The notes beneath the pieces are model-generated. The model saw nothing but the letters and a program-made list of their open reading frames with translations. It ran no database searches and was not told the DNA's origin. Below are positions 1-64,000 of a stretch of DNA of 64,000 nt, in pieces (position 1 is the stretch's first letter; the number at the start of each line of letters is the position of its first letter). Source of the stretch: Myxococcus guangdongensis (GTDB taxonomy: Bacteria; Myxococcota; Myxococcia; Myxococcales; Myxococcaceae); contig NZ_JAJVKW010000002.1 of the NCBI RefSeq assembly GCF_024198255.1, positions 1 to 64,000 on the forward strand. Reading direction: 5' to 3'. The translations under genes and the position numbers were made by a program.

Positions 1-70
1 GCACCAAGGGGGCCATGGAGTTGCGGTCCGCCGAGTCCGCAGGGTAGGAGTCCTCCTGTCTCGGCCCTCT

Positions 71-111
71 CTCTTTGGCCGGTTTTGACGGGACCCTCTT
101 TGGCCGGTTTT
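71..111. repeat. Pair of 16-bp direct repeats
   Basis: The sequence ctctttggccggtttt occurs at 71-86 and again at 96-111, separated by 9 bp. Closely spaced short repeats with a GGCCGG core like this resemble the multiple terminal repeats of IS21-type elements, but that link is recall only. The second repeat overlaps the stop of the neighbouring IS66-type fragment. It probably marks an insertion-sequence end in a scarred region. Confidence 0.5.
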
Positions 112-299
112 CACCTGACCATTGAGGGGCCTGCCGTCTCGGACCTCCGGACCGGCGTGGCCCGCGACTTCTTGTACAGCCAGTACTGGAAGCCACCGAG
201 CGAGACCTGGTGCCGGACCGCGAACTCCTTCTGCGTCAGCCCGCTCGCCTCGAACTCCTCGACTAACTGCTTCCACTCATCCGGATTGGGGCGTCTCAT
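111..299 (-). pseudogene. IS66-type accessory protein TnpA, truncated
   Basis: About 62 residues are readable from the ATG at 299; an in-frame ATG also exists at 323. The helix-turn-helix stretch PDEWKQLVEEFEASGLTQKE followed by FAVRHQV and FQYWLYKK is typical of the small accessory protein of IS66 elements, which is normally over 100 residues. Here it stops early, and no TnpB or large transposase follows. It is therefore read as the remnant of an insertion sequence. The function in intact elements is support of transposition; this copy is unlikely to act. Confidence 0.6.
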
Positions 300-354
300 G
301 TCGGGGTGAACCGACGAATCCACCTCGGTTCAGCACGCCCGCCGTCGGTCGCTT

Positions 355-389
355 ACGCAGCACCGTGTCGAAGTTGAGGTCCGGCCGTT
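355..389 (-). repeat. 35-bp fragment copied from the gene at 1347-2075
   Basis: Positions 355-389 match 1934-1968 with a single difference, both reading LDFDTVLR or LNFDTVLR on the minus strand. It is too short to encode anything and looks like the relic of a second copy of the 1347-2075 gene, lost during rearrangement. Confidence 0.6.
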
Positions 390-441
390 GGGCGACCAAA
401 GCGCTCGTCTCCCCTTAGCCCTCGTGCTGTGATGCTTCACC

Positions 442-1161
442 ATGGGTGATTGGGCGGTGACGACGCACTGGGCATGGACACGACCTCGAATGCCTGATGC
501 CAGGGACTTTCCGAACCACCGCTGGGCTGCTCGCCTTGGCCGAGTGGGCCCGGGGCTCTGGCAGTTGGAAACGCTCCAGAAGTACGGCTACTACCGTGCC
601 CCCGAAGGGACGGCCGCCGTGGGAGTCCAAGCTCCCGATGGCTATTTGGTGGAATACGGAGGCGGCCCCTTCTCCGCAGCCTGGAACTATCTCGTCGCCA
701 CAGAGCCCTCCGGTGCAAGCCGCTTCGCGCGAGCCGCGGGGCTGTTGGGTGAAGACGCCTCCCTCCCGCCTGCGATTCAACACGCGGTGCTGTGCCTACG
801 CACCCCCATCCGCTTCGAGCGCCCTCTTGCGTCCTGGAGTTTGAGCGAAAGCCATCTGGACTCAGCCCCCGCCGCCCGCGTCGCTGAGGCGCTCATCGCC
901 GGAGGCCCCCCTCCTCGCCGGGGACGAATCGAATGCGTAGTGGGACTCTTTACTTTCGAGTTCGGCTGGGTCCACACAGGCGTCCTGACACTGTTCATCG
1001 ACGAGTCGATGGAGCAAAGCGGGGCCGAACTCGAAGTGACAGGCCGGTTCAACGCACTCTCCGAGACAAAGGAGGTCGGCCCGTTCGCGCACTCCATGTA
1101 CATGGAGCGACCCACTCCAGTCCCAGTGCCCCTCGTCGCTTGGCCCTTCCCCACGCGGTGA
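442..1161 (+). CDS. Hypothetical protein, 239 aa
   Basis: I do not recognise this protein. It is soluble in appearance, with no signal peptide and no membrane segment, rich in Trp and aromatic residues near the start, and has a stretch LTLFIDESMEQSGAELEVTG near residue 190. Codon third positions are less GC-biased than in the core genes further right, which fits an accessory gene. There is no clear ribosome-binding site before the ATG at 442. It sits between insertion-sequence relics and faces the gene at 1347-2075 tail to tail. It could be a cargo or immunity-type gene, but nothing in the sequence proves that. Confidence 0.5.
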   Translation: MGDWAVTTHWAWTRPRMPDARDFPNHRWAARLGRVGPGLWQLETLQKYGYYRAPEGTAAVGVQAPDGYLVEYGGGPFSAAWNYLVATEPSGASRFARAAGLLGEDASLPPAIQHAVLCLRTPIRFERPLASWSLSESHLDSAPAARVAEALIAGGPPPRRGRIECVVGLFTFEFGWVHTGVLTLFIDESMEQSGAELEVTGRFNALSETKEVGPFAHSMYMERPTPVPVPLVAWPFPTR

Positions 1162-1346
1162 GGACTCTCTCAGAATGAACCGTTCTTCTCCGAAGGAGGG
1201 CTGGATGGGTGAATAGTCCAGCAGCAATCGGCGGGACGGCGTGTACCGGCGGGTGGTGGGGCAGGAGCCGCCAGGCGCGCCCACCAACGCGCCCTTGCTC
1301 CTCCTGCTTCTGCCTCGACCATCCCCTTCCACCCCAACCGCCGCTT

Positions 1347-2075
1347 TCAGGGCCGGTACCGCTCCGCCTCCTTGAAGAACTGGGTGAGCGAGTACTCCAA
1401 CAGCGACTCGCGAGACTGCATGTACCGGCGCGCGCGAAGGAAGGGCAACCAGACGCGCTTCTCAACGCGCACCTGGGACTCTTCCATCTTCTGCCGCAGC
1501 ACCCACGTCCCTCCCAGCCGCCGCACCAGCACGTCCCCCAGGTAGGCGCCTAGCGCCGGAGCTGTGTGGCTGTCGATGAGTTCGCGCGTGTGCCGCTCCG
1601 GGAAGTTGTCCCGCCAGAAGTAGAAGTCCAAGTCCGTGAGGGACTCGGCCGTCTCGTCCATGATGGAGGGCACCTTAGTGTGCAGTGCCGCCACGAGACC
1701 TTCGGACAAGTCGCCGTAGGACTCGTGGACGCGCTCCGGATTCACCACGTCCGACGGAAGGGCGACCGGCAGCCACTCATCCGGCACAGGAGGTCGGAAG
1801 GCGTTGAACTCGGCAATCTTCCGTTGCCGCTCACTGATGGCGAACTCGTCAGGCAACCGCGAGAGGAACGGCGCCACATCTGGGTGGAAGCACGGCTCGA
1901 CGGGCACGAGCGCGGCGCGGCGCTCTCTCAGCGTGCGCAGCACCGTGTCGAAGTCGAGGTCCGGCCGTAGGTGGACATGCGCGCGGGCCTGCACCACACG
2001 CGACTCCTCACTCGCGAAGTCCGCTGCAGTAGGCCGAAGAACCAGGAGGACGGAGCCCTTAGGAAGCTCAGCCAA
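1347..2075 (-). CDS. Hypothetical protein, 242 aa, start possibly lost
   Basis: The family is unknown to me. The frame is well used and consistent with a real soluble protein with many charged residues (REKR and ER clusters) and a helical C-terminus ending FKEAERYRP. The presumed start at 2075 lies within a few bases of the beginning of the IS2-type fragment that runs rightwards from about 2072, so the native N-terminus may have been replaced at that junction. A 35-bp relic of the same coding sequence lies at 355-389, showing that the gene existed in at least one further copy. It faces the gene at 442-1161. Confidence 0.5.
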   Translation of the reverse strand: MAELPKGSVLLVLRPTAADFASEESRVVQARAHVHLRPDLDFDTVLRTLRERRAALVPVEPCFHPDVAPFLSRLPDEFAISERQRKIAEFNAFRPPVPDEWLPVALPSDVVNPERVHESYGDLSEGLVAALHTKVPSIMDETAESLTDLDFYFWRDNFPERHTRELIDSHTAPALGAYLGDVLVRRLGGTWVLRQKMEESQVRVEKRVWLPFLRARRYMQSRESLLEYSLTQFFKEAERYRP

Positions 2076-2449
2076 GCAAGTGTACCGGGTGATGAAGGCC
2101 GCGGGGCTGCAGCTGGCCCGCTACACCGGCAAACCCACGCGAACCCACGAAGGCAAGGTAGCCACCCTCAAGAGCAACCTGCGCTGGCCGCTCAGACGAC
2201 TTCGAGATTCGTTGCTTGAACGCAGAGCACGTCCAGGTGGCCTTCACGCTGGACTGCTGCGACCGCGAGGACATGGGCTTCGTCGCCACCAAAGGGGCCC
2301 TCACCGGCGAGCTGGTGCGCGACTTGATGGCCGAAACGCTCGAGGCCCGGTTCGGCGCGGGCTGCCGCCAGGCATCTCACCCGATTGAATGGCTCACCGA
2401 TCGCCGCTTCACCCCACTGACCATGTCCGATTTGACAGGGGCAACCCCA
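2072..2449 (+). mobile_element. IS3-family (IS2-type) element, internally deleted
   Basis: Reading rightwards, VYRVMKA, YTGKPTRTHEGKV and TLKSNLRW match OrfB of IS2-type transposases. A one-base frameshift near 2188 then moves the reading to NAEHVQVAFTLDCCDRED and FGAGCRQASHPIEWLTD. After IEWLTD (about 2403) the sequence jumps straight to an element end: cttcaccccactgac, then gtccgatttgacaggggcaa up to about 2449. The same end, slightly diverged, occurs at 7748-7795 in the other copy. So the last third of the transposase, including its catalytic Glu region, has been deleted. It is a dead element. Confidence 0.8.
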
Positions 2450-2540
2450 CGACGCCCGACCGGGGCTCGTCGCGGTGAACGGAATGGCGCCGTTGGGTGG
2501 CGCAGCTCGACAAACACGTCTCCTCGCGTATCATCCATCG

Positions 2541-3173
2541 ATGAGCGATAATTCGGTCTCGGGCCGATACCATGCTTGCATCGCGCCCCTCGCGGCCTCC
2601 TCGGTGGCGAAAGCGGGTCGGTGCGTGCTGTCGTATGGCCACAATGGCGCCGATCTCGCCCGCGTACGACAGACTCTGACACTGCCCGCGGCACTCGAGC
2701 GCTTCTACGAGCAGGCTGATTCCATGCAGATCCGATGGCGCTTGCAACAAGGCGCCGCAATCGAGTACCTCGACCGCGAGATCGACATCGTTGGGGGAGA
2801 GGCGAACGTCCTCCCTGTTTCCGCATGCATCGACGGCATCGACGGCCGACGTGGAGCGGACCTCCTCGACCCGTACGGGTCCTTTCCGGAGGCGCGCGGG
2901 TTGCTCGACCGCCTCGCGCCTTTCGATTACTGCGAGGGCGAGTTCGCGGTCTGCCTCGAATTGGAATCGGGCCGGGTCCTCGACCGGCTGCATTTCGTGC
3001 CACTCGACGGAGTCGGAGAGGTCCGGCCGCTCCCCGTGGGCGTCGAGGACTATTTGCAGCGCGGCTTTGCCATGCGTTTCATACACCACTGGGTCGAGGC
3101 AGCACTCTTCGACAGTCCTGACTGGACAGCGTTCTCGAAGCACTATCTCGCGCAGGTCTTCGGTTCGGAATAG
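2541..3173 (+). CDS. SUKH (SMI1/KNR4)-like protein
   Basis: About 210 residues from the ATG at 2541; an upstream in-frame ATG at 2475 would start inside the insertion-sequence flank and is less likely. The segment LPAALERFYEQADSMQIRW, followed much later by DRLHFVPLDG, VGVEDYLQRGF and FIHHWVEAAL, has the order and spacing typical of SUKH proteins. In bacteria that superfamily supplies many immunity proteins against secreted nuclease toxins. No toxin gene is visible beside it, so an orphan immunity role is only an inference. A perfect hairpin follows the stop. Composition is accessory-like. Confidence 0.5.
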   Translation: MSDNSVSGRYHACIAPLAASSVAKAGRCVLSYGHNGADLARVRQTLTLPAALERFYEQADSMQIRWRLQQGAAIEYLDREIDIVGGEANVLPVSACIDGIDGRRGADLLDPYGSFPEARGLLDRLAPFDYCEGEFAVCLELESGRVLDRLHFVPLDGVGEVRPLPVGVEDYLQRGFAMRFIHHWVEAALFDSPDWTAFSKHYLAQVFGSE

Positions 3174-3211
3174 GAGACCGATTACTCGCTCTTCACCGGA
3201 AGTCGGGGCGT

Positions 3212-3229
3212 GAAATCTCGTGAGATTTC
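3212..3229 (+). terminator. Perfect 8-bp hairpin after the SUKH-like gene
   Basis: GAAATCTC and GAGATTTC are exact inverted repeats with a 2-nt gap, 39 bp after the stop at 3173. Only a short T-run follows, so it is either a weak terminator or an RNA-stabilising stem. Confidence 0.4.
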
Positions 3230-3517
3230 CGTGTGCTACTGCCGAGGGTTCGACGGGCCGCACCATCGACACCGGAGCATCCGGCCGCTCTCATTCGCTC
3301 GTGCAAACGAACCGGGAGAGAACGAGATGGGTCAGCGAGCAAGAATCCCTACTGGGCTCCACGCTACAGCGAGCACTGGCTGATGGAGTGTCACAACCGC
3401 CTCTCTCCGAGGCAGGCCCGGCGAGAGTTGATGCAGTCGAGGCAAGCGGCCTGATTACGACCAACCTGGTGTCCCAACAGGTACAGCTGCCCCCACTGGG
3501 ACCTAAGCCACGGCCGA
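3230..3517. other. Stretch without a convincing gene
   Basis: No reading frame here has both a good start and recognisable sequence. Short open frames exist but look like chance in high-GC DNA. At 3518 similarity to the second tRNA block (from 12485) begins abruptly. Confidence 0.5.
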
Positions 3518-3591
3518 GAAGCTCAACTCATCGGACCTTCTCAGGAACGAAAATCACCCGCCGTAGAGTCTCCCTGAAAGGAGCGGTGACC

Positions 3592-3753
3592 ATGACGACG
3601 TTGACGATGCGGACGAACCCGATGAAGCGCAGCAATCGCAACAGCCTCTGGTCCCAGTTCGACGCCGCCTCCTCGGCCCTCGCGAGCTTCGGCTCGAAGT
3701 CCAACATGGGATTTGGCCGCCTCCACGGTCTTCCGCCCGTACCCTCCTGCTGA
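3592..3753 (+). CDS. Small protein, 53 aa, paralogue of 12559-12717
   Basis: The ATG at 3592 follows a good ribosome-binding site (aaaggag). The start MTTLTMRTNPMKRSN is nearly the same as in the copy at 12559 (MTMLTMRTNPMKRSN), and the tail keeps LWSQF and PPVP. About two thirds of residues agree between copies, and reading frame, start, leader and end are all kept, which argues for translation. No signal peptide is seen; the N-terminus is basic. Function unknown. It lies upstream of a hairpin and of tRNA-Lys and tRNA-Asn in the same direction. Whether it acts as a protein or its leader acts as RNA cannot be decided here. Confidence 0.6.
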   Translation: MTTLTMRTNPMKRSNRNSLWSQFDAASSALASFGSKSNMGFGRLHGLPPVPSC

Positions 3754-3788
3754 AGCTCGCGCGCCGTTACCCAAGCGCCAAGCCACGC

Positions 3789-3823
3789 AGAGGCCGGGCT
3801 CCCATCCAGGGGACCCGGCCTCT
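3789..3823 (+). terminator. 10-bp hairpin after the small protein gene
   Basis: AGAGGCCGGG and CCCGGCCTCT are exact inverted repeats with a 15-nt loop, 35 bp after the small gene. The same hairpin is fully conserved in the second block (12753-12787). No T-run follows; it may be a processing or termination structure. Confidence 0.6.
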
Positions 3824-3962
3824 CGGCCTTCAGGGCTCCTCTTCTTCCACAAACATCCACGGCTCGGGAAGACACGTGGGCCTGTAGCACCCGAGCCTGA
3901 CAGGGCACATGCCCACACGCCAGAAGTTCGGCTCGCGCCCCGTACCGACAGCATCCAGGTCT

Positions 3963-3990
3963 CTGACAACTGAATCGTCGTGGTGAATGT
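3963..3990 (+). promoter_or_regulatory. Candidate promoter of the tRNA-Lys/Asn pair
   Basis: CTGACA (3963-3968), a 16-bp spacer and GAATGT (3985-3990) lie about 37 bp before tRNA-Lys. The stretch is kept unchanged before tRNA-Lys of the second block (12928-12955), which supports function. Confidence 0.45.
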
Positions 3991-4026
3991 CATACCGCCC
4001 GCGCGCATCGGGGCGGCAAGCAATCT

Positions 4027-4097
4027 GCCTCCGTAGCTCATTGGAAGAGCATCCGCCTCTTAAGCGGACGGCGAGGGTTCGAATCCCTCCGGAGGTA
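4027..4097 (+). tRNA. tRNA-Lys (CTT), copy 1
   Basis: Cloverleaf of 71 nt: acceptor GCCTCCG with CGGAGGT plus A, D stem GCTC/GAGC, anticodon stem TCCGC/GCGGA around loop CTCTTAA (anticodon CTT), T arm GAGGG-TTCGAAT-CCCTC. No CCA is encoded. Identical to the copy at 12992. Confidence 0.9.
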
Positions 4098-4119
4098 CTC
4101 ACAAGCAATCGCAGCACAT

Positions 4120-4191
4120 TCCCCGGTAGCTCAATGGCGGAGCAAGCGGCTGTTAACCGCGAGGCTGAGGGTTCGAGTCCCTCCTGGGGAG
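4120..4191 (+). tRNA. tRNA-Asn (GTT), copy 1
   Basis: Cloverleaf of 72 nt: acceptor TCCCCGG with CTGGGGA plus G, anticodon loop CTGTTAA (anticodon GTT), T loop TTCGAGT. The 27-43 pair is A-G. Compared with the copy at 13086, acceptor pair 2-71 differs by a paired change (C-G here, T-A there), so both copies seem to be under selection for structure. Confidence 0.9.
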
Positions 4192-4239
4192 CTGATTGAA
4201 CGGGCCCGCAAACTGGCAGGGCCCTTGCGGTTAACACGA

Positions 4240-4268
4240 GCCTCGCGATGAATATCGCGGGGCTTTCG
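4240..4268 (+). terminator. Intrinsic terminator after tRNA-Asn copy 1
   Basis: GCCTCGCGAT and ATCGCGGGGC pair over 10 bp (one G-T) around loop GAAT, followed by TTTCG. Its position 49 bp after tRNA-Asn fits the end of the short tRNA transcript. Confidence 0.55.
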
Positions 4269-4689
4269 TGCTGAAGCCCCTGAATTACAAGGGTTTTCAT
4301 CCCACGACGATTCAGAGGACACTCTCTACGCTCTGCGACTTAGAACGCGATTGCCCATCCATTCGGCCGCGGATTGGGCTTTCTGGAGCTCTCTTTGGCC
4401 CAATCTGGGGAGAGAGGAGCCGAGAGCGGTTAACAGGCGCTGTTAACCGTTGGGGCAGCGGTTAACACAATTCTCTGAGAGTCTTAGTTCTCCGCTCTAG
4501 GGTTTCCAGGACGGCCGCTCTCTCTGCTTTCCGGTTTCACCCCTTACATGCTTTGCAGGCTTCCAGAGGGAGTCGCAAGGTGGTTATGGGGCATCTGCGA
4601 AGGGCCAGCCTGCGCGCTCCTGTCCTGCGTCCCCGACGATTCCACCTCCCCGCATCGACACCGATCCTCGTGCGGTCCCGGGAACAACC
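4269..4689. other. Non-coding stretch with GTTAAC palindrome cluster
   Basis: No gene is seen. A perfect palindrome, CGGTTAACAG and CTGTTAACCG with a 3-nt gap, lies at 4427-4449, and a third GCGGTTAAC follows at 4458-4466. The same GCGGTTAACAC string occurs at 4227. All resemble the complement of the anticodon arm of tRNA-Asn (GCGGCTGTTAACCGC). They could be relics of integrase attachment sites or operator sites. Confidence 0.45.
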
Positions 4690-5300
4690 GGTCAAGTCCC
4701 GAATCGTGTGTAGTTGATTCGGAGGGGGCTCGGAGAGGAAGGCTCCTTGGCGGGGTCAAGCAGCCGCAGTGTCTGGGGTTGAGTTGAGCAGGGCCATGTC
4801 GAGGTAGCGGCGGTCGCCCCAGATGCCAGTCACTTCGAGGGCGACGGCGGAGATGAGGCGCAGGGCGCTGGCACGGCCCAGGAAGGCGCCGACAGCCCGG
4901 ATGCGGCGCTTGACCTCGCCGTGGAGGCGCTCCAGGCCGTTGGTGCTGCGCAGGTGCTTCCAGTGGGCCGTGGGGAAGGCGAAGAAGCAGGATGTGGCGG
5001 CGAAGCCCTGGCGCAGGCACTCCATGGCCTCGGGCACCTGACGCCCCAGGCCCTCCTGGAGGGCCTCCATTCGCTTCCTGGCATCCTGGAGGGTGGGCGC
5101 CTCGAAGATTGCCGACGTCTGCTTGCCCAACCGTCCTCGCAGCCTCCAGGGGGTCCTTGGCGAGCACGTTGCGGGTGAGGTGCACGGTGCAGCGCTGGAG
5201 CTGGGCCTCGGCCATTGTCCGATGTGCCTCCGCAGACTCGGCGCTCGCGCTCCTCCTCGAGGAGCGTCACGCATCTGATCAGGTGGTATTAGGTGCCCAC
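4690..5300 (-). mobile_element. IS256-family transposase remnant
   Basis: On the minus strand, AQLQRCTVHLTRNVLAKDP (5215 downwards) continues after a frameshift near 5140 as GKQTSAIFEAPTLQDARKRM, then CFFAFPTAHWKHLRSTNGLE, RLHGEVKRRIRAVGAF and GIWGDRRYLDMALL. This is the C-terminal half of a mutator-type (IS256) transposase, including the Glu of NGLERLH. The N-terminal half is missing. At 4690-4715 the minus strand reads acacacgattcgggacttga, which looks like an element terminal repeat. It is dead: truncated and frameshifted. Its left limit abuts the end of the M4 protease gene. Confidence 0.75.
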
Positions 5301-5339
5301 CTCGCTGATGCCCGTCACCCGGTTGCAGTGTCTGCTTCA

Positions 5340-7574
5340 CTACCAGTAGACGAACACGGACGAGGCTTGATCATTCCAGTTGTGCCACGCGGTGAACGGC
5401 CAGAAGTTGGCGTACAAGCCCCAGTCGCTCAGCCTGCGAATGGCCCAGCCGCGGCCAAATACAACTCTGAAGCCTCCGAAGTTGACGTGCTGGAAGAGCA
5501 CCGTCAGGCTTCCACACTGGGTGCTAAACAGGGACGAGATGCGGTCATTCCAATAGGGCCGGAGGTCGCTGTATCCCCACCCCGGAGGCACAGTGAAAGA
5601 GGCCCCCCCATAGTTGGCGTGCTCGCGGAACACCGAGTACGGGTTGCAAGTAGACTTTTGCAGGCTCGTCGGCTGCTCGGAGGGATACTGGTTGGTGGCC
5701 CGCAAGTACGCCTGCAGGTCCGCGGAGGTGCGGAAGCCCTGCAGCACGTTGAGCTCCGCCGACCGGTCGTCGAGAACGTAGTACGGGAGGAAGATGTCCT
5801 GCTGGAGGAGTTGCGCAGCGGTGTACTGCACTCCGTCCACCAGGATTGGCAGATCGGGCAGGAAAGAGTCCTCGTACTGAAGCTCGGGGTCACGGGGAGG
5901 CGGGTCCGTGAACAGCGCCGCCAGGGACGCCTGGACGAGTTGGGCGCCCGGGATGGGGGTGGCCGGCGTCTGGTGCGGGGGTGTGCGCTCCTGGGAAGGG
6001 GGCAGGGGCACGCAGACGGCGGCCCATGCATCCCCCACGGCCTGCACCGTGGCTGCGTCGTAGCCGAGCTCCCGCGCGGCCTGCACGGTGTACGTCTTCG
6101 CCTGCTCGAACGTGGTGCTCTGCGTGAAGATGTCCGTGTTGGCCTTGTAGAAGATGCGGCCGGCTTTCTCGGGGCCAATCGCCGTCACATTGACCGTGGT
6201 CTTCCCGCGCGGGTGCGTGCCGCCCTTGGAGAGTAGGGCGAACGCGAGGTTGCTGATGCCGGAGCTGTAGTGCACGTCCACGCCGGACGAGTAGTCACCG
6301 TAGCAGTCCAGCGAGTCGGCGTCCTTGGCCGGGTCGTCCATGTACCGCAGCGCGTCCCCGGGGATGCCAGGCGTCCAGACGTCCTCGCCAATCTTGAAGA
6401 CATCCGCGTCCGTGGACCAGCCTCGCGTCCAGCTCTCGCACACGCCGGAGAAGATGTCGGACATGGACTCGTTGAGTCCGCCGGACTGGCCGGAGTAGGT
6501 GAGGTTGGACTCGTACTCCGTCACGGCGTGGGTCAGCTCGTGGACGGTGACGTCCGCGTCCTTGCCCAGCTCGATGGAGTCCACACCGTTGCCGTCGCCG
6601 TACACCACCTGGGTGCCGTCCCAGTACGCGTTCACGTAGTTGGTGCGGTAGTGAACGGTGCTGATGAGCGTGGCGCCCGCGTTGTCGATGGAGTCGCGGC
6701 CGAACAGCGTGTTGTAGCAGTCGTAGGTGAACCCGAGCTGGTCGTAGTTCTGGTCCACGTGGGCGTCGCCGATGGCGACCTGGCCCTCGGAGCGCTTGAG
6801 CGTGCCCGGCGTGGTGGACTTGTTGTTGGCGCTGTAGACGCGGCGCTTGAGGGCGGAGTGGATTTGCGGATGCACGGAGAGCAGCGCGCCGTTCTGCGCG
6901 TCGACGAAGACGAGGTCATCCGACGGCATGCCGTCGCGCTGGCCCTTGACTCGGACCTGCCACGCCAGATGCAGTTCCTTGACGCCTTCGGGGCGCAGGA
7001 ATACGCGCTCCACCGGGCCGCCGACGAAGGCTGGCTCGGCGCGCGAGCCGCTCACCGCGAGCTTCGCGGCGGCCTCAGGTGACACCTTCGCGTTCGTAGG
7101 GGCCGGAGTCCCGCCGCGCGCCGAGCCGTTGGCTGCGTACACCCGGCCTTGCGGGTCCACATGCACTACCAACTGGCCACCGATGACGGGCAGGCCCTGG
7201 TGGAATTGCTGGAAGCGCAGGTGCCGGTGGCCCTGCGCGTCCACGGACTGCTTGAGGAAACGCAGGTCATTGCCGTCGAGACGGAACACCGGCGCCAGGT
7301 CGCTCAGCACCGCGCGCACGTCCTCACCGGACTCTCGCGCTTGCGGTGCTGACGTCTGCGACACGCTTCCGAAGTTGCCTCGGACGAAGTAGGGCACGTC
7401 ATCCTGGGCTCCGAGCACCTCGACTTCCTTCAAGCGTGCCAGCGCCGACTTCATGTCGGCATCCTTAGCGGAGCCGGTGTCGCGCGGGGCCTCCTCGATG
7501 TCTGGGATTTCAGTGACACAGGCCAACTGCGAGAACAGCAGGCATGCACCGACCCAGCGAATGCTGCGCATCAT
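5340..7574 (-). CDS. M4 (thermolysin-like) metalloprotease with crystallin-like tail
   Basis: Secreted zinc endopeptidase of 744 residues. The N-terminus has a hydrophobic signal ending LLFSQLAC, so it may be lipidated at Cys19, although the lipobox is not ideal. A propeptide (FTP/PepSY type, about 30-240) precedes the catalytic domain. Zinc site HELTH is at 345-349, with the downstream NESMSDIF giving the third ligand, and VHYSSGISNLAFAL carries the second active-site His. After the usual C-terminal domain come about 95 residues with two Greek-key-like motifs (ANYGGASFTVPPGW and VNFGGFRVVFGRGW) resembling beta/gamma-crystallin modules; those often bind calcium or cell wall material. Likely role: extracellular protein degradation for predation or nutrition. 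The stop abuts the IS256 relic, but the protein looks complete. Confidence 0.85.
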   Translation of the reverse strand: MMRSIRWVGACLLFSQLACVTEIPDIEEAPRDTGSAKDADMKSALARLKEVEVLGAQDDVPYFVRGNFGSVSQTSAPQARESGEDVRAVLSDLAPVFRLDGNDLRFLKQSVDAQGHRHLRFQQFHQGLPVIGGQLVVHVDPQGRVYAANGSARGGTPAPTNAKVSPEAAAKLAVSGSRAEPAFVGGPVERVFLRPEGVKELHLAWQVRVKGQRDGMPSDDLVFVDAQNGALLSVHPQIHSALKRRVYSANNKSTTPGTLKRSEGQVAIGDAHVDQNYDQLGFTYDCYNTLFGRDSIDNAGATLISTVHYRTNYVNAYWDGTQVVYGDGNGVDSIELGKDADVTVHELTHAVTEYESNLTYSGQSGGLNESMSDIFSGVCESWTRGWSTDADVFKIGEDVWTPGIPGDALRYMDDPAKDADSLDCYGDYSSGVDVHYSSGISNLAFALLSKGGTHPRGKTTVNVTAIGPEKAGRIFYKANTDIFTQSTTFEQAKTYTVQAARELGYDAATVQAVGDAWAAVCVPLPPSQERTPPHQTPATPIPGAQLVQASLAALFTDPPPRDPELQYEDSFLPDLPILVDGVQYTAAQLLQQDIFLPYYVLDDRSAELNVLQGFRTSADLQAYLRATNQYPSEQPTSLQKSTCNPYSVFREHANYGGASFTVPPGWGYSDLRPYWNDRISSLFSTQCGSLTVLFQHVNFGGFRVVFGRGWAIRRLSDWGLYANFWPFTAWHNWNDQASSVFVYW

Positions 7575-7747
7575 AGTCTACCCCCGCCCATGGCGGCTGC
7601 GTCTGTCATTCAAGGCAGATTCGCGAGTCCTTTGATATACAGGAAAACCACTACGGGGCCCGAGGAGGCGTGGAGTCGTGCGACGCTGGCGTTGCAGCCA
7701 GGCGCGACCGTCAGGGCATCCTGCACCTCGCCGCACACAGCTGCGCT

Positions 7748-8118
7748 TGGAGTTACCCTCGTCCAATCGGACAGGGTCAGTGGGGTGAATTCGCGAGCCG
7801 GAACTCGCGCGGGGAGCGCATCTTCAGGGCCTTGTGCGGATACACGGCGTTGTAGTCGTCGAACCAGCGGGGCAACTGCTGGAGAACCAGCTCGGCACTG
7901 TCCAGGCGGTTCAGGTACACGGAGTCGCGCTTGAAGCTCTTCACGAAGGACTCCGCCATGCCGTTGCTCTCCGGCGAGTAGGCCGGCGTGGTGCGGATGA
8001 GCAGCCCCAGGCTGGCCCCGAATTCGCGCGTCGGGTGGGCCGTGAAGGCCGGCCCGTTGTCGGTGAGCCATTCAATCGGGTGCGGCGCCTGGCGGCAGCC
8101 CGCGCCGAACCGGATCAC
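7748..8118 (-). mobile_element. IS3-family (IS2-type) transposase, C-terminal fragment with element end
   Basis: The minus strand reads FGAGCRQAPHPIEWLTDNGP, then TTPAYSPESNGMAESFVKSF, VYLNRLD, LPRWFDDYNAVYPHKALKM and SPREFRLANSPH. This is the complete C-terminal third of IS2-type OrfB, with the Glu of PESNGMAE. The element end follows at 7748 (tggagttaccctcgtcc on the plus strand). The N-terminal two thirds are missing beyond about 8118. The copy at 2072-2449 keeps the complementary part and shares the stretch FGAGCRQ-HPIEWLTD, so both copies broke in nearly the same place. Confidence 0.8.
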
Positions 8119-8124
8119 GCCCAG

Positions 8125-8428
8125 AGAGCGACATCTTGCTCATCAAGGCTGCGGCCCAAGTGGTGGTCGGCTCGTGGACCGGCGCGGTGGATGCGAACGG
8201 AGCTCCGGGCAACGGCTACGGGATGCTGCGCATGAAGGTGGGTGCAGAGTCGGGGAATATCCAGGTCGCAAGAAGGCCTACTTCGTGGCTGACGAGAACG
8301 CCGGCTCGGTAAAGGCGAAGCTCTACGACACCAAGTATGGTGACCACAGCGGCTCACTCACGGTCGAGGGCATCAAGATTCCTGCTGGCGCCATTCTCGA
8401 GGCACAGGTCGTCACGCAGGACGAGTAG
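8125..8428 (+). pseudogene. C-terminal gene fragment, frameshifted, unknown family
   Basis: Two frames together give one plausible protein tail: ESDILLIKAAAQVVVGSWTG and NGYGMLRMKVGAESGNI, then after a one-base shift near 8265 GRKKAYFVADENAGSVKAKL and LTVEGIKIPAGAILEAQVV up to the stop at 8428. The 5' part is missing where the IS2-type fragment ends. Family not recognised. It is a broken gene, probably cut by the insertion element. Confidence 0.55.
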
Positions 8429-8473
8429 CCTCCGAGCAGGGTGTCAGCTCGGCGATGAGATTTGAAATCATCG

Positions 8474-8835
8474 TCAGGCTCCTGGCCACGCCAGCTCGCG
8501 CTGGAGAAGCGAGTCCGCGGGCATCTCCACCTTCGCGGCCCGCGACGCGCGGAAGGCCTCGCCCACGACGCCGACGGCCGGATCCGCGAGCACACGGCCG
8601 TCCAGCCAGTAGCGGCTCTCCGTCTCCGCACGCAGGAGGCTCTGCACCCAGCCGGCGAGCATCGGCATCTGCTCCTCGACGTTGGCGCGTGGCAGCTTCG
8701 TACCGCGCGCCAGCATCACGCTGAAGAAGCCATGGACAGCACTCGCGCGGACAGTGAGGCCGCTGCACGCGGCCACTCCGCTCGCAAAGCTCGCGGCTTG
8801 GTTCCGCCACTGCCTCTCCTTCCTTCAGCTCATAT
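8474..8835 (-). pseudogene. Gene fragment, about 115 codons, no start
   Basis: The frame reads WRNQAASFASGVAACSGL, FFSVMLARGTKLPR, MPMLAGWVQSLLRAETESRY and VVGEAFRASRAAKVEMPADS, with core-like GC at third positions. The frame is closed by a stop codon just upstream of about 8835, and the first ATG (8776) lies inside the conserved-looking part. It is read as the 3' end of a lost gene. Family unknown. Confidence 0.4.
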
Positions 8836-8854
8836 GAGCCCTGCCGCAGCCGAG

Positions 8855-9295
8855 TTAGCAGCCGATCACGCCACCTGTAGAAACGATGTGCTGGTTACCG
8901 TTCCAGTTGATGCGGCCTTCAGCAGTGACGCAATTTCGAGGTGAGTTCACGCGGACTGGTCCGGCGTAGTAGGCGTACTGGTCGGCATCGACGATGATTG
9001 CCAGGGCGGCACCGCAACCACTGCCCGGATTGACGGTCGAGCACTTGGTCAATTGTACCTCTGTATACGTCATTACCCCGTATGCGGGCCCGAGACGGTT
9101 GAATCGCGCGCAATTGTTGCCGTTGCTCGGATTGTAATACACCACGAGCTCTCCAACCACGGTGCCACCCGCGAAAGCTGCCTTCCTGAAAATAAGATTT
9201 CCTCCGCAGTCGGCAGCCTGTGCGGATGATACCGGAACGACGAGGCCAATAATGGTGCCGAAAATCGCTGCGGACATGCTGACGCTTCGTTTCAT
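8855..9295 (-). CDS. Secreted protein similar to spore-associated protein A
   Basis: 146 residues from the ATG at 9295, which has a good ribosome-binding site (gagagga); an upstream in-frame ATG at 9355 would bury the signal peptide. Residues 1-28 are a clear Sec signal ending SSAQAA. The mature part, with VVYYNPSNGNNCARFNRL, then YAYYAGPVRV, NCVTAEGRI and a final Cys, follows the pattern of the small secreted SpaA proteins known from Streptomyces, with conserved Cys pairs likely forming disulfides. The function of that family is unknown. The gene stands alone, between gene fragments, and may have been acquired. Confidence 0.6.
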   Translation of the reverse strand: MKRSVSMSAAIFGTIIGLVVPVSSAQAADCGGNLIFRKAAFAGGTVVGELVVYYNPSNGNNCARFNRLGPAYGVMTYTEVQLTKCSTVNPGSGCGAALAIIVDADQYAYYAGPVRVNSPRNCVTAEGRINWNGNQHIVSTGGVIGC

Positions 9296-9667
9296 GAACG
9301 ATCCTCTCAAGGTTAGCGAACGCATCCGTAGTTTCTTCGCCGGCGCGCCCAACATGCCACAAACCGCTTAATCCCACTAGCCGCAACAGACGACTCGTCG
9401 CGCGTAGGCCTACTTGATGATATGCATAGGCATCGTCGACATCGGAGGAATGTATGGGTCCGCTCACAAACGATTTGTCCATGAGAGGCGCTCGCTCCCT
9501 AGGAAAGCAGACGAGCAGGGCAGACAAGGCGATCGACTGCCGAACACGGTGATGGAGTTGGGAAGTATGCAGTCGCAAGCTGAGGCAGCAGAGACCTGAC
9601 GCAGTAAGCCAGACAACGCCAGGGCAGGCAGTAGAAGAGGACCAGACCGAGCACGCCGGGCACTCGC
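9296..9667. other. Stretch without a supported gene
   Basis: Lower GC than the surroundings in its left part. Open frames here are short and lack recognisable sequence. It probably carries the promoter of the SpaA-like gene next to its start at 9295; nothing else is seen. Confidence 0.4.
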
Positions 9668-9988
9668 GACACTTCGCACGCGGTACAGCCCCGGCGCCGT
9701 CACCCGCACCGTGGCCATGCCGCTGCCCTGGCGGTTGAGGTCCGCCGTCCCACGCAGCCACCGCACGCGCCTCTCAGCGCCCGCGGACTGGAGCTCAGCA
9801 ACCCCACCCCGCCTCTCGTGGACGAATACCTCCACCGTCAGCTCCCGCCGGCCGTCGTCCTCCTTCTCCACATCCCGCGTCAGCCGCATCCGCATGGGGG
9901 CCACCTCCGACACCAGTAGGCGTTGGGTGCGAAGGAGGGGCAATCCCCCGAGGGAGGTAGGCGTCGGCAGCTTCATGACGCTCACCAA
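9668..9988 (-). pseudogene. Gene fragment of unknown family
   Basis: About 100 codons read like protein: LPLLRTQRLLVSEVAPMRMR, RELTVEVFVHERRGGVAELQ, RRVRWLRGTADLNRQGSG and MATVRVTAPGLYRVR. The frame then runs into sequence that no longer looks coding. It directly follows the broken ExbB-like gene in the same direction. It may be the remaining tail of a second lost gene of that operon. I cannot name it. Confidence 0.35.
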
Positions 9989-10074
9989 GTCGTGAAGGAG
10001 TGCGGGGCCCTAGCTCGGCGGGGAGGCGGATATCCCACCTAGCGGCCACAGAAGGGCAGCAGCCTCGCTCGTCC

Positions 10075-10644
10075 TCGGCGTCGACCTCCAGCACCGTCTG
10101 CTGCATGGCGCCGCCCTTGGCGGTGAGCGAGCCCAGGTCATTGAAGGCCTTGATGATGCCGAGCACCGTCCCGAACAGGCCAATGAAGGGGTCGTCGTTG
10201 CCCAGCGTGCCCAGGAAGGACAGGAAGCGCTCGTACTGGGGGCGCTCGCGCGCCACGGTGGAGGCGATGACCTGCTCCACGGTGTCGGCGCCCTGGGACG
10301 CGGACGCCAGGGCCTCCCAGATGACGGCGGCCTCCATGCCACGGTGCTTCCCCACCGCCTCCAGCCCCCCACGCCAGCCGCACCGCCAGGAGCTCCGAGT
10401 CCGGAAGCCGGTGGCGCGCGAAGTAGACGGAGCGCTCCAGCATGACGGCGATGGACAACATGGACAGGACGACGAGCACCCACAACACCCACTCGGCGCT
10501 GGTGAGCGTCACCCCCAGCAGCTTGCCGCTGAGCCACCCCAGATGCTCGGCGGGAACCTGCGCGGGTACGAACAAAGACAGGGTGATTTCCGCTCGATAG
10601 ATGCGGTGCGCGAAGGGACCACCGCCCCCACTGGAAAGTGTCAC
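10075..10644 (-). pseudogene. ExbB/TolQ/MotA-type proton channel, broken
   Basis: The first part from 10644 gives [20 protein letters not shown] (first membrane segment) and [15 protein letters not shown]. At the C6 run at 10365-10370 the frame shifts by one, and continues [40 protein letters not shown] and [20 protein letters not shown]. After MQQTV, where ExbB proteins continue with their third membrane segment, the similarity ends. So it is both frameshifted and truncated. A homopolymer sequencing error could explain the shift but not the missing end. An intact exbB lies at 62992-63675. Confidence 0.75.
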
Positions 10645-10832
10645 CTCGAACGTTCCGGGGAGAAGACCCGGCGCGACCGGTCCTCTTGTCCCGCGGGCCG
10701 AGTTCCCAAGTCAGGCCTGACCCCGTCTTGGAATGAGGGCTTTGCTTGCCACGCCTGGAGTCAGGCTTGCCCTTACCAACCCCCCATGTCTGAATTCCAA
10801 CCCGCCCCTTTCCCTTATCAGGAGAAGCCCCC

Positions 10833-12419
10833 ATGTCTTCCATTCCCTATCAGCGTCATGGATTGTCCATCCTGTCGCTGCTCTCCGTCATCGTCCTGGC
10901 AGGCTGCGGAGCCGAACCCGACCTCACAGCGAGCGAGTCCCGGAGCACGGCGCCCGCGGAGTGGGCCGCGTGGCCCCGAGCCGCCCTGGAGCGCTCCGCG
11001 GCCGAGGTCGAAACGCCCTCCCAGTCGCGCCTGTCGGAGCAGGCGTTGCGCGTGCGGGATGAGGCAAGGCTTGTCACCTCCCATGGAATGGCGGTGGACC
11101 TGACGGTGGGCACCGCTTCGGCGCCCACCGCTGAGCGGGCGTTGGCGGCGCTCGCGGCCTGCCAGCCGAATGCCTGGGCCGTTCAGCCGCAGGTGGCGCC
11201 CGGGAGGATCCTGGCCGGTGTCGCCTACGGCGACGGCCTCTATGTGGCGGTGGGAGACAGCGGGGAGATCCTCACCTCCGGCAATGGGACGGCCTGGAGC
11301 GACCTGTCCACCGCTTCAAGCCCCTTCTCCTATCTGGACGTGGCGTACGACGGGGGCGGGACCTTCGTCGCGGTGGGGACCGAAGGGCGCATCTCGCTGT
11401 TGAGCGGGCCGGTCACGGGGACCGTGTCCTTCGGTTCGGGCTTCGTGTTCGGCCACGTGGCCTATGGCAACGGAGCCTGGGTCGTCACGGGGGGATACCT
11501 GGACGCCAGCTTCCGTTGGTACTCGTTGATCATCGCGTCGACGGACGGAGGGCTCTCCTGGAACGTCGTCAGCTCCATCCCCGCGTCGGGAGCGACCACT
11601 GTGGGCCGTGGCGTCGCGTTCGGGAATGGCGTGTTCGTCGTGACGGGCCCGACGGGCGACGTCTACTCCTCGTCCGATGGGACGACCTGGTCCTATGCCG
11701 CCTACGTGCCCGGCGCGGACTTCAAGTTCGTCGCCTCCGGCGGGGGGCAGTTCGTGGGGGGCACCTCGAATGGAAGGATCTACAAGTCCACCACGGGGCA
11801 GTCGTGGTCCCTGGATGCGACGCCCAGCACCCTGGCCTGGTTCAGTGGCGCGTATCTGGATGGCGTCTGGGTCCTCGTCGGCCAGGGAGGACAGATCGCG
11901 AGTTCGACAGGCTCCGGGTCGTGGGTGAGCCGGAGCTCGGGGACGTCGAACAGCCTGGAGACGGTGACCGCGGGACCGGCGGCCTGGGTGAGCGTGGGCA
12001 CATCCAACCCGGGCAATCAGCGGATCGTGACCTCGTCCTGCCCGTTGCCCGACCTGGCCCCCTTCACGCCGTCCGGCTGGTCCGCGCCCATCGTGGTGTC
12101 CAACCAGCCCGGGACGAGCACGAACAGCGCCGTCATCACGACGGCACAGTCGGTCTACATCGACCTGGCCTGGGCCAACTTCGGCAACGCCGACGCGGGG
12201 CCCTTCACCGTCCTGCTCACGCTGCAGGGCAGCTCCCTGGTCACCGCGTCCTCCACCGGCCTCCTGTCGCTGTCGGGCCAGGGGGTGACGGACATCCAGC
12301 TGAATCCCCTGCCCGCGGGCACCTACACCCTCACCATGCGCGTGGATGATGGCAATGCCGTCCAGGAGAGCAACGAGGCGAACAACAGCTACACGCGGAC
12401 CTTCTCCGTGAGCCCCTGA
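10833..12419 (+). CDS. Lipoprotein with propeller-like repeats and a CARDB domain
   Basis: 528 residues, starting at an ATG with aggagaag before it. The signal LLSVIVLAGC gives a lipobox with Cys about residue 26. From about 120 to 400 it carries repeats of the type GVAYGDGLYVAVGDSGEILT, VAFGNGVFVVTG and SSDGTTWS, as in BNR/photosynthesis-stability-like beta propellers. The last 110 residues (PDLAPFTPSGW to VQESNEANNSYTRTF) form a CARDB-type Ig-like domain. Probably exposed on the cell surface and involved in binding or adhesion; the ligand is unknown. It stands alone on the plus strand, just before the second tRNA block. Confidence 0.7.
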   Translation: MSSIPYQRHGLSILSLLSVIVLAGCGAEPDLTASESRSTAPAEWAAWPRAALERSAAEVETPSQSRLSEQALRVRDEARLVTSHGMAVDLTVGTASAPTAERALAALAACQPNAWAVQPQVAPGRILAGVAYGDGLYVAVGDSGEILTSGNGTAWSDLSTASSPFSYLDVAYDGGGTFVAVGTEGRISLLSGPVTGTVSFGSGFVFGHVAYGNGAWVVTGGYLDASFRWYSLIIASTDGGLSWNVVSSIPASGATTVGRGVAFGNGVFVVTGPTGDVYSSSDGTTWSYAAYVPGADFKFVASGGGQFVGGTSNGRIYKSTTGQSWSLDATPSTLAWFSGAYLDGVWVLVGQGGQIASSTGSGSWVSRSSGTSNSLETVTAGPAAWVSVGTSNPGNQRIVTSSCPLPDLAPFTPSGWSAPIVVSNQPGTSTNSAVITTAQSVYIDLAWANFGNADAGPFTVLLTLQGSSLVTASSTGLLSLSGQGVTDIQLNPLPAGTYTLTMRVDDGNAVQESNEANNSYTRTFSVSP

Positions 12420-12558
12420 GCGGATGGCGAGCGGCCGATGGCAGCAAGGGTGCCACCCGCCACTGGCGGGCGAACCACAGCAGCGAAGCTCAAATAATCG
12501 GGCCTTGTCAGGAACGAAAACCACCCGCCGTAGAGTTTCCCCGAAAGGAGCGGCGACC

Positions 12559-12717
12559 ATGACGATGTTGACGATGCGGACGAACCCGATGAAGCGCAGC
12601 AATCTCGACAACCTCTGGTCCCAGTTCAGCGCCGCCTCCGGCTCCCTTGTGAGCTTCGCCACGAAGTCCCTCGTGGGATTCGACCGGCTCGGCGCCCATC
12701 CGCCCGTACCCTGCTGA
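12559..12717 (+). CDS. Small protein, 52 aa, paralogue of 3592-3753
   Basis: ATG at 12559 after aaaggag. Starts MTMLTMRTNPMKRSN and ends HPPVPC. Like its paralogue it has a basic Met/Thr/Asn-rich N-terminus, LWSQF in the middle and a proline-rich end with a terminal Cys. Most changes between the copies leave the frame intact. It heads the tRNA array. Function unknown; it could be a structural peptide, a regulator, or a leader whose translation reports charging of the downstream tRNAs, but only the conservation is observed. Confidence 0.6.
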   Translation: MTMLTMRTNPMKRSNLDNLWSQFSAASGSLVSFATKSLVGFDRLGAHPPVPC

Positions 12718-12752
12718 CGCTCGCGCTCCTTCACTGGCGCGCCAAGCCACGC

Positions 12753-12787
12753 AGAGGCCGGGCTCCCATCCAGGGGACCCGGCCTCT
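12753..12787 (+). terminator. Conserved hairpin between small gene and tRNA array
   Basis: The 10-bp stem AGAGGCCGGG/CCCGGCCTCT is identical to that at 3789-3823. It separates the small protein gene from the tRNA promoter. Confidence 0.6.
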
Positions 12788-12927
12788 CGGCGTTCTGGGC
12801 CCCTCTTCTTCCGAAAAATCGAGCAGCCGGGAAGACGCGCGGGCCTGTAGCGCCCGAGCCCGACAGGGCACGTGGTCGCACGTGAGAAATCCCGTTCGAG
12901 CCTTCGTACCCGACAGCATCCAGGTCT

Positions 12928-12955
12928 CTGACAACTGAATCGTCGTGGTGAATGT
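12928..12955 (+). promoter_or_regulatory. Candidate promoter of the tRNA array
   Basis: CTGACA (12928-12933), 16-bp spacer, GAATGT (12950-12955), 37 bp before tRNA-Lys. Same as at 3963-3990. The short gaps between the following tRNAs suggest one long transcript from here. Confidence 0.45.
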
Positions 12956-12991
12956 ATGCCGCCCGCGAGCATCCGGGGCGGCGAGCAATCT

Positions 12992-13062
12992 GCCTCCGTA
13001 GCTCATTGGAAGAGCATCCGCCTCTTAAGCGGACGGCGAGGGTTCGAATCCCTCCGGAGGTA
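12992..13062 (+). tRNA. tRNA-Lys (CTT), copy 2
   Basis: Identical over 71 nt to 4027-4097; anticodon loop CTCTTAA. First tRNA of the array. Confidence 0.9.
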
Positions 13063-13085
13063 CTCACACAACAAACGCAGCACAT

Positions 13086-13157
13086 TTCCCGGTAGCTCAA
13101 TGGCGGAGCAGGCGGCTGTTAACCGCAAGGCTGAGGGTTCGAGTCCCTCCTGGGAAG
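13086..13157 (+). tRNA. tRNA-Asn (GTT), copy 2
   Basis: Acceptor TTCCCGG with CTGGGAA plus G; anticodon loop CTGTTAA. Relative to 4120-4191 the acceptor pair 2-71 changed from C-G to T-A on both sides, and 27-43 from A-G to G-A. Confidence 0.9.
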
Positions 13158-13167
13158 CTTCACATCT

Positions 13168-13240
13168 GCCGACCTGGCGTAGGTGGTCCGCGCGCCCGTC
13201 TGAAGAGCGGGAGGACTCGGTTCGATTCCGAGGGTCGGCA
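13168..13240 (+). tRNA. tRNA-Phe (GAA)
   Basis: 73 nt: acceptor GCCGACC with GGTCGGC plus A; D stem GCGT/GCGC; anticodon stem CCCGT/GCGGG around CTGAAGA (anticodon GAA); T arm CTCGG-TTCGATT-CCGAG. Position 8 is T, position 9 is G. The D arm is unlike ordinary tRNA-Phe. Confidence 0.75.
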
Positions 13241-13263
13241 CTCGCAGCACGTTTCATCTTCAT

Positions 13264-13331
13264 AGGCCGCGCTCCGGGAGCAGCTTGGAATCCAAATCCG
13301 AGCGTGCGGGGTTCAACTCCTCGGCGGCCTG
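13264..13331 (+). tRNA. tRNA-Trp-like (CCA) with minimal D arm
   Basis: Acceptor AGGCCGC with GCGGCCT is perfect. The anticodon stem TTGGA/TCCGA encloses ATCCAAA, giving anticodon CCA (Trp). The T arm is CGGGG-TTCAACT-CCTCG. The D arm is only GCTC-CGG-GAGC, with a 3-nt loop and no spacer nucleotides 8 and 9, so the core is 67 nt. The usual D-loop/T-loop contact through GG is hard to form. It may be a degraded gene or a specialised tRNA-like RNA. Confidence 0.6.
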
Positions 13332-13338
13332 TCTTCTT

Positions 13339-13412
13339 GCCCCTGTAGCTCAACTGGTAGCAGCACCGGTTTCGTAAACCGGGGGTTGTCGGTTCGAACC
13401 CGACCGGGGGCA
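13339..13412 (+). tRNA. tRNA-Thr (CGT)
   Basis: 74 nt: acceptor GCCCCTG with CGGGGGC plus A; anticodon stem CCGGT/ACCGG around TTCGTAA (anticodon CGT); T arm GTCGG-TTCGAAC-CCGAC. The D stem GCTC faces CAGC, leaving one C-C mismatch. Confidence 0.8.
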
Positions 13413-13433
13413 CTGTTTCACGCGAGTCATCAT

Positions 13434-13504
13434 GGGTCCGTAGCTCAATGGGAGAGCACTCGGTTTGCACCCGAGCGGTCCGGGTTCGAGTCCCGGCGGT
13501 TCCA
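13434..13504 (+). tRNA. tRNA-Ala (TGC)
   Basis: 71 nt: GGGTCCG with CGGTTCC plus A, containing one T-T mismatch at 4-69; D stem GCTC/GAGC; anticodon stem CTCGG/CCGAG around TTTGCAC (anticodon TGC); T arm CCGGG-TTCGAGT-CCCGG. G3-T70 is a G-U pair, the identity element of alanine tRNAs. Confidence 0.85.
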
Positions 13505-13510
13505 CTTCTT

Positions 13511-13584
13511 GCCCTTGTAGCTCAGTGGATGAGAGCGCACGGTTCCGAACCGTGAGGCCGCAGGTTCAATCCCTGCCAGGGGCA
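13511..13584 (+). tRNA. tRNA-Arg (CCG)
   Basis: 74 nt, well formed: GCCCTTG with CAGGGGC plus A, D stem GCTC/GAGC, anticodon stem CACGG/CCGTG around TTCCGAA (anticodon CCG), T arm GCAGG-TTCAATC-CCTGC. Confidence 0.85.
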
Positions 13585-13598
13585 CTGTTTCTCCTCAC

Positions 13599-13673
13599 GC
13601 TCCTGTAGCTCAGCGGAATCAGAGCACGCGCGTCCTAAGCGCAAGGTCGCAGGTTCGAATCCTGCCGGGAGCA
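13599..13673 (+). tRNA. tRNA-Arg (CCT)
   Basis: 75 nt: GCTCCTG with CGGGAGC plus A, D stem GCTC/GAGC, anticodon stem CGCGC/GCGCA around GTCCTAA (anticodon CCT), T arm GCAGG-TTCGAAT-CCTGC. The 27-43 pair is a C-A mismatch. Confidence 0.85.
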
Positions 13674-13694
13674 TCTGCGCGGTTCACTTCTTCT

Positions 13695-13765
13695 TGCGGT
13701 GTGGGGTCGGTGCCCCACTGGGCCTCATAAGCCCGGCCTCCAGGGTTCGACTCCCTGCTCCGCAA
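13695..13765 (+). tRNA. tRNA-Met-type (CAT)
   Basis: 71 nt: TGCGGTG with CTCCGCA (one T-T mismatch), compact D arm with a GGGG/CCCC stem and a short loop, anticodon stem TGGGC/GCCCG around CTCATAA (anticodon CAT), T arm CAGGG-TTCGACT-CCCTG. CAT could be Met or an Ile tRNA modified to read ATA. Short D loop is unusual. Confidence 0.7.
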
Positions 13766-13775
13766 CTCGTCTTTC

Positions 13776-13848
13776 GCACGCCGAGCCAGCTGGAGACGGC
13801 GACGGTCCCACACACCGTTCTCGCCGGGTTCGATCCCCGGGGCGTGCA
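13776..13848 (+). tRNA. tRNA-Val (CAC) with C33
   Basis: 73 nt: GCACGCC with GGCGTGC plus A; anticodon stem ACGGT/ACCGT around CCCACAC (anticodon CAC); T arm CCGGG-TTCGATC-CCCGG. Position 33 is C instead of the near-universal T, and position 8 is G. Stems are intact, so this is not random decay. Confidence 0.7.
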
Positions 13849-13866
13849 CTCTGTCCTCGAAGTCCT

Positions 13867-13940
13867 GCCGGTGTAGCCCAATAGGTAGAGGTGCCAGGTC
13901 GAGAACCTGGAGGTTGCGGGTTCGACTCCCGCCGCCGGCA
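13867..13940 (+). tRNA. tRNA-Leu-type (GAG), short variable loop, C33
   Basis: 74 nt: GCCGGTG with CGCCGGC plus A; anticodon stem CCAGG/CCTGG around TCGAGAA (anticodon GAG); T arm GCGGG-TTCGACT-CCCGC. Bacterial tRNA-Leu normally has a long variable arm; here it is only AGGTT. Position 33 is C. Charging identity is uncertain. Confidence 0.65.
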
Positions 13941-13981
13941 TTGTTGTCGTCGTCGCAGGTCAGCAGGAACTCCCGAAGTCC

Positions 13982-14055
13982 GTCCGCGTAGCCCAAACGG
14001 GAGAGGCCGCCGGCTCAAACCCGGCCCAGTGCGAGTTCGACTCTCGCCGCGGATA
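13982..14055 (+). tRNA. tRNA-Leu-type (CAA), short variable loop
   Basis: 74 nt: GTCCGCG with CGCGGAT plus A; D stem GCC/GGC; anticodon stem GCCGG/CCGGC around CTCAAAC (anticodon CAA); T arm GCGAG-TTCGACT-CTCGC. The variable loop is 5 nt (CCAGT) instead of the long arm expected for Leu. Confidence 0.7.
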
Positions 14056-14075
14056 CAAACGAAAGGCGTTGCGTC

Positions 14076-14618
14076 ATGGAGACGCTGGTACTCAGTCAGT
14101 CCTTCGAGCCCGTCGCGCGGATTCCCTGGCAGCGCGCCGTCATGCTCATCTTCCAGGGCAAGGTCGAGGTGGTCGAGGAGTACGAGGACCGCTTCGTGCG
14201 CTCGGTGACGGTGGAGATTCGCATGCCGTCCGTCATCCGGTTCTTCCGCGGCCTTCGCAAGGGGCCCAAGGGCGTGAAGTTCAGCCGGGAGAACGTCTAC
14301 GTGCGAGACCACTGCCGCTGCCAGTACTGCGGCCTGAAGGTGTCGCGCGCGGAGGCCACGTATGACCACGTGGTGCCCCGCGCCCAGGGTGGCCGCACCA
14401 CCTGGGACAACGTCGTCATCGCCTGCGTGCCCTGCAACCAGAAGAAGGGCAACCGGACGCCGGAGCACGCGAAGATGGCGCTGCGCTGCGCCCCGGTGAA
14501 GCCCAAGAAGTTGCCGGACACCCTGCACCTGTCGTTCGTCTTCGACAAGGGCATGCCCATGTCGTGGGCCAAGTTCCTCAGGGACGTGGCGTACTGGCAT
14601 GGCGAGCTGGAGTCCTGA
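14076..14618 (+). CDS. HNH endonuclease inside the tRNA array
   Basis: 180 residues. The C-terminal half is a zinc-type HNH domain: CQYC (82-85), YDHVVPRAQGG with His98, DN at 111-112, CVPC (117-120) and NQKKGNRTP. The first 75 residues (METLVLSQSFEPVARIPWQR and MLIFQGKVEVVEEYEDR) form the N-terminal part seen in a family of stand-alone chromosomal HNH proteins. Enzymes of this class cut DNA using one metal ion; the target is unknown. It begins 20 bp after tRNA-Leu(CAA) and ends 165 bp before the first tRNA-Ser, all in the same direction, so it probably shares the array transcript. It could be part of the system or a homing-type passenger. Confidence 0.85.
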   Translation: METLVLSQSFEPVARIPWQRAVMLIFQGKVEVVEEYEDRFVRSVTVEIRMPSVIRFFRGLRKGPKGVKFSRENVYVRDHCRCQYCGLKVSRAEATYDHVVPRAQGGRTTWDNVVIACVPCNQKKGNRTPEHAKMALRCAPVKPKKLPDTLHLSFVFDKGMPMSWAKFLRDVAYWHGELES

Positions 14619-14634
14619 GCTCCCCCGAGTGAAG

Positions 14635-14722
14635 GAGGTCCGCCAGAGGCGGGCTTCCGTCCCCTTCGTCTCCGCCCGCGCGGGTGACGGGGGATGAGGA
14701 GGTCCGCCAGAGGTGGACCTCC
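14635..14722 (+). repeat. Two related hairpins after the HNH gene
   Basis: The string gaggtccgccagaggcgg (14635-14652) recurs as gaggtccgccagaggtgg (14699-14716). The second copy forms a perfect stem GGAGGTCC/GGACCTCC (14698-14722); the first forms CCGCC/GGCGG around AGA. The same GCCAGAGG core returns in the D arm of the following tRNA-Ser. These may be processing signals, or relics of Ser-type D arms. Confidence 0.5.
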
Positions 14723-14783
14723 CGCCCGGAGGAAGCTCCCCGCGCGCCGGCAGGCGGGAGCGCCGCTGCCGGCACATTTTCCT

Positions 14784-14869
14784 GGAAGACCGACGCCAGA
14801 GGCTGGCGGCCCGTTTCGAAAACGGTGCGGGTGCATGACGCGCTCGGGGTTCGAGTCCCCTGTCTTCCG
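14784..14869 (+). tRNA. tRNA-Ser (CGA)
   Basis: 86 nt: GGAAGAC with GTCTTCC plus G; D arm GCCAG-AGG-CTGGC with a tight loop; anticodon loop TTCGAAA (anticodon CGA) on stem CCGT/ACGG; long variable region as expected for Ser; T loop TTCGAGT. Confidence 0.75.
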
Positions 14870-14878
14870 CTGTCTCTT

Positions 14879-14963
14879 GGAGCATGCAGGCCGGGTGGCC
14901 GGCCGCCCGGCTGGAAATCGGGAGGGCCCTTCGGGGCTCGTGGTTCGACTCCACCCTGCTCCG
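14879..14963 (+). tRNA. tRNA-Ser (GGA)
   Basis: 85 nt: GGAGCAT with CTGCTCC plus G (last pair mismatched); anticodon stem CCCGG/TCGGG around CTGGAAA (anticodon GGA); variable arm GGGCCC-TTCG-GGGCTC; T arm GTGG-TTCGACT-CCAC. Class II, as expected for Ser. Confidence 0.8.
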
Positions 14964-14975
14964 GTCTGTCTCTTT

Positions 14976-15063
14976 GGAAGTTGGACTGGCGATGGCGCCA
15001 GGCCCCGCTGCTACCGGGTGCGAGCCGGCCTTCCGGCTTGGGGTTCGAGTCCTCCGACTTCCG
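14976..15063 (+). tRNA. tRNA-Ser (GCT)
   Basis: 88 nt: GGAAGTT with GACTTCC plus G; anticodon stem CCCG/CGGG around CTGCTAC (anticodon GCT); long variable arm GAGCCGG-CCTT-CCGGCTT; T loop TTCGAGT. Last tRNA of the array, 140 bp before the Clp-RF fusion gene. Confidence 0.8.
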
Positions 15064-15202
15064 CTGCCACACCCGCCCACCCTGGGTCCGGGCTCCGCTC
15101 GCACAGGCGGGCCTGTTGCCGGCCCCTGGCCGGGATTGCGCGCTCACCTCGACGGTTCAGCGGTTAGAGTGCGTGCTCCGGCGAGGGGGCGGTTGACGAG
15201 AC

Positions 15203-18022
15203 ATGGCGACGAGGAAGACCGAGGACCAGGAGCGACTCATCGACCGGGACCTGACCGCGTTGGCCCGCGAGGGCCGGCTGCCGGCCGCCCATGGCGTGGA
15301 CGCCGCGGTGACGGAGGTCCTCGCGTTGCTGACGCGCGGTGGCAAGCATCCCCTGCTGGCCGGAGACCCCGGCGTGGGCAAGAGCGCGCTCGTGCAGGAG
15401 GTGGCCCGCCGCATCGCCGAGGGCCGCGTGGACGCGGAGCTGGTGCAGGCCCGGCTGGTGGAGGTGTCCATCGCCAACATCCTCGCGCGCTCCACCCAAC
15501 GACAGGCGGCGGAGAGCTTCGAGGAGCTGCTGGCCCGGCTCGCCCGGCAGGCCTGCCCCATCGTCTATATCCGTGATCTGCCCGCGGCGCTGGGTGGCCC
15601 CCTGGCGCCCGTCGCCGTGCGGGCGCTGCGCACCAGCGGCATGCGGTTCATCTTCGAGACCGAGCCCAAGCGCGTCCAGGAGCTGCTGCGCTCCGACGAG
15701 GCGCTGGCCGAGCGGCTCCACCTGCTGCCCCTGCACGAGCCTCCGCTGGAGAAGGCGCGCTGGGTGCTGGGCCGGGTGGCGGAGGAGCTCGAGCGTGAGC
15801 TGAGGCTGCCCATCGACCCGGCGGCGTGTGACCTGGCGCTGCGACTTTCAGCCAAGTTCCTGCTCGCGCAGCGCATGCCGCGCAAGGCCATCGAGCTGCT
15901 CAAGGAGACGGCGGCGGAGGCCGCGGGCGCGGCCAAGGACCACGTGGGTCCCGAGGACGTGCTCACGCGCTTCTGCGCCGCCACGCGCCTGCCACGCTTC
16001 GTGGTGGACGACGCGATGCCGTTGGACCTGGAGGAGACCGAGCGCTTCTTCGGCGAGCGGCTCCTGGGACAGACGGACGCGGTGGCGGCGGTGCTGCGCT
16101 CGGTGGCGCTGCTCAAGGCCGGATTGAACGACCCGCGCCGGCCGCTGGGCGTGTTCCTGTTCGCGGGCCCCACGGGCGTGGGCAAGACGCAGCTGGCGAA
16201 GCTGCTGGCGGAGTACCTCTTCGGCTCGGCGGACAGACTGGTGCGCCTGAACATGGCGGACTACCCGAACGACGGCGACGAGAGCGTGCCCTTCGGCGCG
16301 TCCTGGGCGCCGGCGCTGGAGACCCGCCGCGGCGAGCTGACGGCGCTGCTCGACGGCAAGGTGTTCTCCGTGCTGCTGCTCGACGAGTTCGAGAAGGCCG
16401 CGCGCAGCGTGCATGACCGCTACCTCCAGCTCTTCGATGAGGGCACGTTCGTCAACGGCGCGGGCGAGGTGGTGTCGTGCAACAACACGCTCATCGTCGC
16501 CACGTCCAACGTGGGCGCGGAGGTGTACCGGGAGCCCGCCATGGGCTTCGCGGGCACTCGGCGCGCGGAGGAGATGGTGACGGAGGTGGACCGGCGCATC
16601 GGCGAGTCCTTCCGTCCGGAGTTCCTCAACCGCTTCGACGCCATCTGTCACTTCCAGCCGCTGTCCAAGGTGGACATCCGCAAGATTGCCCAGCGCGAAG
16701 TGGGCCGCGTGCTGGAGCGCGAGGGCATCCGCGCGCGCTCGCTGGACGTGGAGGTGACGCCCGAGGTGGTCGACATCCTCGTCGAGCGCGGGTACTCGCC
16801 GCAGTTCGGCGCACGCTACCTGCAGCGCGAAATCGAGAAGACGCTCACCGCGGCGCTCGCGGTGGAGATTGCTCGCAAGCCGCTGCCCCCGGGCACGCCG
16901 GTGCGCGTGGAGGCGCGCGCGGGGGACCGCGTGGTGGCCGTGGCCGAGCCCGCCGCTCCGCCGCCGTCGCCCACCGCGCAGTTGCTCTTGCCGTCCGCGC
17001 GCGCGGCTCCGGTGAAGCGTCGCCTGGACCGCAAGTCGCTGCTGGTGGAGATGGACCGGCTGGTGGGCAAGGCGCGCGCGCTGGCGGCGTCCTCCGGACG
17101 ACCGGAGCTGGAGGAGCGCAGGACGTCCCTGCTCACGGAGACACAGGCGCCCAACCTCTGGGACGACCCCACGCACGCGGCGGACGTCATCCGCGCCTTC
17201 CGTCTGGTGGAAGCCCACCTCAACGAGATGGAGCGACTGGAGGCGGCGTGTCTGTTCGCCCGCCGGCTGGTGCGAGAGGCGAAGAACGAGGTGCAGCTGG
17301 GCTCCGCGGCGAGGCAGGTGGAAGAGGTCGCGCGCGAGATGCAGATGGCCGAGGCGCTGCATGCCTCGGGGGCCTCGCAGCAGGACACCGAGGCGCTGGT
17401 GGACATCTGCGCGAGCGACTCGGCGGAGACGCAGGCGGTGTGGGTGCAGGAGCTGGCCACCATGTACCTGGGGTGGGCGCAGCGCCGGGGCTACGAGGCG
17501 GTGGCGGTGGCCGAGGCAGACGAGCCTTCGCGCGTCGTGGTGCGCATCGCCGGCCCGGGTGCGTACGGCTTCCTCGCGGGAGAGGCGGGCATGCACCGGC
17601 GCCTGGAGGACGAGAAGCGCCAGCGCGCCTATGTCCGCGTGCACCGGGGCGGCGCGCTGTCCGAGGAGGAGCTGGAGCTCTTGGAGGTGCTGGGCCGTCC
17701 GGTGAAGAGCCACGAGGGCGCCTACCTCCAGCGCGTGCGCACCGAGGTGACGGTGAAGGACGAGTCCACCGGGCGCGTGCTCACGCTCACCGGCGCGGGC
17801 GAGCTGGAGGAGCTCAAGGACATCGCGGCGCGCGTGGTGGCGGGCCAGGGTGGCAGCACGGACGAGGCGCGCCGCTACTACCTGGGGCGCAGCGCCCGGG
17901 TGGAGGACCCGCGCACCGGCGCCGGCACGCCGCGCGTGAAGGACGTGCTGCGCGGCGAGCTGGACGTGTTCATCGCCGCGTGGATTTCACGCGCCCCCAC
18001 CGAGCCTCCGCTGGGGAGCTGA
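15203..18022 (+). CDS. ClpA/ClpC-like AAA+ unfoldase fused to a GGQ-less release-factor domain
   Basis: 939 residues. AAA+ module 1 has Walker A GDPGVGKS (54-61), but its Walker B (IVYIRDL) lacks the catalytic Glu. Module 2 is intact: GPTGVGKT (322-329), VLLLDEFEKA (390-399), sensor VATSN, and GARYLQREIE with the sensor-2 Arg. AMGFAG (446-451) sits where ClpA and ClpC carry their ClpP-docking loop. The Clp N-domain is absent. After a linker (580-605), residues 606-930 follow bacterial RF2: NLWDDPTHAADVIR, VQELATMYLGWAQRRGY, VRIAGPGAYGFLAGEAGMHR, and the end VEDPRTGAGTPRVKDVLRGE. The RF2 codon-reading SPF is missing, and the GGQ position reads SHEGAY, so peptidyl-tRNA hydrolysis is excluded. 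Likely a ribosome- or tRNA-directed unfoldase, perhaps with ClpP (inference). Confidence 0.9.
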   Translation: MATRKTEDQERLIDRDLTALAREGRLPAAHGVDAAVTEVLALLTRGGKHPLLAGDPGVGKSALVQEVARRIAEGRVDAELVQARLVEVSIANILARSTQRQAAESFEELLARLARQACPIVYIRDLPAALGGPLAPVAVRALRTSGMRFIFETEPKRVQELLRSDEALAERLHLLPLHEPPLEKARWVLGRVAEELERELRLPIDPAACDLALRLSAKFLLAQRMPRKAIELLKETAAEAAGAAKDHVGPEDVLTRFCAATRLPRFVVDDAMPLDLEETERFFGERLLGQTDAVAAVLRSVALLKAGLNDPRRPLGVFLFAGPTGVGKTQLAKLLAEYLFGSADRLVRLNMADYPNDGDESVPFGASWAPALETRRGELTALLDGKVFSVLLLDEFEKAARSVHDRYLQLFDEGTFVNGAGEVVSCNNTLIVATSNVGAEVYREPAMGFAGTRRAEEMVTEVDRRIGESFRPEFLNRFDAICHFQPLSKVDIRKIAQREVGRVLEREGIRARSLDVEVTPEVVDILVERGYSPQFGARYLQREIEKTLTAALAVEIARKPLPPGTPVRVEARAGDRVVAVAEPAAPPPSPTAQLLLPSARAAPVKRRLDRKSLLVEMDRLVGKARALAASSGRPELEERRTSLLTETQAPNLWDDPTHAADVIRAFRLVEAHLNEMERLEAACLFARRLVREAKNEVQLGSAARQVEEVAREMQMAEALHASGASQQDTEALVDICASDSAETQAVWVQELATMYLGWAQRRGYEAVAVAEADEPSRVVVRIAGPGAYGFLAGEAGMHRRLEDEKRQRAYVRVHRGGALSEEELELLEVLGRPVKSHEGAYLQRVRTEVTVKDESTGRVLTLTGAGELEELKDIAARVVAGQGGSTDEARRYYLGRSARVEDPRTGAGTPRVKDVLRGELDVFIAAWISRAPTEPPLGS

Positions 18023-18027
18023 AGGCC

Positions 18028-18060
18028 GGAGGGGACGGGCTCGACGGCCCCGTCCCCTCC
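18028..18060. terminator. Bidirectional terminator, 12-bp stem
   Basis: GGAGGGGACGGG and CCCGTCCCCTCC are perfect inverted repeats with a 9-nt loop between two converging genes (ends at 18022 and 18070). No T-run, as often in high-GC genomes. Confidence 0.65.
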
Positions 18061-18069
18061 TCCGTCACG

Positions 18070-21000
18070 CTAGTTCGTCACCGTCAGTGGAGTGGTGCGC
18101 GTGTTGTTGTCCTCGCGCAGCTCCTGCTGCGCCAGGAACGAGTCCACGTAGGCGCCGAGGAACCGGGCACCGGGCACGCCTTGCGCATCCGGGGGCATGC
18201 TCACCTGCAGGTTGGGCACCGACTGCGTGATGCAGACACCCGGGGCCAGGCTGGGGATGCTCGCGCCCCCCATGGGCATCTGGTCCAGCGGAGGAGCGCT
18301 ACCGGGAGACGCCGGCGGCTCCGGGGCGAGGTTCGTGTCGAGCGAGACCACGAACGACACCCAGCTCGAAGTGCTCGCCGTCGTCCCCTGGTTGCACACC
18401 CGCACCGTGGCGGAGATGCGGCTGCCAGAGATGGCCGTCGCGGGCCCCGTCAAGGAGGACACGACGAGGTCCGGCCGCGCGCCGATACCGATGAGCCCGT
18501 GAACGAAGGTGTTGTTGTCCTCGCGCAGCTCTTGCACCTGTGACGCGGCGTCGACGATGGCGCCCAGATGGAAGACCCATCCCTGCAGGCCCGGCGGCAC
18601 AATCGCCGACACGGTGGTGCTGCGCTGCAGGCACTGATTCACGGCCAGAGCGGGCACGTCCACGTTGCCGAGCGGCTGCTGTTCCTCCGAGGGCAGGGGC
18701 GACGAGGAGAGCTGGTCATCGACCGACAGCAAGAGGCGGATGCTCGACGCGGGGCTGGGCATCGTCCCGTGGTTGCAGACCGTCACGGTGATAGGCAGGG
18801 ACTGACCATTCTGCGCGCTGGCCGGCGCCGTCATCGCGGTGACGACCAGGTCGGAGCGGCTGCCCACGCCGATGAGCCCGTGGATGAAGATGTTGTTGTC
18901 CTCGCGCAGCTCCGGCACGGAGTTCGTCTCGTCGATGATGGCGCCCAGGTAGTAGGCCCCGTCTCCCTGCGCCTCCGGCGGCAGCCAGGCGTTTGGAGTG
19001 AGCGAGCGCGAGAGACACTGGCCGATGGCGAGCGCGGGGACATCCACGCTCCCGAGCATCGCCTGGTCCAAGGCGGGAGGCACGGACGGCACGGTGGCCG
19101 TCAGCACGGCATCCATCGACAGATAGACACGAGCGGTGGACGGCGGGCTCGACTGGGTGCCGCGATTGCAGACATTCACGGACAAGGCGAGCGGCAGGCT
19201 CACCCCCACGCTCCGGGGCGCGGTCATCCCGGTGATGACCAGGTCCGCGCGCTGACCGACGCCCACGCGCTTCACGAAGCTGTTGTTGTCCTCGCGCAGC
19301 TCCTGCACGGAGGAAGGGTCATCGATGATGGCGCCCAGGAAGAACGCGCCGTCACCCTGTGAGTCCGGAGGAATGGAGGCCCACACCTGGATGGAGCGCG
19401 TGGTGCACTGGCCCGCGCCGAGGGACGGCACGGAGACAAAGCCCACCGGGACCTGGTCCATGGGCGCGGGGCCGGGGCTGGACGACATGGGAGAGAGCAC
19501 CGCGTCCGAGGACACGAAGAGCTGCGCCTGCGTCGAGTTGCTGGACTGCTTGCCCTGGTTGCACACCGTCACCGTCACGGTGGAGGCCCCCTGGGTCGAC
19601 AGGTTCTCCGGCGAGCCCAGCGCCGTGACGACCAGGTCCGGCATGAGGCCCACGCCCACACGGCCGTGGATGAAGGCATTGTTGTCCTCGCGCAGCTCCT
19701 GCACGGAGGCCGGGTCGTCCACGATGGCGCCCAGGTAGTACGCCCCATCGCCCGTTCCCTCGGGCGGAGTGACGGCGCCCTGCATCGTCCCTTCGCGCAC
19801 CAGACACGCGCCCGGGATCAGCGAGGGCACGGAGATTTCTCCCTGCGGCGTCTGGTCCAGCGGCATCGACGGGCCGGGCCACGGCGTCATGGGCGTCAGC
19901 GTCGTGTCCATCGACAGGTAGACCTGCGCGCGAGCGGGGTTGCTCGACTGGGTGCCCTGATTGCACACCGTCACCGTCGCCTGGAAGGACTGTCCCGAGG
20001 CGAGGCTCGGCGGCGCGGTCATCGACGTGATGACCAGGTCCGGCCCGTTGCCCACGCCCACCAGACCCTTCACGAAGGTGTTGTTGTCCTCGCGCAGCTC
20101 TTGCACCTGATTCATGTCATCCACGACGGCGCCCACATAGAAGGGGCCCGAACCCTGGGCGCCCGGCGGCACCATGGGCCAGCCCGTCAGCGAGCGCGTC
20201 GCACACTGTCCCGGCACCAGCGACGACACCTGGACCTCGCCCATGGGCGACTGGTTCGGTGGCATGGGCGCGGGGCCCGACGGCATGGGCGACAACGTCG
20301 GCGTCGTGGAGAGGTAGAGCTGCGCACGCACCGAGTTGCTGGACTGCGTCCCCTGGTTGCACACCGTCACCGTCGCCAAGAAGGACTGGCTCGTGGACAG
20401 CGAGGGCGGCACCTGCACGTCCGTGACGACGAGGTCCGGACGATGTCCCAGGCCCACCAGCCCCTTCACGAAGGCGTTGTTGTCCTCGCACAGCTCCAGC
20501 ACCTCCCTCGCGTCATCCACGATGGCGCCCAGATAGAGCGCGGTGGCCTCCGTGGGCGCGGGCGGGAACGTGGGCCAGATGCTCTCCTCGCGCGTCAGGC
20601 ATTGGCCGGGCGCGAGCGACGGAAACGAGCTCATCCCCACCTGCACCTGGTCCAACGGCGCAGGCCCGGGAGGCGTCATCGGCGTCAGCACGTCATCCAA
20701 TGACAGGTACAACCCGAGCCGCGCCCAGCCACTGGACTGCGTGCCCTGGTTGCACACCGTCACTCGGACGGGGGTGGCCTGCCCGGGCGTGAAGCTCGCG
20801 GGGGCCGACAGCTCACGGACCACCAGGTCCGCGCGGTTGCCCACGCCGATGAGGGTGCTCGTGTGGGCGTTGTTGTCCTCGCGCAGCTCCTGCACGGAGG
20901 CCGGGTCGTCCACGATGGCGCCCAGGACATACCGTCCCTCGCCATTCCCCATCGGCGGCAGCCACGCGCCGACCTGCGAGAAGCGAGCAATGCACTGCCC

Positions 21001-21756
21001 CGGCTCCAGCCAGGGGAGCTGCAGCGAGCCCACCACGACCTGGTCCTGCGGAGGCGCGCCGGGCCCCGACGGCGTCAACACATCGTCCACGGAGAGGATG
21101 AAGCTCATCCGCGTGTTGGGCGAGGCCGTCGTGCCCTGGTTGCACACGCGCGTCTGGACCTCGAACATCTGCTGCGTCGTCACGCTGACGGGCGCGCGAA
21201 GCTCCGCGATGACCAGGTCCGGGAGATTGCCCACGCCGATGCGCTGGACCGCGCTGTTGTTGTCCTCCCGCAGCTCCTGGATGGAGGACGGGTCATCCAC
21301 GATGGCACCAACGTAGTAGGCGCCATCCTGCTGGGCCAACGGAGGCAGCGACGAGGACAGCGAGACCTCGCGCGTCACACAGGCTCCCGGGGTGAGCGTC
21401 TGCGACAGGGGGAGGTCCCCCACGCGCAGTTGGTCCGGCGGCGGCGCCTGGGGGCCGCTGGGGGTCAGCACGTCATCCACGGACATGTAGAACCGGGTCT
21501 GCACACCGCTGACCGCCACGGTGCCCTGGTTGCACACTGTCACCGTGGCGTTGAAGTTCTGACCCCGATTCACACTCGCGGGGACCCGCAGCTCGCGGAT
21601 GACGAGGTCCGGCCCCGTCTGGAGCGGACTGGATGCCGCTTCGACTCCGGACTCCCGCGAGACCCCTTCGCCTCCCGAACAGCCCGTGCCCACACCGATG
21701 AACATACCCATGACCAGCCACCCCGTGGCGGTCACGCTCCACTCCGGCCTCTTCAT
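18070..21756 (-). CDS. Lipoprotein with nine CARDB repeats
   Basis: About 1228 residues from the ATG at 21756 (gggaga before it). Longer readings from 21912 would add a second near-copy of the start, DFMKRP, and are unlikely. The signal ends VGTGC, a plausible lipobox. The rest is nine tandem units of about 130 residues. Each opens with PDLVI or ADLVV, has TVTVCNQGTQSS in the middle, and closes with YYLGAIVDDPASVQELREDN. This is the CARDB (cell-adhesion-related, bacterial Ig-like) fold. Long CARDB arrays are surface or matrix proteins; the conserved acidic DDP and EDNN could bind calcium. Unit-to-unit similarity is high, suggesting recent expansion. The gene stands alone and converges with the Clp-RF gene. 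Confidence 0.85.
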   Translation of the reverse strand: MKRPEWSVTATGWLVMGMFIGVGTGCSGGEGVSRESGVEAASSPLQTGPDLVIRELRVPASVNRGQNFNATVTVCNQGTVAVSGVQTRFYMSVDDVLTPSGPQAPPPDQLRVGDLPLSQTLTPGACVTREVSLSSSLPPLAQQDGAYYVGAIVDDPSSIQELREDNNSAVQRIGVGNLPDLVIAELRAPVSVTTQQMFEVQTRVCNQGTTASPNTRMSFILSVDDVLTPSGPGAPPQDQVVVGSLQLPWLEPGQCIARFSQVGAWLPPMGNGEGRYVLGAIVDDPASVQELREDNNAHTSTLIGVGNRADLVVRELSAPASFTPGQATPVRVTVCNQGTQSSGWARLGLYLSLDDVLTPMTPPGPAPLDQVQVGMSSFPSLAPGQCLTREESIWPTFPPAPTEATALYLGAIVDDAREVLELCEDNNAFVKGLVGLGHRPDLVVTDVQVPPSLSTSQSFLATVTVCNQGTQSSNSVRAQLYLSTTPTLSPMPSGPAPMPPNQSPMGEVQVSSLVPGQCATRSLTGWPMVPPGAQGSGPFYVGAVVDDMNQVQELREDNNTFVKGLVGVGNGPDLVITSMTAPPSLASGQSFQATVTVCNQGTQSSNPARAQVYLSMDTTLTPMTPWPGPSMPLDQTPQGEISVPSLIPGACLVREGTMQGAVTPPEGTGDGAYYLGAIVDDPASVQELREDNNAFIHGRVGVGLMPDLVVTALGSPENLSTQGASTVTVTVCNQGKQSSNSTQAQLFVSSDAVLSPMSSSPGPAPMDQVPVGFVSVPSLGAGQCTTRSIQVWASIPPDSQGDGAFFLGAIIDDPSSVQELREDNNSFVKRVGVGQRADLVITGMTAPRSVGVSLPLALSVNVCNRGTQSSPPSTARVYLSMDAVLTATVPSVPPALDQAMLGSVDVPALAIGQCLSRSLTPNAWLPPEAQGDGAYYLGAIIDETNSVPELREDNNIFIHGLIGVGSRSDLVVTAMTAPASAQNGQSLPITVTVCNHGTMPSPASSIRLLLSVDDQLSSSPLPSEEQQPLGNVDVPALAVNQCLQRSTTVSAIVPPGLQGWVFHLGAIVDAASQVQELREDNNTFVHGLIGIGARPDLVVSSLTGPATAISGSRISATVRVCNQGTTASTSSWVSFVVSLDTNLAPEPPASPGSAPPLDQMPMGGASIPSLAPGVCITQSVPNLQVSMPPDAQGVPGARFLGAYVDSFLAQQELREDNNTRTTPLTVTN

Positions 21757-22071
21757 GAAGTCTCCCGTTGAAGTCACATGCGGAGCACGTCGACGAACCT
21801 CGACGCGGGCTCCAGGCACGCGCACTAAGGGTGCGGTCGCTCCCATGAAAGTGCGGATGAAACACGGCCGTTTCATGAAGTCTGAACGGACTCCCTCGAT
21901 GAGAAACCTCACTTCTCGATACGTGTGACGGAGAGCGAGTCCTCAGGGCCCCGCATGCGCGGCGCGCATCCACGGCAGAACGTGCCGGGTGCCTCGGGTT
22001 GCCCTGTGTGGAAGTCCTCTGCTATCGCGCGCCTCGCGCCGCATGCGGCGAACTGCCCCGGGGGGCTGTCC

Positions 22072-23283
22072 ATGGCGAAGGGTTTCGAGGCGATGCGAGG
22101 ATTTGCCGCGCTGCTGGTGCTGGTGACGACGTCCGCACTCGGGGCCGAGCCCTTCGAGCGGGGCATGGTCACCATCACCCTGGATGACGGCTGGGCCACC
22201 CAGTACGACAAGGCGCGGCCCGCGCTCAATGCGCGAGGGATTCCCGCGACGTATGGAATCATCACCCAGGCGCTCGCCCAGGGTTGGGGCGGCTACATGA
22301 GCATCTCGCAAGTCCAGACGCTCATCGCCGAGGGCAATGGCATTGCCAGCCATACCCTCACGCATCCGGACCTCACCACGCTGTCGCCCACCGAGCTCGT
22401 CGCCGAGCTGCGCGACTCCCGCGACTGGCTGGTGGGGACGCTGGGCCGGAGCGCGGTGCCCGACTTCATCATCCCCTACGGGCGCTATGACGCCACCGTG
22501 CTCTCCTCCATCCGGCAGTACTACTCCAGCAGCCGCACGGTGAACGCGGGGCGGAACTTCCGTGACACCATCGTGTACGAGCTGCGTGGCAACGACGTGG
22601 CGCGCGGCGTCTCGGTCGCCACGGTGCGCGGCTGGATTGACCAGGCCATCGCGGAGAAGAGCTGGCTCATCCTCGTCTTCCACGAGTTCGTGGACGGAAC
22701 TCCGACCCGCGACACGCAATACAAGACGTCGAACTTCACGACCATCCTGGACTACATCCGCACCCGGGGCGCGCTCCCTGTGACGCTGTCGCAAGGGCTC
22801 GCCCTGATGGAGGGTCGCACCGGGCCGGAGACGACCTCGACGATGAGCATCTATGGCGATGCGTTGGAGGGTGGCTTCGCGGATTGGAGTTGGGCGGAGC
22901 ACTCGCTGGACGAGACGACCACGGTCCACTCGGGCTCGGCGTCCATCCGCTTCGAGCCCGACACGTGGGCGGGGTTGATGTTCCACCACTCGGGCGTGGA
23001 CCTGTCGGGCTACCAGGCACTCGAGCTGTGGGTCCATGGCGGAACCACGGGCGGTCAGGGGGTGCGCGCCGTGCTGCATGACGGCACCGACGTGCTCGGG
23101 AGTCAGCGGTTGGACGAGGCGCTGGGCGGGCCGCTGGTCGCGGGCGAGTGGCGCAAGGTCACGCTCTCTCTCGATGCGATGGGCGCTTCGTCGGGCGTGC
23201 TGCAGGACCTCTACTTCCAGGATGATTCAGGAGGAGACCAGGCAGCGGTGTACCTGGACTCAATCGCTCTCATCCCCCGGTGA
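22072..23283 (+). CDS. Secreted polysaccharide deacetylase (NodB type) with C-terminal binding domain
   Basis: About 403 residues. The ATG at 22093 would give the tidier signal peptide (MRGFAALLVLVTTSALGA); 22072 is listed because it is the next in-frame ATG upstream. The NodB domain shows TITLDDGW (motif 1 Asp pair), SHTLTHPDLTTLS (metal His pair), IIPYGRY (motif 3), and LILVFHEF near the end. It would remove N-acetyl groups from chitin-, peptidoglycan- or exopolysaccharide-like polymers outside the cytoplasm, using a metal. Residues about 285-400 (FADWSWAEHSLDETT to AAVYLDSIALIPR) look like a beta-sandwich carbohydrate-binding module. Divergent from the CARDB gene, which suggests related surface roles, but no common operon. 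Confidence 0.8.
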   Translation: MAKGFEAMRGFAALLVLVTTSALGAEPFERGMVTITLDDGWATQYDKARPALNARGIPATYGIITQALAQGWGGYMSISQVQTLIAEGNGIASHTLTHPDLTTLSPTELVAELRDSRDWLVGTLGRSAVPDFIIPYGRYDATVLSSIRQYYSSSRTVNAGRNFRDTIVYELRGNDVARGVSVATVRGWIDQAIAEKSWLILVFHEFVDGTPTRDTQYKTSNFTTILDYIRTRGALPVTLSQGLALMEGRTGPETTSTMSIYGDALEGGFADWSWAEHSLDETTTVHSGSASIRFEPDTWAGLMFHHSGVDLSGYQALELWVHGGTTGGQGVRAVLHDGTDVLGSQRLDEALGGPLVAGEWRKVTLSLDAMGASSGVLQDLYFQDDSGGDQAAVYLDSIALIPR

Positions 23284-23466
23284 GCCTCTGGGGCGCTGCG
23301 GGGAGGGCTCGCCGCGCCGCGGCATCCCGGGGGTGGGGTCGAAAGGACAGACGCGCCTCCCATCGGATGAGAATGGGCTGTGGGTCCGGACCTTGTCGTG
23401 GCCCAGGGGAGTCGCGCGCCCGGGCCCCCTTCTCATGTACCTACCGTGTGGGGTTACATCCGAGGG

Positions 23467-26400
23467 GTGTCCTGCTTCGACGAGAAGACCGCGCAAGCAT
23501 TGGTCAGCGGTGTGCTCTCCGTCGTGGAGGCACAACGCCTGCGGCGTCATGCGGAGGGATGCCGTGCGTGCGCGGCGCTCCTGGCCAGGCTGACGCCGCC
23601 CGGCAGCGCGGCACACCGCGTCACGCCGCCGCAAGAGGAGGCCACGGAGCTGGCCCTTCCGCATGCCGCGTTGAAGGGAATGGTGGGGGATTTCGACCCA
23701 CCCACGGAGCCACTGCGCGCCGCGCGGAAGGGAAGCACGGTTTCGGAGGTGAGGAGTTTGAGCGCTCCCTCCGAGGAGTCCGCGCCGGACGCGGGGACGC
23801 TGATTTCGCCGGTGCCCCGGCGCCTGGAGGGCCCGAAGACGCTGCTGGAGCTTCCGGTGGTCGCGGAGGCGGGGCGCCAGACAGCACTGCAGCCAAAGGC
23901 ACCCGCGAACCCTGGGCCGCCACCCGCCAATCCATCACGGCCACTGGGCGGTGAAGACCCTCCCGCTCCTCCGCCGCCGTCGCGGCCCCTGGTCGGTGCA
24001 AGCAGCGCTGTGCCCCCGCCCTCATCGCGGCCACTGGTTGGAACGAGCATCTCCGTTCCCCCGCCCCGGCCTCCCGTCGGCGAAGGCACCCAGGTCGCTC
24101 CTCCACCCCGGCCTCCTGTCGGCGAAAGCATGCAGGTCGCGCCTCCGCCCCGGCCTCCCGTCGGTGAAGGCACACAGGTCGCTCCTCCACCCCGGCCTCC
24201 CGTCGGCGAAGGCACGCAGGTCGCGCCTCCGCCCCGGCCTCCCGTCGGCGAAGGCACACAGGTCGCTCCTCCGCCCCGCCCTCCTGTCGGCGCGGGCACG
24301 CAGGTCGCGCCGCCCCCCGGCAACAGCCAGCGCGTGTTCCGCTCATCGACGGAGCCACCGTCCATCGAGGCGCCCTCGCGGACACTCGTTGGCCGCTATC
24401 ACATCCTCGACAAGCTGGGCTCGGGCGGCATGGGCGTCGTCTACAACGCCTACGACCCGGACCTGCACCGCCGCGTCGCCATCAAGCTGCTGCACCCGAG
24501 CGCCAACACCGTGGTCCGCGCCGACGGGGCCGCGCGCCTGCTGCGAGAGGCCCAGGCCATGGCCCGCCTCTCCCACCCCAACGTCGTCTCCGTCTACGAC
24601 GCGGGCACCTTCGCCGGACGCGTCTTCATCGCCATGGAGCTGGTCGACGGCGTGTCCCTGCGCCACTGGCTGCGCGCCACGGACCACTCCTGGCGCGACG
24701 TCCTCGACCTCTTCCGACAAGCCGGCAAGGGGCTCGCCGCCGCGCACGCCGCGGGGCTCGTCCACCGTGACTTCAAGCCCGCCAACGTGCTCGTCAGCCG
24801 CGACGGCCGCGCCCAGGTGACGGACTTCGGACTGGCCCGCAACAGCGCGGACCAGGACGCCGCCGAGGAAGGGCGCCCCACCACTCCCTCCCAACTCGCC
24901 CTCCGACGCGAAGACCTCCTCGAGTCCCCCCTCACGGAAGCGGGCCTCGTCATGGGCACGCCCGCGTACATGCCGCCCGAGCAACACGAGGACGGACGCA
25001 CCGACGCGCGCGGAGACCAGTTCAGCTTCTGCGCCTCGCTCTACGAGGCCCTCTACGGACAGCTCCCTTTCGAAGGCAAGAGCGCCAGCGTCTACCTGCG
25101 CGAGTCCCTCGCCGGCAACGTGCGCCCGCCTCCACGCGGCAGCCGCGTCCCCGCGTGGTTGCTGCGCGCCCTCAGCCGGGGACTCGCGCCAACCCCCGAG
25201 GCCCGCTATCCCTCCATGGAGGCCTTGCTCACGGAGCTGGGCAAGGACCCGTCCGTCCGCTGGCGACGCCGCGGCATCATGGCCGCCGGAGTGCTCGTGC
25301 TCTACGGCGTCATCGGCAGCGCATGGTGGGTGGGCAATCGCCGTCACACCCCGTGTCTCGACGCCGGAGCGCGGCTGACGGGCATCTGGGATGCCTCGCG
25401 CAAGGACGCGGTGAGCAAGGCCTTCTCCGCCACCCACAAACCCCAGGCCCCCGAGCTGCTGTCCCGCGTGACGCAGAGCCTGGACGCCTTCGCCCACGAT
25501 TGGACTCGCATGCACCTGGAGGCCTGCGAGGCCACGCGCGTGCACGGCCACCAGTCCGACGCGGTGCTGTCCTTGCGCATGGCCTGCCTGGAGCGCCGAC
25601 GCTCGACGCTCGGCGCCGTGGTGGGCGTGCTCGCGCAGACCGACGAAGCCTCCTTCGCCACCGCGCTGGACGCCGCTCAACGGCTGCCCTCCATCGACGA
25701 CTGCGCGAACGTGGACGCGCTTCGTCTGGGCCTCCCGGAGTCGAGCGAGCAACGCCAACGCGTGGAGAGCCTCCGCGCCGGCCTGGACCGCACCACCGCG
25801 CTGGTGGACGCGGGCCGCTACGAGCAGGCCAACACGGAGCTCCAGGCGCTGCTCGCCCTGGCCCGCGCGCTCGGCTACCGCCCCGTGCTCGCGGAGACCC
25901 TGGAGCTCGAAGGCCGTCTGGCCCAGGTGCTCGGAGACGAGCCCCGCGCGCAGAAGGCGCTGCGGGAGGCCCTGCTCCTCGCGCAGGCCACTCGACATGA
26001 CGAGGTCGCCGCGCGCGCCGCTGCCCGCTGGGTCACCACCCTCTCGCGCTCTCCCGAGCTCGAGGAGTGGGGCATCGCCCAGGCCCGAGCCAGCATCGAG
26101 CGCGCGGGCGGCGCCCCGGAGCTGGAGGCCCTGCTCCACACGAGCCTCGCGCGCAACGCGTTCCTCCGCGGCCAGTACGCCGAGGCCGCGGAGGCCTTCG
26201 GCCGCTCGGCCGCCCTGCGCGAACAGGTGCACGGCCCCGAGCACCTGCTCACCCTCGAGTCCCTGCGCAATCAAGCCGCCTCCCTCTCCCGCACCGACGA
26301 CACGGAGCGCACCGCGAAGCTGCTCCACCGCGTGCTCGACCTCACCCAGGTCGTGATGGGGCCCGACCATCCGCAGACGGCCCTGGCCGCCAACGCCGTC

Positions 26401-27048
26401 GGCTACCACCTGACGCTCCGCCGCCGCTTCGACGAGGCCCTGCCCTACCTGCGCCAGGCCATCGCCCTGGAGGAGCGCGCCATGGGACCCGACAGCGCGA
26501 CGCTCAGCTATCCCCTCAACAATCTTGCCACCGCATTGGAATCACTCGGGCGCTTCCCGGAGGCCCGTCCGCTGCGGGAGCGTGCCCTCGCCTTGGACTT
26601 GAAGACCCACGGCGCCTCGCATCCGGAGACCGCTTCCGATTGGGCCCTCCTGGCCCAGCTCGCCCTGAGCGAGGGGCGTACGCGCGATGCGGTGGAGCTG
26701 GCCCGCAGCAGCGTGAACGCCTACGAGGCCTTCCAGAAGGAACACCCCGACCAGGCCGCGCCGCTGACCACGCTCGGCCTCGCGCAGCTCGCGTTGGGAC
26801 GCGCCCGCGAGGCCCGCGCCACGCTGGAGCGCGCCCTCTCCCTGCGGGCCACCACCCCGGGCCTCGCAGAGGACCTCGCCGCCACCCGCTTCGCCCTCGC
26901 CCGGGCGCTCGGCGCCACCGAGTCCTCCCGCGCGCGCTCGCTCGCCCAGCAGGCCCTGGGCTTCTACGAGGCCGCGCCGGACCTCTGGACCCCCGAGGCC
27001 CGCCGCGTCCGGGACTGGATGAGCACCGGCCCCGTGTCACGCCCCTGA
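23467..27048 (+). CDS. Membrane Ser/Thr kinase with zinc-finger-like head and TPR sensor
   Basis: About 1193 residues from the GTG at 23467; an ATG at 23380 is also in frame but gives no conserved residues. The head CFDEKTAQALVSGVLS with HAEGCRACAALL is the Cys-rich element common at the start of myxobacterial kinases. A proline-rich linker of six 14-residue repeats follows. The kinase domain (about 309-580) has GSGGMGVVY, the ATP-binding Lys in VAIKLL (340), HRDFKPAN (433-440) and DFG (453-455), so it should be active. One membrane helix (MAAGVLVLYGVIGSAWW, about 604) leads to a long extracytoplasmic or periplasmic TPR region. It may sense protein partners. No cognate substrate is visible. 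Confidence 0.88.
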   Translation: MSCFDEKTAQALVSGVLSVVEAQRLRRHAEGCRACAALLARLTPPGSAAHRVTPPQEEATELALPHAALKGMVGDFDPPTEPLRAARKGSTVSEVRSLSAPSEESAPDAGTLISPVPRRLEGPKTLLELPVVAEAGRQTALQPKAPANPGPPPANPSRPLGGEDPPAPPPPSRPLVGASSAVPPPSSRPLVGTSISVPPPRPPVGEGTQVAPPPRPPVGESMQVAPPPRPPVGEGTQVAPPPRPPVGEGTQVAPPPRPPVGEGTQVAPPPRPPVGAGTQVAPPPGNSQRVFRSSTEPPSIEAPSRTLVGRYHILDKLGSGGMGVVYNAYDPDLHRRVAIKLLHPSANTVVRADGAARLLREAQAMARLSHPNVVSVYDAGTFAGRVFIAMELVDGVSLRHWLRATDHSWRDVLDLFRQAGKGLAAAHAAGLVHRDFKPANVLVSRDGRAQVTDFGLARNSADQDAAEEGRPTTPSQLALRREDLLESPLTEAGLVMGTPAYMPPEQHEDGRTDARGDQFSFCASLYEALYGQLPFEGKSASVYLRESLAGNVRPPPRGSRVPAWLLRALSRGLAPTPEARYPSMEALLTELGKDPSVRWRRRGIMAAGVLVLYGVIGSAWWVGNRRHTPCLDAGARLTGIWDASRKDAVSKAFSATHKPQAPELLSRVTQSLDAFAHDWTRMHLEACEATRVHGHQSDAVLSLRMACLERRRSTLGAVVGVLAQTDEASFATALDAAQRLPSIDDCANVDALRLGLPESSEQRQRVESLRAGLDRTTALVDAGRYEQANTELQALLALARALGYRPVLAETLELEGRLAQVLGDEPRAQKALREALLLAQATRHDEVAARAAARWVTTLSRSPELEEWGIAQARASIERAGGAPELEALLHTSLARNAFLRGQYAEAAEAFGRSAALREQVHGPEHLLTLESLRNQAASLSRTDDTERTAKLLHRVLDLTQVVMGPDHPQTALAANAVGYHLTLRRRFDEALPYLRQAIALEERAMGPDSATLSYPLNNLATALESLGRFPEARPLRERALALDLKTHGASHPETASDWALLAQLALSEGRTRDAVELARSSVNAYEAFQKEHPDQAAPLTTLGLAQLALGRAREARATLERALSLRATTPGLAEDLAATRFALARALGATESSRARSLAQQALGFYEAAPDLWTPEARRVRDWMSTGPVSRP
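24058..24309 (+). repeat. Six 42-bp tandem repeats inside the kinase gene
   Basis: Each unit encodes PPPRPPVGEGTQVA with small changes (ESM, GAG). Unit length 42 bp keeps the frame, so the copy number can vary without breaking the kinase. It is a flexible tether. Confidence 0.8.
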
Positions 27049-27155
27049 AAAGCCAACACTCGAAAACCCATCTCAAGCACCTTCGCGCGGGCCTCGCCCG
27101 ATACTCCCCATGCAAGCCTTTTCACCCAGGCACCGCACGCGATGGGGGTTGCGTC

Positions 27156-27530
27156 ATGAGCATCGACAAGCCGTCGAAGTCCGCCGCCAGGATGGGTCCT
27201 CGCCTGGCCACCTCGAGGTCCACCGCGCCGGCGCGCCCCGAGTCGCCCCGTCCCCCGTCTGGAAAGACGGATGGCTCCCATCCCCGCCGCGACAAGTTCG
27301 AAGGGCTCAGGCAGGAGGGCGCGGGGCTCCCCATCCGCCTGTCGGGCCAGGGGCCTCGGAAGCCACCCAAGGGGCTTCCACTCAGGCCCTGGATGCCTCG
27401 CACGAACCTGGAGCCCTGGAACGGCACCCGCCAGAAGCCCTGGGTGCACTCCCCGGACATCTTCGGCACCAGCGCCTCCACCCGGTCCGCGTCGCCCTGC
27501 GGCTGCGGCCTGCCCGTCCGCCTCTCCTAG
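27156..27530 (+). CDS. Small basic Pro-rich protein, 124 aa, uncertain
   Basis: ATG at 27156 follows a G-rich site. The translation is rich in Pro, Arg, Ser and Gly, without a signal peptide. The short motif GLPIRLSG recurs at the end as GCGLPVRLS, just after SPCGC. It lies between the kinase and rnj, both on the plus strand. It could be a ribosomally made peptide precursor, a kinase substrate, or no gene at all. Composition alone cannot decide. Confidence 0.4.
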   Translation: MSIDKPSKSAARMGPRLATSRSTAPARPESPRPPSGKTDGSHPRRDKFEGLRQEGAGLPIRLSGQGPRKPPKGLPLRPWMPRTNLEPWNGTRQKPWVHSPDIFGTSASTRSASPCGCGLPVRLS

Positions 27531-27636
27531 CCCTCCCACCGTCCAGGTTCGCGGGTGGGGTCCGCCAAGCCCCTCCGGCACGTCCCGGCGAAACTTTCCA
27601 CCGCGCGAGACGGGGTGAGTCCTTAGACTCCCCCAA

Positions 27637-29277
27637 ATGCTTCAAGTCATTCCCCTGGGCGGCCTGGGAGAAATCGGCCTCAACTCCCTGGTCATCGCCT
27701 GCAACGGGGAGATGCTGCTCATCGACGCGGGCCTGATGTTCCCCTCCGAGGGGATGCCCGGCGTCGACATCATCATCCCGGACTTCACCCACCTGAAGCA
27801 GAACGCCGCCTGCCTCAAGGGCGTGGTGCTCACGCACGGCCACGAAGACCACCTGGGCGCGCTCCCCTACCTGCTGGGCGAAGTGAATGTGCCCGTCTAT
27901 GGCACGCGCTTCACGCTGGCCATGGCGCGCCACCGGCTGGACGAGCTGGGCGTGGAGGCGGACCTGCGCGAAATCGAGCCGCGCGAGCCCTTCGACGTCG
28001 GCACCATGTTCAAGGTGGAGGCCAGCCGCGTCACGCACACCGTGCCGGACGCGGTGGGCTTCATCATCCGCACGCCCGAAGGCACCTTCATCCACACCGG
28101 CGACTTCAAGCTGGACCCCGACCCCATCGACGGGCTGCGCACGGACCTGGAGCGCTGGGGCGAGGCCGGCGAGGAGGGCGTACTGTGCCTGCTGTCGGAC
28201 TCCACCAACTCCGAGCTGACGGAGGAGACCGGCAGCGAGCGCGTGGTGGAGCAGACCTTCGAGCGCCTGTTCCAGGGCGCCACCGGCCGCATCGTCGTGG
28301 CCCTGTTCTCCTCCAACCTGCACCGCGTGCGGCACCTCCTGGCGCTCGCCGAGAGGCTGGGGCGCAAGGTGGCCCTGCAGGGCCGCAGCATGCAGCGCAA
28401 CGTGGAGATGGCGCGGCAGCTGGGCTACCTGGACGTGCCCGACTCGCTCTTCGTCCACCTGGACACGGTGCCGCTCTTGCCCGCGCAGCGCGTGCTCGTG
28501 CTCACCACCGGCGCGCAGGGAGAGCCTCGCGCGGGCCTGTCGCAGCTCGCCTCCGGTGATGGACCGCTGAAGGTGGGCCCTGGAGATCTGGTGGTCCTCA
28601 GCTCCCGCCCCATCCCCGGCAATGAGCGCGGCGTGGGGGCGTTGATCGACCAGCTGCACTGGCGGGGCGCGAAGGTCGTGTACGCCCAGGTGGAACCCGG
28701 CGTCCATGTGTCCGGCCACGCCAGCCGTCCCCAACAGCAGCGCGTGCTGGAGCTGGTGCGCCCGCGCCACTTCATCCCCGTCCACGGCGAGGGGCGCCAC
28801 CTGCACCGACACCTGGCCACCGCCCGCGAGGCTGGCCTGGAGCCCGCGCAGTGCCTCTTGACCCAGGACGGCGACGTCGTGAGCTTCGAGGACGGCCTGG
28901 GCCGGTTCACCGGGAGCGTGCCCTCCGGGCGCATCTTCAAGGACCGCTTCGGGGGTGGCATGGTGACGCCGGACACACTCCACGAGCGGGTCCGCCTGTC
29001 GGAGACGGGACTGGTGGCCGCCGTCGTGGTGCTGCAGCGGGGCACGCAGCAACTGGTGGGAGGCCCCCAGCTGTCGGGCCAGGGCCTGTCGCTGGATGAA
29101 CAGGTGCTGCTGCCCCGGGTGGCCCAGGATGCCCGGGCGCTCTTCGAGGAGCTGTCCGTCCAGCTGCGGGGCGACGACGCCCTGGTGCGAGAGGAACTCA
29201 CCCGGGTGGTGCGCCGTGCGTTCCGGCTGTACAGCTCCAAGCGCCCCCTGGTGGTGCCCATGGTCGTCAGGGTGTAG
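27637..29277 (+). CDS. rnj: Ribonuclease J
   Basis: 546 residues, the usual length. Metallo-beta-lactamase core with THGHEDHLG (66-74) as the zinc motif, HTGDFKLDPDPIDG and LLSDSTN downstream, and the beta-CASP part (VALFSSNLHRVRHLL, LTTGAQGEPRAGLSQ, SSRPIPGNE, HVSGHAS, FIPVHGEGRH). A C-terminal domain follows. The enzyme degrades and matures RNA in the cytoplasm by endonucleolytic and 5'-3' exonucleolytic cuts. It lies 24 bp before the yajQ gene in a same-strand group with RimO. A TTAGACT string just before the start may be part of its promoter. Confidence 0.95.
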   Translation: MLQVIPLGGLGEIGLNSLVIACNGEMLLIDAGLMFPSEGMPGVDIIIPDFTHLKQNAACLKGVVLTHGHEDHLGALPYLLGEVNVPVYGTRFTLAMARHRLDELGVEADLREIEPREPFDVGTMFKVEASRVTHTVPDAVGFIIRTPEGTFIHTGDFKLDPDPIDGLRTDLERWGEAGEEGVLCLLSDSTNSELTEETGSERVVEQTFERLFQGATGRIVVALFSSNLHRVRHLLALAERLGRKVALQGRSMQRNVEMARQLGYLDVPDSLFVHLDTVPLLPAQRVLVLTTGAQGEPRAGLSQLASGDGPLKVGPGDLVVLSSRPIPGNERGVGALIDQLHWRGAKVVYAQVEPGVHVSGHASRPQQQRVLELVRPRHFIPVHGEGRHLHRHLATAREAGLEPAQCLLTQDGDVVSFEDGLGRFTGSVPSGRIFKDRFGGGMVTPDTLHERVRLSETGLVAAVVVLQRGTQQLVGGPQLSGQGLSLDEQVLLPRVAQDARALFEELSVQLRGDDALVREELTRVVRRAFRLYSSKRPLVVPMVVRV

Positions 29278-29301
29278 GTGTGTTAAGCGCCGCTGTTGCC
29301 C

Positions 29302-29799
29302 ATGCCCTCGTTCGACGTCGTCTCGAAAATCGACATCGCCGAGCTCGACAACGCGGTCAACCAGACCAAGAAGGAGCTCAGCACCCGCTATGACTTCCAG
29401 GGTGCGCAGGCGGACGTAGTCATCGCCCCGGACAACACGGCCATCACGGTGAAGGCCAACAGCGAGGACCACGTCAAGGCCGCCAAGGTCGTCCTGCTGG
29501 CGAAGCTGGCCAAGCGCAACATCAGCTTGAATGCGCTCGACTACGGCGACATCGAGAAGACGGGCCTGCACAACGTGAAGCAGGTCATCAAGCTCCAGCA
29601 GGGCATCCCGGTGGAGAAGTCCAAGGAGCTGGTGAAGCTCCTCAAGGATTCGAAGATGAAGGTGCAGGGCTCCATCCAAGCCGACCAGCTGCGAGTCACC
29701 GGGAAGAACCGGGACGACCTCCAGGCCGCCATCGCCCTGTTCCGCAAGGAGCAGGACCGAATGAAGCTGGACATGCAGTTCACCAACTTCCGCGATTGA
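29302..29799 (+). CDS. yajQ: YajQ family nucleotide-binding protein
   Basis: 165 residues, the family length. Start MPSFDVVSKIDIAELDNAVN is diagnostic, as are ISLNALDYGDIEKTG and LRVTGKNRDDLQAAIALF. The fold is a pair of ferredoxin-like domains. Family members bind nucleotides, tRNA or, in Xanthomonas, cyclic di-GMP and act as regulators. Between rnj and a small periplasmic protein gene, which starts 8 bp after its stop. The annotated function should be kept general. Confidence 0.93.
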   Translation: MPSFDVVSKIDIAELDNAVNQTKKELSTRYDFQGAQADVVIAPDNTAITVKANSEDHVKAAKVVLLAKLAKRNISLNALDYGDIEKTGLHNVKQVIKLQQGIPVEKSKELVKLLKDSKMKVQGSIQADQLRVTGKNRDDLQAAIALFRKEQDRMKLDMQFTNFRD

Positions 29800-29807
29800 T
29801 AGAAGCC

Positions 29808-30923
29808 ATGCGAGTCGCTGCCCTGTCCCTCTGCTGTCTGCTCTGTGTCCCGGCCGTTGCCTCCGCGCAGGACGAAGCCCTCCCCCCGCCCCGGCCGTCC
29901 AAGCTGGTGCCCTCCATGCCCAAGCCGCCGAAGCTGCAGGGCGGCCTGAAGGGCTTCGCCTCGCCGCTGACGCTCAAGTCCACGGACGTGGCGGGCTCCA
30001 GCGCGTCGTTCACCGCCAAGGTGGGCTTCCGCAAGGACACGCTCTACGTGGGCGTGGACGCCAAGGACGACCAGCTGCTCGCGGGTGACACCGTCACGCT
30101 GTCCATCTACTTCCCGGACACGGGCCCTCTGACGACGGGCTACACGTGGCGCTTCGGCTTCGACGGCAAGCGGGCCTCGGGCACGACCAGCGGCACGCCG
30201 GAGTTCGCCCAGCAGAAGGTGAACGGGGCGGTGGAGCGCCGAGGCACCACGCTGTCGCTGGTGGCGGCGGTGCCGGTGCGCGCGCTGCCGCGCTTCCCCG
30301 CCATCGACCCGATGGTGATGGACGTGTGCATCACCTACGAGGACCAGGACGGCGAGGGCAAGGGCGTGCCGGTCTCCAACTGCCAGAGCGGCACCATGGT
30401 GGGCGAGGCGCTACGGCTGCCGGACGAGCCGCGCAAGGCGCTCAAGCTCAAGCCGCCCGAGAGCGTGACGGCGCTGGAGCCCGCGGCCACCGGCTGGCTG
30501 GGGTGGGACCTGCTCAGCTACCCGGCCTGGGCGCAGGGGGACGAGGAGCTGTCCCCCGAGTCGCTGCGCGAGCTGGTGGTGGGCAAGCCCGTGGACCCCA
30601 AGTCGGTGAACGTGAATGTCCCCGAGTCCCTCAGCCTGACAGGCGAGCTGTCCTTCGTGACGGTGCTCTCGGGGAAGAATCCATACGCCGTCGCGGGTCA
30701 ATGCGACGCCGAGACGGAGCTGCGGATGGGGCTCTACCTCGTGACGGGGAAGACGGCCCGACGGGTGCTCGAGTGGCCGGCCGCCACCTGCGCGCTGGGG
30801 CGTGCGTCCTCGGTGGAGCTGGACGAAGAGGACGGGCTGACCATCCGTTACTCGAACGGCGCGATGATGAACTTCGTTTGGAGTGGGGACCACTTCACGC
30901 GAACCGAACTGGGAAGCAGGTAG
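29808..30923 (+). CDS. Periplasmic protein with sugar-binding-like domain, unknown
   Basis: 371 residues with a Sec signal (MRVAALSLCCLLCVPAVASA). Residues about 30-200 look like a beta sandwich of the CBM9/DOMON kind (DTLYVGVDAKDDQLLAGDTV, LSIYFPDTGPL). The second half (SYPAWAQGDEELSPESLREL to MMNFVWSGDHF) is not recognised. Translation is probably coupled to yajQ (8-bp gap) and to rimO (6 bp after the stop), so it is likely a conserved myxobacterial envelope protein. Role unknown. Confidence 0.75.
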   Translation: MRVAALSLCCLLCVPAVASAQDEALPPPRPSKLVPSMPKPPKLQGGLKGFASPLTLKSTDVAGSSASFTAKVGFRKDTLYVGVDAKDDQLLAGDTVTLSIYFPDTGPLTTGYTWRFGFDGKRASGTTSGTPEFAQQKVNGAVERRGTTLSLVAAVPVRALPRFPAIDPMVMDVCITYEDQDGEGKGVPVSNCQSGTMVGEALRLPDEPRKALKLKPPESVTALEPAATGWLGWDLLSYPAWAQGDEELSPESLRELVVGKPVDPKSVNVNVPESLSLTGELSFVTVLSGKNPYAVAGQCDAETELRMGLYLVTGKTARRVLEWPAATCALGRASSVELDEEDGLTIRYSNGAMMNFVWSGDHFTRTELGSR

Positions 30924-30929
30924 ACCGCA

Positions 30930-32354
30930 GTGGAAACCACCAAGAGCCTGTACATGATGACCCTCGGCTGCCCGAAGAACCGGGTGGACTCCGAGGTGAT
31001 GCTCGGCACGCTGAAGCACCGCGGCTACACGCTGGTCCAGGAGGCCGCGGAGGCACAGGTCATCGTCGTCAACACGTGCGCCTTCATCGGTCCGGCCAAG
31101 CAGGAGTCGGTGGACTCCATCCTGGAGATGGCCGAGCTGAAGAAGTCGGGGAGCTGCAGCACGCTGGTGGTGACGGGCTGTCTGTCCCAGCGCTACGGCG
31201 AGGAGCTGGCGAAGGAGATGCCGGAGGTGGACCACTTCCTGGGCACCAGCGCGTACGCCCAGATTGGCGACCTGCTGGCGGCCGAGGCGTCGCCCCGTCA
31301 GGTGATTCCGGACCCCGACTACATCCACGACTCGGACACGCCGCGCATCAACTCGATGCCGAAGTACACGGCCTACCTCAAGGTGTCCGAGGGCTGTGAC
31401 AACGCCTGCGCGTTCTGCATCATCCCCACGCTGCGCGGCGGGCAGCGCTCCCGGACCATCGACGACATCGTCATCGAGGCGAAGCGGCTGGCGGACAGCG
31501 GCGTGCAGGAGCTGAACCTCGTCGCGCAGGACCTCACCGCGTACGGGCACGACTTGCCGGGCCGCCCGAAGCTGCACGACTTGCTCAAGGCGCTGGTGAA
31601 GGTGGACGTGCGGTGGATCCGCCTGCACTACGCCTACCCGCGCGTGTTCCCGGACGAGCTCATCGACGTGATGGCGGCGGAGCCGAAGATTGCCCGCTAC
31701 CTGGACATGCCGGTGCAGCACGTCAGCGACAAGCTGCTCCTGTCGATGAAGCGTGGCCGCAACTCGGAGTTCCTCAAGGGGCTGCTCACCAAGCTGCGTG
31801 AGCGCGTGCCGGGGCTGGTGATGCGCACGTCGCTCATCGTGGGCCTGCCGGGTGAGACGGAGGAAGACTTCGAGATGCTGAAGGAGTTCGTGAAGACGCA
31901 GCGCTTCGAGCGCCTGGGCGTCTTCCAGTACTCCGACGAGGAGGGCACGGCGGCGTTCGATTTGCCCGACAAGGTGCCGCAGAAGATCATCGAGCGCCGG
32001 TGGCGCGAGGTGATGGCCATCCAGAAGCGCATCAACCGCGAGCAGAACAAGAAGCTCGTGGGCAAGCGGCTGGAGGTCCTGGTGGAGGGCCCGGCGCCGG
32101 AGACGGAGCACCTGCTGGTGGGTCGCCACCAGGGTCAGGCGCCAGAGATCGACGGTCTGGTCTACATCAACGACGGCCTGGCGTATCCGGGTGAGCTCGT
32201 CACCGTGGAGGTGACGGAGGCGCACGACTACGACCTGGTGGCGCGCGTGGTGGAGCGTCCGGACCCGAAGCAGTGTCAGCACGTGGCGCGTGACGCACAC
32301 CCGGCCCCTGTGCCGGTGGTGCCCGCGCCCCGGCCCGTGACGCGGCTGGAGTAG
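30930..32354 (+). CDS. rimO: Ribosomal protein S12 methylthiotransferase RimO
   Basis: 474 residues, GTG start. Radical SAM enzyme with two iron-sulfur clusters. N-terminal ligands are C14 (LGCPKN), C50 (VNTCAF) and C84 (TGCLSQ); the SAM cluster is C156, C160 and C163 (CDNACAFC), followed by [11 protein letters not shown]. The C-terminal TRAM domain (KRLEVLVEG to [11 protein letters not shown]) holds the substrate. It adds a methylthio group to a conserved Asp of S12 in the ribosome. The FCIIP motif and the HDSDTPR region favour RimO over MiaB. Last gene of the rnj group. Confidence 0.94.
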
Positions 32355-32406
32355 TCCCGAGGCATCCCGGGCCGCGCGTTTCGCGACGTGGCCCGGGAGT
32401 CTCTGG

Positions 32407-32625
32407 TTGTCTTGCTGGATGCGGTGCCTGGAAGGAGCGTGGCTCCTCGGCATCGCGGCCCTTGGAGCAGCGTGCGGTACTCGCGACGTGGCCCCGAGGC
32501 AGGACGTGGTGACCGGAAGGAGCCTCGCTCTTCCAAATCACCGCATCCCCGCGAGGCCGCCGCAGCCCTTACTCGACCCGTTTCCTCCACACAGGCCAGC
32601 GCCGCGCCCACTCGCGAAAGCATGA
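32407..32625 (+). CDS. Possible small lipoprotein, 68-72 aa
   Basis: A TTG at 32407 (gggag eight bases before) or ATG at 32419 opens a frame with a hydrophobic stretch and lipobox, GAWLLGIAALGAAC, followed by a proline-rich tail (ARPPQPLLDPFPPHRPAP). Short lipoproteins of this kind are common in myxobacteria. No homologue is recalled, and the opposite strand codes for nothing better here. Confidence 0.4.
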   Translation: MSCWMRCLEGAWLLGIAALGAACGTRDVAPRQDVVTGRSLALPNHRIPARPPQPLLDPFPPHRPAPRPLAKA

Positions 32626-32652
32626 CTCCGTGGCAGGTGAGCCGCCGGGCGA

Positions 32653-34380
32653 CTACCGCGGGTCTTCGGGCTCCAGCTCGCGCTCTTCGGGCGGTGGCTC
32701 GCGCGAGGTCTTCTTGCGGGATGGGGCCGCGACGCCCTCTCCAAGCGGCGTGGGCTGGCACTCACACACCGTGCGGCGCGAGGACGTCTCGGTGACGAAC
32801 GCGCACGCCGTGGGACACTCGGGCTGACGGGCTTCCTCGTAGAGGGACAGCCGGAAGTCCTTCGCCTGCGTGAGCGCCGCGTGGCACGCGGGTAGCGACT
32901 GCGCCAGTGAAGGCCAGGGCAGACGGTGCTGCGTCGTGAGACCTCGGCTGGTGGCCGGGAAGCTCAGGCCCACCGCGCAGCCCGACTCCAGGCGCTGCCC
33001 CTCCGCGCCGACCAGCTCCAGATGCACCCTGCCTCCCTCGGGGAGGTCTCGGAACACCGCGCCCACCACGGAGACCGTCCCGTCCGGTTCGCGGCGCACG
33101 TGGAGCCCGTAACAGGCCTCCTCGCTGAAGACACCGTGTGCATCCGAGCAACGCTGACGCGGCGTCAGCTGCGAGGACGGTGCTCCCTGCGTGGCGCCTT
33201 GCCCCGAGGGTCCAGGACCTGGCGCCTGGGGCGAAGTGGCCCGCGAGTCATCCGACGATGAGGCTTCTGCCCCAGGCTTCGTGGCGGCAGGGGCGGAGTC
33301 ACGAGCCCCCTCCGCTGGACCTCCAACTCCCGGTGCCATCATCGAGGACGTGGCCGTACGAGCGTCGCCCGACGATGCGCTGCTCGACTCGGGAGATGCG
33401 CCCTGATGCCGCCCCACGCCCTCCACATCGCCCGGAACAAGCGCCTCGGCACCCACCGGTCCCGAAGCCTCGGACGCGAGCACCCGAGGCCTGCGCAGCA
33501 CCAGCACCCCGCCCTTCGCGTCCAGCGTCGCCGTGAAGCGCCCCCAGACATCCGGGCCCAGTCGACCCAGGCTGCTCGGTGAATCCCATCGCCCCGCCGC
33601 CTCGACGACGAGGGGCCGGACACCCACGCCCTCCGCCACATCCACCGAGTCCACCGCGAAGGTCCGTGGAGGCAGGTTCGCCGCCGTCTCCAGCGGCTGC
33701 AGGCCCTGCGCCTCCGCGGGCCCCAGGGCGATGCGCGAGAAGGGCTCCCGCGTCGACAACACGAACGGGCCCGTGAGCTCCGCCTCGCCCTGCGCCACCC
33801 GCGCGGCCAGGAGCGGCCAGTCCCCCACCGGCTCGCGGCTGAGCTCCACGCGGTGGACCTCCCACGCCGCATCCGACGCGGAGGTCTCCGCCACATACGC
33901 CGCCCGTGAACGCGAGGCCGTGAAGGTCACCTCGCGACGCAGCGGCTCCACCGTGAGCGCGTAGGGCTCCAGCACGTCCGAGCCCAGCGTCACCGAGCAG
34001 GGCTTCTCCCCGGACACGCCCGCCGTGCGCAGCGGCACCAGGGCACCGCTCACCGTGAGCGCGGGCAGCGGCACCACCGGCCAGGCGCGGAACCCACCGG
34101 CGATTTCGGGCGCGCGCACCGTGCCCTCGGGCGGAGGGAGGCCGCCCTCGAAGCACTCCTGCGAGACCATCGACAGGGGCCGCGCGACGTCCAGGACGAC
34201 GGGCACCGTCCGCGTCCCCAGCTTCCCCGCCACCGTGAGCCTCAGCGCGGGCGAGGCCAACAGCGGCAACGTGCGGCCCACCAGCCCCTCGGTCCGCGAC
34301 GACGGGCCGGATGCCACCTCCCGGTGACATCCCGAGCCCACCACACCCAGACACAGCCAGAGCAGGAACGCGCCGCGCAC
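32653..34380 (-). CDS. Lipoprotein of unknown function, 575 aa
   Basis: The GTG at 34380 places the signal FLLWLCLGVVGSGC directly at the N-terminus; longer versions would run into lolA. Residues about 30-300 contain TVPVVLDVARPLSMVSQECF and LGSDVLEPYALTVEPLRREV. The order resembles retropepsin-like aspartic protease folds, but no clear DTG is present, so enzymatic activity is doubtful. A low-complexity Ser/Pro/Gly linker (about 330-420) follows. The C-terminus has eight or so Cys residues (CSDAHGVFSEEACYGLHV, CAFVTETSSRRTVCECQ), suggesting disulfides. It follows lolA by 10 bp and is probably co-transcribed with it. Confidence 0.7.
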   Translation of the reverse strand: MRGAFLLWLCLGVVGSGCHREVASGPSSRTEGLVGRTLPLLASPALRLTVAGKLGTRTVPVVLDVARPLSMVSQECFEGGLPPPEGTVRAPEIAGGFRAWPVVPLPALTVSGALVPLRTAGVSGEKPCSVTLGSDVLEPYALTVEPLRREVTFTASRSRAAYVAETSASDAAWEVHRVELSREPVGDWPLLAARVAQGEAELTGPFVLSTREPFSRIALGPAEAQGLQPLETAANLPPRTFAVDSVDVAEGVGVRPLVVEAAGRWDSPSSLGRLGPDVWGRFTATLDAKGGVLVLRRPRVLASEASGPVGAEALVPGDVEGVGRHQGASPESSSASSGDARTATSSMMAPGVGGPAEGARDSAPAATKPGAEASSSDDSRATSPQAPGPGPSGQGATQGAPSSQLTPRQRCSDAHGVFSEEACYGLHVRREPDGTVSVVGAVFRDLPEGGRVHLELVGAEGQRLESGCAVGLSFPATSRGLTTQHRLPWPSLAQSLPACHAALTQAKDFRLSLYEEARQPECPTACAFVTETSSRRTVCECQPTPLGEGVAAPSRKKTSREPPPEERELEPEDPR

Positions 34381-34390
34381 GGCGTGCAGG

Positions 34391-35248
34391 TTACTGCTTC
34401 TTCTGCTTGGTGAAGTCATCCACGCGCGTGTCGTCCGGGACATCCAGCTTGAAGCTGTCCGCAGCCAGACCCACGTTCGTCTTCAGGTTCACGAAGGAGA
34501 TGGTGTTCTCGCTGCCGTCCGGATCCACCACCGTGCTCTTCAGCACCTGGGCCGACGCGGGGTCCACCTCCAGGCGGACCTGCTTGAAGCGCGGCTCGTC
34601 CTTCAGCGGGTTCAACACCAGCAGCGTGCCCTTGCAGTCCTTGCACGCGCCCTTGGTGATGGCGAACTCGTCCGCGAGCCGCCCCTGGCCGAAGAGGAAC
34701 GTCACGGACGCGGACAGCTGGCTGGTGTCCACGCTGGCCACCGTGAGCGACTGGGCCGCGGGGTCGTACGCGTAGACCTTGTTGCCGGCCAGCACGAAGG
34801 TGCGCGCGGAGGGCGTCTGATACTCCCACCGCATCAGCCCCGGCTTCTTGTACGTGACGACGCCCTCGGACGACTGCGTCCGGCGGAAGGTCTTGTACTT
34901 GTAGTCCTGCTTGAAGCCCGCCCGGAAGTCGCCCGTCTTCTCGTAGAACGCCTGCATCCGGTCGACGAGCGTCTTCACCTCGGGCGTCATCGGCGTGGCC
35001 GGCTTCGCGGCGGGCTTCGTCTCGGAGGCCGGCGCGGGCGGCGTGGCCGGCTTGCCAGGCGCCTGCGCGGGAGCGGCCGGGTTCACCCCCGAGGGCGCCG
35101 GAGTCTTCGCCGCCTCGGACGGCGTCACCAGGGGCTTTCCAGCGCCCGCGGGAGCCCCCTGGGCCACCGTGGCGGCCGGGGCGGGAGCGGCGGACTGCGG
35201 CACGGCTTGCGCGGACAGGAGCGTGGCGAGCAGGGTTTCCAGGAACAT
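34391..35248 (-). CDS. lolA: Outer-membrane lipoprotein carrier LolA
   Basis: 285 residues from the ATG at 35248; a longer start at 35290 spoils the signal (MFLETLLATLLSAQA). A Pro/Ala linker of about 60 residues precedes the LolA domain: DRMQAFYEKTGDFRAGFKQD, QSSEGVVTYKKPGLMRWEYQ, VYAYDPAAQSL, FLFGQGRLADEF, and a Cys pair CKDCKGTL. LolA takes lipoproteins from the LolCDE complex in the inner membrane through the periplasm to the outer membrane. This is fitting in a genome so rich in lipoproteins, one of which is encoded next. Confidence 0.88.
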   Translation of the reverse strand: MFLETLLATLLSAQAVPQSAAPAPAATVAQGAPAGAGKPLVTPSEAAKTPAPSGVNPAAPAQAPGKPATPPAPASETKPAAKPATPMTPEVKTLVDRMQAFYEKTGDFRAGFKQDYKYKTFRRTQSSEGVVTYKKPGLMRWEYQTPSARTFVLAGNKVYAYDPAAQSLTVASVDTSQLSASVTFLFGQGRLADEFAITKGACKDCKGTLLVLNPLKDEPRFKQVRLEVDPASAQVLKSTVVDPDGSENTISFVNLKTNVGLAADSFKLDVPDDTRVDDFTKQKKQ

Positions 35249-35325
35249 GGCGTGCGTCTCCAGGAGGGCAGGTAGGCCCCCGGCGTCCATCTACCCCATA
35301 CCGACGCGCCCCGGGGGGCCGGCAT

Positions 35326-36006
35326 TCATGGCTGCTTCTTGAAGAGCCGCTTCCTCTGTTTGATGGCCAGCACGTAGAAGCGCTCACGCAGGGCCTGCGC
35401 CTCCTCGGGCGGCAGGTCCCCCGAGCCGCCTTCCAGGTGCTCGTCCCGCCAGGCAATCGCCCGGCTGATGCACGCCGAGGCGGCCGCGGAGATGTTGAGG
35501 CTCTGACTGAAGCCCTTCATCGGGACCCAGAAGGTGCCGTCCACGGCGTTGAGCACGTCGTCGCTGACGCCGTAGCGCTCGTTGCCGAGGACGATGGCCA
35601 CCTTCTGGTCGAAGCGCAGCGAGTAGAGGCTGGTGGCGCCCTCGCGGATGGCCGAGGCGTACAGCAGGAAGCCCCGCGACTTCAGGTGCTCGCGGCACTC
35701 GGCGAAGGACTTGTACAGCTTCACGTCCAGCCACTTGTCACAGCCCTGGGCCACCCTCGAGTTCGGCAGGAAGGGGGCCTCCGGGTTGATGACGACGTGG
35801 ACCTCCTGGACGCCCATGGACTCGCAGGTGCGCAGCACCGCGGCCATGTTGAAGCTGTCCTCGAGTCGGTCCAGGACCACCGTGAAGTTGCGCGTGCGCT
35901 GACTGACGACGCGGTCGATCTTCTCCTTGCGCACGTCGAGAAGGAACTGCTCGGGATCCAGCTTGTCCTTCTCGAAGCGCTCGTAGCGAGGGCCACCACC
36001 AGACAT
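35326..36006 (-). CDS. trmH: TrmH/SpoU-type RNA 2'-O-methyltransferase
   Basis: 226 residues. SPOUT knot motifs: NMAAVLRTCESMGVQEVHVV (motif 1 Arg), VAIVLGNERYGVSDDVLNA (motif 2), and VPMKGFSQSLNISAAASACI (motif 3). The length and the C-terminal helical tail agree with TrmH, which methylates G18 of tRNA D loops at the 2'-O. rRNA-directed relatives cannot be excluded. It lies between obg (5-bp gap) and lolA in one direction, likely one operon. Confidence 0.88.
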   Translation of the reverse strand: MSGGGPRYERFEKDKLDPEQFLLDVRKEKIDRVVSQRTRNFTVVLDRLEDSFNMAAVLRTCESMGVQEVHVVINPEAPFLPNSRVAQGCDKWLDVKLYKSFAECREHLKSRGFLLYASAIREGATSLYSLRFDQKVAIVLGNERYGVSDDVLNAVDGTFWVPMKGFSQSLNISAAASACISRAIAWRDEHLEGGSGDLPPEEAQALRERFYVLAIKQRKRLFKKQP

Positions 36007-36010
36007 CGGA

Positions 36011-37414
36011 TCAGCGCCTCCCGCCCGACTTCTTCGCCGGGGCCTTCTTCGCCGCCGACTTCTTCGCCGGGGCCTTCTTCGCGGCCGACTTCTTCACGCT
36101 CTTCCTGGCGGGAGCCTTCGCGCTCTTCGCCGCGGACTTCTTCGCCGGAGCCTTCGTGCTCTTCGTGGCCGACTTCTTCGCCGTGGGCTTCTTCGTGGCG
36201 GACGCCTTCGTGCTCTTCGTGGCCGACTTCTTCGCCGGCGCCTTCGCGCTCTTCGCCGCGGACTTCTTCGCCGGGGCCTTCTTCGAGTTCCGGGACTCGT
36301 CGCCCGAGAACGCCTCGCGCACCGCAGCGATGGTCGCCTTGGCCATGGAGGCCACGGACTTCTTCGCGCCCTTGGCCCGAGGCGGCGCCTCCACGTGGAT
36401 CTTGTCGGTGCGGCCCGTGAACAGCACCTCCGCCACCGCGTCCATCAGCGCCTGCATCCCCTCGCCCGTGGCGCACGACACAGGGAACACGCGGATGCCG
36501 CGCTCACGCAGGGCCTCCGTGAAGGGCCCCAGCCGCTCCTGCGCGTCCGGCAGGTCCTGCTTGTTCGCCGCGACGACCTGGGGCCGCCCCGAGAGATCCT
36601 CGCTGTACTTCTCCAGCTCCCGGTTGAGCACGTCGAAGTCGTGCAGCGGCTCGCGGCCCTCGCCCTCCGCGCCCATGTCGATGAGGTGGATCAACACCTT
36701 GCATCGCTCCACGTGCCGCAGGAACTGGTGGCCCAGGCCCACGCCCTCGCTGGCGCCCTCGATGATGCCGGGGATGTCCGCCATCACGAACGACAGGTGG
36801 TCTTTGTACTGGACCATGCCCAGGTTGGGGGCCAGCGTGGTGAACGGGTAGTCGGCGATCTTCGGCCGCGCCCGGCTCACCCGCGAGATGAACGTGCTCT
36901 TGCCCGCGTTGGGGAAGCCCAACAGGCCCACGTCGGCCAGGAGCTTCAGCTCCAGCCGCAGCGTGAACTCCTCACCCTTCGTCCCGTCCTGGGCGAAGCG
37001 CGGCGTCTGCCGCGTCGAGGTCGCGAAGTTCATGTTGCCCAGGCCGCCCCGCCCGCCCTTCGCCGCCTCCCAGACCTGCCCCGGCTGGCTCAGGTCCACC
37101 AGCAGCTCCTCGGTGGCGTGGTCCTTCACGAGCGTGCCGACCGGCACCTTGAGGATCATGTCCTCGGCGGCACGACCGTTACAGTCGTTGCCCATGCCGT
37201 GCTCGCCGCTCTTCGCCCGGTGGTGCTGCTGGTAGCGATAGTCGAGCAGCGTGGTCAGCTGCGGATCAGCCACGAAGATGATGGAGCCACCGTTGCCGCC
37301 ATCACCGCCGTTGGGACCACCGCGCTCGATGAACTTCTCACGGCGGAAGGAGACACAGCCGTTACCGCCATCGCCCGCCTTCACGAAGATGCGGACCTCG
37401 TCGACGAACTTCAT
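36011..37414 (-). CDS. obg: Obg GTPase with a Lys/Ala-rich histone-like tail
   Basis: 467 residues, about 110 more than usual. The glycine-rich Obg domain (1-158) is normal (GDGGNGCVSFRREKFIERGG). The G domain has GFPNAGKS (166-173), DIPG (213-216) and NKQD (284-287). Instead of a folded C-terminal domain, residues 375-467 are repeats of APAKKSAAK, STKA and KKS, like the tail of histone H1. Obg helps late 50S assembly and couples it to growth. The tail should bind nucleic acid, possibly rRNA or DNA. It follows rplU and rpmA on the same strand, the standard linkage. Confidence 0.93.
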   Translation of the reverse strand: MKFVDEVRIFVKAGDGGNGCVSFRREKFIERGGPNGGDGGNGGSIIFVADPQLTTLLDYRYQQHHRAKSGEHGMGNDCNGRAAEDMILKVPVGTLVKDHATEELLVDLSQPGQVWEAAKGGRGGLGNMNFATSTRQTPRFAQDGTKGEEFTLRLELKLLADVGLLGFPNAGKSTFISRVSRARPKIADYPFTTLAPNLGMVQYKDHLSFVMADIPGIIEGASEGVGLGHQFLRHVERCKVLIHLIDMGAEGEGREPLHDFDVLNRELEKYSEDLSGRPQVVAANKQDLPDAQERLGPFTEALRERGIRVFPVSCATGEGMQALMDAVAEVLFTGRTDKIHVEAPPRAKGAKKSVASMAKATIAAVREAFSGDESRNSKKAPAKKSAAKSAKAPAKKSATKSTKASATKKPTAKKSATKSTKAPAKKSAAKSAKAPARKSVKKSAAKKAPAKKSAAKKAPAKKSGGRR

Positions 37415-37542
37415 GAAAGCTCTCCTGAAAAACGCAGAGCGGGCCGCCTCACGTCCTGTGCGCCCAAGGGCGCGGGGACGGGAGAAGCGACCCGCTCGTG
37501 GATGCCGCGCGGCGACCGGCCCTCGAGGGGGCCGGGAAACCG

Positions 37543-37815
37543 TCAGGCGCTGGGCTGCTCAGCGGCCGGGTAGACCGAGACCTTCTTGCGGTCGCGGCCC
37601 AGGCGCTCGTACTTCACCACGCCGTCCACCACCGAATAGAGGGTGTAGTCGCGGCCGAGCTTCACGTTCGCGCCCGCGTGGATGACGGTGCCGACCTGGC
37701 GAACCAGGATGCTGCCGGCCGAGACCTCCTGGCCTCCGTACACCTTCACGCCGCGGTACTGCGGATTGGAATCGCGACCATTGCGCGAAGAACCCTGACC
37801 TTTTTTATGGGCCAT
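37543..37815 (-). CDS. rpmA: 50S ribosomal protein L27
   Basis: 90 residues from the ATG at 37815 ([17 protein letters not shown], diagnostic). The N-terminus reaches toward the peptidyl-transferase centre in the ribosome. No cleavable N-terminal extension is present. Gap to rplU is 38 bp. Confidence 0.96.
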
Positions 37816-37853
37816 GACACCTTGCTCCTGAAGTTGAGGTGAAACCGTCCGGA

Positions 37854-38162
37854 CTAGCCGGAGATGGAGGTGACCTTCACCTCGGTATACGGCTGACGGT
37901 GGCCACGGCGACGGGTCCAACCCTCCTTCTCCTTGCGGAAGTGGAGGACGCGGCGGTGCTTGTCCTGCGCCAGGACCTTGCCCACGACGCGAGCGCCGGA
38001 GACCGTCGGCTGGCCCACCTTCGGGCTGTCCGTACCGCCCAGCAGGAGAATGTCGGTGAAGGACACCTCGGCCCCGATGTCGCCGGCGATCTTCTCGATC
38101 CGGAGGACATCGCCCTCGGCGACGCGATACTGCTTTCCGCCCGTGCGAATCACTGCGTACAT
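37854..38162 (-). CDS. rplU: 50S ribosomal protein L21
   Basis: 102 residues, full length; [20 protein letters not shown] at the start and [19 protein letters not shown] at the end are characteristic. First gene of the L21-L27-Obg group, downstream of a good promoter. Confidence 0.97.
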
Positions 38163-38254
38163 CGTCTAACCCCTGTCAGCTTCGGGTTGGGTCAACCCGT
38201 GGAATCGGCCGCGCATTTCGGACGGACGGGCCGCCCTAGCGCAAAGGACGGCCG

Positions 38255-38283
38255 GATTTACGGGAGATGCCCTGGGGAGTCAA
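38255..38283 (-). promoter_or_regulatory. Promoter of rplU-rpmA-obg
   Basis: On the minus strand TTGACT, a 17-bp spacer and TAAATC, ending about 90 bp before the rplU start. Good housekeeping-sigma consensus. Confidence 0.65.
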
Positions 38284-38412
38284 GACGGATGCTGGATCAT
38301 CTCGTCCGGCGGTGCAGATTGCCCCCGCTCCCAGGCGCCCCTACCTGATGGTCCGGCCGAAAAAGCCCGGCCTCACACCGTCCTACCATCAACCCCCGGG
38401 GGGAATTCCACA

Positions 38413-38772
38413 ATGAAGAAACTCATGTACGGCCTGGTGGCCGCCGGCACCCTTTTGTTCGGCGTCGGCTGCGGCAGCGATAGCGCCTGCGACGACCTGG
38501 CCGACGCGAGCCGGGCGGTGAACGACAAGACGGAGGCCTGTGGAACCGACACGGGGATGGACGAGGAGGACTTCGACAAGGGCCGGTGCGAGGACGCGTT
38601 GAAGGACTGTTCGGACAGCGACAAGGACCGCCTGAAGGACGTGGCGGACTGCATCCAGGACCTGCCCGATTGCCGGGTGGGCGCCGAGATGGAGTGGGTC
38701 GATCAGTTCAGCGCCTGCTTCCAGCAGGCGGCGGGCCTGAGCGCCGCGTGCGCCGCGGCGGCTGGCGGGTAG
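38413..38772 (+). CDS. Small Cys-rich lipoprotein, 119 aa
   Basis: Signal MKKLMYGLVAAGTLLFGVGC gives a good lipobox. The mature part is acidic and holds eight further Cys (SACDDLADA, TEACGTD, RCEDALKDCSDSD, ADCIQDLPDCR, SACFQQAAGLSAAC), probably disulfide-bonded. Families like this are frequent in myxobacteria, of unknown role. It converges with the kinase-PilZ gene, with a hairpin between. Confidence 0.7.
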   Translation: MKKLMYGLVAAGTLLFGVGCGSDSACDDLADASRAVNDKTEACGTDTGMDEEDFDKGRCEDALKDCSDSDKDRLKDVADCIQDLPDCRVGAEMEWVDQFSACFQQAAGLSAACAAAAGG

Positions 38773-38810
38773 CTCGCCTCCCGAACTGGCGGCACCGGGC
38801 CCGGCTCCCC

Positions 38811-41786
<2,976 letters not shown>

Positions 41787-41964
41787 GCCACTCCCCCGGG
41801 CCTGCCCAGCTAATCTGGACATTCACGTCCACGCGAGGCCACTGCCGGCCTCCGGTGATGTCGGCTGGCGAAGTGGCCTCTCGTGCCGCGGTGCCAGGAG
41901 ACGGTCCTCCGGCGGACGCTGAAGGTGCCGACAATCCATCACGCTCGATTAGAGTGCGGCGCCC

Positions 41965-42927
41965 ATGTCCGGAACCTCACGTCGCATCCCCCTCGTCGAC
42001 CTGTCCCACTACCGCACCGGAACGCCCACCGAGCGAGCCCGCTTCGTCCAAGTCTTCGGCGAGGGCCTGCGTGAGTTCGGCTTCGTCTCCGTGGTGGGAC
42101 ATGGCATCGACGACGGCCTCATCCGCCGCACCTACTCGGACATCGAGAAGCTCTTCCAGCTCCCCGAGGACGTGAAGACGCGCTACGCGGTGCCGGAGCT
42201 CGCCGGTCAGCGCGGCTACACGGGCTTCGGCAAGGAGCACGCGAAGGACCGCAAGGTGGGGGACCTGAAGGAGTTCTGGCACGTGGGCCGCGAGCTGCCC
42301 GAAGGCCACCCGTACCTGAAGCACTACGGCGCCAACGTGTGGCCCGGCGAGGTGACCTCGTTCCGCGAGCACACGCTCGCCCTCTTCCGCGAACTGGACG
42401 GCGCCGCGAGCGTGATGCTCCACGCCCTGGCCGAGTTCTTCGGCGTGGCGCGCGAGACGTTCAGCGGCATGGCCACGGATGGCAACTCCGTGCTGCGCCT
42501 CATCCATTACCCGCCCCTGAAGGAGCGCTTCATCCCCGGAGGCGTGCGCGCCGCCGAGCACGAGGACATCAACCTCATCACCCTGCTGTGCGAGGGCACC
42601 GCGTCCGGCCTGGAGTTGCTCACGCGCGATGGAGAGTGGCTGCCGGTGGACACGCTGCGCGGGCAGATTGTCGTGGACTCGGGCGACATGCTCAGCCGCG
42701 TGACGAACGAGGTCATCCCCGCCACCACGCACCGGGTGGTGAACCCGAAGAGCGCGGACGAGGACACCGTCCGCTACTCGCTGCCCTTCTTCGTGCACCC
42801 CTACTCCGACTGCGTGCTGGAGCCCCTGCCCTGCACCCAGACACCGGAGAACCCCGCCCGACACGGCCCCATCACCGCCGGCGCCTTCCTGCAGCAGCGC
42901 CTGCGCGAGAACGGCCTCATCAAGTAG
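41965..42927 (+). CDS. 2-oxoglutarate/Fe(II) oxygenase, isopenicillin-N-synthase-like
   Basis: 320 residues. N-terminal part (IPLVDLSHYR, FVSVVGHGID) and jelly-roll with iron ligands His199, Asp201 (AAEHEDINLITLL) and His256 (TTHRVVN); Arg270 with Ser272 (RYSL) binds the 2-oxoglutarate carboxylate. All are present, so it should be active. Substrates in this family include amino acids, peptides and hormones, and cannot be told from sequence. The next gene, a nitrilase-like protein, starts 54 bp downstream, so they may act together. A TTAGAGT string about 15 bp before the start may be a -10 box. Confidence 0.85.
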   Translation: MSGTSRRIPLVDLSHYRTGTPTERARFVQVFGEGLREFGFVSVVGHGIDDGLIRRTYSDIEKLFQLPEDVKTRYAVPELAGQRGYTGFGKEHAKDRKVGDLKEFWHVGRELPEGHPYLKHYGANVWPGEVTSFREHTLALFRELDGAASVMLHALAEFFGVARETFSGMATDGNSVLRLIHYPPLKERFIPGGVRAAEHEDINLITLLCEGTASGLELLTRDGEWLPVDTLRGQIVVDSGDMLSRVTNEVIPATTHRVVNPKSADEDTVRYSLPFFVHPYSDCVLEPLPCTQTPENPARHGPITAGAFLQQRLRENGLIK

Positions 42928-42981
42928 CCCCTCACCGCCCGGTGTCCGACGCGCGCGTCACACCGGCCCCTGGATGCTCTC

Positions 42982-43998
42982 GTGGACGAAGCACGCCTGC
43001 CCACGCATGTGGAGCTGTTCGCCCTCCAGCCGCGCGTCGCGCTGGAGGACTACACCTCCCCGTCCACCTTCGCCGCGAGACACCGCGCGCTCGCCGAGCG
43101 GGTGGACCTTCTGCGGACCCGCGATGAGGCAGGGCGTCCGCGCCATCCCGCCCTCGCCGTCTGGCCCGAGTGGGTGGGCGCGCCGCTGGAGCTGTTGGGC
43201 CACGTGCGGCGAGTGCATCGCCACACGACGGTGAGAAGCGCGCTGCGAAGGGTGGCGCGCGCGGAGTGGTGGGACGTGTGGCACACGTGGAAGGAGCTGC
43301 ATCCTCCGACGATGGTGGAGTGCCTGCACGCCACGCTCGCGTCCCGGGTGCACCGCGTGATGCACGAGACCTTCTCCGCCATCGCCCGGGACTTCGGCCT
43401 GTGGGTCGTCGCGGGCAGCGCGTTCCTCCCCGACAACCGATTGACCGCCGACGGCCCGGACTTCGAACCCCGAGGCGCGCGCATCTTCAACACCAGCCAC
43501 ACCTTCTCCCCCGAGGGTGTCCGCGTGGCCACGGCGCGCAAGGTGAACCTCCTGCCTTCCAGCGAGGACACCCTGCGCCTCAGCCCGGGTCGACCCGAGG
43601 ACCTGACCCTCGTCGCCACGCCGTTCGGCAGACTGGGGACGCTGCTCGGATACGATGGTGCCGCGAGACCTCGCACGTCGAAGGAGCCCTGGTTCGTGCC
43701 GTGCGCGCAGTACCTGGACGCATGGCGCGCACAGGTGGTCGCCCATCCCTCCGCGCATCCAGGAGCCTGGGATGAACGCTCACTCGACGAGGGACTCCTC
43801 GGGCAACTGCCAGCCCTGCGTCACGTCCGCTACACCGTGACGGCGCAGCTCTCGGGTGAGCTGTTCGACCAGCGCTTCGAAGCGCCCTCGCTCATCGTCG
43901 AGCGCACGGACGGGGGCGCCACACGCGTCCTCGCACGCGCGGAGCCTTCACTCGCCGATGAAGTGCTTCACGCGCTCGTCCCCGCGTGCCCCGCGTAA
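42982..43998 (+). CDS. Carbon-nitrogen hydrolase-like protein lacking the catalytic Cys
   Basis: 338 residues from a GTG. The layout follows the nitrilase superfamily: LAVWPEWVG supplies the Glu, ARKVNLLPSSE the Lys. The Cys position, normally CYD, reads LLGYDGAARP, with Gly instead of Cys. So amide or nitrile hydrolysis by the usual mechanism should not work. The rest (LWVVAGSAFLPDN, ARIFNTSHTFSPEG) is well kept, so the fold persists. It might bind a ligand or partner of the oxygenase encoded before it. Ends 1 bp before the convergent gatB. Confidence 0.7.
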   Translation: MDEARLPTHVELFALQPRVALEDYTSPSTFAARHRALAERVDLLRTRDEAGRPRHPALAVWPEWVGAPLELLGHVRRVHRHTTVRSALRRVARAEWWDVWHTWKELHPPTMVECLHATLASRVHRVMHETFSAIARDFGLWVVAGSAFLPDNRLTADGPDFEPRGARIFNTSHTFSPEGVRVATARKVNLLPSSEDTLRLSPGRPEDLTLVATPFGRLGTLLGYDGAARPRTSKEPWFVPCAQYLDAWRAQVVAHPSAHPGAWDERSLDEGLLGQLPALRHVRYTVTAQLSGELFDQRFEAPSLIVERTDGGATRVLARAEPSLADEVLHALVPACPA

Positions 43999-45438
<1,440 letters not shown>

Positions 45439-45458
45439 GGCGGTGTCACCAGGCGGCC

Positions 45459-46925
45459 CTACGCCTCGACAGGCGCGAGGCGGCGGAAGAAGTCGTGCTC
45501 ACGCTCGAAGGCCCGAGCGATGCGCAGCAGCAGGGCCTCGTCGAAGGCCCGCCCCAACACCTGCAACCCCACCGGAAGCCCCGCCTTCGTGAAGCCACAG
45601 GGCACCGACAGGCCAGGGATGCCCGCCAGGTTGCAGGGCAGCGTGTAGACGTCCATCAGGTACATGGACAGCGGGTCATCCACCTTCTCCCCCAGCTTGA
45701 ACGGCGCCACGGGGGAGATGGGGGCCACCAGCGCGTCCACACCCTTGAAGGCCTGGGTGAAGTCCTCACGGATGAGCGTACGGACCTTCTGCGCGCGCAG
45801 GTAGTAGGCGTCGTAGTAGCCGGCGGACAGCGCATACGTGCCCAGCATGATGCGGCGCTTCACCTCCGGCCCGAAGCCCCGCTCGCGCGTCTGCGCGTAC
45901 AGCTCCTTGAGCCCGCGTGCGTCCTTCGCGCGCAGGCCGTAGCGGATGCCGTCGTAGCGCGCCAGGTTGCTGGACGCCTCGGCGGGCGCGATGAGGTAGT
46001 ACGTGGCCAGCGCGTACTGGGTATGTGGCAGCGACACGTCCACCAGCGTCGCGCCCAGTCGCTCGTACTCGGCGAGCGCCGCGCGGACGGCGGCCTCCAC
46101 CTCCGGGTCCATCCCTTCGGCGAAGTACTCGCGCGGCACGCCCAGCCTCAGCCCGCGCACCCCGCCCTCCAGCTCCGCCGAGTAGTCCGGCGTCTTCGCT
46201 GGCGCGCTCGTCGCGTCCAGCGGGTCGTGCCGCGCGATGACCTGCAACAGCGCCGCCGCGTCCGACACCGTGCGCGTCATGGGCCCCGGCTGGTCCAGCG
46301 ACGACGCATACGCGATGACGCCGTAGCGGGACACCCGCCCGTACGTGGGCTTGAGCCCCACCGTGTTGGTGAAGGCCGCGGGCTGGCGGATGGAGCCGCC
46401 CGTGTCCGTGCCCAGCGCGCCGAACACCTCGCGCGCCGCCACCGCCGCCGCCGAGCCTCCCGAGGAGCCTCCCGGCGTGCGCGTCACGTCCCAGGGGTTG
46501 TGCGTGGGGTGGTACGCGCTGGACTCGTTCGAGGAGCCCATCGCGAACTCGTCCAGGTTCAGCTTGCCGACCAGCGGCAGGCCCGCTTCCTTCAAGAGCC
46601 GCACCACCGTCGCGTCCAGCGGCGGCACGAAGCCCTCCAGCACGCGCGAGCCGGCGGTCGTCTCCACGCCCTCGGTGAGGAACAAATCCTTGAGGCCCAC
46701 CGGCACGCCGTCCAACGGGCTCGCCGGGGTGCCCGCGCGCCTGCGGGCGTCACTCGCCTCCGCGGACGCCAGCGCGCCCTGCTCGTCCACGCGCAAGAAG
46801 GCGCGAATCCGCGGGTCCACCTGTTGGATGCGCGCCAGGCACGCACAGGTGGCCTCGACGGAGGACACCTCGCCCGCGTCCAGCTTCCGCGCGAGCTCCA
46901 GCATCGTCAGGTCCGTCAGCTGCAT
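45459..46925 (-). CDS. gatA: Asp/Glu-tRNA amidotransferase subunit A
   Basis: 488 residues. Amidase-signature enzyme with the full Ser-Ser-Lys triad: Lys79 (VGLKDLF), Ser154 (PGGSSGGS) and Ser178 (DTGGSIRQ). It releases ammonia from Gln or Asn and passes it to GatB. 20 bp before gatB and 18 bp after gatC, one operon. Confidence 0.96.
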
Positions 46926-46943
46926 GACGTGGAACCCCTCCGG

Positions 46944-47231
46944 CTACTCGATGATTTTCGGCACCGCGAAGGAGGTCCCCGACTTCGCCGGGGCGTTGGC
47001 CAGCACCTTCTCCGGCGGCAGGGAGGGCCGCGTCACGTCCTCGCGAAGCAGCGAGGCCGTGAGCGTGGCATGCGAGGTGGGCGCCACGTCCCCCACATCC
47101 AGGGTCTGCAACTGCGCCACCGCGTCCAACACCGCCGACAGCTGCGTGGCCATGCGCTGCTCCTCTTCAGGAGTCAGCGCCAGCCGCGCCAGGGTGGCCA
47201 CGTGTCGCACCTGCTCGAGCGTGAGGGCCAT
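46944..47231 (-). CDS. gatC: Asp/Glu-tRNA amidotransferase subunit C
   Basis: 95 residues, usual size. MALTLEQVRHVATLARLALT and the following helix wrap GatA and GatB together; the C-terminal TRPSLPPEKVLANAPAK is the typical linker. First gene of the operon. Confidence 0.93.
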   Translation of the reverse strand: MALTLEQVRHVATLARLALTPEEEQRMATQLSAVLDAVAQLQTLDVGDVAPTSHATLTASLLREDVTRPSLPPEKVLANAPAKSGTSFAVPKIIE

Positions 47232-47259
47232 GCCAACAGACCTCCCTGGGACCTCGGGT

Positions 47260-47589
47260 CTACTTCTTCTTGAAGAGGTTCAGGATGGCGCCCATCACCT
47301 TGCCGCCACCCTCGTGCCCGTGCTGCGCGAGCAGCTGGTCCAGCTCGCCGGCGTCCAGGAAGACTCCGCCGCAGTTGAAGCACGTCTCCAGCTCGACCTT
47401 GCCCTGCTTGAGCGTCTGCAGGTCCATGCCGCACTTGGGGCACTTCATCCAGTGGAGCTTCTTGAGCTCGTCGCGCTGGGCCTGGGCCGTGTCGGCGGCC
47501 TGCTGGAGCGCCAGCTTGCGCTTCTTCTCAATCTCCTCGCGGGCGAAGTACTCCTCCTCGCTCGAGGACGGCTTGTCGTTGTCTGCCAT
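47260..47589 (-). CDS. Zinc-ribbon (TFIIB-type) protein, 109 aa
   Basis: From the ATG at 47589 (MADNDKPSSSEEEYF); a longer start at 47640 is less likely. An N-terminal charged helix is followed by the ribbon MKCPKCGMDLQTLKQGKVEL and CFNCGGVFLDAGELDQLL, with two CxxC knuckles. Such proteins bind zinc and act in unknown, perhaps nucleic-acid-related, processes. It lies 28 bp before gatC, on the same strand. Confidence 0.8.
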   Translation of the reverse strand: MADNDKPSSSEEEYFAREEIEKKRKLALQQAADTAQAQRDELKKLHWMKCPKCGMDLQTLKQGKVELETCFNCGGVFLDAGELDQLLAQHGHEGGGKVMGAILNLFKKK

Positions 47590-47682
47590 GGCGATGTACC
47601 TCCAGGAAATCGTGGCGGCACCATACCCCCTCTGGTGCAACGCGCAGCCGAAATGTAGGCCCCCTGTCCGGCAGCCGGAAAA

Positions 47683-47710
47683 TTGACCGGACCCCCTCCC
47701 TCCCTACACT
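47683..47710 (+). promoter_or_regulatory. Candidate promoter of ftsK
   Basis: TTGACC, 16-bp spacer, TACACT, 59 bp before the ftsK start. Good match to housekeeping consensus. Confidence 0.55.
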
Positions 47711-47768
47711 CGTCGCGGGCATTGCTACAGCCCGCTACGCGGCTGAGACGCGCAGAGGGAAGAAGGTC

Positions 47769-50700
47769 ATGACGGCGAAGAAGGGTCGGGCGGAGAAGGC
47801 AGTGCTGTCCCGGCAGGAGATCGCGACGCGTCGCAAGGCGCTCGCGGACAAACGGCGCAAGGCGGGGGTCGAGGGCGGTGACGGAACGACGGCCCGAGCC
47901 ATCACCGGTGTCTTCCTGCTGGCGGCGTCCCTGCTGTCATTGTTGTCGGTGGCCACGTTCGACGCCCATGACCGGGTCGGACCAGGCTTCCGCAACGCGG
48001 TGGGCCCCATGGGCCACCTCATCGCGGAGACCCTGCGGGGGATGCTCGGCGTGTGCGCCTACCTGGCGCCCGCGGGAGGCGTCTACGCCGCGATGGTGCT
48101 CTTCGTGGGCAGCCGCGAGCGCAAGCGCGGGCCGCAAATCGTCAGCCTCGTCCTGCTGACGGCGAGCGTGGCCGTGCTGGCGCAGCTCATCTTCGCGGGC
48201 GACAAGGGCTGGGCGCATCCGCCCGGTGGCGCGCTGGGCGCGAGCCTGGGCGGCGTCATGGAGGGGCTGTTCTCCACCGTCGGCACCGTCATCCTCGTCA
48301 CCGCCATCAGCGCGGCGGCGCTCATCGTCGGCACCCAGTACACGTTCTTCAAGCTGTGCTCGCTGGTGTGGGCCGGACTGAGCGTGCTGGGCCGCCGCGT
48401 CTCCGATGCCGCCGAGGCCTTCTGGGAGCAGCAGAAGGTCGCCTACAAGGCCCGCCAGGAGCGCGCCGCGGAGGAGAAGCTCGAGGAGGCCGCCTTCCTC
48501 GCGCAAATCGAGGCGGACGAGGAGGAGCTCGCCGAGGCCGAGCGCGCCGCCGAGGAGGCCGAGGCCGCCGAAGCGGAGGCCATGGCCGAGGAGGCCGTGC
48601 GCCTGGCCCGCCAGAACGAGAAGGAGCAGGCCGTCGCCGCGAAGCTGGCCCTCAAGGAGTCTCGCGAGAAGGAGAAGCTGGAGAAGCAGACGCGCAAGGC
48701 CCTGCCCCTGCCCGAGGACACGGACTCGCTGCCGCCCACGTCCTCGCCGCCCGCGCCCGCCGAGAGGATGCTGCCGCGCATCGCGGAGAAGCGCCCCGCT
48801 CCCGGCGCGGACCCGGCCTGGGCCGCGTCGTTCCTGGCGCCCCAGCCCCACTCCGCGCCCCCCATCGTCCCCGAGGGCGTGGAGCCTCCGCGCGGCCGCC
48901 GCAAGACGCCGAACATCGTCACCGGCCCCGCCGCGCCCATCGCCGCGCTGCCCGAGTCCACCGAGCCCGTGGCCCCGGCGCCCGTCATCTCCCTGCCCCA
49001 GCCTCCGCAGGCCGCGGCGCCCCAGCCCGCACCGGCCCAGGCCGCGTCCGCCCTGGCGCGCATGCCGCTCATCGTGGAGCCCAAGGCGCCGCCCAAGCCC
49101 ACCGTGAAGAAGACCCAGGACCAGTTCGAGTTCGTGGGTGACCGCAAGAGCTTCTCGCTGCCGCCGCTCGACGTGCTCGAGTACGACAAGAAGGAGCGCT
49201 CGGAGCTGGACAAGGACGCGTTCCTGTCCACGGCGGAGAAGCTGCGCGCGAAGCTGGCCGACTTCGGCATCGTCGGCGAGGTGGTGGAGATCCGCCCCGG
49301 CCCCGTCGTCACCATGTACGAGTTCCTGCCGGGCCCTGGCATCAAGGTGAGCAAGATTGCCGCGCTCGCCGACGACCTGGCCATGGCCATGGAGGCGATG
49401 CGCGTTCGCATCGTCGCCCCCATCCCCGGCAAGGGCGTGGTGGGCATCGAGGTGCCGAACAAGGACCGTGAGACCGTCTATCTCAAGGAGATCGCCGAGC
49501 AGGACGCGTTCCTCAAGGGTCCCAGCAAGCTGACCATGTGCGTGGGCAAGGACATCGAAGGCATGCCGTACGTCTTCGACCTGGCCAAGGCGCCGCACCT
49601 GCTCATCGCCGGCACCACCGGCTCGGGCAAGTCGGTGGCCGTCAACTCGATGATCATGAGCATCCTCCTGAAGTCGACGCCGGAGGAGGTCCGCTTCATC
49701 ATGGTGGACCCGAAGATGCTGGAGCTCTCCGTGTACGAGGGCATCCCGCACCTGCTCTTGCCCGTGGTGACGGACCCGAAGAAGGCGGCGCTCGCGCTGC
49801 GCTGGGCCGTGGAGGAGATGGAGCGCCGCTACCAGATGCTGTCCGAGGCGGGCGTGCGCAACATCGCCGGCTACAACAAGCTGGTGGAGAGCTCCGCCTC
49901 CGAGGTGAAGGAGGTGCTCGCCGCCGCCGAGCCCGCGCCCAAGAAGTCCAAGCCCAAGAAGGTCCTGGTGGTGGACCTGGAGGGCGGCGAGCCCAAGCCC
50001 GCGGCCCAGGCGTCGGACGGGCTGGGCGTGGCCGCGCCGCGCGAGGACATGGAGGACCTGCGCGAGGCGCTGGTGTCCGCCGAGGACGAGGCCGCCCCGG
50101 AAGTGCCCGAGGTGGAGGCCGAGCCCGAGGACGACGACGCGGGCGCGCCGCTGGACGCCGCCGCGTCCAAGCCGGAGAAGAAGGAACTCAAGAAGCTGCC
50201 CTACATCGTGGTCATCATCGACGAGCTGGCGGACCTCATGATGGTCGCCAGCCGCGAGGTGGAGACATACGTGGCGCGCCTGGCGCAGATGGCTCGCGCG
50301 GCCGGCATCCACCTGATGGTCGCGACGCAGCGTCCCTCCACGGACGTCGTCACCGGCATCATCAAGGCGAACTTCCCCACACGCATCAGCTTCATGCTCC
50401 GCTCCAAGCCGGACTCCATGACGATTCTGGGCACGGTGGGCGCCGAGGCGCTGCTCGGCATGGGCGACATGCTCATCATGCCGCCCACGAGCGCGCACCT
50501 GCAGCGCGTGCACGGCGCCTTCGTGTCGGAGCAGGAAATCAAGAAGGCGGTGGACCACCTCAAGGCCCAGGGCAAGCCCGTCTTCGACGAGTCCATCCTC
50601 AAGCCGCGCGACGAGGACGTGGAGTCCGGCGGCGGCGAGGACGAGCTGTCCGACGAGCTGTACGACCAGGCCCTCGCCACGGTCAGCGAGATGCGCGCCG

Positions 50701-50867
50701 TCTCCATCTCCATGCTCCAGCGCAAGATGCGCATCGGCTACAACCGCGCCGCGCGCATGATTGAGCGCATGGAGCGAGACGGAGTCGTCGGCGCCGCCGA
50801 TGGCGCCAAGCCCCGCGAGGTGCTCATCCGAGGGGTGGGCGACATGCCGGGCGCGGGCGCGATGTAG
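47769..50867 (+). CDS. ftsK: DNA translocase FtsK/SpoIIIE with an extra acidic insert
   Basis: 1032 residues. Four N-terminal membrane helices (about 40-200), then a charged coiled linker (EERLEEAAFLAQIEADEEEL style) and a Pro/Ala-rich part. The motor has Walker A GTTGSGKS (615-622) and Walker B VVIIDELADLMM (about 812-823). Between YNKLVES (about 705) and LPYIVV there are over 100 residues rich in Glu, Pro and Ala, about 70 more than in E. coli FtsK. The C-terminal gamma winged helix (SISMLQRKMRIGYNRAARMI) reads KOPS-like DNA. It pumps chromosome ends at the septum. Confidence 0.93.
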   Translation: MTAKKGRAEKAVLSRQEIATRRKALADKRRKAGVEGGDGTTARAITGVFLLAASLLSLLSVATFDAHDRVGPGFRNAVGPMGHLIAETLRGMLGVCAYLAPAGGVYAAMVLFVGSRERKRGPQIVSLVLLTASVAVLAQLIFAGDKGWAHPPGGALGASLGGVMEGLFSTVGTVILVTAISAAALIVGTQYTFFKLCSLVWAGLSVLGRRVSDAAEAFWEQQKVAYKARQERAAEEKLEEAAFLAQIEADEEELAEAERAAEEAEAAEAEAMAEEAVRLARQNEKEQAVAAKLALKESREKEKLEKQTRKALPLPEDTDSLPPTSSPPAPAERMLPRIAEKRPAPGADPAWAASFLAPQPHSAPPIVPEGVEPPRGRRKTPNIVTGPAAPIAALPESTEPVAPAPVISLPQPPQAAAPQPAPAQAASALARMPLIVEPKAPPKPTVKKTQDQFEFVGDRKSFSLPPLDVLEYDKKERSELDKDAFLSTAEKLRAKLADFGIVGEVVEIRPGPVVTMYEFLPGPGIKVSKIAALADDLAMAMEAMRVRIVAPIPGKGVVGIEVPNKDRETVYLKEIAEQDAFLKGPSKLTMCVGKDIEGMPYVFDLAKAPHLLIAGTTGSGKSVAVNSMIMSILLKSTPEEVRFIMVDPKMLELSVYEGIPHLLLPVVTDPKKAALALRWAVEEMERRYQMLSEAGVRNIAGYNKLVESSASEVKEVLAAAEPAPKKSKPKKVLVVDLEGGEPKPAAQASDGLGVAAPREDMEDLREALVSAEDEAAPEVPEVEAEPEDDDAGAPLDAAASKPEKKELKKLPYIVVIIDELADLMMVASREVETYVARLAQMARAAGIHLMVATQRPSTDVVTGIIKANFPTRISFMLRSKPDSMTILGTVGAEALLGMGDMLIMPPTSAHLQRVHGAFVSEQEIKKAVDHLKAQGKPVFDESILKPRDEDVESGGGEDELSDELYDQALATVSEMRAVSISMLQRKMRIGYNRAARMIERMERDGVVGAADGAKPREVLIRGVGDMPGAGAM

Positions 50868-50994
50868 TCCACCCGCGGCTCAAGGTGGTTCTCCCAGGGG
50901 GTGTCCGGCTTCGGTCCGGGCGCCCCCTGTCCGTTTCCCCTCCCCACGCGCGGGTGTCCCCCAGCCCGCCCCGATGTGTTCCAGGTGAGTGCCC

Positions 50995-51279
50995 ATGATT
51001 GTCGCCATCTCCCGCTTCCGAGCCTCCCCCGAGGACGCCGAGCGCCTGGTCGCCCGCTTCCAGGAGCGCGGGCGCAGGGTGGACGCGCACGAGGGGTTCC
51101 TGGGGCTGGAGGTGCTCCGCTCGTTCGAGCGCTCGCCGGAGCTGCTGCTGGTGACGCGCTGGCGGGACAGGGAGGCGATGCGGAGCTATTTCCAGTCGGA
51201 GGACTTCCGGAGGGCGAAGGAGGCCAGCGCCGAGCAGGAGGGGGCCACCTTCGCCATCTACGAGGTGGTGGGCACGTGA
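50995..51279 (+). CDS. Antibiotic-biosynthesis-monooxygenase (ABM) fold protein, 94 aa
   Basis: MIVAISRFRASPEDAERLVA, GFLGLEVLRSFE, LLLVTRWRDREAMRSYFQSE and AIYEVV are the beta-alpha-beta units of the dimeric ABM/HmoA fold. A GTG six bases upstream is possible. Family roles range from haem degradation to quinone oxidation; the sequence does not tell which. Between ftsK and a methyltransferase gene. Confidence 0.75.
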   Translation: MIVAISRFRASPEDAERLVARFQERGRRVDAHEGFLGLEVLRSFERSPELLLVTRWRDREAMRSYFQSEDFRRAKEASAEQEGATFAIYEVVGT

Positions 51280-52485
51280 GGCGTGTATGGGGTTCCCAAG
51301 CAGGCGCAGGTCGTCTATGGGCGGTGTCCCATGGCTGAACGCATCGCCCTATTCGCCACCACGACCCGAGGCACCGAGGACCTGCTCGCCGACGAGCTCA
51401 AGGAGCTCGGCGCGCGCCGCATCCGCCAGGACCGTGGCGGTGTGCGCTTCATGGCCTCGCTCGACGAGGCGCTGAAGGTCTGTCTCTGGTCCCGCATCTC
51501 CATGCGCGTGCTGTACCCGCTGGGCACCTTCGAGGCCCACGGCGCGCAAGGCCTGTATGACGCCGCCCGCGGCGTCGCCTGGGAGGAGCACCTGACGCCC
51601 ACCACGACGTTCGCGGTGGACGCGACGCTCAAGGACAGCGAGCACAGCCACTCGGGCTTCGTCGCGCTGAAGGTGAAGGACGCCATCGTCGACCGCATGC
51701 GCGACGTGGTGGGCACGCGGCCGGACGTGAATACGAAGAACCCGGACGTGAGCGTGGTGGCGCACCTGTCGCGCGACACGCTGTCGCTCTCGTTGGACCT
51801 GTGCGGCGAGCCGCTGCACCGCCGTGGCTACCGCGTGCGGCCCACCGTGGCGCCCCTCAAGGAGACGCTGGCCGCCGCCATCCTGCGCGCCGCGCGCTAC
51901 ACGGGCGACGAGGCGCTGGTGGACCCGATGTGCGGCTCGGGCACGCTGCTGATCGAGGCGGGCATGATGGCCCGTCGGCGCGCGCCCGGACTCAATCGCG
52001 ACTTCGCGGTGGAGCGCTGGCCGGAGCTGGGAGCGCGGGCGAAGGAGCTGCTCGCGGACATGCGCGCGGATGCCCGGCGCGACGAGCGCAAGGTGGAGGT
52101 TCCGCTCTGGGGCTTCGACAAGGACCCGGAGGCCCTCGATGCCGCGCAGCGCAACGTGCGCGCGGCCCGGCTGACCGAGGAAATCACCCTGGCCGAGGGC
52201 GACGCGACGAAGCTGCCGCCGCTGCCGGCCTCCAGTGGCCTCATCCTCACCAACCCGCCCTACGGAGACCGCATCGGCACGGGCGGACAGAAGGGCATGA
52301 AGAGCTTCTATTACAAGCTGGGGGAGTCCTTGCGCGTGCCCGGCTGGCGCGTCTGGGTGCTCAGCGGCAACCCGGCCTTCGAGAGCGCCTTCCACGCGCG
52401 TCCGTCGGCGCGCAGGGACTTGATGAACGGCCCCATCGACTGCACGCTGCTCGGCTACCGGCCCTCGGGGGGCGGCGGCGAGGAC

Positions 52486-53064
<579 letters not shown>

Positions 53065-53073
53065 GACCCCACG

Positions 53074-53505
53074 CTATAGCAGCAGGTGGGGGAAGCGCGT
53101 CTTCACCACCACGTAGGCGTAATTCACCAGGACGATGACGGGCATCACCACCTGGAACGCCTTCCACTCCCGAAGCGAGAGCTGGATTTCAGGGATGGGG
53201 ACCGCGAACACCAGGTGCACCACCATGGCCACGGCCGCGAGCGCGAACAGCACGGCGGCCACGGTGCCCAGGGGGTTGGCCTCCCACGCGCCCACGAAGT
53301 TGAAGTGGGCGACGCGGTCCGCCACGCGGGTGAGGCCGCAGCCGAGGCAGGGCCAGCCCGTCCGCTCGCGAAGCACGCAGCCCCAGAACGGGATGAGCTT
53401 CGCCACCGGGATGAAGCGGGCGACGAGCAGCCCCGCCAGGCCGATGAAGCCCAGGTAGTCCACCGTGCCGAGCCGGCGGTTGCGAGGAGGGAGGAAGACC
53501 TTCAT
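53074..53505 (-). CDS. DUF2752 membrane protein, 143 aa
   Basis: Three to four membrane helices and the family signature WPCLGCGLTRV near residue 52. Further aromatic helices (MVVHLVFAVPI, FQVVMPVIVLVNYAYVVV) follow. Function of DUF2752 is unknown. Probably co-transcribed with plsY. Confidence 0.8.
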   Translation of the reverse strand: MKVFLPPRNRRLGTVDYLGFIGLAGLLVARFIPVAKLIPFWGCVLRERTGWPCLGCGLTRVADRVAHFNFVGAWEANPLGTVAAVLFALAAVAMVVHLVFAVPIPEIQLSLREWKAFQVVMPVIVLVNYAYVVVKTRFPHLLL

Positions 53506-53594
53506 GTGCTGCGCGCCCCGGGGTGTGCGGGAGTCACACTCTAGTACGGGCGCCGCCTTGCCGGGGCAACGAGTTTTGACTAAGCGGGCAGGTC

Positions 53595-54167
53595 ATGAAC
53601 TCGCTCCGCACGTCCCTGATGCTGCTGGTCGCTGTTCCCCTGGTGGCCTTCGCTGGCGACAAGACGCCCGCCAAGGGAAAGACGGCCGACAAGGCCGCGG
53701 CCGCCGCCGACTGTCACCACCCGGCCGACAAGGCCGCCGCCGCGCCCAAGCCCGAGGCCGCGAAGGATGACAGCTGGAAGCTCACCCGGGGCGAGGCCCT
53801 CAAGGGCGCCTCCGAGGTGAAGCTCGCGGACCTGCTCTCCAAGCCCCAGGCCCACGACGGCAAGACGGTGCGGCTCGAGGGCACGGTGCGCAAGGCGTGT
53901 GAGAAGAAGGGCTGCTGGATGGAGCTCGCGCAGGAAGGTCAGGCGAAGGGTCCGGGCGTGCGCGTGACGTTCAAGGACTACGGCTTCTTCGTGCCGCTGG
54001 ACTCGGCGGGCTCACAGGCGCGCGTCGAGGGCGTGGTGAAGGTGGCAGAGCTGAGTGAAGGCCACGCGGCGCACTACGAGGCCGAGGGCGCCATCGTCCC
54101 GCGCGGCGCGGACGGCAAGCCGCGCGAGGTGCAGCTGGTGGCGACGGGCGTCGAGCTGCGTCGGTAG
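53595..54167 (+). CDS. Periplasmic DUF4920 protein
   Basis: 190 residues with a Sec signal (MLLVAVPLVAFA). An Ala/Lys-rich linker with CHHPADK precedes the DUF4920 domain (about 60-190): LSKPQAHDGKTVRLEGTVRK, CEKKGCWMEL and VTFKDYGFFVPLDS. This is an OB-fold-like domain with a Cys pair, possibly metal-binding. Unknown role. The next gene starts 4 bp downstream, so they are translationally linked. Confidence 0.78.
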   Translation: MNSLRTSLMLLVAVPLVAFAGDKTPAKGKTADKAAAAADCHHPADKAAAAPKPEAAKDDSWKLTRGEALKGASEVKLADLLSKPQAHDGKTVRLEGTVRKACEKKGCWMELAQEGQAKGPGVRVTFKDYGFFVPLDSAGSQARVEGVVKVAELSEGHAAHYEAEGAIVPRGADGKPREVQLVATGVELRR

Positions 54168-54170
54168 GAC

Positions 54171-54878
54171 ATGGCGCGCAGCTTCAGCATGAAGGGCGTG
54201 CAGGGCGCCGCGGACCGCGCCGTCCAGCACGCGAGGGCGTGGTTGCTGGAGACGGAGCCGGGCTCGCGCGTGCACGACGTGCAGTCGGACCCGCGCTTCC
54301 AGCATCGGGGCGTGGACCTGCTGTGGGAGCTGCCCTCGGGTGAGGTGCGCGGCATCGAGGTGAAGGGGGACCGCAACGCCACCCGGAAGAGGTACTTCTT
54401 CGAGCTGGTGTCCAACCTGGAGAAGGACACCCCGGGCTGCTTCCTCTACAGCGGCGCGGACCTGCTCGTGTACGTGTTCCTCTCGCAAGGAGAGATGCAC
54501 GTGTTGCCGCTGCGCGCGGCGCGCGACTGGTTCCTCCCGCGCGCGAAGGAGTATCCACTCAAGCACGCCTTCACCCAGACGGGCGCCATCCGTTACACGA
54601 CGGTGGGCGCGGTGGTCTCAACGCGAGACGTCGTCGAGGGTGTGCCCAACGTGCTCAAGATTCCCCTGAGGCGCTCGACACCGCTGCGGGCACAGGAGGA
54701 ATCCACGACGCATGAATCTCAGGGCACGCCGGCCATGCCCACGAATCAGGCGGAGCTCGAAGGCGTGGCAACGGGGAAGAGCGCACCGGAGGACACGAAG
54801 CCCGCGCCGAAGAAGCGGGCGCGGCGCCGCAAGACCACGGAGACCTCCGCGAGCAGCGGCACGGGCACGTCGGAGTAA
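54171..54878 (+). CDS. Possible PD-(D/E)XK nuclease-like protein with basic tail
   Basis: 235 residues. GVDLLWELPSGEVRGIEVKG has the spacing of a PD-(D/E)XK core (Asp, then Glu-x-Lys), followed by RYFFELVSNLEKDTPGCFLY and ADLLVYVFLSQGEMHVLPL, as in restriction-type or NERD-like folds. The last 45 residues are low complexity with KKRARRRK, suggesting DNA or RNA contact. No partner methylase is present. Active nuclease is an inference; a non-catalytic nucleic-acid-binding protein is also possible. Confidence 0.55.
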   Translation: MARSFSMKGVQGAADRAVQHARAWLLETEPGSRVHDVQSDPRFQHRGVDLLWELPSGEVRGIEVKGDRNATRKRYFFELVSNLEKDTPGCFLYSGADLLVYVFLSQGEMHVLPLRAARDWFLPRAKEYPLKHAFTQTGAIRYTTVGAVVSTRDVVEGVPNVLKIPLRRSTPLRAQEESTTHESQGTPAMPTNQAELEGVATGKSAPEDTKPAPKKRARRRKTTETSASSGTGTSE

Positions 54879-54898
54879 CGGACCGCTCGCGAGCCCGA

Positions 54899-55046
54899 CG
54901 CTGACATGGTGTCGCGGAACTTGAGCCTGGCGCTGACACGACGTCGCGGTACTCGAGCCCGGTGCTGACGCGACTTCCCTAGCGCTGACACGACGTCGCG
55001 GTACTCGAGCCCGGTGCTGATGTGACTTCGCGGCACTCGAGCCCGC
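54899..55046. repeat. 32-bp degenerate tandem repeat
   Basis: Five units begin with cgctgac or tgctgac (54899, 54931, 54963, 54983, 55015). Each carries gacgtcgcggtactcgagcc or a variant; the third unit is cut to 20 bp. Units 2 and 4 are identical over all 32 bp, and their identity runs on into the next units for 38 bp in total. No repeat-spacer pattern, so not a CRISPR. The remainder of the gap to 55329 holds only faint similar fragments and no gene. Confidence 0.75.
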
Positions 55047-55329
55047 ACGCCGTGCCGTCAGTGGGTTCGAGACCTGTGCCAACAGCGACCGGGATGGCTG
55101 CGGTCAGGCTCCGCGTCGAGTCATCGACGGGGGCCTCGCCAACTCACGGCGGTGACCATGAGGAGCCGGGAAGAGTCCGGCTCGGGCACGACGCCTCTAG
55201 TCTCAAGCCCACGACCCGAGACGGTAACCACGCGGCGCAGGTGGAACCGGGCAACCTCGGGCTCGAGTCATCGACGCGGGCACGGCGTCGCGAGCCAAGG
55301 CCCGCGCGCCGTGCCGGCAGCCACGCTCA

Positions 55330-56244
55330 CTACCCGTGGCGGTGACGGTTGTGACCGGGGTGGATGCGGTCATGCTCCTCGTTGAGCCGCTCGGAGATGC
55401 GCATCAGGTCCAGCAGGTTCACGCGGTCATTCTGCGCCTTGTAGATGTGCTCCAGGCGCGGCATGAGGTCCAGCGCGAGGTGCAGGTCCTTGTTCTCCTC
55501 CGCCCACGCCAGCAGCGTCCGGGCGGCCGTGGCGGCCACGCCGTGCGTCTGGAGGTGGATGAGACCATCGACGGCCAGGATGCGGGCAATCGCGGAGCGG
55601 CTCGTGTCCTCGGACAGCTTGACCAGGTCCGTCGCCGCCTCGTCCTTCTCGCCCTTCGCCGCGCGCACCATCGCGCGCGAGATGCCCTTGCGGTCCGGAA
55701 GGAAGAACTCCTCCATCTCCGCGAAGGACTCCGCGTGATTCACATGGCCCGAGCGCGCGAGCAGCTCCGCGAGGCGGTCGAACAGCTCCGCGTCCTTCTC
55801 GGAGAACGGCGCCAGCGCCTCCTGCATGAAGCGCTCCTGGGGCAGGCCCTTGTCATCCACGGGCAGCCGCGCGCGCAGGCTGGTCATCCGCTCGAAGGCC
55901 GCGCTCACGGGCGCATCCGTCTTGCCGTTGAGCAGCTCCAGCAGCGACCGCATGAGCGACGCCAGCGTGTCCGTCATCTCGTGCGGCGCCACGCGGTCAG
56001 GCAGCCAGCGGCGCCACAGCTCCACGGGAGCGGCGACGACGAAATCCTTGAAGGGCCCGGTGCCCTTCCACTTCGACTTCCACTGCTGGGCGATGCCCAA
56101 CGGGAAGGTCGACTCCGACAGCTTCCGGAAGTCCTCCTCCGTCACCGGGATGCCGTAGTGGCCGAGCGTCCCGAGCAGGGCCTCCGTCGAGAACTCCTTC
56201 AGACCCTTCTGCTGCCAAGCCTTGTCCACGCGCTGCGTGCTCAC
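55330..56244 (-). CDS. Hypothetical protein, 304 aa, helical
   Basis: Not recognised. Almost all-helical composition; DFRKLSESTFPLGIAQQWKS near the start and TAARTLLAWAEENKDLHLAL, LMPRLEHIYKAQNDRVNLLD near the end resemble superhelical repeats. No signal peptide. His-rich end (HPGHNRHRHG). Good core-like codon use. Probably a conserved myxobacterial cytoplasmic protein. Confidence 0.65.
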   Translation of the reverse strand: MSTQRVDKAWQQKGLKEFSTEALLGTLGHYGIPVTEEDFRKLSESTFPLGIAQQWKSKWKGTGPFKDFVVAAPVELWRRWLPDRVAPHEMTDTLASLMRSLLELLNGKTDAPVSAAFERMTSLRARLPVDDKGLPQERFMQEALAPFSEKDAELFDRLAELLARSGHVNHAESFAEMEEFFLPDRKGISRAMVRAAKGEKDEAATDLVKLSEDTSRSAIARILAVDGLIHLQTHGVAATAARTLLAWAEENKDLHLALDLMPRLEHIYKAQNDRVNLLDLMRISERLNEEHDRIHPGHNRHRHG

Positions 56245-56338
56245 CTGGTTCTCCGCTGCCCCTGGGCGCCGGCCATCGGCGCATGCGGTCTTCTAGCGGA
56301 ACCCGGGCCCACAATGCATGGCCCTCGTACGTCCGCCG

Positions 56339-57883
56339 TCACACGGCCGACGGCGCGGGTGCCACCTTCGGAACGGTGGGCCAGAGGGTGGGATTGCGTC
56401 GCCCATCCTCCACCCGACGCGCGAGATAGGGCTCACAGCCCCTCGCCTCGAAGGCCTTCTTCCACGCGGAAAAGCTGCCGCCCGCCCGCCAGGCATCCAT
56501 CGCCGCCAGCCCGCCCTCGGGACCACACTGGGCCAGCATGTACTCCACCCAGGCCCAGCGCGCGGACGTGGGACGCACCTCCGCGCGCCCCCGCAGCCCC
56601 TTGCGCAGCCGCTCCAGCCGGTTCTCCACCTCGCGGATGCCCGCGAAGGGCGCGCCGTCCAACGGCGTGTTCCGCTTGGCCACGAAGGGCGCCACGCCCA
56701 GCGCCACGGGAAGGATTCGCGACAGCTCCGCCGTGAAGCGGATCAACTCGTCGATGTCCGTCTCGTCCTCGAACGGGAGACCCACGACGTTGTACACCTT
56801 GAGCTGCTTCATGCCGGCGGTCCGGGCATACCCGGCCGCGCGCACAATCTGTTCCTCGGAGTGCTTGCGGTCCACCATGTCCCGCATCCGCTGCGAGGCG
56901 CCGTCCGCCGCCACCGTCAGGTTCGTGGCCCCGCCCCGGCGGAGTTGATCCACCAGCTCCTGCGTCAGCCGGTCGGCTCGGAGTGACGACACGCCCACCT
57001 CGCGCCCCGAGTCCACCAGGGTGCGCAGGAGTTCGACGATGCGCGGGTGGTCCGTCACCGCCGCGCCCACCAGTCCCACCCGCTTCGCGTTCTCCGGGAT
57101 GAGCGACAGCACCCGCTCGGGCGGCACCGTCCGCATCCCCCCGTTGGTGGTGCGCCGCATGACGCAGTAGTGGCACCCGCGAGAACAGCCACGCTCCGGC
57201 TCGATGAGGAACATCGAGCGCAGCTCCGTGTGCGGCGTGATGATCTGCGAGCGAGCGGGCAACCGTGAGTCCGTCGCCCGGGCCACGTGGTAGCGCGCCC
57301 CTCCCCTGCCCGGCACCCGGAAGCCCGGGATGCGAGCCAGATGATCCAACAGCGCCTCGCGATCCATCGAGGCGGCCGCCTCCACCAGGACGTGGATCAG
57401 CTCCTCGGATTCGCCCTGGACGAGCACGTCGACGAAGGGCTCCAGCGGATCCGGGTTGGAGAACGTCAGCGGCCCGCCAGCCACCACCAACGGATGGCGG
57501 CCCTCCCGGCGCTCCTCCGCCAACACGGGCAGCCCGGCCAACTCCAGCAGCGAGAAGAGCCCCGTCAGCTCCAGCTCGTATGCGACGGAGAACGCCAGCA
57601 TCTGGAAGCTGGAGACCGCGGCCTGGGACTCCCAGGTGAACAGCGGCGTCCGCGTCTTCTTGAACGCCTCCACGTCATCCGGGAGGAACACGCGCTCCGC
57701 GGTGGCGCCGGGGTGCTGGTGGACTTCCCGGTAGATGGCCTGGAAGCCCAGCGAGCTCATCCCCACGTGGTAGGGGCTGGGGTAGCAGAGCGCCACGCGG
57801 AAGGGCGCTTCCTTGTAGAGGGTGCCCTCTTCGTCGTCCAACAGCGAGCGGACGTGGTGGATGAGTGAGTAACGGCCCTCCAT
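56339..57883 (-). CDS. B12-binding-type radical SAM protein
   Basis: 514 residues from the ATG at 57883 (MEGRYSLIHHV). The first 190 residues resemble a cobalamin-binding-like fold (VALCYPSPYHVGMSSLGFQA, VVAGGPLTFSNPDPLEPFVD) without a clear DxHxxG. The SAM cluster is CSRGCHYC, followed by MRRTTNGGMR. The rest (GVSSLRADRLTQELVDQL, LKVYNVVGLPFEDETDIDEL) is the usual barrel. Families with this layout modify RNA, tetrapyrroles or secondary metabolites; reaction unknown. Same strand as the gene at 55330, 94 bp apart. Confidence 0.82.
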   Translation of the reverse strand: MEGRYSLIHHVRSLLDDEEGTLYKEAPFRVALCYPSPYHVGMSSLGFQAIYREVHQHPGATAERVFLPDDVEAFKKTRTPLFTWESQAAVSSFQMLAFSVAYELELTGLFSLLELAGLPVLAEERREGRHPLVVAGGPLTFSNPDPLEPFVDVLVQGESEELIHVLVEAAASMDREALLDHLARIPGFRVPGRGGARYHVARATDSRLPARSQIITPHTELRSMFLIEPERGCSRGCHYCVMRRTTNGGMRTVPPERVLSLIPENAKRVGLVGAAVTDHPRIVELLRTLVDSGREVGVSSLRADRLTQELVDQLRRGGATNLTVAADGASQRMRDMVDRKHSEEQIVRAAGYARTAGMKQLKVYNVVGLPFEDETDIDELIRFTAELSRILPVALGVAPFVAKRNTPLDGAPFAGIREVENRLERLRKGLRGRAEVRPTSARWAWVEYMLAQCGPEGGLAAMDAWRAGGSFSAWKKAFEARGCEPYLARRVEDGRRNPTLWPTVPKVAPAPSAV

Positions 57884-57914
57884 GTGCCTCCAGTGGGTAC
57901 TGCCTCCAAACACC

Positions 57915-57983
57915 GCGGCCCCGACAATCCACTCCATGAGGAGGGCTGCCGGGGCCGCGAGGCGCCACCCAGGCGGGTGGCGC
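57915..57983 (-). terminator. Double hairpin after the lipoprotein gene
   Basis: GCGCCACCC/GGGTGGCGC (57962-57983, perfect, 4-nt loop) and GCGGCCCCG/CGGGGCCGC (57915-57958) lie between the lipoprotein stop (58001) and the radical SAM start. They probably end the oar-lipoprotein transcript. Confidence 0.6.
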
Positions 57984-58000
57984 TGTTCAGCGATGGACGA

Positions 58001-58696
58001 CTACTTGAACGACGGGACCGGCTTCGACGGAACGCAGAGGGCCGTCGTCGCGCTCACCTGGAGGCACTCCGTGGCGAAGTCCGGGTTCACGTTGGGGTTG
58101 GTCGCGCACGAGGTGGCGTCGGACGGATCGCAGGCGACCGCCGGCCACATCGAACGGATGGCGTAGTTCGAGGTGCAGCCGTTGCGGGTGTACTTCACCT
58201 GCCCGCGCAGCTGCGTACCCGGCGTCGACGGCGCCGCGTACACCTGGATGTTGCTGAACTCGTAGCTGATGGTCGTCTGAGGAGCCGTCTGGGTGGCCGC
58301 GGCGTTGACCGAGGCAACCGAGAGCGTCTTCGCGGTGCAGAACTCCTCCGCGTCCGGCTGGATGTCGAACCGGCCCAGCGCCGTCTGATCCGTCGTCGGG
58401 CCGGGGTCGCGGCTCGCGATGGACGCCACGCCCTGCGGACGCAGGGTGAGCAGCGAGTTGCTCAGGTCATCCGGGTCGCTGAACTTGTAGACGCCCACCA
58501 ACTCACCGACAGGGGCTCGCAGTTCGCACCCAGCACCGCTGGCATCGACAGGGTCGTCGATGGGGTCATACCGGGTCGCCCAGCTCGCGCTGTCCTGCAC
58601 GAAGCAGGGAGCCTCGGGCTGGTCGAAATTGCAACCCGTCAGCAGACCCGCCGTGCCAACAAGGACCATTACCGCATTGAAGATGTTCTTGGTCAT
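58001..58696 (-). CDS. Lipoprotein of the oar operon, 231 aa
   Basis: Signal MVLVGTAGLLTGC gives the lipobox. Mature part has about eight Cys (CFVQDSASW, GCELRAPVGEL, ACDPSDATSCATN, ECLQVS) and a segment VGELVGVYKFSDPDDLSNSL. No family recalled. It starts 36 bp after oar on the same strand, so it is probably the outer-membrane partner of that TonB-dependent protein, for example a surface-exposed ligand-binding lid. Confidence 0.72.
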   Translation of the reverse strand: MTKNIFNAVMVLVGTAGLLTGCNFDQPEAPCFVQDSASWATRYDPIDDPVDASGAGCELRAPVGELVGVYKFSDPDDLSNSLLTLRPQGVASIASRDPGPTTDQTALGRFDIQPDAEEFCTAKTLSVASVNAAATQTAPQTTISYEFSNIQVYAAPSTPGTQLRGQVKYTRNGCTSNYAIRSMWPAVACDPSDATSCATNPNVNPDFATECLQVSATTALCVPSKPVPSFK

Positions 58697-58732
58697 GTGA
58701 CTTGAAATCCTGGTTCCGTGAATGGCCAGTGA

Positions 58733-61700
58733 CTAGAACGTGTACCGGACACCAAGGCGCATCTGGCGCGGCGGCTGGTAGCTGGTCGGGTTCTTGAAGT
58801 TGGGGTTGACGTCGCCATCGACCGTGCCGAAGTCGGCAGCGCGCTCCTCGCCCTCCTGCCACTGGACGTTGCCAGGCAGGTCGGAGGGCTTGCCGCCCGC
58901 GATGGGCTGCACGGAGAGCAGGGTGTACGTCTGGTCGACCGTGCTCACGCCCTGGAAGTTGAACAGGTTGAACACGTCCAGGGTGACGGAGATGACGTTG
59001 TCCTTGCTGACGCGGTAGTTGACGCCGATGTTGGAGTCAATGACGTTCAGCCAGGGCGTACGACCACCGGCGCCACGGGGGAGGACGAAGGACTCGTCCG
59101 GGCCGTAGAGCGCATGCGCGCCGAAGTAGTTGATCGGCGAGCCGGAGTTGCCGCGGTACGACAGACCCAGGCTGGCGGACAGCTCGTTCGTGAAGTTGAA
59201 CTCCTTCGCGCCGAACACCTTGATCTGGTGCGTACGGTCGAACGGCAGCGGACCCGTGCGGTTGGCCAGGAGGCTGACGAGGTCGAAGTCCGACAGGATG
59301 TTCGGGTCGAGCTGAGCGGTCTCCGGGCGGAACAGACCGGGGTAGTTACCGTTCAGGCGGGACCAGGTGTAGTTCGCCGCGGCGAGCCAACCATCCGAGA
59401 ACGTGCGGTTCAGGTAGACCGTGACGTTGTCGTAGTTACGCTCCGGCTTCGGGAACTCCTTGGCGAAGCCGCTGCCCGGGTTACCGAGGAAGTACGACGC
59501 ACCGTCATCGCGGCTCATGTCCTCGATGACCATGTTCATGTTGCGGTGCGTGTAGCTGGCGCCCACGCGGGTGTTGGCGATGAGCTCGTACTCGGCGCCG
59601 ACCACCAGTTCGTTGGACGACTGGGGCTTGATGTCCGGGTCGATCGGCTCGTTCTCGACCTTACCACCCGTGTAGAGGCGGTTCGGGTTGCGAACGCTCT
59701 CGGGCTGAGCGAGCACGTAGGCCGGGTCGCGGCACTCCGTCTGCTGGCTCTGGCGATCCGTGGGATCGCAACCGGCCTGAGTGTCCGACGCCAGCGCGCG
59801 GCGGGCCTCGTAGCGGCGCTCACCCGGGAACGCGCGGTCCAGCATGTTCAGCGGAACCTGCTCGTAGTAGCGAGCGAAGTTCACGAAGAACTTGGTGCGG
59901 CCGTTGGCGAACGGGTCGACGATGGCGCCGAGGCGGGGCGACCACTGGTTGCCCATGATGAGCGCCAGGTTGCCGTCGCCGCCGTACATCGCCTGCACGT
60001 CGTAGCGCACGCCGAGGTTCAGCGTGACGCGGTTGGCGATGGACCAGGAGTCCTGCAGGAAGCCACCGACCGTGGTGCTGGTGGTCTTCGACTGCTGGGT
60101 CAGCTGGGTGATGGGGCTGTCGGGCGAGGCCTGGTAGCCGTAGCGACGGTAGTCCTGCACCGCGCCGCCGGTGTAGAGCTGGCCGTTGAGGGTCGCGTTC
60201 GCGTACGGAGCGGCCTCACGGAAGTACACGCCACCGCCGTACGCCTTGAGCTGGTCGTAGGACAGGAACTCCGCGTCCGCGCCGGCCTTCAGCACGTGGG
60301 TGCCGAGCGCGTTGAGCAGGTACGTGGCCTTCGCGTTGAACTGGTAGCGATCCAGCTTCGAGTCGTTCATGTAGCCGGGGCCGCCGACCGTGTACCCGAT
60401 GACGGGGCAGCGGTCGATGGTGACGGGATTTCCCTCGTCGTCGACCGTCTCGAACGGGGCGCAGGCGCCCTCCTGCCCGGCGGGCAGGGCCTCGAGATCC
60501 GGCAGAGACCGCGAGGAGGTGTACCCGAAGCGGGAGTAGCCCGCGAGGCCCTCGGAGGAGCCCAGCTTGCTGCCGTCGCCCGGCAGGGTGGACGCCGTCT
60601 GGTGGAACCAGCCGGCCGTCGCGTCGACCAGGACCTTCTTGTCCATGAACGCGCCGCCGTACTTCAGGGCGACGGACGTGGCGTTCGCGTTCGTCTCCGT
60701 GAAGGCGAAGTCGCCCGGACGGGAGAAGATCGCGCCCGGCAGACCACCGGACTGCGGGTTGATGGACAGCTTGCCCATGCCACCCGTGGTCGTCGGCGTG
60801 CCGTTGAGGGCGAGCGAGACCGTGTGGTCCTGGTTGATGAGGTAGGTCAGCTTACCCATGTACTGCACGGTGCGGGAGTCAGCGTAGTACTGACGATCCG
60901 AGCCCGCGATGGGGTCGACCACCGTGAAGCCGGCGTCATCCGTGACCGTGTTGCCAGAGGCGTCGAGGCGGATGGAGTTCAGCGTGCGGGTGTGCTGGTA
61001 GCGCGTGAAGGACGGCGCGAAACCGGCGAAGAACCACAGCTTGTCCTTGAGGATCGGACCACCGAGGGTGGCACCGAAGTCGCCCATGTTCTTCAGCTCG
61101 TTGAGGCCGCTGATGACCGAGCCTTCGGACCGGATCGTCTTGCGGGTACCCTCGAACGTGCCGGGCGTCCAGTTGGCGAACACGGAACCGTGGAACTCGT
61201 TGGAGCCCGACCGGGTCACCGCGTTGATGACACCGCCCGTGGAGCGACCGAACTCCGGCAGGTAACCGCCGGTGATGATGTTCACGTCCTGCACGAACTC
61301 GATGCTCATCGGGCTCGCGTTCACGCCGTAGGCCGGGTCGTTTGTGGACAGACCGTCCACCACGTAGCCGTTCTCAGGCGAGGTCGCGCCGTTGATGGAG
61401 ACACCGTACTGGTCGTTCTGGGCGCCAGGCGCCAGCTCGGCCAGGGACTCGAACGAGCGAGCCGCGCCGCTCTTGCCGCCCGGACGGGCGACCGCGATGC
61501 GCTTGATGAACTCCTGATCCACGTTGACGCCCGTGGTCGTGGAGCCCACGTCGATGGTCGGCGGCGCGCCGACGATCTCCACCACTTCACCGAGGGACTC
61601 GGGGAGCAGCTCGACGTTGACGCGGATGGTGCGGTTCAGACGCAGCTGCACGTCCGACCGGGCGTAGGGCTTGAACTGCTCCTTCTCGAACCGCAGGGTG

Positions 61701-61939
61701 TAAACACCCGGCGGAAGCTGGGGAATACGGTAGTTGCCCTGTGCGTCGGAAACCACGGTCTGCTCACCCTGAAGGTTGGGCGAGGTCGCGGTTACCACCA
61801 CGTCAGGAACAGGCTGCCGACTCTGAGCGTCGATGATCGTTCCGATCATCGTGCTCGACTGCGCGAAAGCCGCCGATCCATAAAGCAGACCTGCGGCCAG
61901 GACAACTCCGGTTTCCCGGAGCACTCGGTTCAAGTGCAT
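58733..61939 (-). CDS. oar: Oar-like TonB-dependent outer-membrane receptor
   Basis: 1068 residues from the ATG at 61939 (MHLNRVLRETGVVLAAGLLY, signal ending AFA). Residues 28-115 form a carboxypeptidase-regulatory-like domain (GTIIDAQSRQPVPDVVVTAT, GVYTLRFEKEQF). Then follow the plug (NGYVVDGLSTNDP, GGVINAVTRSGSNEFHGSVF) and a large beta barrel ending in Phe (LGVRYTF). Length and sequence agree with Oar of Myxococcus xanthus, known to be needed for development and for export of the protease PopC. It has its own promoter, and the TonB complex is encoded divergently. Confidence 0.85.
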   Translation of the reverse strand: MHLNRVLRETGVVLAAGLLYGSAAFAQSSTMIGTIIDAQSRQPVPDVVVTATSPNLQGEQTVVSDAQGNYRIPQLPPGVYTLRFEKEQFKPYARSDVQLRLNRTIRVNVELLPESLGEVVEIVGAPPTIDVGSTTTGVNVDQEFIKRIAVARPGGKSGAARSFESLAELAPGAQNDQYGVSINGATSPENGYVVDGLSTNDPAYGVNASPMSIEFVQDVNIITGGYLPEFGRSTGGVINAVTRSGSNEFHGSVFANWTPGTFEGTRKTIRSEGSVISGLNELKNMGDFGATLGGPILKDKLWFFAGFAPSFTRYQHTRTLNSIRLDASGNTVTDDAGFTVVDPIAGSDRQYYADSRTVQYMGKLTYLINQDHTVSLALNGTPTTTGGMGKLSINPQSGGLPGAIFSRPGDFAFTETNANATSVALKYGGAFMDKKVLVDATAGWFHQTASTLPGDGSKLGSSEGLAGYSRFGYTSSRSLPDLEALPAGQEGACAPFETVDDEGNPVTIDRCPVIGYTVGGPGYMNDSKLDRYQFNAKATYLLNALGTHVLKAGADAEFLSYDQLKAYGGGVYFREAAPYANATLNGQLYTGGAVQDYRRYGYQASPDSPITQLTQQSKTTSTTVGGFLQDSWSIANRVTLNLGVRYDVQAMYGGDGNLALIMGNQWSPRLGAIVDPFANGRTKFFVNFARYYEQVPLNMLDRAFPGERRYEARRALASDTQAGCDPTDRQSQQTECRDPAYVLAQPESVRNPNRLYTGGKVENEPIDPDIKPQSSNELVVGAEYELIANTRVGASYTHRNMNMVIEDMSRDDGASYFLGNPGSGFAKEFPKPERNYDNVTVYLNRTFSDGWLAAANYTWSRLNGNYPGLFRPETAQLDPNILSDFDLVSLLANRTGPLPFDRTHQIKVFGAKEFNFTNELSASLGLSYRGNSGSPINYFGAHALYGPDESFVLPRGAGGRTPWLNVIDSNIGVNYRVSKDNVISVTLDVFNLFNFQGVSTVDQTYTLLSVQPIAGGKPSDLPGNVQWQEGEERAADFGTVDGDVNPNFKNPTSYQPPRQMRLGVRYTF

Positions 61940-61982
61940 ACCAGACCCCTCCAAGGTGGGCTGCAACCGAAAATGACTGGGG

Positions 61983-62010
61983 AAAATATCCGAGGTCGAG
62001 CAGTTGTCAA
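61983..62010 (-). promoter_or_regulatory. Promoter of oar
   Basis: On the minus strand TTGACA, 16-bp spacer, TATTTT, about 44 bp before the start. Near-perfect housekeeping consensus and locally AT-rich. Confidence 0.75.
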
Positions 62011-62080
62011 TAGACCGTTGCTTTTTGGTAACCAGTGGGGCAATTGCGCGATCACGTCAGTTACCCTTGACCTTGCTCAC

Positions 62081-62108
62081 TTGAACCCGGAACGCGTTTC
62101 TGTATGGT
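62081..62108 (+). promoter_or_regulatory. Promoter of tonB-exbB-exbD
   Basis: TTGAAC, 16-bp spacer with TG just before the -10, then TATGGT (62103-62108), 62 bp before tonB. Back to back with the oar promoter. Confidence 0.65.
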
Positions 62109-62170
62109 GGCGCGCCCTTTCAGCCGGGGGTGGCGTGGTGGGTGTCCACTGGTGAAGAGGAGTCTAGTAC

Positions 62171-62923
62171 ATGTTTGATTCAGTCCTTGACCGCGGTCAG
62201 GCGCCCAAAGCGCGGTTCGGTGTGGGAACCACCATCTCGGTGATCCTGCATGTGGCGCTGTTCGTGGTGGCCTACGTTCTTTCGACGAGGCCTCCGGTCG
62301 AGGAGGAGAAGGAGATTGAGGTGACGCTGAAGGCCACCATGGCCCCGCCACCTCCTCCGCCGCCGCCCCCTCCCCCGGCGGCGACCTCCAAGCCGAAGAC
62401 GACCCCGAAGAAGCCCAAGAAGCCCGACACCATCGTCCAGCCCAAGGAGATCCCGAAAGAGGTCCCCAAGGAGGTCGAGCCGACGGAGCAGCCGGAAGAG
62501 GCCGCCGAGGAGCCCACTGAAGAGGCGGTCGAGGGCGGCGTCGAGGGTGGTGTCGCCGGTGGTGTCGTGGGCGGCGTCGTCGGTGGTGTGATCGGCGGCG
62601 TGGTCGGTGGGCAGCTGGGCGGGACGGGGACGGAAGTGCTGCCGTTCGGCGCGGGCATGACCCGTCCGGAGAAGGTCTCGGGCCCGCAGCCCGAGTACAC
62701 CCGCGAGGCGCTCGAGTCTCGCGTGCAGGGCACGATGATCGTCAAGTGCGTCATCACCGTGGAAGGTCGTGTGGAGCGCTGCCGAATCATCAAGCCCCTG
62801 CCCCACATGGAACAGGCCGTCATGGACGCCCTGACATCGTCACGTTACAAGCCCGTCACGTTCCAGGGCCGTCCGGTCCAGGTGGATTACACCTTCACCC
62901 TGAATCTGAAGCTGCCGCGCTGA
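62171..62923 (+). CDS. tonB: Energy transducer TonB
   Basis: 250 residues. One N-terminal membrane helix (ISVILHVALFVVAYVLS, about 19-35), eleven consecutive prolines, a Lys/Pro then Glu/Pro-rich periplasmic arm, and a Gly/Val repeat (GGVVGGVVGGVIGGVVGG). The C-terminal domain (GPQPEYTREALESRVQGTMI to QVDYTFTLNLKLPR) contacts the TonB box. It passes proton-motive energy to outer-membrane receptors such as Oar, encoded divergently. Confidence 0.92.
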   Translation: MFDSVLDRGQAPKARFGVGTTISVILHVALFVVAYVLSTRPPVEEEKEIEVTLKATMAPPPPPPPPPPPAATSKPKTTPKKPKKPDTIVQPKEIPKEVPKEVEPTEQPEEAAEEPTEEAVEGGVEGGVAGGVVGGVVGGVIGGVVGGQLGGTGTEVLPFGAGMTRPEKVSGPQPEYTREALESRVQGTMIVKCVITVEGRVERCRIIKPLPHMEQAVMDALTSSRYKPVTFQGRPVQVDYTFTLNLKLPR

Positions 62924-62991
62924 TCCGGGCGCGCCGTAGAGAAGCACCGCCGACCACCCCGCGCTCGTGAGGAGGAGCGCTCAACCAAGCC

Positions 62992-63675
62992 ATGCAATTC
63001 ACTCTCATCGATATCTGGCACCACACGGGCACCTTCGCCCGTATGATCATCTTCACCCTGGCCATCATGTCGGTGGCGTCGCTGGTCGTGATGGCGGAGC
63101 GGATGATCGTCTTCCGCAAGACCCGGTCCGACAGCCGCAACTTCGCCGCCAAGATGGGTGCCATCCTGGCGAAGGGCGACCTGACCACCGCGGCCAACAC
63201 GAACCTGGGCAAGGACGTGGGCCACCTGGGTCGGGTGATCAACTCCGGCCTCACCGCCTACCGCATCAGCCCCAACAATAAGGACGTGGCGGTGGAGTCC
63301 GTGGCCCGCGCGCTCGAGCGTCAGGCGCAGCGCGAGGTGCAGAGCATGAAGCGCGGCCTGGGTCTGCTGGCCACGGTCGGCTCGACGGCTCCGTTCGTCG
63401 GTCTGCTCGGCACGACGATGGGTATCGTCAACGCCTTCCAGCTGATGGCGGCGGCCGGCTCCGGCGGTCTGGGCACCATCTCGGCCGGTATCGCCGAGGC
63501 GCTCATCACCACGGCCTTCGGTCTGCTCGTGGCGATCCCCGCCGTGATGGCCTACAACTTCCTGCAGGGCTGGGTGGATGCTCGCTCGGTGGACATCAGC
63601 GAGTCCTCCAACGAGTTCCTCGACGTGGTCGCCCGGCACCTGGGCGGCGGCGCGCACTCCTCGCACGCGGCCTGA
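62992..63675 (+). CDS. exbB: ExbB/TolQ-type proton channel subunit
   Basis: 227 residues with three membrane helices: FARMIIFTLAIMSVASLVVM, GSTAPFVGLLGTTMGIVNAF and ALITTAFGLLVAIPAVMAYN. It pentamerises and, with ExbD, converts proton flow to movement of TonB. 68 bp after tonB. A broken paralogue lies at 10075-10644. Confidence 0.92.
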   Translation: MQFTLIDIWHHTGTFARMIIFTLAIMSVASLVVMAERMIVFRKTRSDSRNFAAKMGAILAKGDLTTAANTNLGKDVGHLGRVINSGLTAYRISPNNKDVAVESVARALERQAQREVQSMKRGLGLLATVGSTAPFVGLLGTTMGIVNAFQLMAAAGSGGLGTISAGIAEALITTAFGLLVAIPAVMAYNFLQGWVDARSVDISESSNEFLDVVARHLGGGAHSSHAA

Positions 63676-63802
63676 GCAGTCACCGGCGAGCCCCGGGGAC
63701 GACCCGAGGCCCGCCTCCTGGCGTGAACGCGGCTCCTGGACAACCGGAGCCCGCGACACCACTCGGGACGGCGGGCTTCCACCACCAGGAAGCAGGTTAC
63801 AC

Positions 63803-64000
63803 GCATGGGAATGTCAGCTGGCCCCAAGGGGGGCATCAAGAGCGAGATCAACGTCACGCCGCTGGTGGACGTGGTGCTGGTGCTCCTCATCATCTTCATG
63901 GTCGTCACCCCCATGCTCCAGCGCGGCAAGTCCGTGGAGCTGCCCAAGGCCACCGAGATCGAAAAAGAGAAGGGCAAGGACTCGGACCCTCTCTACGTCT
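63803..64000 (+). CDS. exbD: ExbD/TolR-type protein, cut by window end
   Basis: First 66 residues: GGIKSEINVTPLVDVVLVLL and IFMVVTPMLQRGKSVELPKA, with the membrane helix and its proton-carrying Asp (PLVDVVLVL). The remainder lies beyond the window. Third gene of the tonB operon. Confidence 0.92.

Follow-up and report, generated by a model that had tools for sequence, protein, structure and literature searches.

Two tRNA genes with leucine anticodons, tRNA-Leu(GAG) and tRNA-Leu(CAA), lie close together in Myxococcus guangdongensis and lack the long variable arm of class II tRNAs, which raises the question of how they are charged and what purpose they serve. The window analysed here is the whole stretch of 64,000 nt (contig NZ_JAJVKW010000002.1 of assembly GCF_024198255.1, positions 1 to 64,000 of the forward strand). 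A preliminary description of this DNA held that both genes have intact stems and variable loops of 5 nt, and offered two options: charging by a synthetase other than LeuRS (miscoding or reassignment), or no use of these tRNAs in ordinary elongation. The genome (11.2 Mb, 75 Rfam tRNA matches) contains a full ordinary tRNA set, as read by ARAGORN on the stretches covering the Rfam matches, and this set includes five class II tRNA-Leu (CAA, CAG, GAG, TAA, TAG). Beside it is a second, "shadow" set, to which the two genes belong as part of a cluster designated array A (Table 1).

Table 1. Array A, its neighbours and related loci in M. guangdongensis. Positions refer to the window unless a contig or locus is named.
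Feature	Position	Strand	Remarks
Second partial copy of the array	3592-4192	+	Leader ORF 3592-3753, hairpin 3792-3820
tRNA-Lys(CTT), second partial copy	4027-4098	+	
tRNA-Asn(GTT), second partial copy	4120-4192	+	
Conserved box GTCAGG..GAAAA..CACCCGCCGTAGA	12507-12534	+	Upstream of array; promoter-like by position only
Leader ORF, 52 aa	12559-12717	+	Shine-Dalgarno-like AAAGGAGCGG
GC-rich leader hairpin	12756-12784	+	-28.6 kcal/mol (43-nt segment folded); possible attenuator
Array A, upstream part	12992-13849	+	ARAGORN/Rfam calls, except Trp-like gene
tRNA-Lys(CTT)	from 12992	+	
tRNA-Asn(GTT)	from 13086	+	
tRNA-Phe(GAA)	from 13168	+	
Trp-CCA-like gene	about 13264-13331	+	Identified by eye; no ARAGORN or Rfam call
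tRNA-Thr(CGT)	from 13339	+	
tRNA-Ala(TGC)	from 13434	+	
tRNA-Arg(CCG)	from 13511	+	
tRNA-Arg(CCT)	from 13599	+	
tRNA-Met(CAT)	from 13695	+	
tRNA-Val(CAC)	from 13776	+	
tRNA-Leu(GAG), class I	13867-13940	+	5-nt variable loop, C33, A73, A15-U48, A20a
tRNA-Leu(CAA), class I	13982-14055	+	5-nt variable loop, U33, A73, A15-U48, A20a, G1-U72
HNH endonuclease ORF, 180 aa	14076-14618	+	Phage and viral-contig relatives adjoin tRNA-Leu genes
Three class II tRNA-Ser	14784-15064	+	Long variable arms kept
Ser-CGA-like gene	14784-14868	+	No ARAGORN call; tRNA-Sec model 37.5 bits, below gathering score
tRNA-Ser(GGA)	14879-14963	+	Class II
tRNA-Ser(GCT)	14976-15064	+	Class II
ClpA/B-like double AAA ATPase fused to RF2-like domain without GGQ (Clp-RF2), 939 aa	15203-18022	+	
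Array B	contig 11		Gly-GCC (twice), Ala-CGC, Leu-CAG, Pro-GGG, Pro-CGG, Asp-GTC, Ala-GGC, Glu-CTC, Arg-GCG, Val-GAC
Satellites	contig 15; window 4027-4192		Contig 15: Tyr, Ile, His, Gly-CCC, Gln-CTG
Shadow tRNAs without U33	13776-13849; L085 9364-9437, 11279-11437, 11830-11998		

The structural part of the preliminary description is borne out by ARAGORN, Rfam and covariation alike. Both genes are called by ARAGORN and by the Rfam model RF00005, whose covariance-model scores are 60.5 bits for tRNA-Leu(GAG) and 45.3 bits for tRNA-Leu(CAA), and their variable loops read AGGUU and CCAGU, respectively. The sole mispaired stem position in either tRNA is C13.A22, which is found in 30/30 distinct aligned relatives from Myxococcaceae and matches in geometry the 13.22 mispair of class II tRNA-Leu in the same genome; the remaining stem pairs are intact. 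Both tRNAs thus combine a leucine anticodon with the absence of the class II arm, and refolding brought no long variable arm to light in the minimum-energy folds of the short-arm tRNA-Leu. For Leu(CAA) and the Leu(CAG) of array B the cloverleaf rests on tRNA models and covariation, because their unconstrained folds are not clean cloverleaves. Across 30 distinct short-arm shadow tRNA-Leu sequences from Myxococcaceae, 99.5% of 600 pair cells hold standard pairs and both sides vary in 13 of 20 pairs, these cells not being independent because the rows are three paralogous isoacceptors. Neither value was attained in any of 500 shuffles, and structures slid along the same sequences were 36-48% paired.

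In E. coli tRNA-Leu, A73 is crucial while neither the anticodon nor the long arm is; A15-U48, G18G19 and A20a are essential for LeuRS, and variants without the anticodon arm and the long arm are still active (PMC9976931). Human mitochondrial tRNA-Leu(UUR) is likewise charged without a long arm (PMC9976931), and SerRS is reported to require one (PMC9976931, PMC7609411). Four determinants (A73, A14, A15-U48 and A20a), taken from E. coli and mitochondrial LeuRS requirements rather than those of Myxococcus, were scored in the 77 distinct ARAGORN tRNAs of the genome. All four are present in 8/8 tRNAs with a leucine anticodon (five class II, three class I) vs 1/69 others (Fisher 4e-10), the sole non-leucine case being the shadow tRNA-Thr(CGT). 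The same four occur in 29/30 distinct shadow tRNA-Leu from Myxococcaceae, the one miss (Leu-GAG of locus L032) arising because GGG confuses the parser. A second LeuRS was considered and rejected, since the LeuRS profile gave a single match over cut-off in the genome and its ten other rows fell below.

These data bear on the proposal that a synthetase other than LeuRS charges the two tRNAs, so that CUC or UUG codons would at times specify a different amino acid. The missing arm speaks in its favour, and the leucine-type core of the shadow tRNA-Thr(CGT) makes cross-charging between LeuRS and ThrRS conceivable. Both tRNAs keep every scored LeuRS determinant, however, and E. coli LeuRS dispenses with arm and anticodon; ordinary class II tRNA-Leu exist for the same codons, and leucine anticodons occur in 129/131 members of the viral motif family described below (among the matches listed). 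Miscoding is therefore very improbable, and this part of the preliminary description is not supported. Instead, the host LeuRS would charge the shadow tRNA-Leu with leucine, in which case CUC/CUU and UUG would be decoded as leucine. The shadow tRNA-Thr(CGT) (window 13339-13413) has A73 and the full leucine-type core (A15-U48, A20a), and the ordinary tRNA-Thr(CGT) has U73; the former is a candidate for dual Thr/Leu charging, judging by its sequence.

Loss of the arm is specific to one isotype. In the Myxococcaceae arrays class I molecules make up 30/30 tRNA-Leu, 0/20 tRNA-Ser and 0/16 tRNA-Tyr, and the variable regions of two parsed shadow tRNA-Ser (16 and 19 nt) and of the shadow tRNA-Tyr (16 nt) are long. 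Given the differing requirements of LeuRS and SerRS, the arm is missing from the isotype whose synthetase is known to do without it and present in the one whose synthetase is known to require it. The anticodon loop of tRNA-Leu(GAG) is also unusual, in that position 33 is C and not U. C33 is found in 10/11 distinct Leu(GAG) sequences of the alignment, as well as in the Leu-GAG of Virus Rctr197k; weaker decoding is expected from it, and it is the best argument against efficient ordinary decoding by Leu-GAG. In several other shadow tRNAs (Val, Asp, Ala-GGC, Gly), C33 or A33 replaces U33.

Array A is redundant with the chromosomal tRNA set, has an embedded HNH gene and is linked to phages or plasmids. 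The threshold for a tRNA array unit is about 20 genes; in the window ARAGORN finds 11 at 12992-14056 and two further ones at 14879-15064, and it does call the counterpart of the Trp-CCA-like gene in a relative (G003). Arrays A and B are complementary in their anticodons, array B and the satellites supplying most of the other NNC/NNG anticodons. By hand count, which takes in the uncalled Trp-like gene and the below-threshold Ser-CGA-like gene, the shadow set has 30 anticodons, 29 of them with G34 or C34, of 31 such sense anticodons; shadow tRNAs for Cys-GCA and Thr-GGT were not found in this genome. The bias towards C34/G34 is strong: of the 44 ordinary anticodons 14 have A34 or U34, and a draw of 29 that takes in at most 1 of these has a hypergeometric probability of 2.7e-8 (post hoc). 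Avoidance of U34 as the cause of the bias was considered and set aside. Exceptions with A34 or U34 are Ala-TGC in M. guangdongensis, Pro-TGG and Glu-TTC in genome G002, and Arg-ACG in both Archangium loci. The tRNA-Arg(GCG) of array B (L085 9455-9530, contig 11) would read CGC without inosine; the anticodon GCG is rare in bacteria. Degenerate tRNA-Tyr-like remnants, recognised by eye and in part overlapped by sequence matches, lie in two array copies at about 12830-12910 and 3860-3945 of the window. The intact shadow tRNA-Tyr is located on contig 15, an arrangement that looks like a set divided among loci.

Arrays A and B, or pieces of them, were read in the genomes of six relatives. In relatives, array A comprises up to 20 ARAGORN tRNAs and lies upstream of the same Clp-RF2 gene; in M. 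eversor (L032) the 20 genes fit within 2.7 kb. A strain of M. xanthus (L037) has a reduced array A of 7 ARAGORN tRNAs, including a class I Leu-GAG, and 0-2 tRNAs are left beside the Clp-RF2 gene in Corallococcus loci. Array B has matches in both searched Archangium genomes, and its Leu-CAG and Pro-GGG parts match in both Corallococcus genomes. An exact short-arm motif, which fits Leu-GAG and Leu-CAG and misses the Leu-CAA type, is found in 29 of 146 sampled Myxococcota genomes: 25/25 of the genus, 2/13 and 2/4 in two other genera of the family, and 0/81 outside the family. The reversed pattern, used as a control, has no match in the sampled Myxococcota genomes. Downstream of the array in Myxococcaceae, the Clp-RF2 gene is retained where the array has shrunk, and the GGQ loop is missing from its RF2-like C-terminus in all five aligned sequences (the window and four relatives). 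The gene is a neighbour of array A, and a functional partnership between the two is putative. A shortage of NNA codons in the Clp-RF2 or HNH gene was considered and set aside as not distinctive.

The array has the layout of a leader-peptide operon, namely a short ORF, then a hairpin, then the genes. A short ORF behind AAAGGAGCGG occurs in 47 copies of 32-62 codons in 37 of 43 searched Myxococcaceae loci, frequently with a TSPMN-like motif. The AAAGGAGCGG motif is located no more than 700 nt upstream of 39/43 same-strand clusters of at least two tRNAs, from both arrays; the four clusters without it are those of L031, of L052 (where a near-match stands with the hairpin) and of L054 (which has the hairpin stem alone), and the second one of L127. 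The stem start GGCCGGG(C)TCCC follows 44/47 leaders within 200 nt, most commonly at a distance of 38 nt, and is absent after three (one in L043, two in L128). The energies of the folded segments lie at about -26 to -30 kcal/mol; the three copies that depart from this lack the far arm (the second cluster of array B in this genome, its counterpart in G003, and one in G009). Genome-wide, the full hairpin is found at 4 places and the conserved upstream box at 4 sites, in each case preceding shadow tRNAs. No sigma-70-type match was found at the box. The Gly-CCC pair on contig 15 has the box and lacks the leader ORF. The hairpin is not called a terminator and departs from the terminator consensus; its position with the leader ORF before shadow tRNAs suggests that the two act by attenuation.

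The array could also be a decaying relic, a neutral phage remnant without present function. Corallococcus arrays are reduced, some tRNAs are missed by ARAGORN, and fragmented array copies are present in M. guangdongensis itself, all of which would agree with decay. Against this, the stems are intact and covary strongly, the motif occurs in every sampled genome of the genus, two arrays have complementary anticodons, and the leader precedes nearly all clusters of both. A relic is accordingly unlikely.

The HNH gene bears on the origin of array A. Among named phages, its best matches are in Virus Rctr197k (48.3% identity, 99% covered) and Myxococcus phage Mx1 (45.8%, 97% covered). In Mx1 the HNH gene is located between Leu-TAA and Leu-CAA; the Rctr197k gene comes immediately after Leu-CAA, and a Leu-GAG is found upstream. 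The variable loop of the Mx1 tRNAs measures 5 nt in Leu-TAA and Leu-CAA and 6 nt in Leu-GAG, and these three carry all four determinants; the Leu-TAG of Mx1 is class II. The tRNA region of Mx1 also has annotations for a TROVE-domain (Ro-like) protein and a peptidyl-tRNA hydrolase (L158 1873-3522 and 4317-4577). ARAGORN finds tRNAs around the HNH gene in five of seven named phages (Mx1, Rctr197k, Mimi, S-CBWM1 and Tunturi_5) and none around it in RHph_TM21B and Mareelih; among the seven, a class I tRNA-Leu stands directly beside the HNH gene only in Mx1 and Rctr197k. Of three plasmid matches to the HNH gene, those of Sphingomonas and Acaryochloris have no tRNA array, and that of Tolypothrix is followed by an array of 21 tRNAs, in which Leu-TAA is class I and has the four determinants. 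In this plasmid (L161 6001-10330) the HNH gene is directly upstream of the 21 ARAGORN genes, which are absent from the PLSDB gene table.

A scan for closer HNH relatives in viral contigs returned 18 loci. Viral contig L315 (HNH 64% identical) has the order Arg-CCG, Arg-CCT, Leu-GAG, Leu-CAG, Leu-CAA, HNH, Ser-CGA, Ser-GCT, and L316 (61%) has Leu-GAG, Leu-TAG, Leu-CAA, HNH, Ser-GCT; the window reads Arg-CCG, Arg-CCT, Met, Val, Leu-GAG, Leu-CAA, HNH and three Ser. Based on this synteny, array A very likely descends from a virus. In L317 (HNH 54%), no tRNA-Leu is present among the tRNAs near the HNH gene. At this one syntenic place the long arm is variably present: L316 has three class II tRNA-Leu, L314 has two class II and one class I, and L315 has a class II Leu-GAG beside two class I Leu.

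To gauge how common the short-arm state is in viral DNA, viral contigs were searched with a D-arm motif that contains A14, A15, G18G19 and A20a and excludes residues 48 and 73 and the anticodon. It matched at least 120 stretches at class I spacing vs 19 at class II spacing; two of the 19 are loci already in the class I list, giving 137 loci in total. Among the matches listed, 132 class I matches were re-found in these loci, with 131 called as tRNAs by ARAGORN and 122 distinct; the 131 comprise 129 with a leucine anticodon, 131 with A73, 130 with A15-U48 and 129 with U33. The 178/206 class I tRNAs in this motif-selected sample were rejected as a frequency, being biased by the selection. A sample independent of leucine was therefore drawn by a tRNA-Gly(TCC) motif (at least 120 viral stretches). 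Among the matches listed, 23/63 distinct tRNA-Leu are class I (loop of at most 8 nt) vs 1/83 tRNA-Ser and tRNA-Tyr (Fisher 4e-9, a statistic that ignores phage kinship and skips 7 tRNAs without a readable anticodon). The single Ser/Tyr exception has U73, and 29/29 viral tRNA-Tyr keep the arm. All four determinants are present in 17/23 class I vs 39/40 class II tRNA-Leu of the Gly-drawn matches listed. In named phages picked without regard to Leu similarity, 8/15 tRNA-Leu and 1/15 tRNA-Ser and tRNA-Tyr are class I; the tRNA-Leu of T4 and T5 are class II. The HNH-neighbour viral sample (class I in 4/12 Leu vs 0/9 Ser and Tyr) was too small to serve as a frequency. The class I state is thus common in viral tRNA-Leu, at about a third in the sampled viral DNA.

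The best reading, to which we give a probability of about 0.62, is that the two genes encode domesticated, LeuRS-chargeable class I tRNA-Leu of phage type that form part of a conditional backup set. It builds on the observed conservation, leucine determinants, viral kinship and leader. These tRNAs duplicate a full ordinary set, the phage-related arrays stand behind a dedicated leader, and Leu(GAG) has C33, so that they probably serve under particular conditions and not in housekeeping. To that extent the preliminary suggestion that these tRNAs are unused in ordinary elongation is partly right. A chargeable class I tRNA-Leu of viral origin, which that description missed, fits best. The shadow set would be expressed when translation is damaged. 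Its altered tRNA bodies, with the missing leucine arm above all and anticodon-loop changes such as C33, would make them hard to cleave for tRNA nucleases acting on the variable or the anticodon loop, and the C33 of Leu-GAG may be a loop change of the kind that evades anticodon nucleases. The long arm would be droppable in tRNA-Leu because LeuRS does without it; SerRS needs it, and the shadow tRNA-Ser retain it.

Several observations count against parts of this reading. The case for nuclease evasion is indirect: the documented target of variable-loop cleavage is tRNA-Tyr, yet viral tRNA-Tyr keep their arm, and Septu cuts the tRNA-Tyr of phage T6 as well, both of which argue against it. The full set of four determinants is also less regular in the unselected viral class I tRNA-Leu (17/23) than in the class II ones (39/40). 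The arm is not uniformly lost at the syntenic place or in T4 and T5, and there are signs of array decay, such as the Trp and Ser-CGA genes uncalled by ARAGORN and the reduction in Corallococcus. A bolder and more doubtful scenario is that viruses repeatedly shed the tRNA-Leu arm against variable-arm nucleases, and that Myxococcaceae domesticated such an array as an inducible, nuclease-resistant set for C- and G-ending codons, whose leader peptide and hairpin would sense stalled translation. The tRNAs might alternatively be decoys that absorb tRNA nucleases or modification enzymes instead of decoding, as their wide anticodon range, odd anticodon loops (C33 or A33 in several) and mobile-element origin would allow; a decoy would need neither the kept synthetase determinants nor long arms in Ser but not in Leu, and we consider this quite unlikely.

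A tRNA that is class II in textbooks thus frequently takes the class I form in viral arrays and arrays derived from viruses, in an isotype whose synthetase tolerates it, and the arms race over tRNA cleavage gains a simple structural prediction. The M. xanthus strain with its reduced array A offers a practical host in which to ask about the function of tRNA arrays. In the literature covered, from which subscription journals are largely missing, no account was found of class I tRNA-Leu as a viral family or of the Myxococcus arrays.

Phage tRNAs have been described as evading nucleases by altered loops or high dosage (PMC10264068, PMC11555353, PMC13096335), and loop mutations were proposed to let them evade anticodon nucleases (PMC10264068). 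PtuAB systems cleave the variable loop of tRNA-Tyr (PMC10264068, PMC11555353, PMC13096335); Septu also cuts the tRNA-Tyr of phage T6, which escapes by dosage (PMC11555353 / PMC13096335). As far as their main texts go, these papers differ from the present case in dealing with anticodon-loop changes or tRNA-Tyr and not with the tRNA-Leu arm: the term "tRNALeu" is absent from all three main texts, and "tRNA-Leu" appears once, in PMC10264068, on anticodon avoidance. Class I mitochondrial tRNA-Leu likewise have no long arm and are charged via A73 and A14 (PMC9976931), but they are organellar and presumably lost the arm independently. The trn operon of Anabaena is a second, normally silent tRNA set that translation stress induces and that is of use during such stress (PMC10272220). 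It resembles the proposed Myxococcus set in being second and conditional, and differs in its TrcR repressor and megaplasmid location and in that the passages describing it report no leader ORF (PMC10272220); the Tolypothrix plasmid array with its class I Leu-TAA is a related cyanobacterial case.

Further close parallels are the tRNA arrays of mycobacteria and of their phages and plasmids. A link between HNH genes, GOLLD RNA and large tRNA clusters has been noted (PMC9569102). In the Mycobacterium mucogenicum clade, a cluster tRNA-Leu(TAG) has a short variable loop and, as here, belongs to an HNH-containing and probably phage-derived cluster; the remark, a single sentence on one tRNA, gives no identity determinants, viral family or frequency (PMC6582537). 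More generally, an HNH gene is embedded in these arrays, whose tRNA genes are dense and redundant (Morgado and Vicente 2018, PMC5966550; Yano 2026, PMC12803027). The mycobacterial ones have sequences unlike the chromosomal tRNAs, with differences noted in the D, anticodon and variable arms, a proposed phage or plasmid origin and, in some, RF-1, Pth or tmRNA (PMC5966550, PMC12803027). The Myxococcus arrays share with them the redundant tRNA set, the HNH gene inside it and the phage link, and resemble them in tRNA density. They differ, as far as the mycobacterial arrays are described in these sources, in being chromosomal and genus-wide, in forming two complementary arrays with nearly all anticodons starting with G34 or C34, and in standing mostly behind a shared leader ORF and hairpin.
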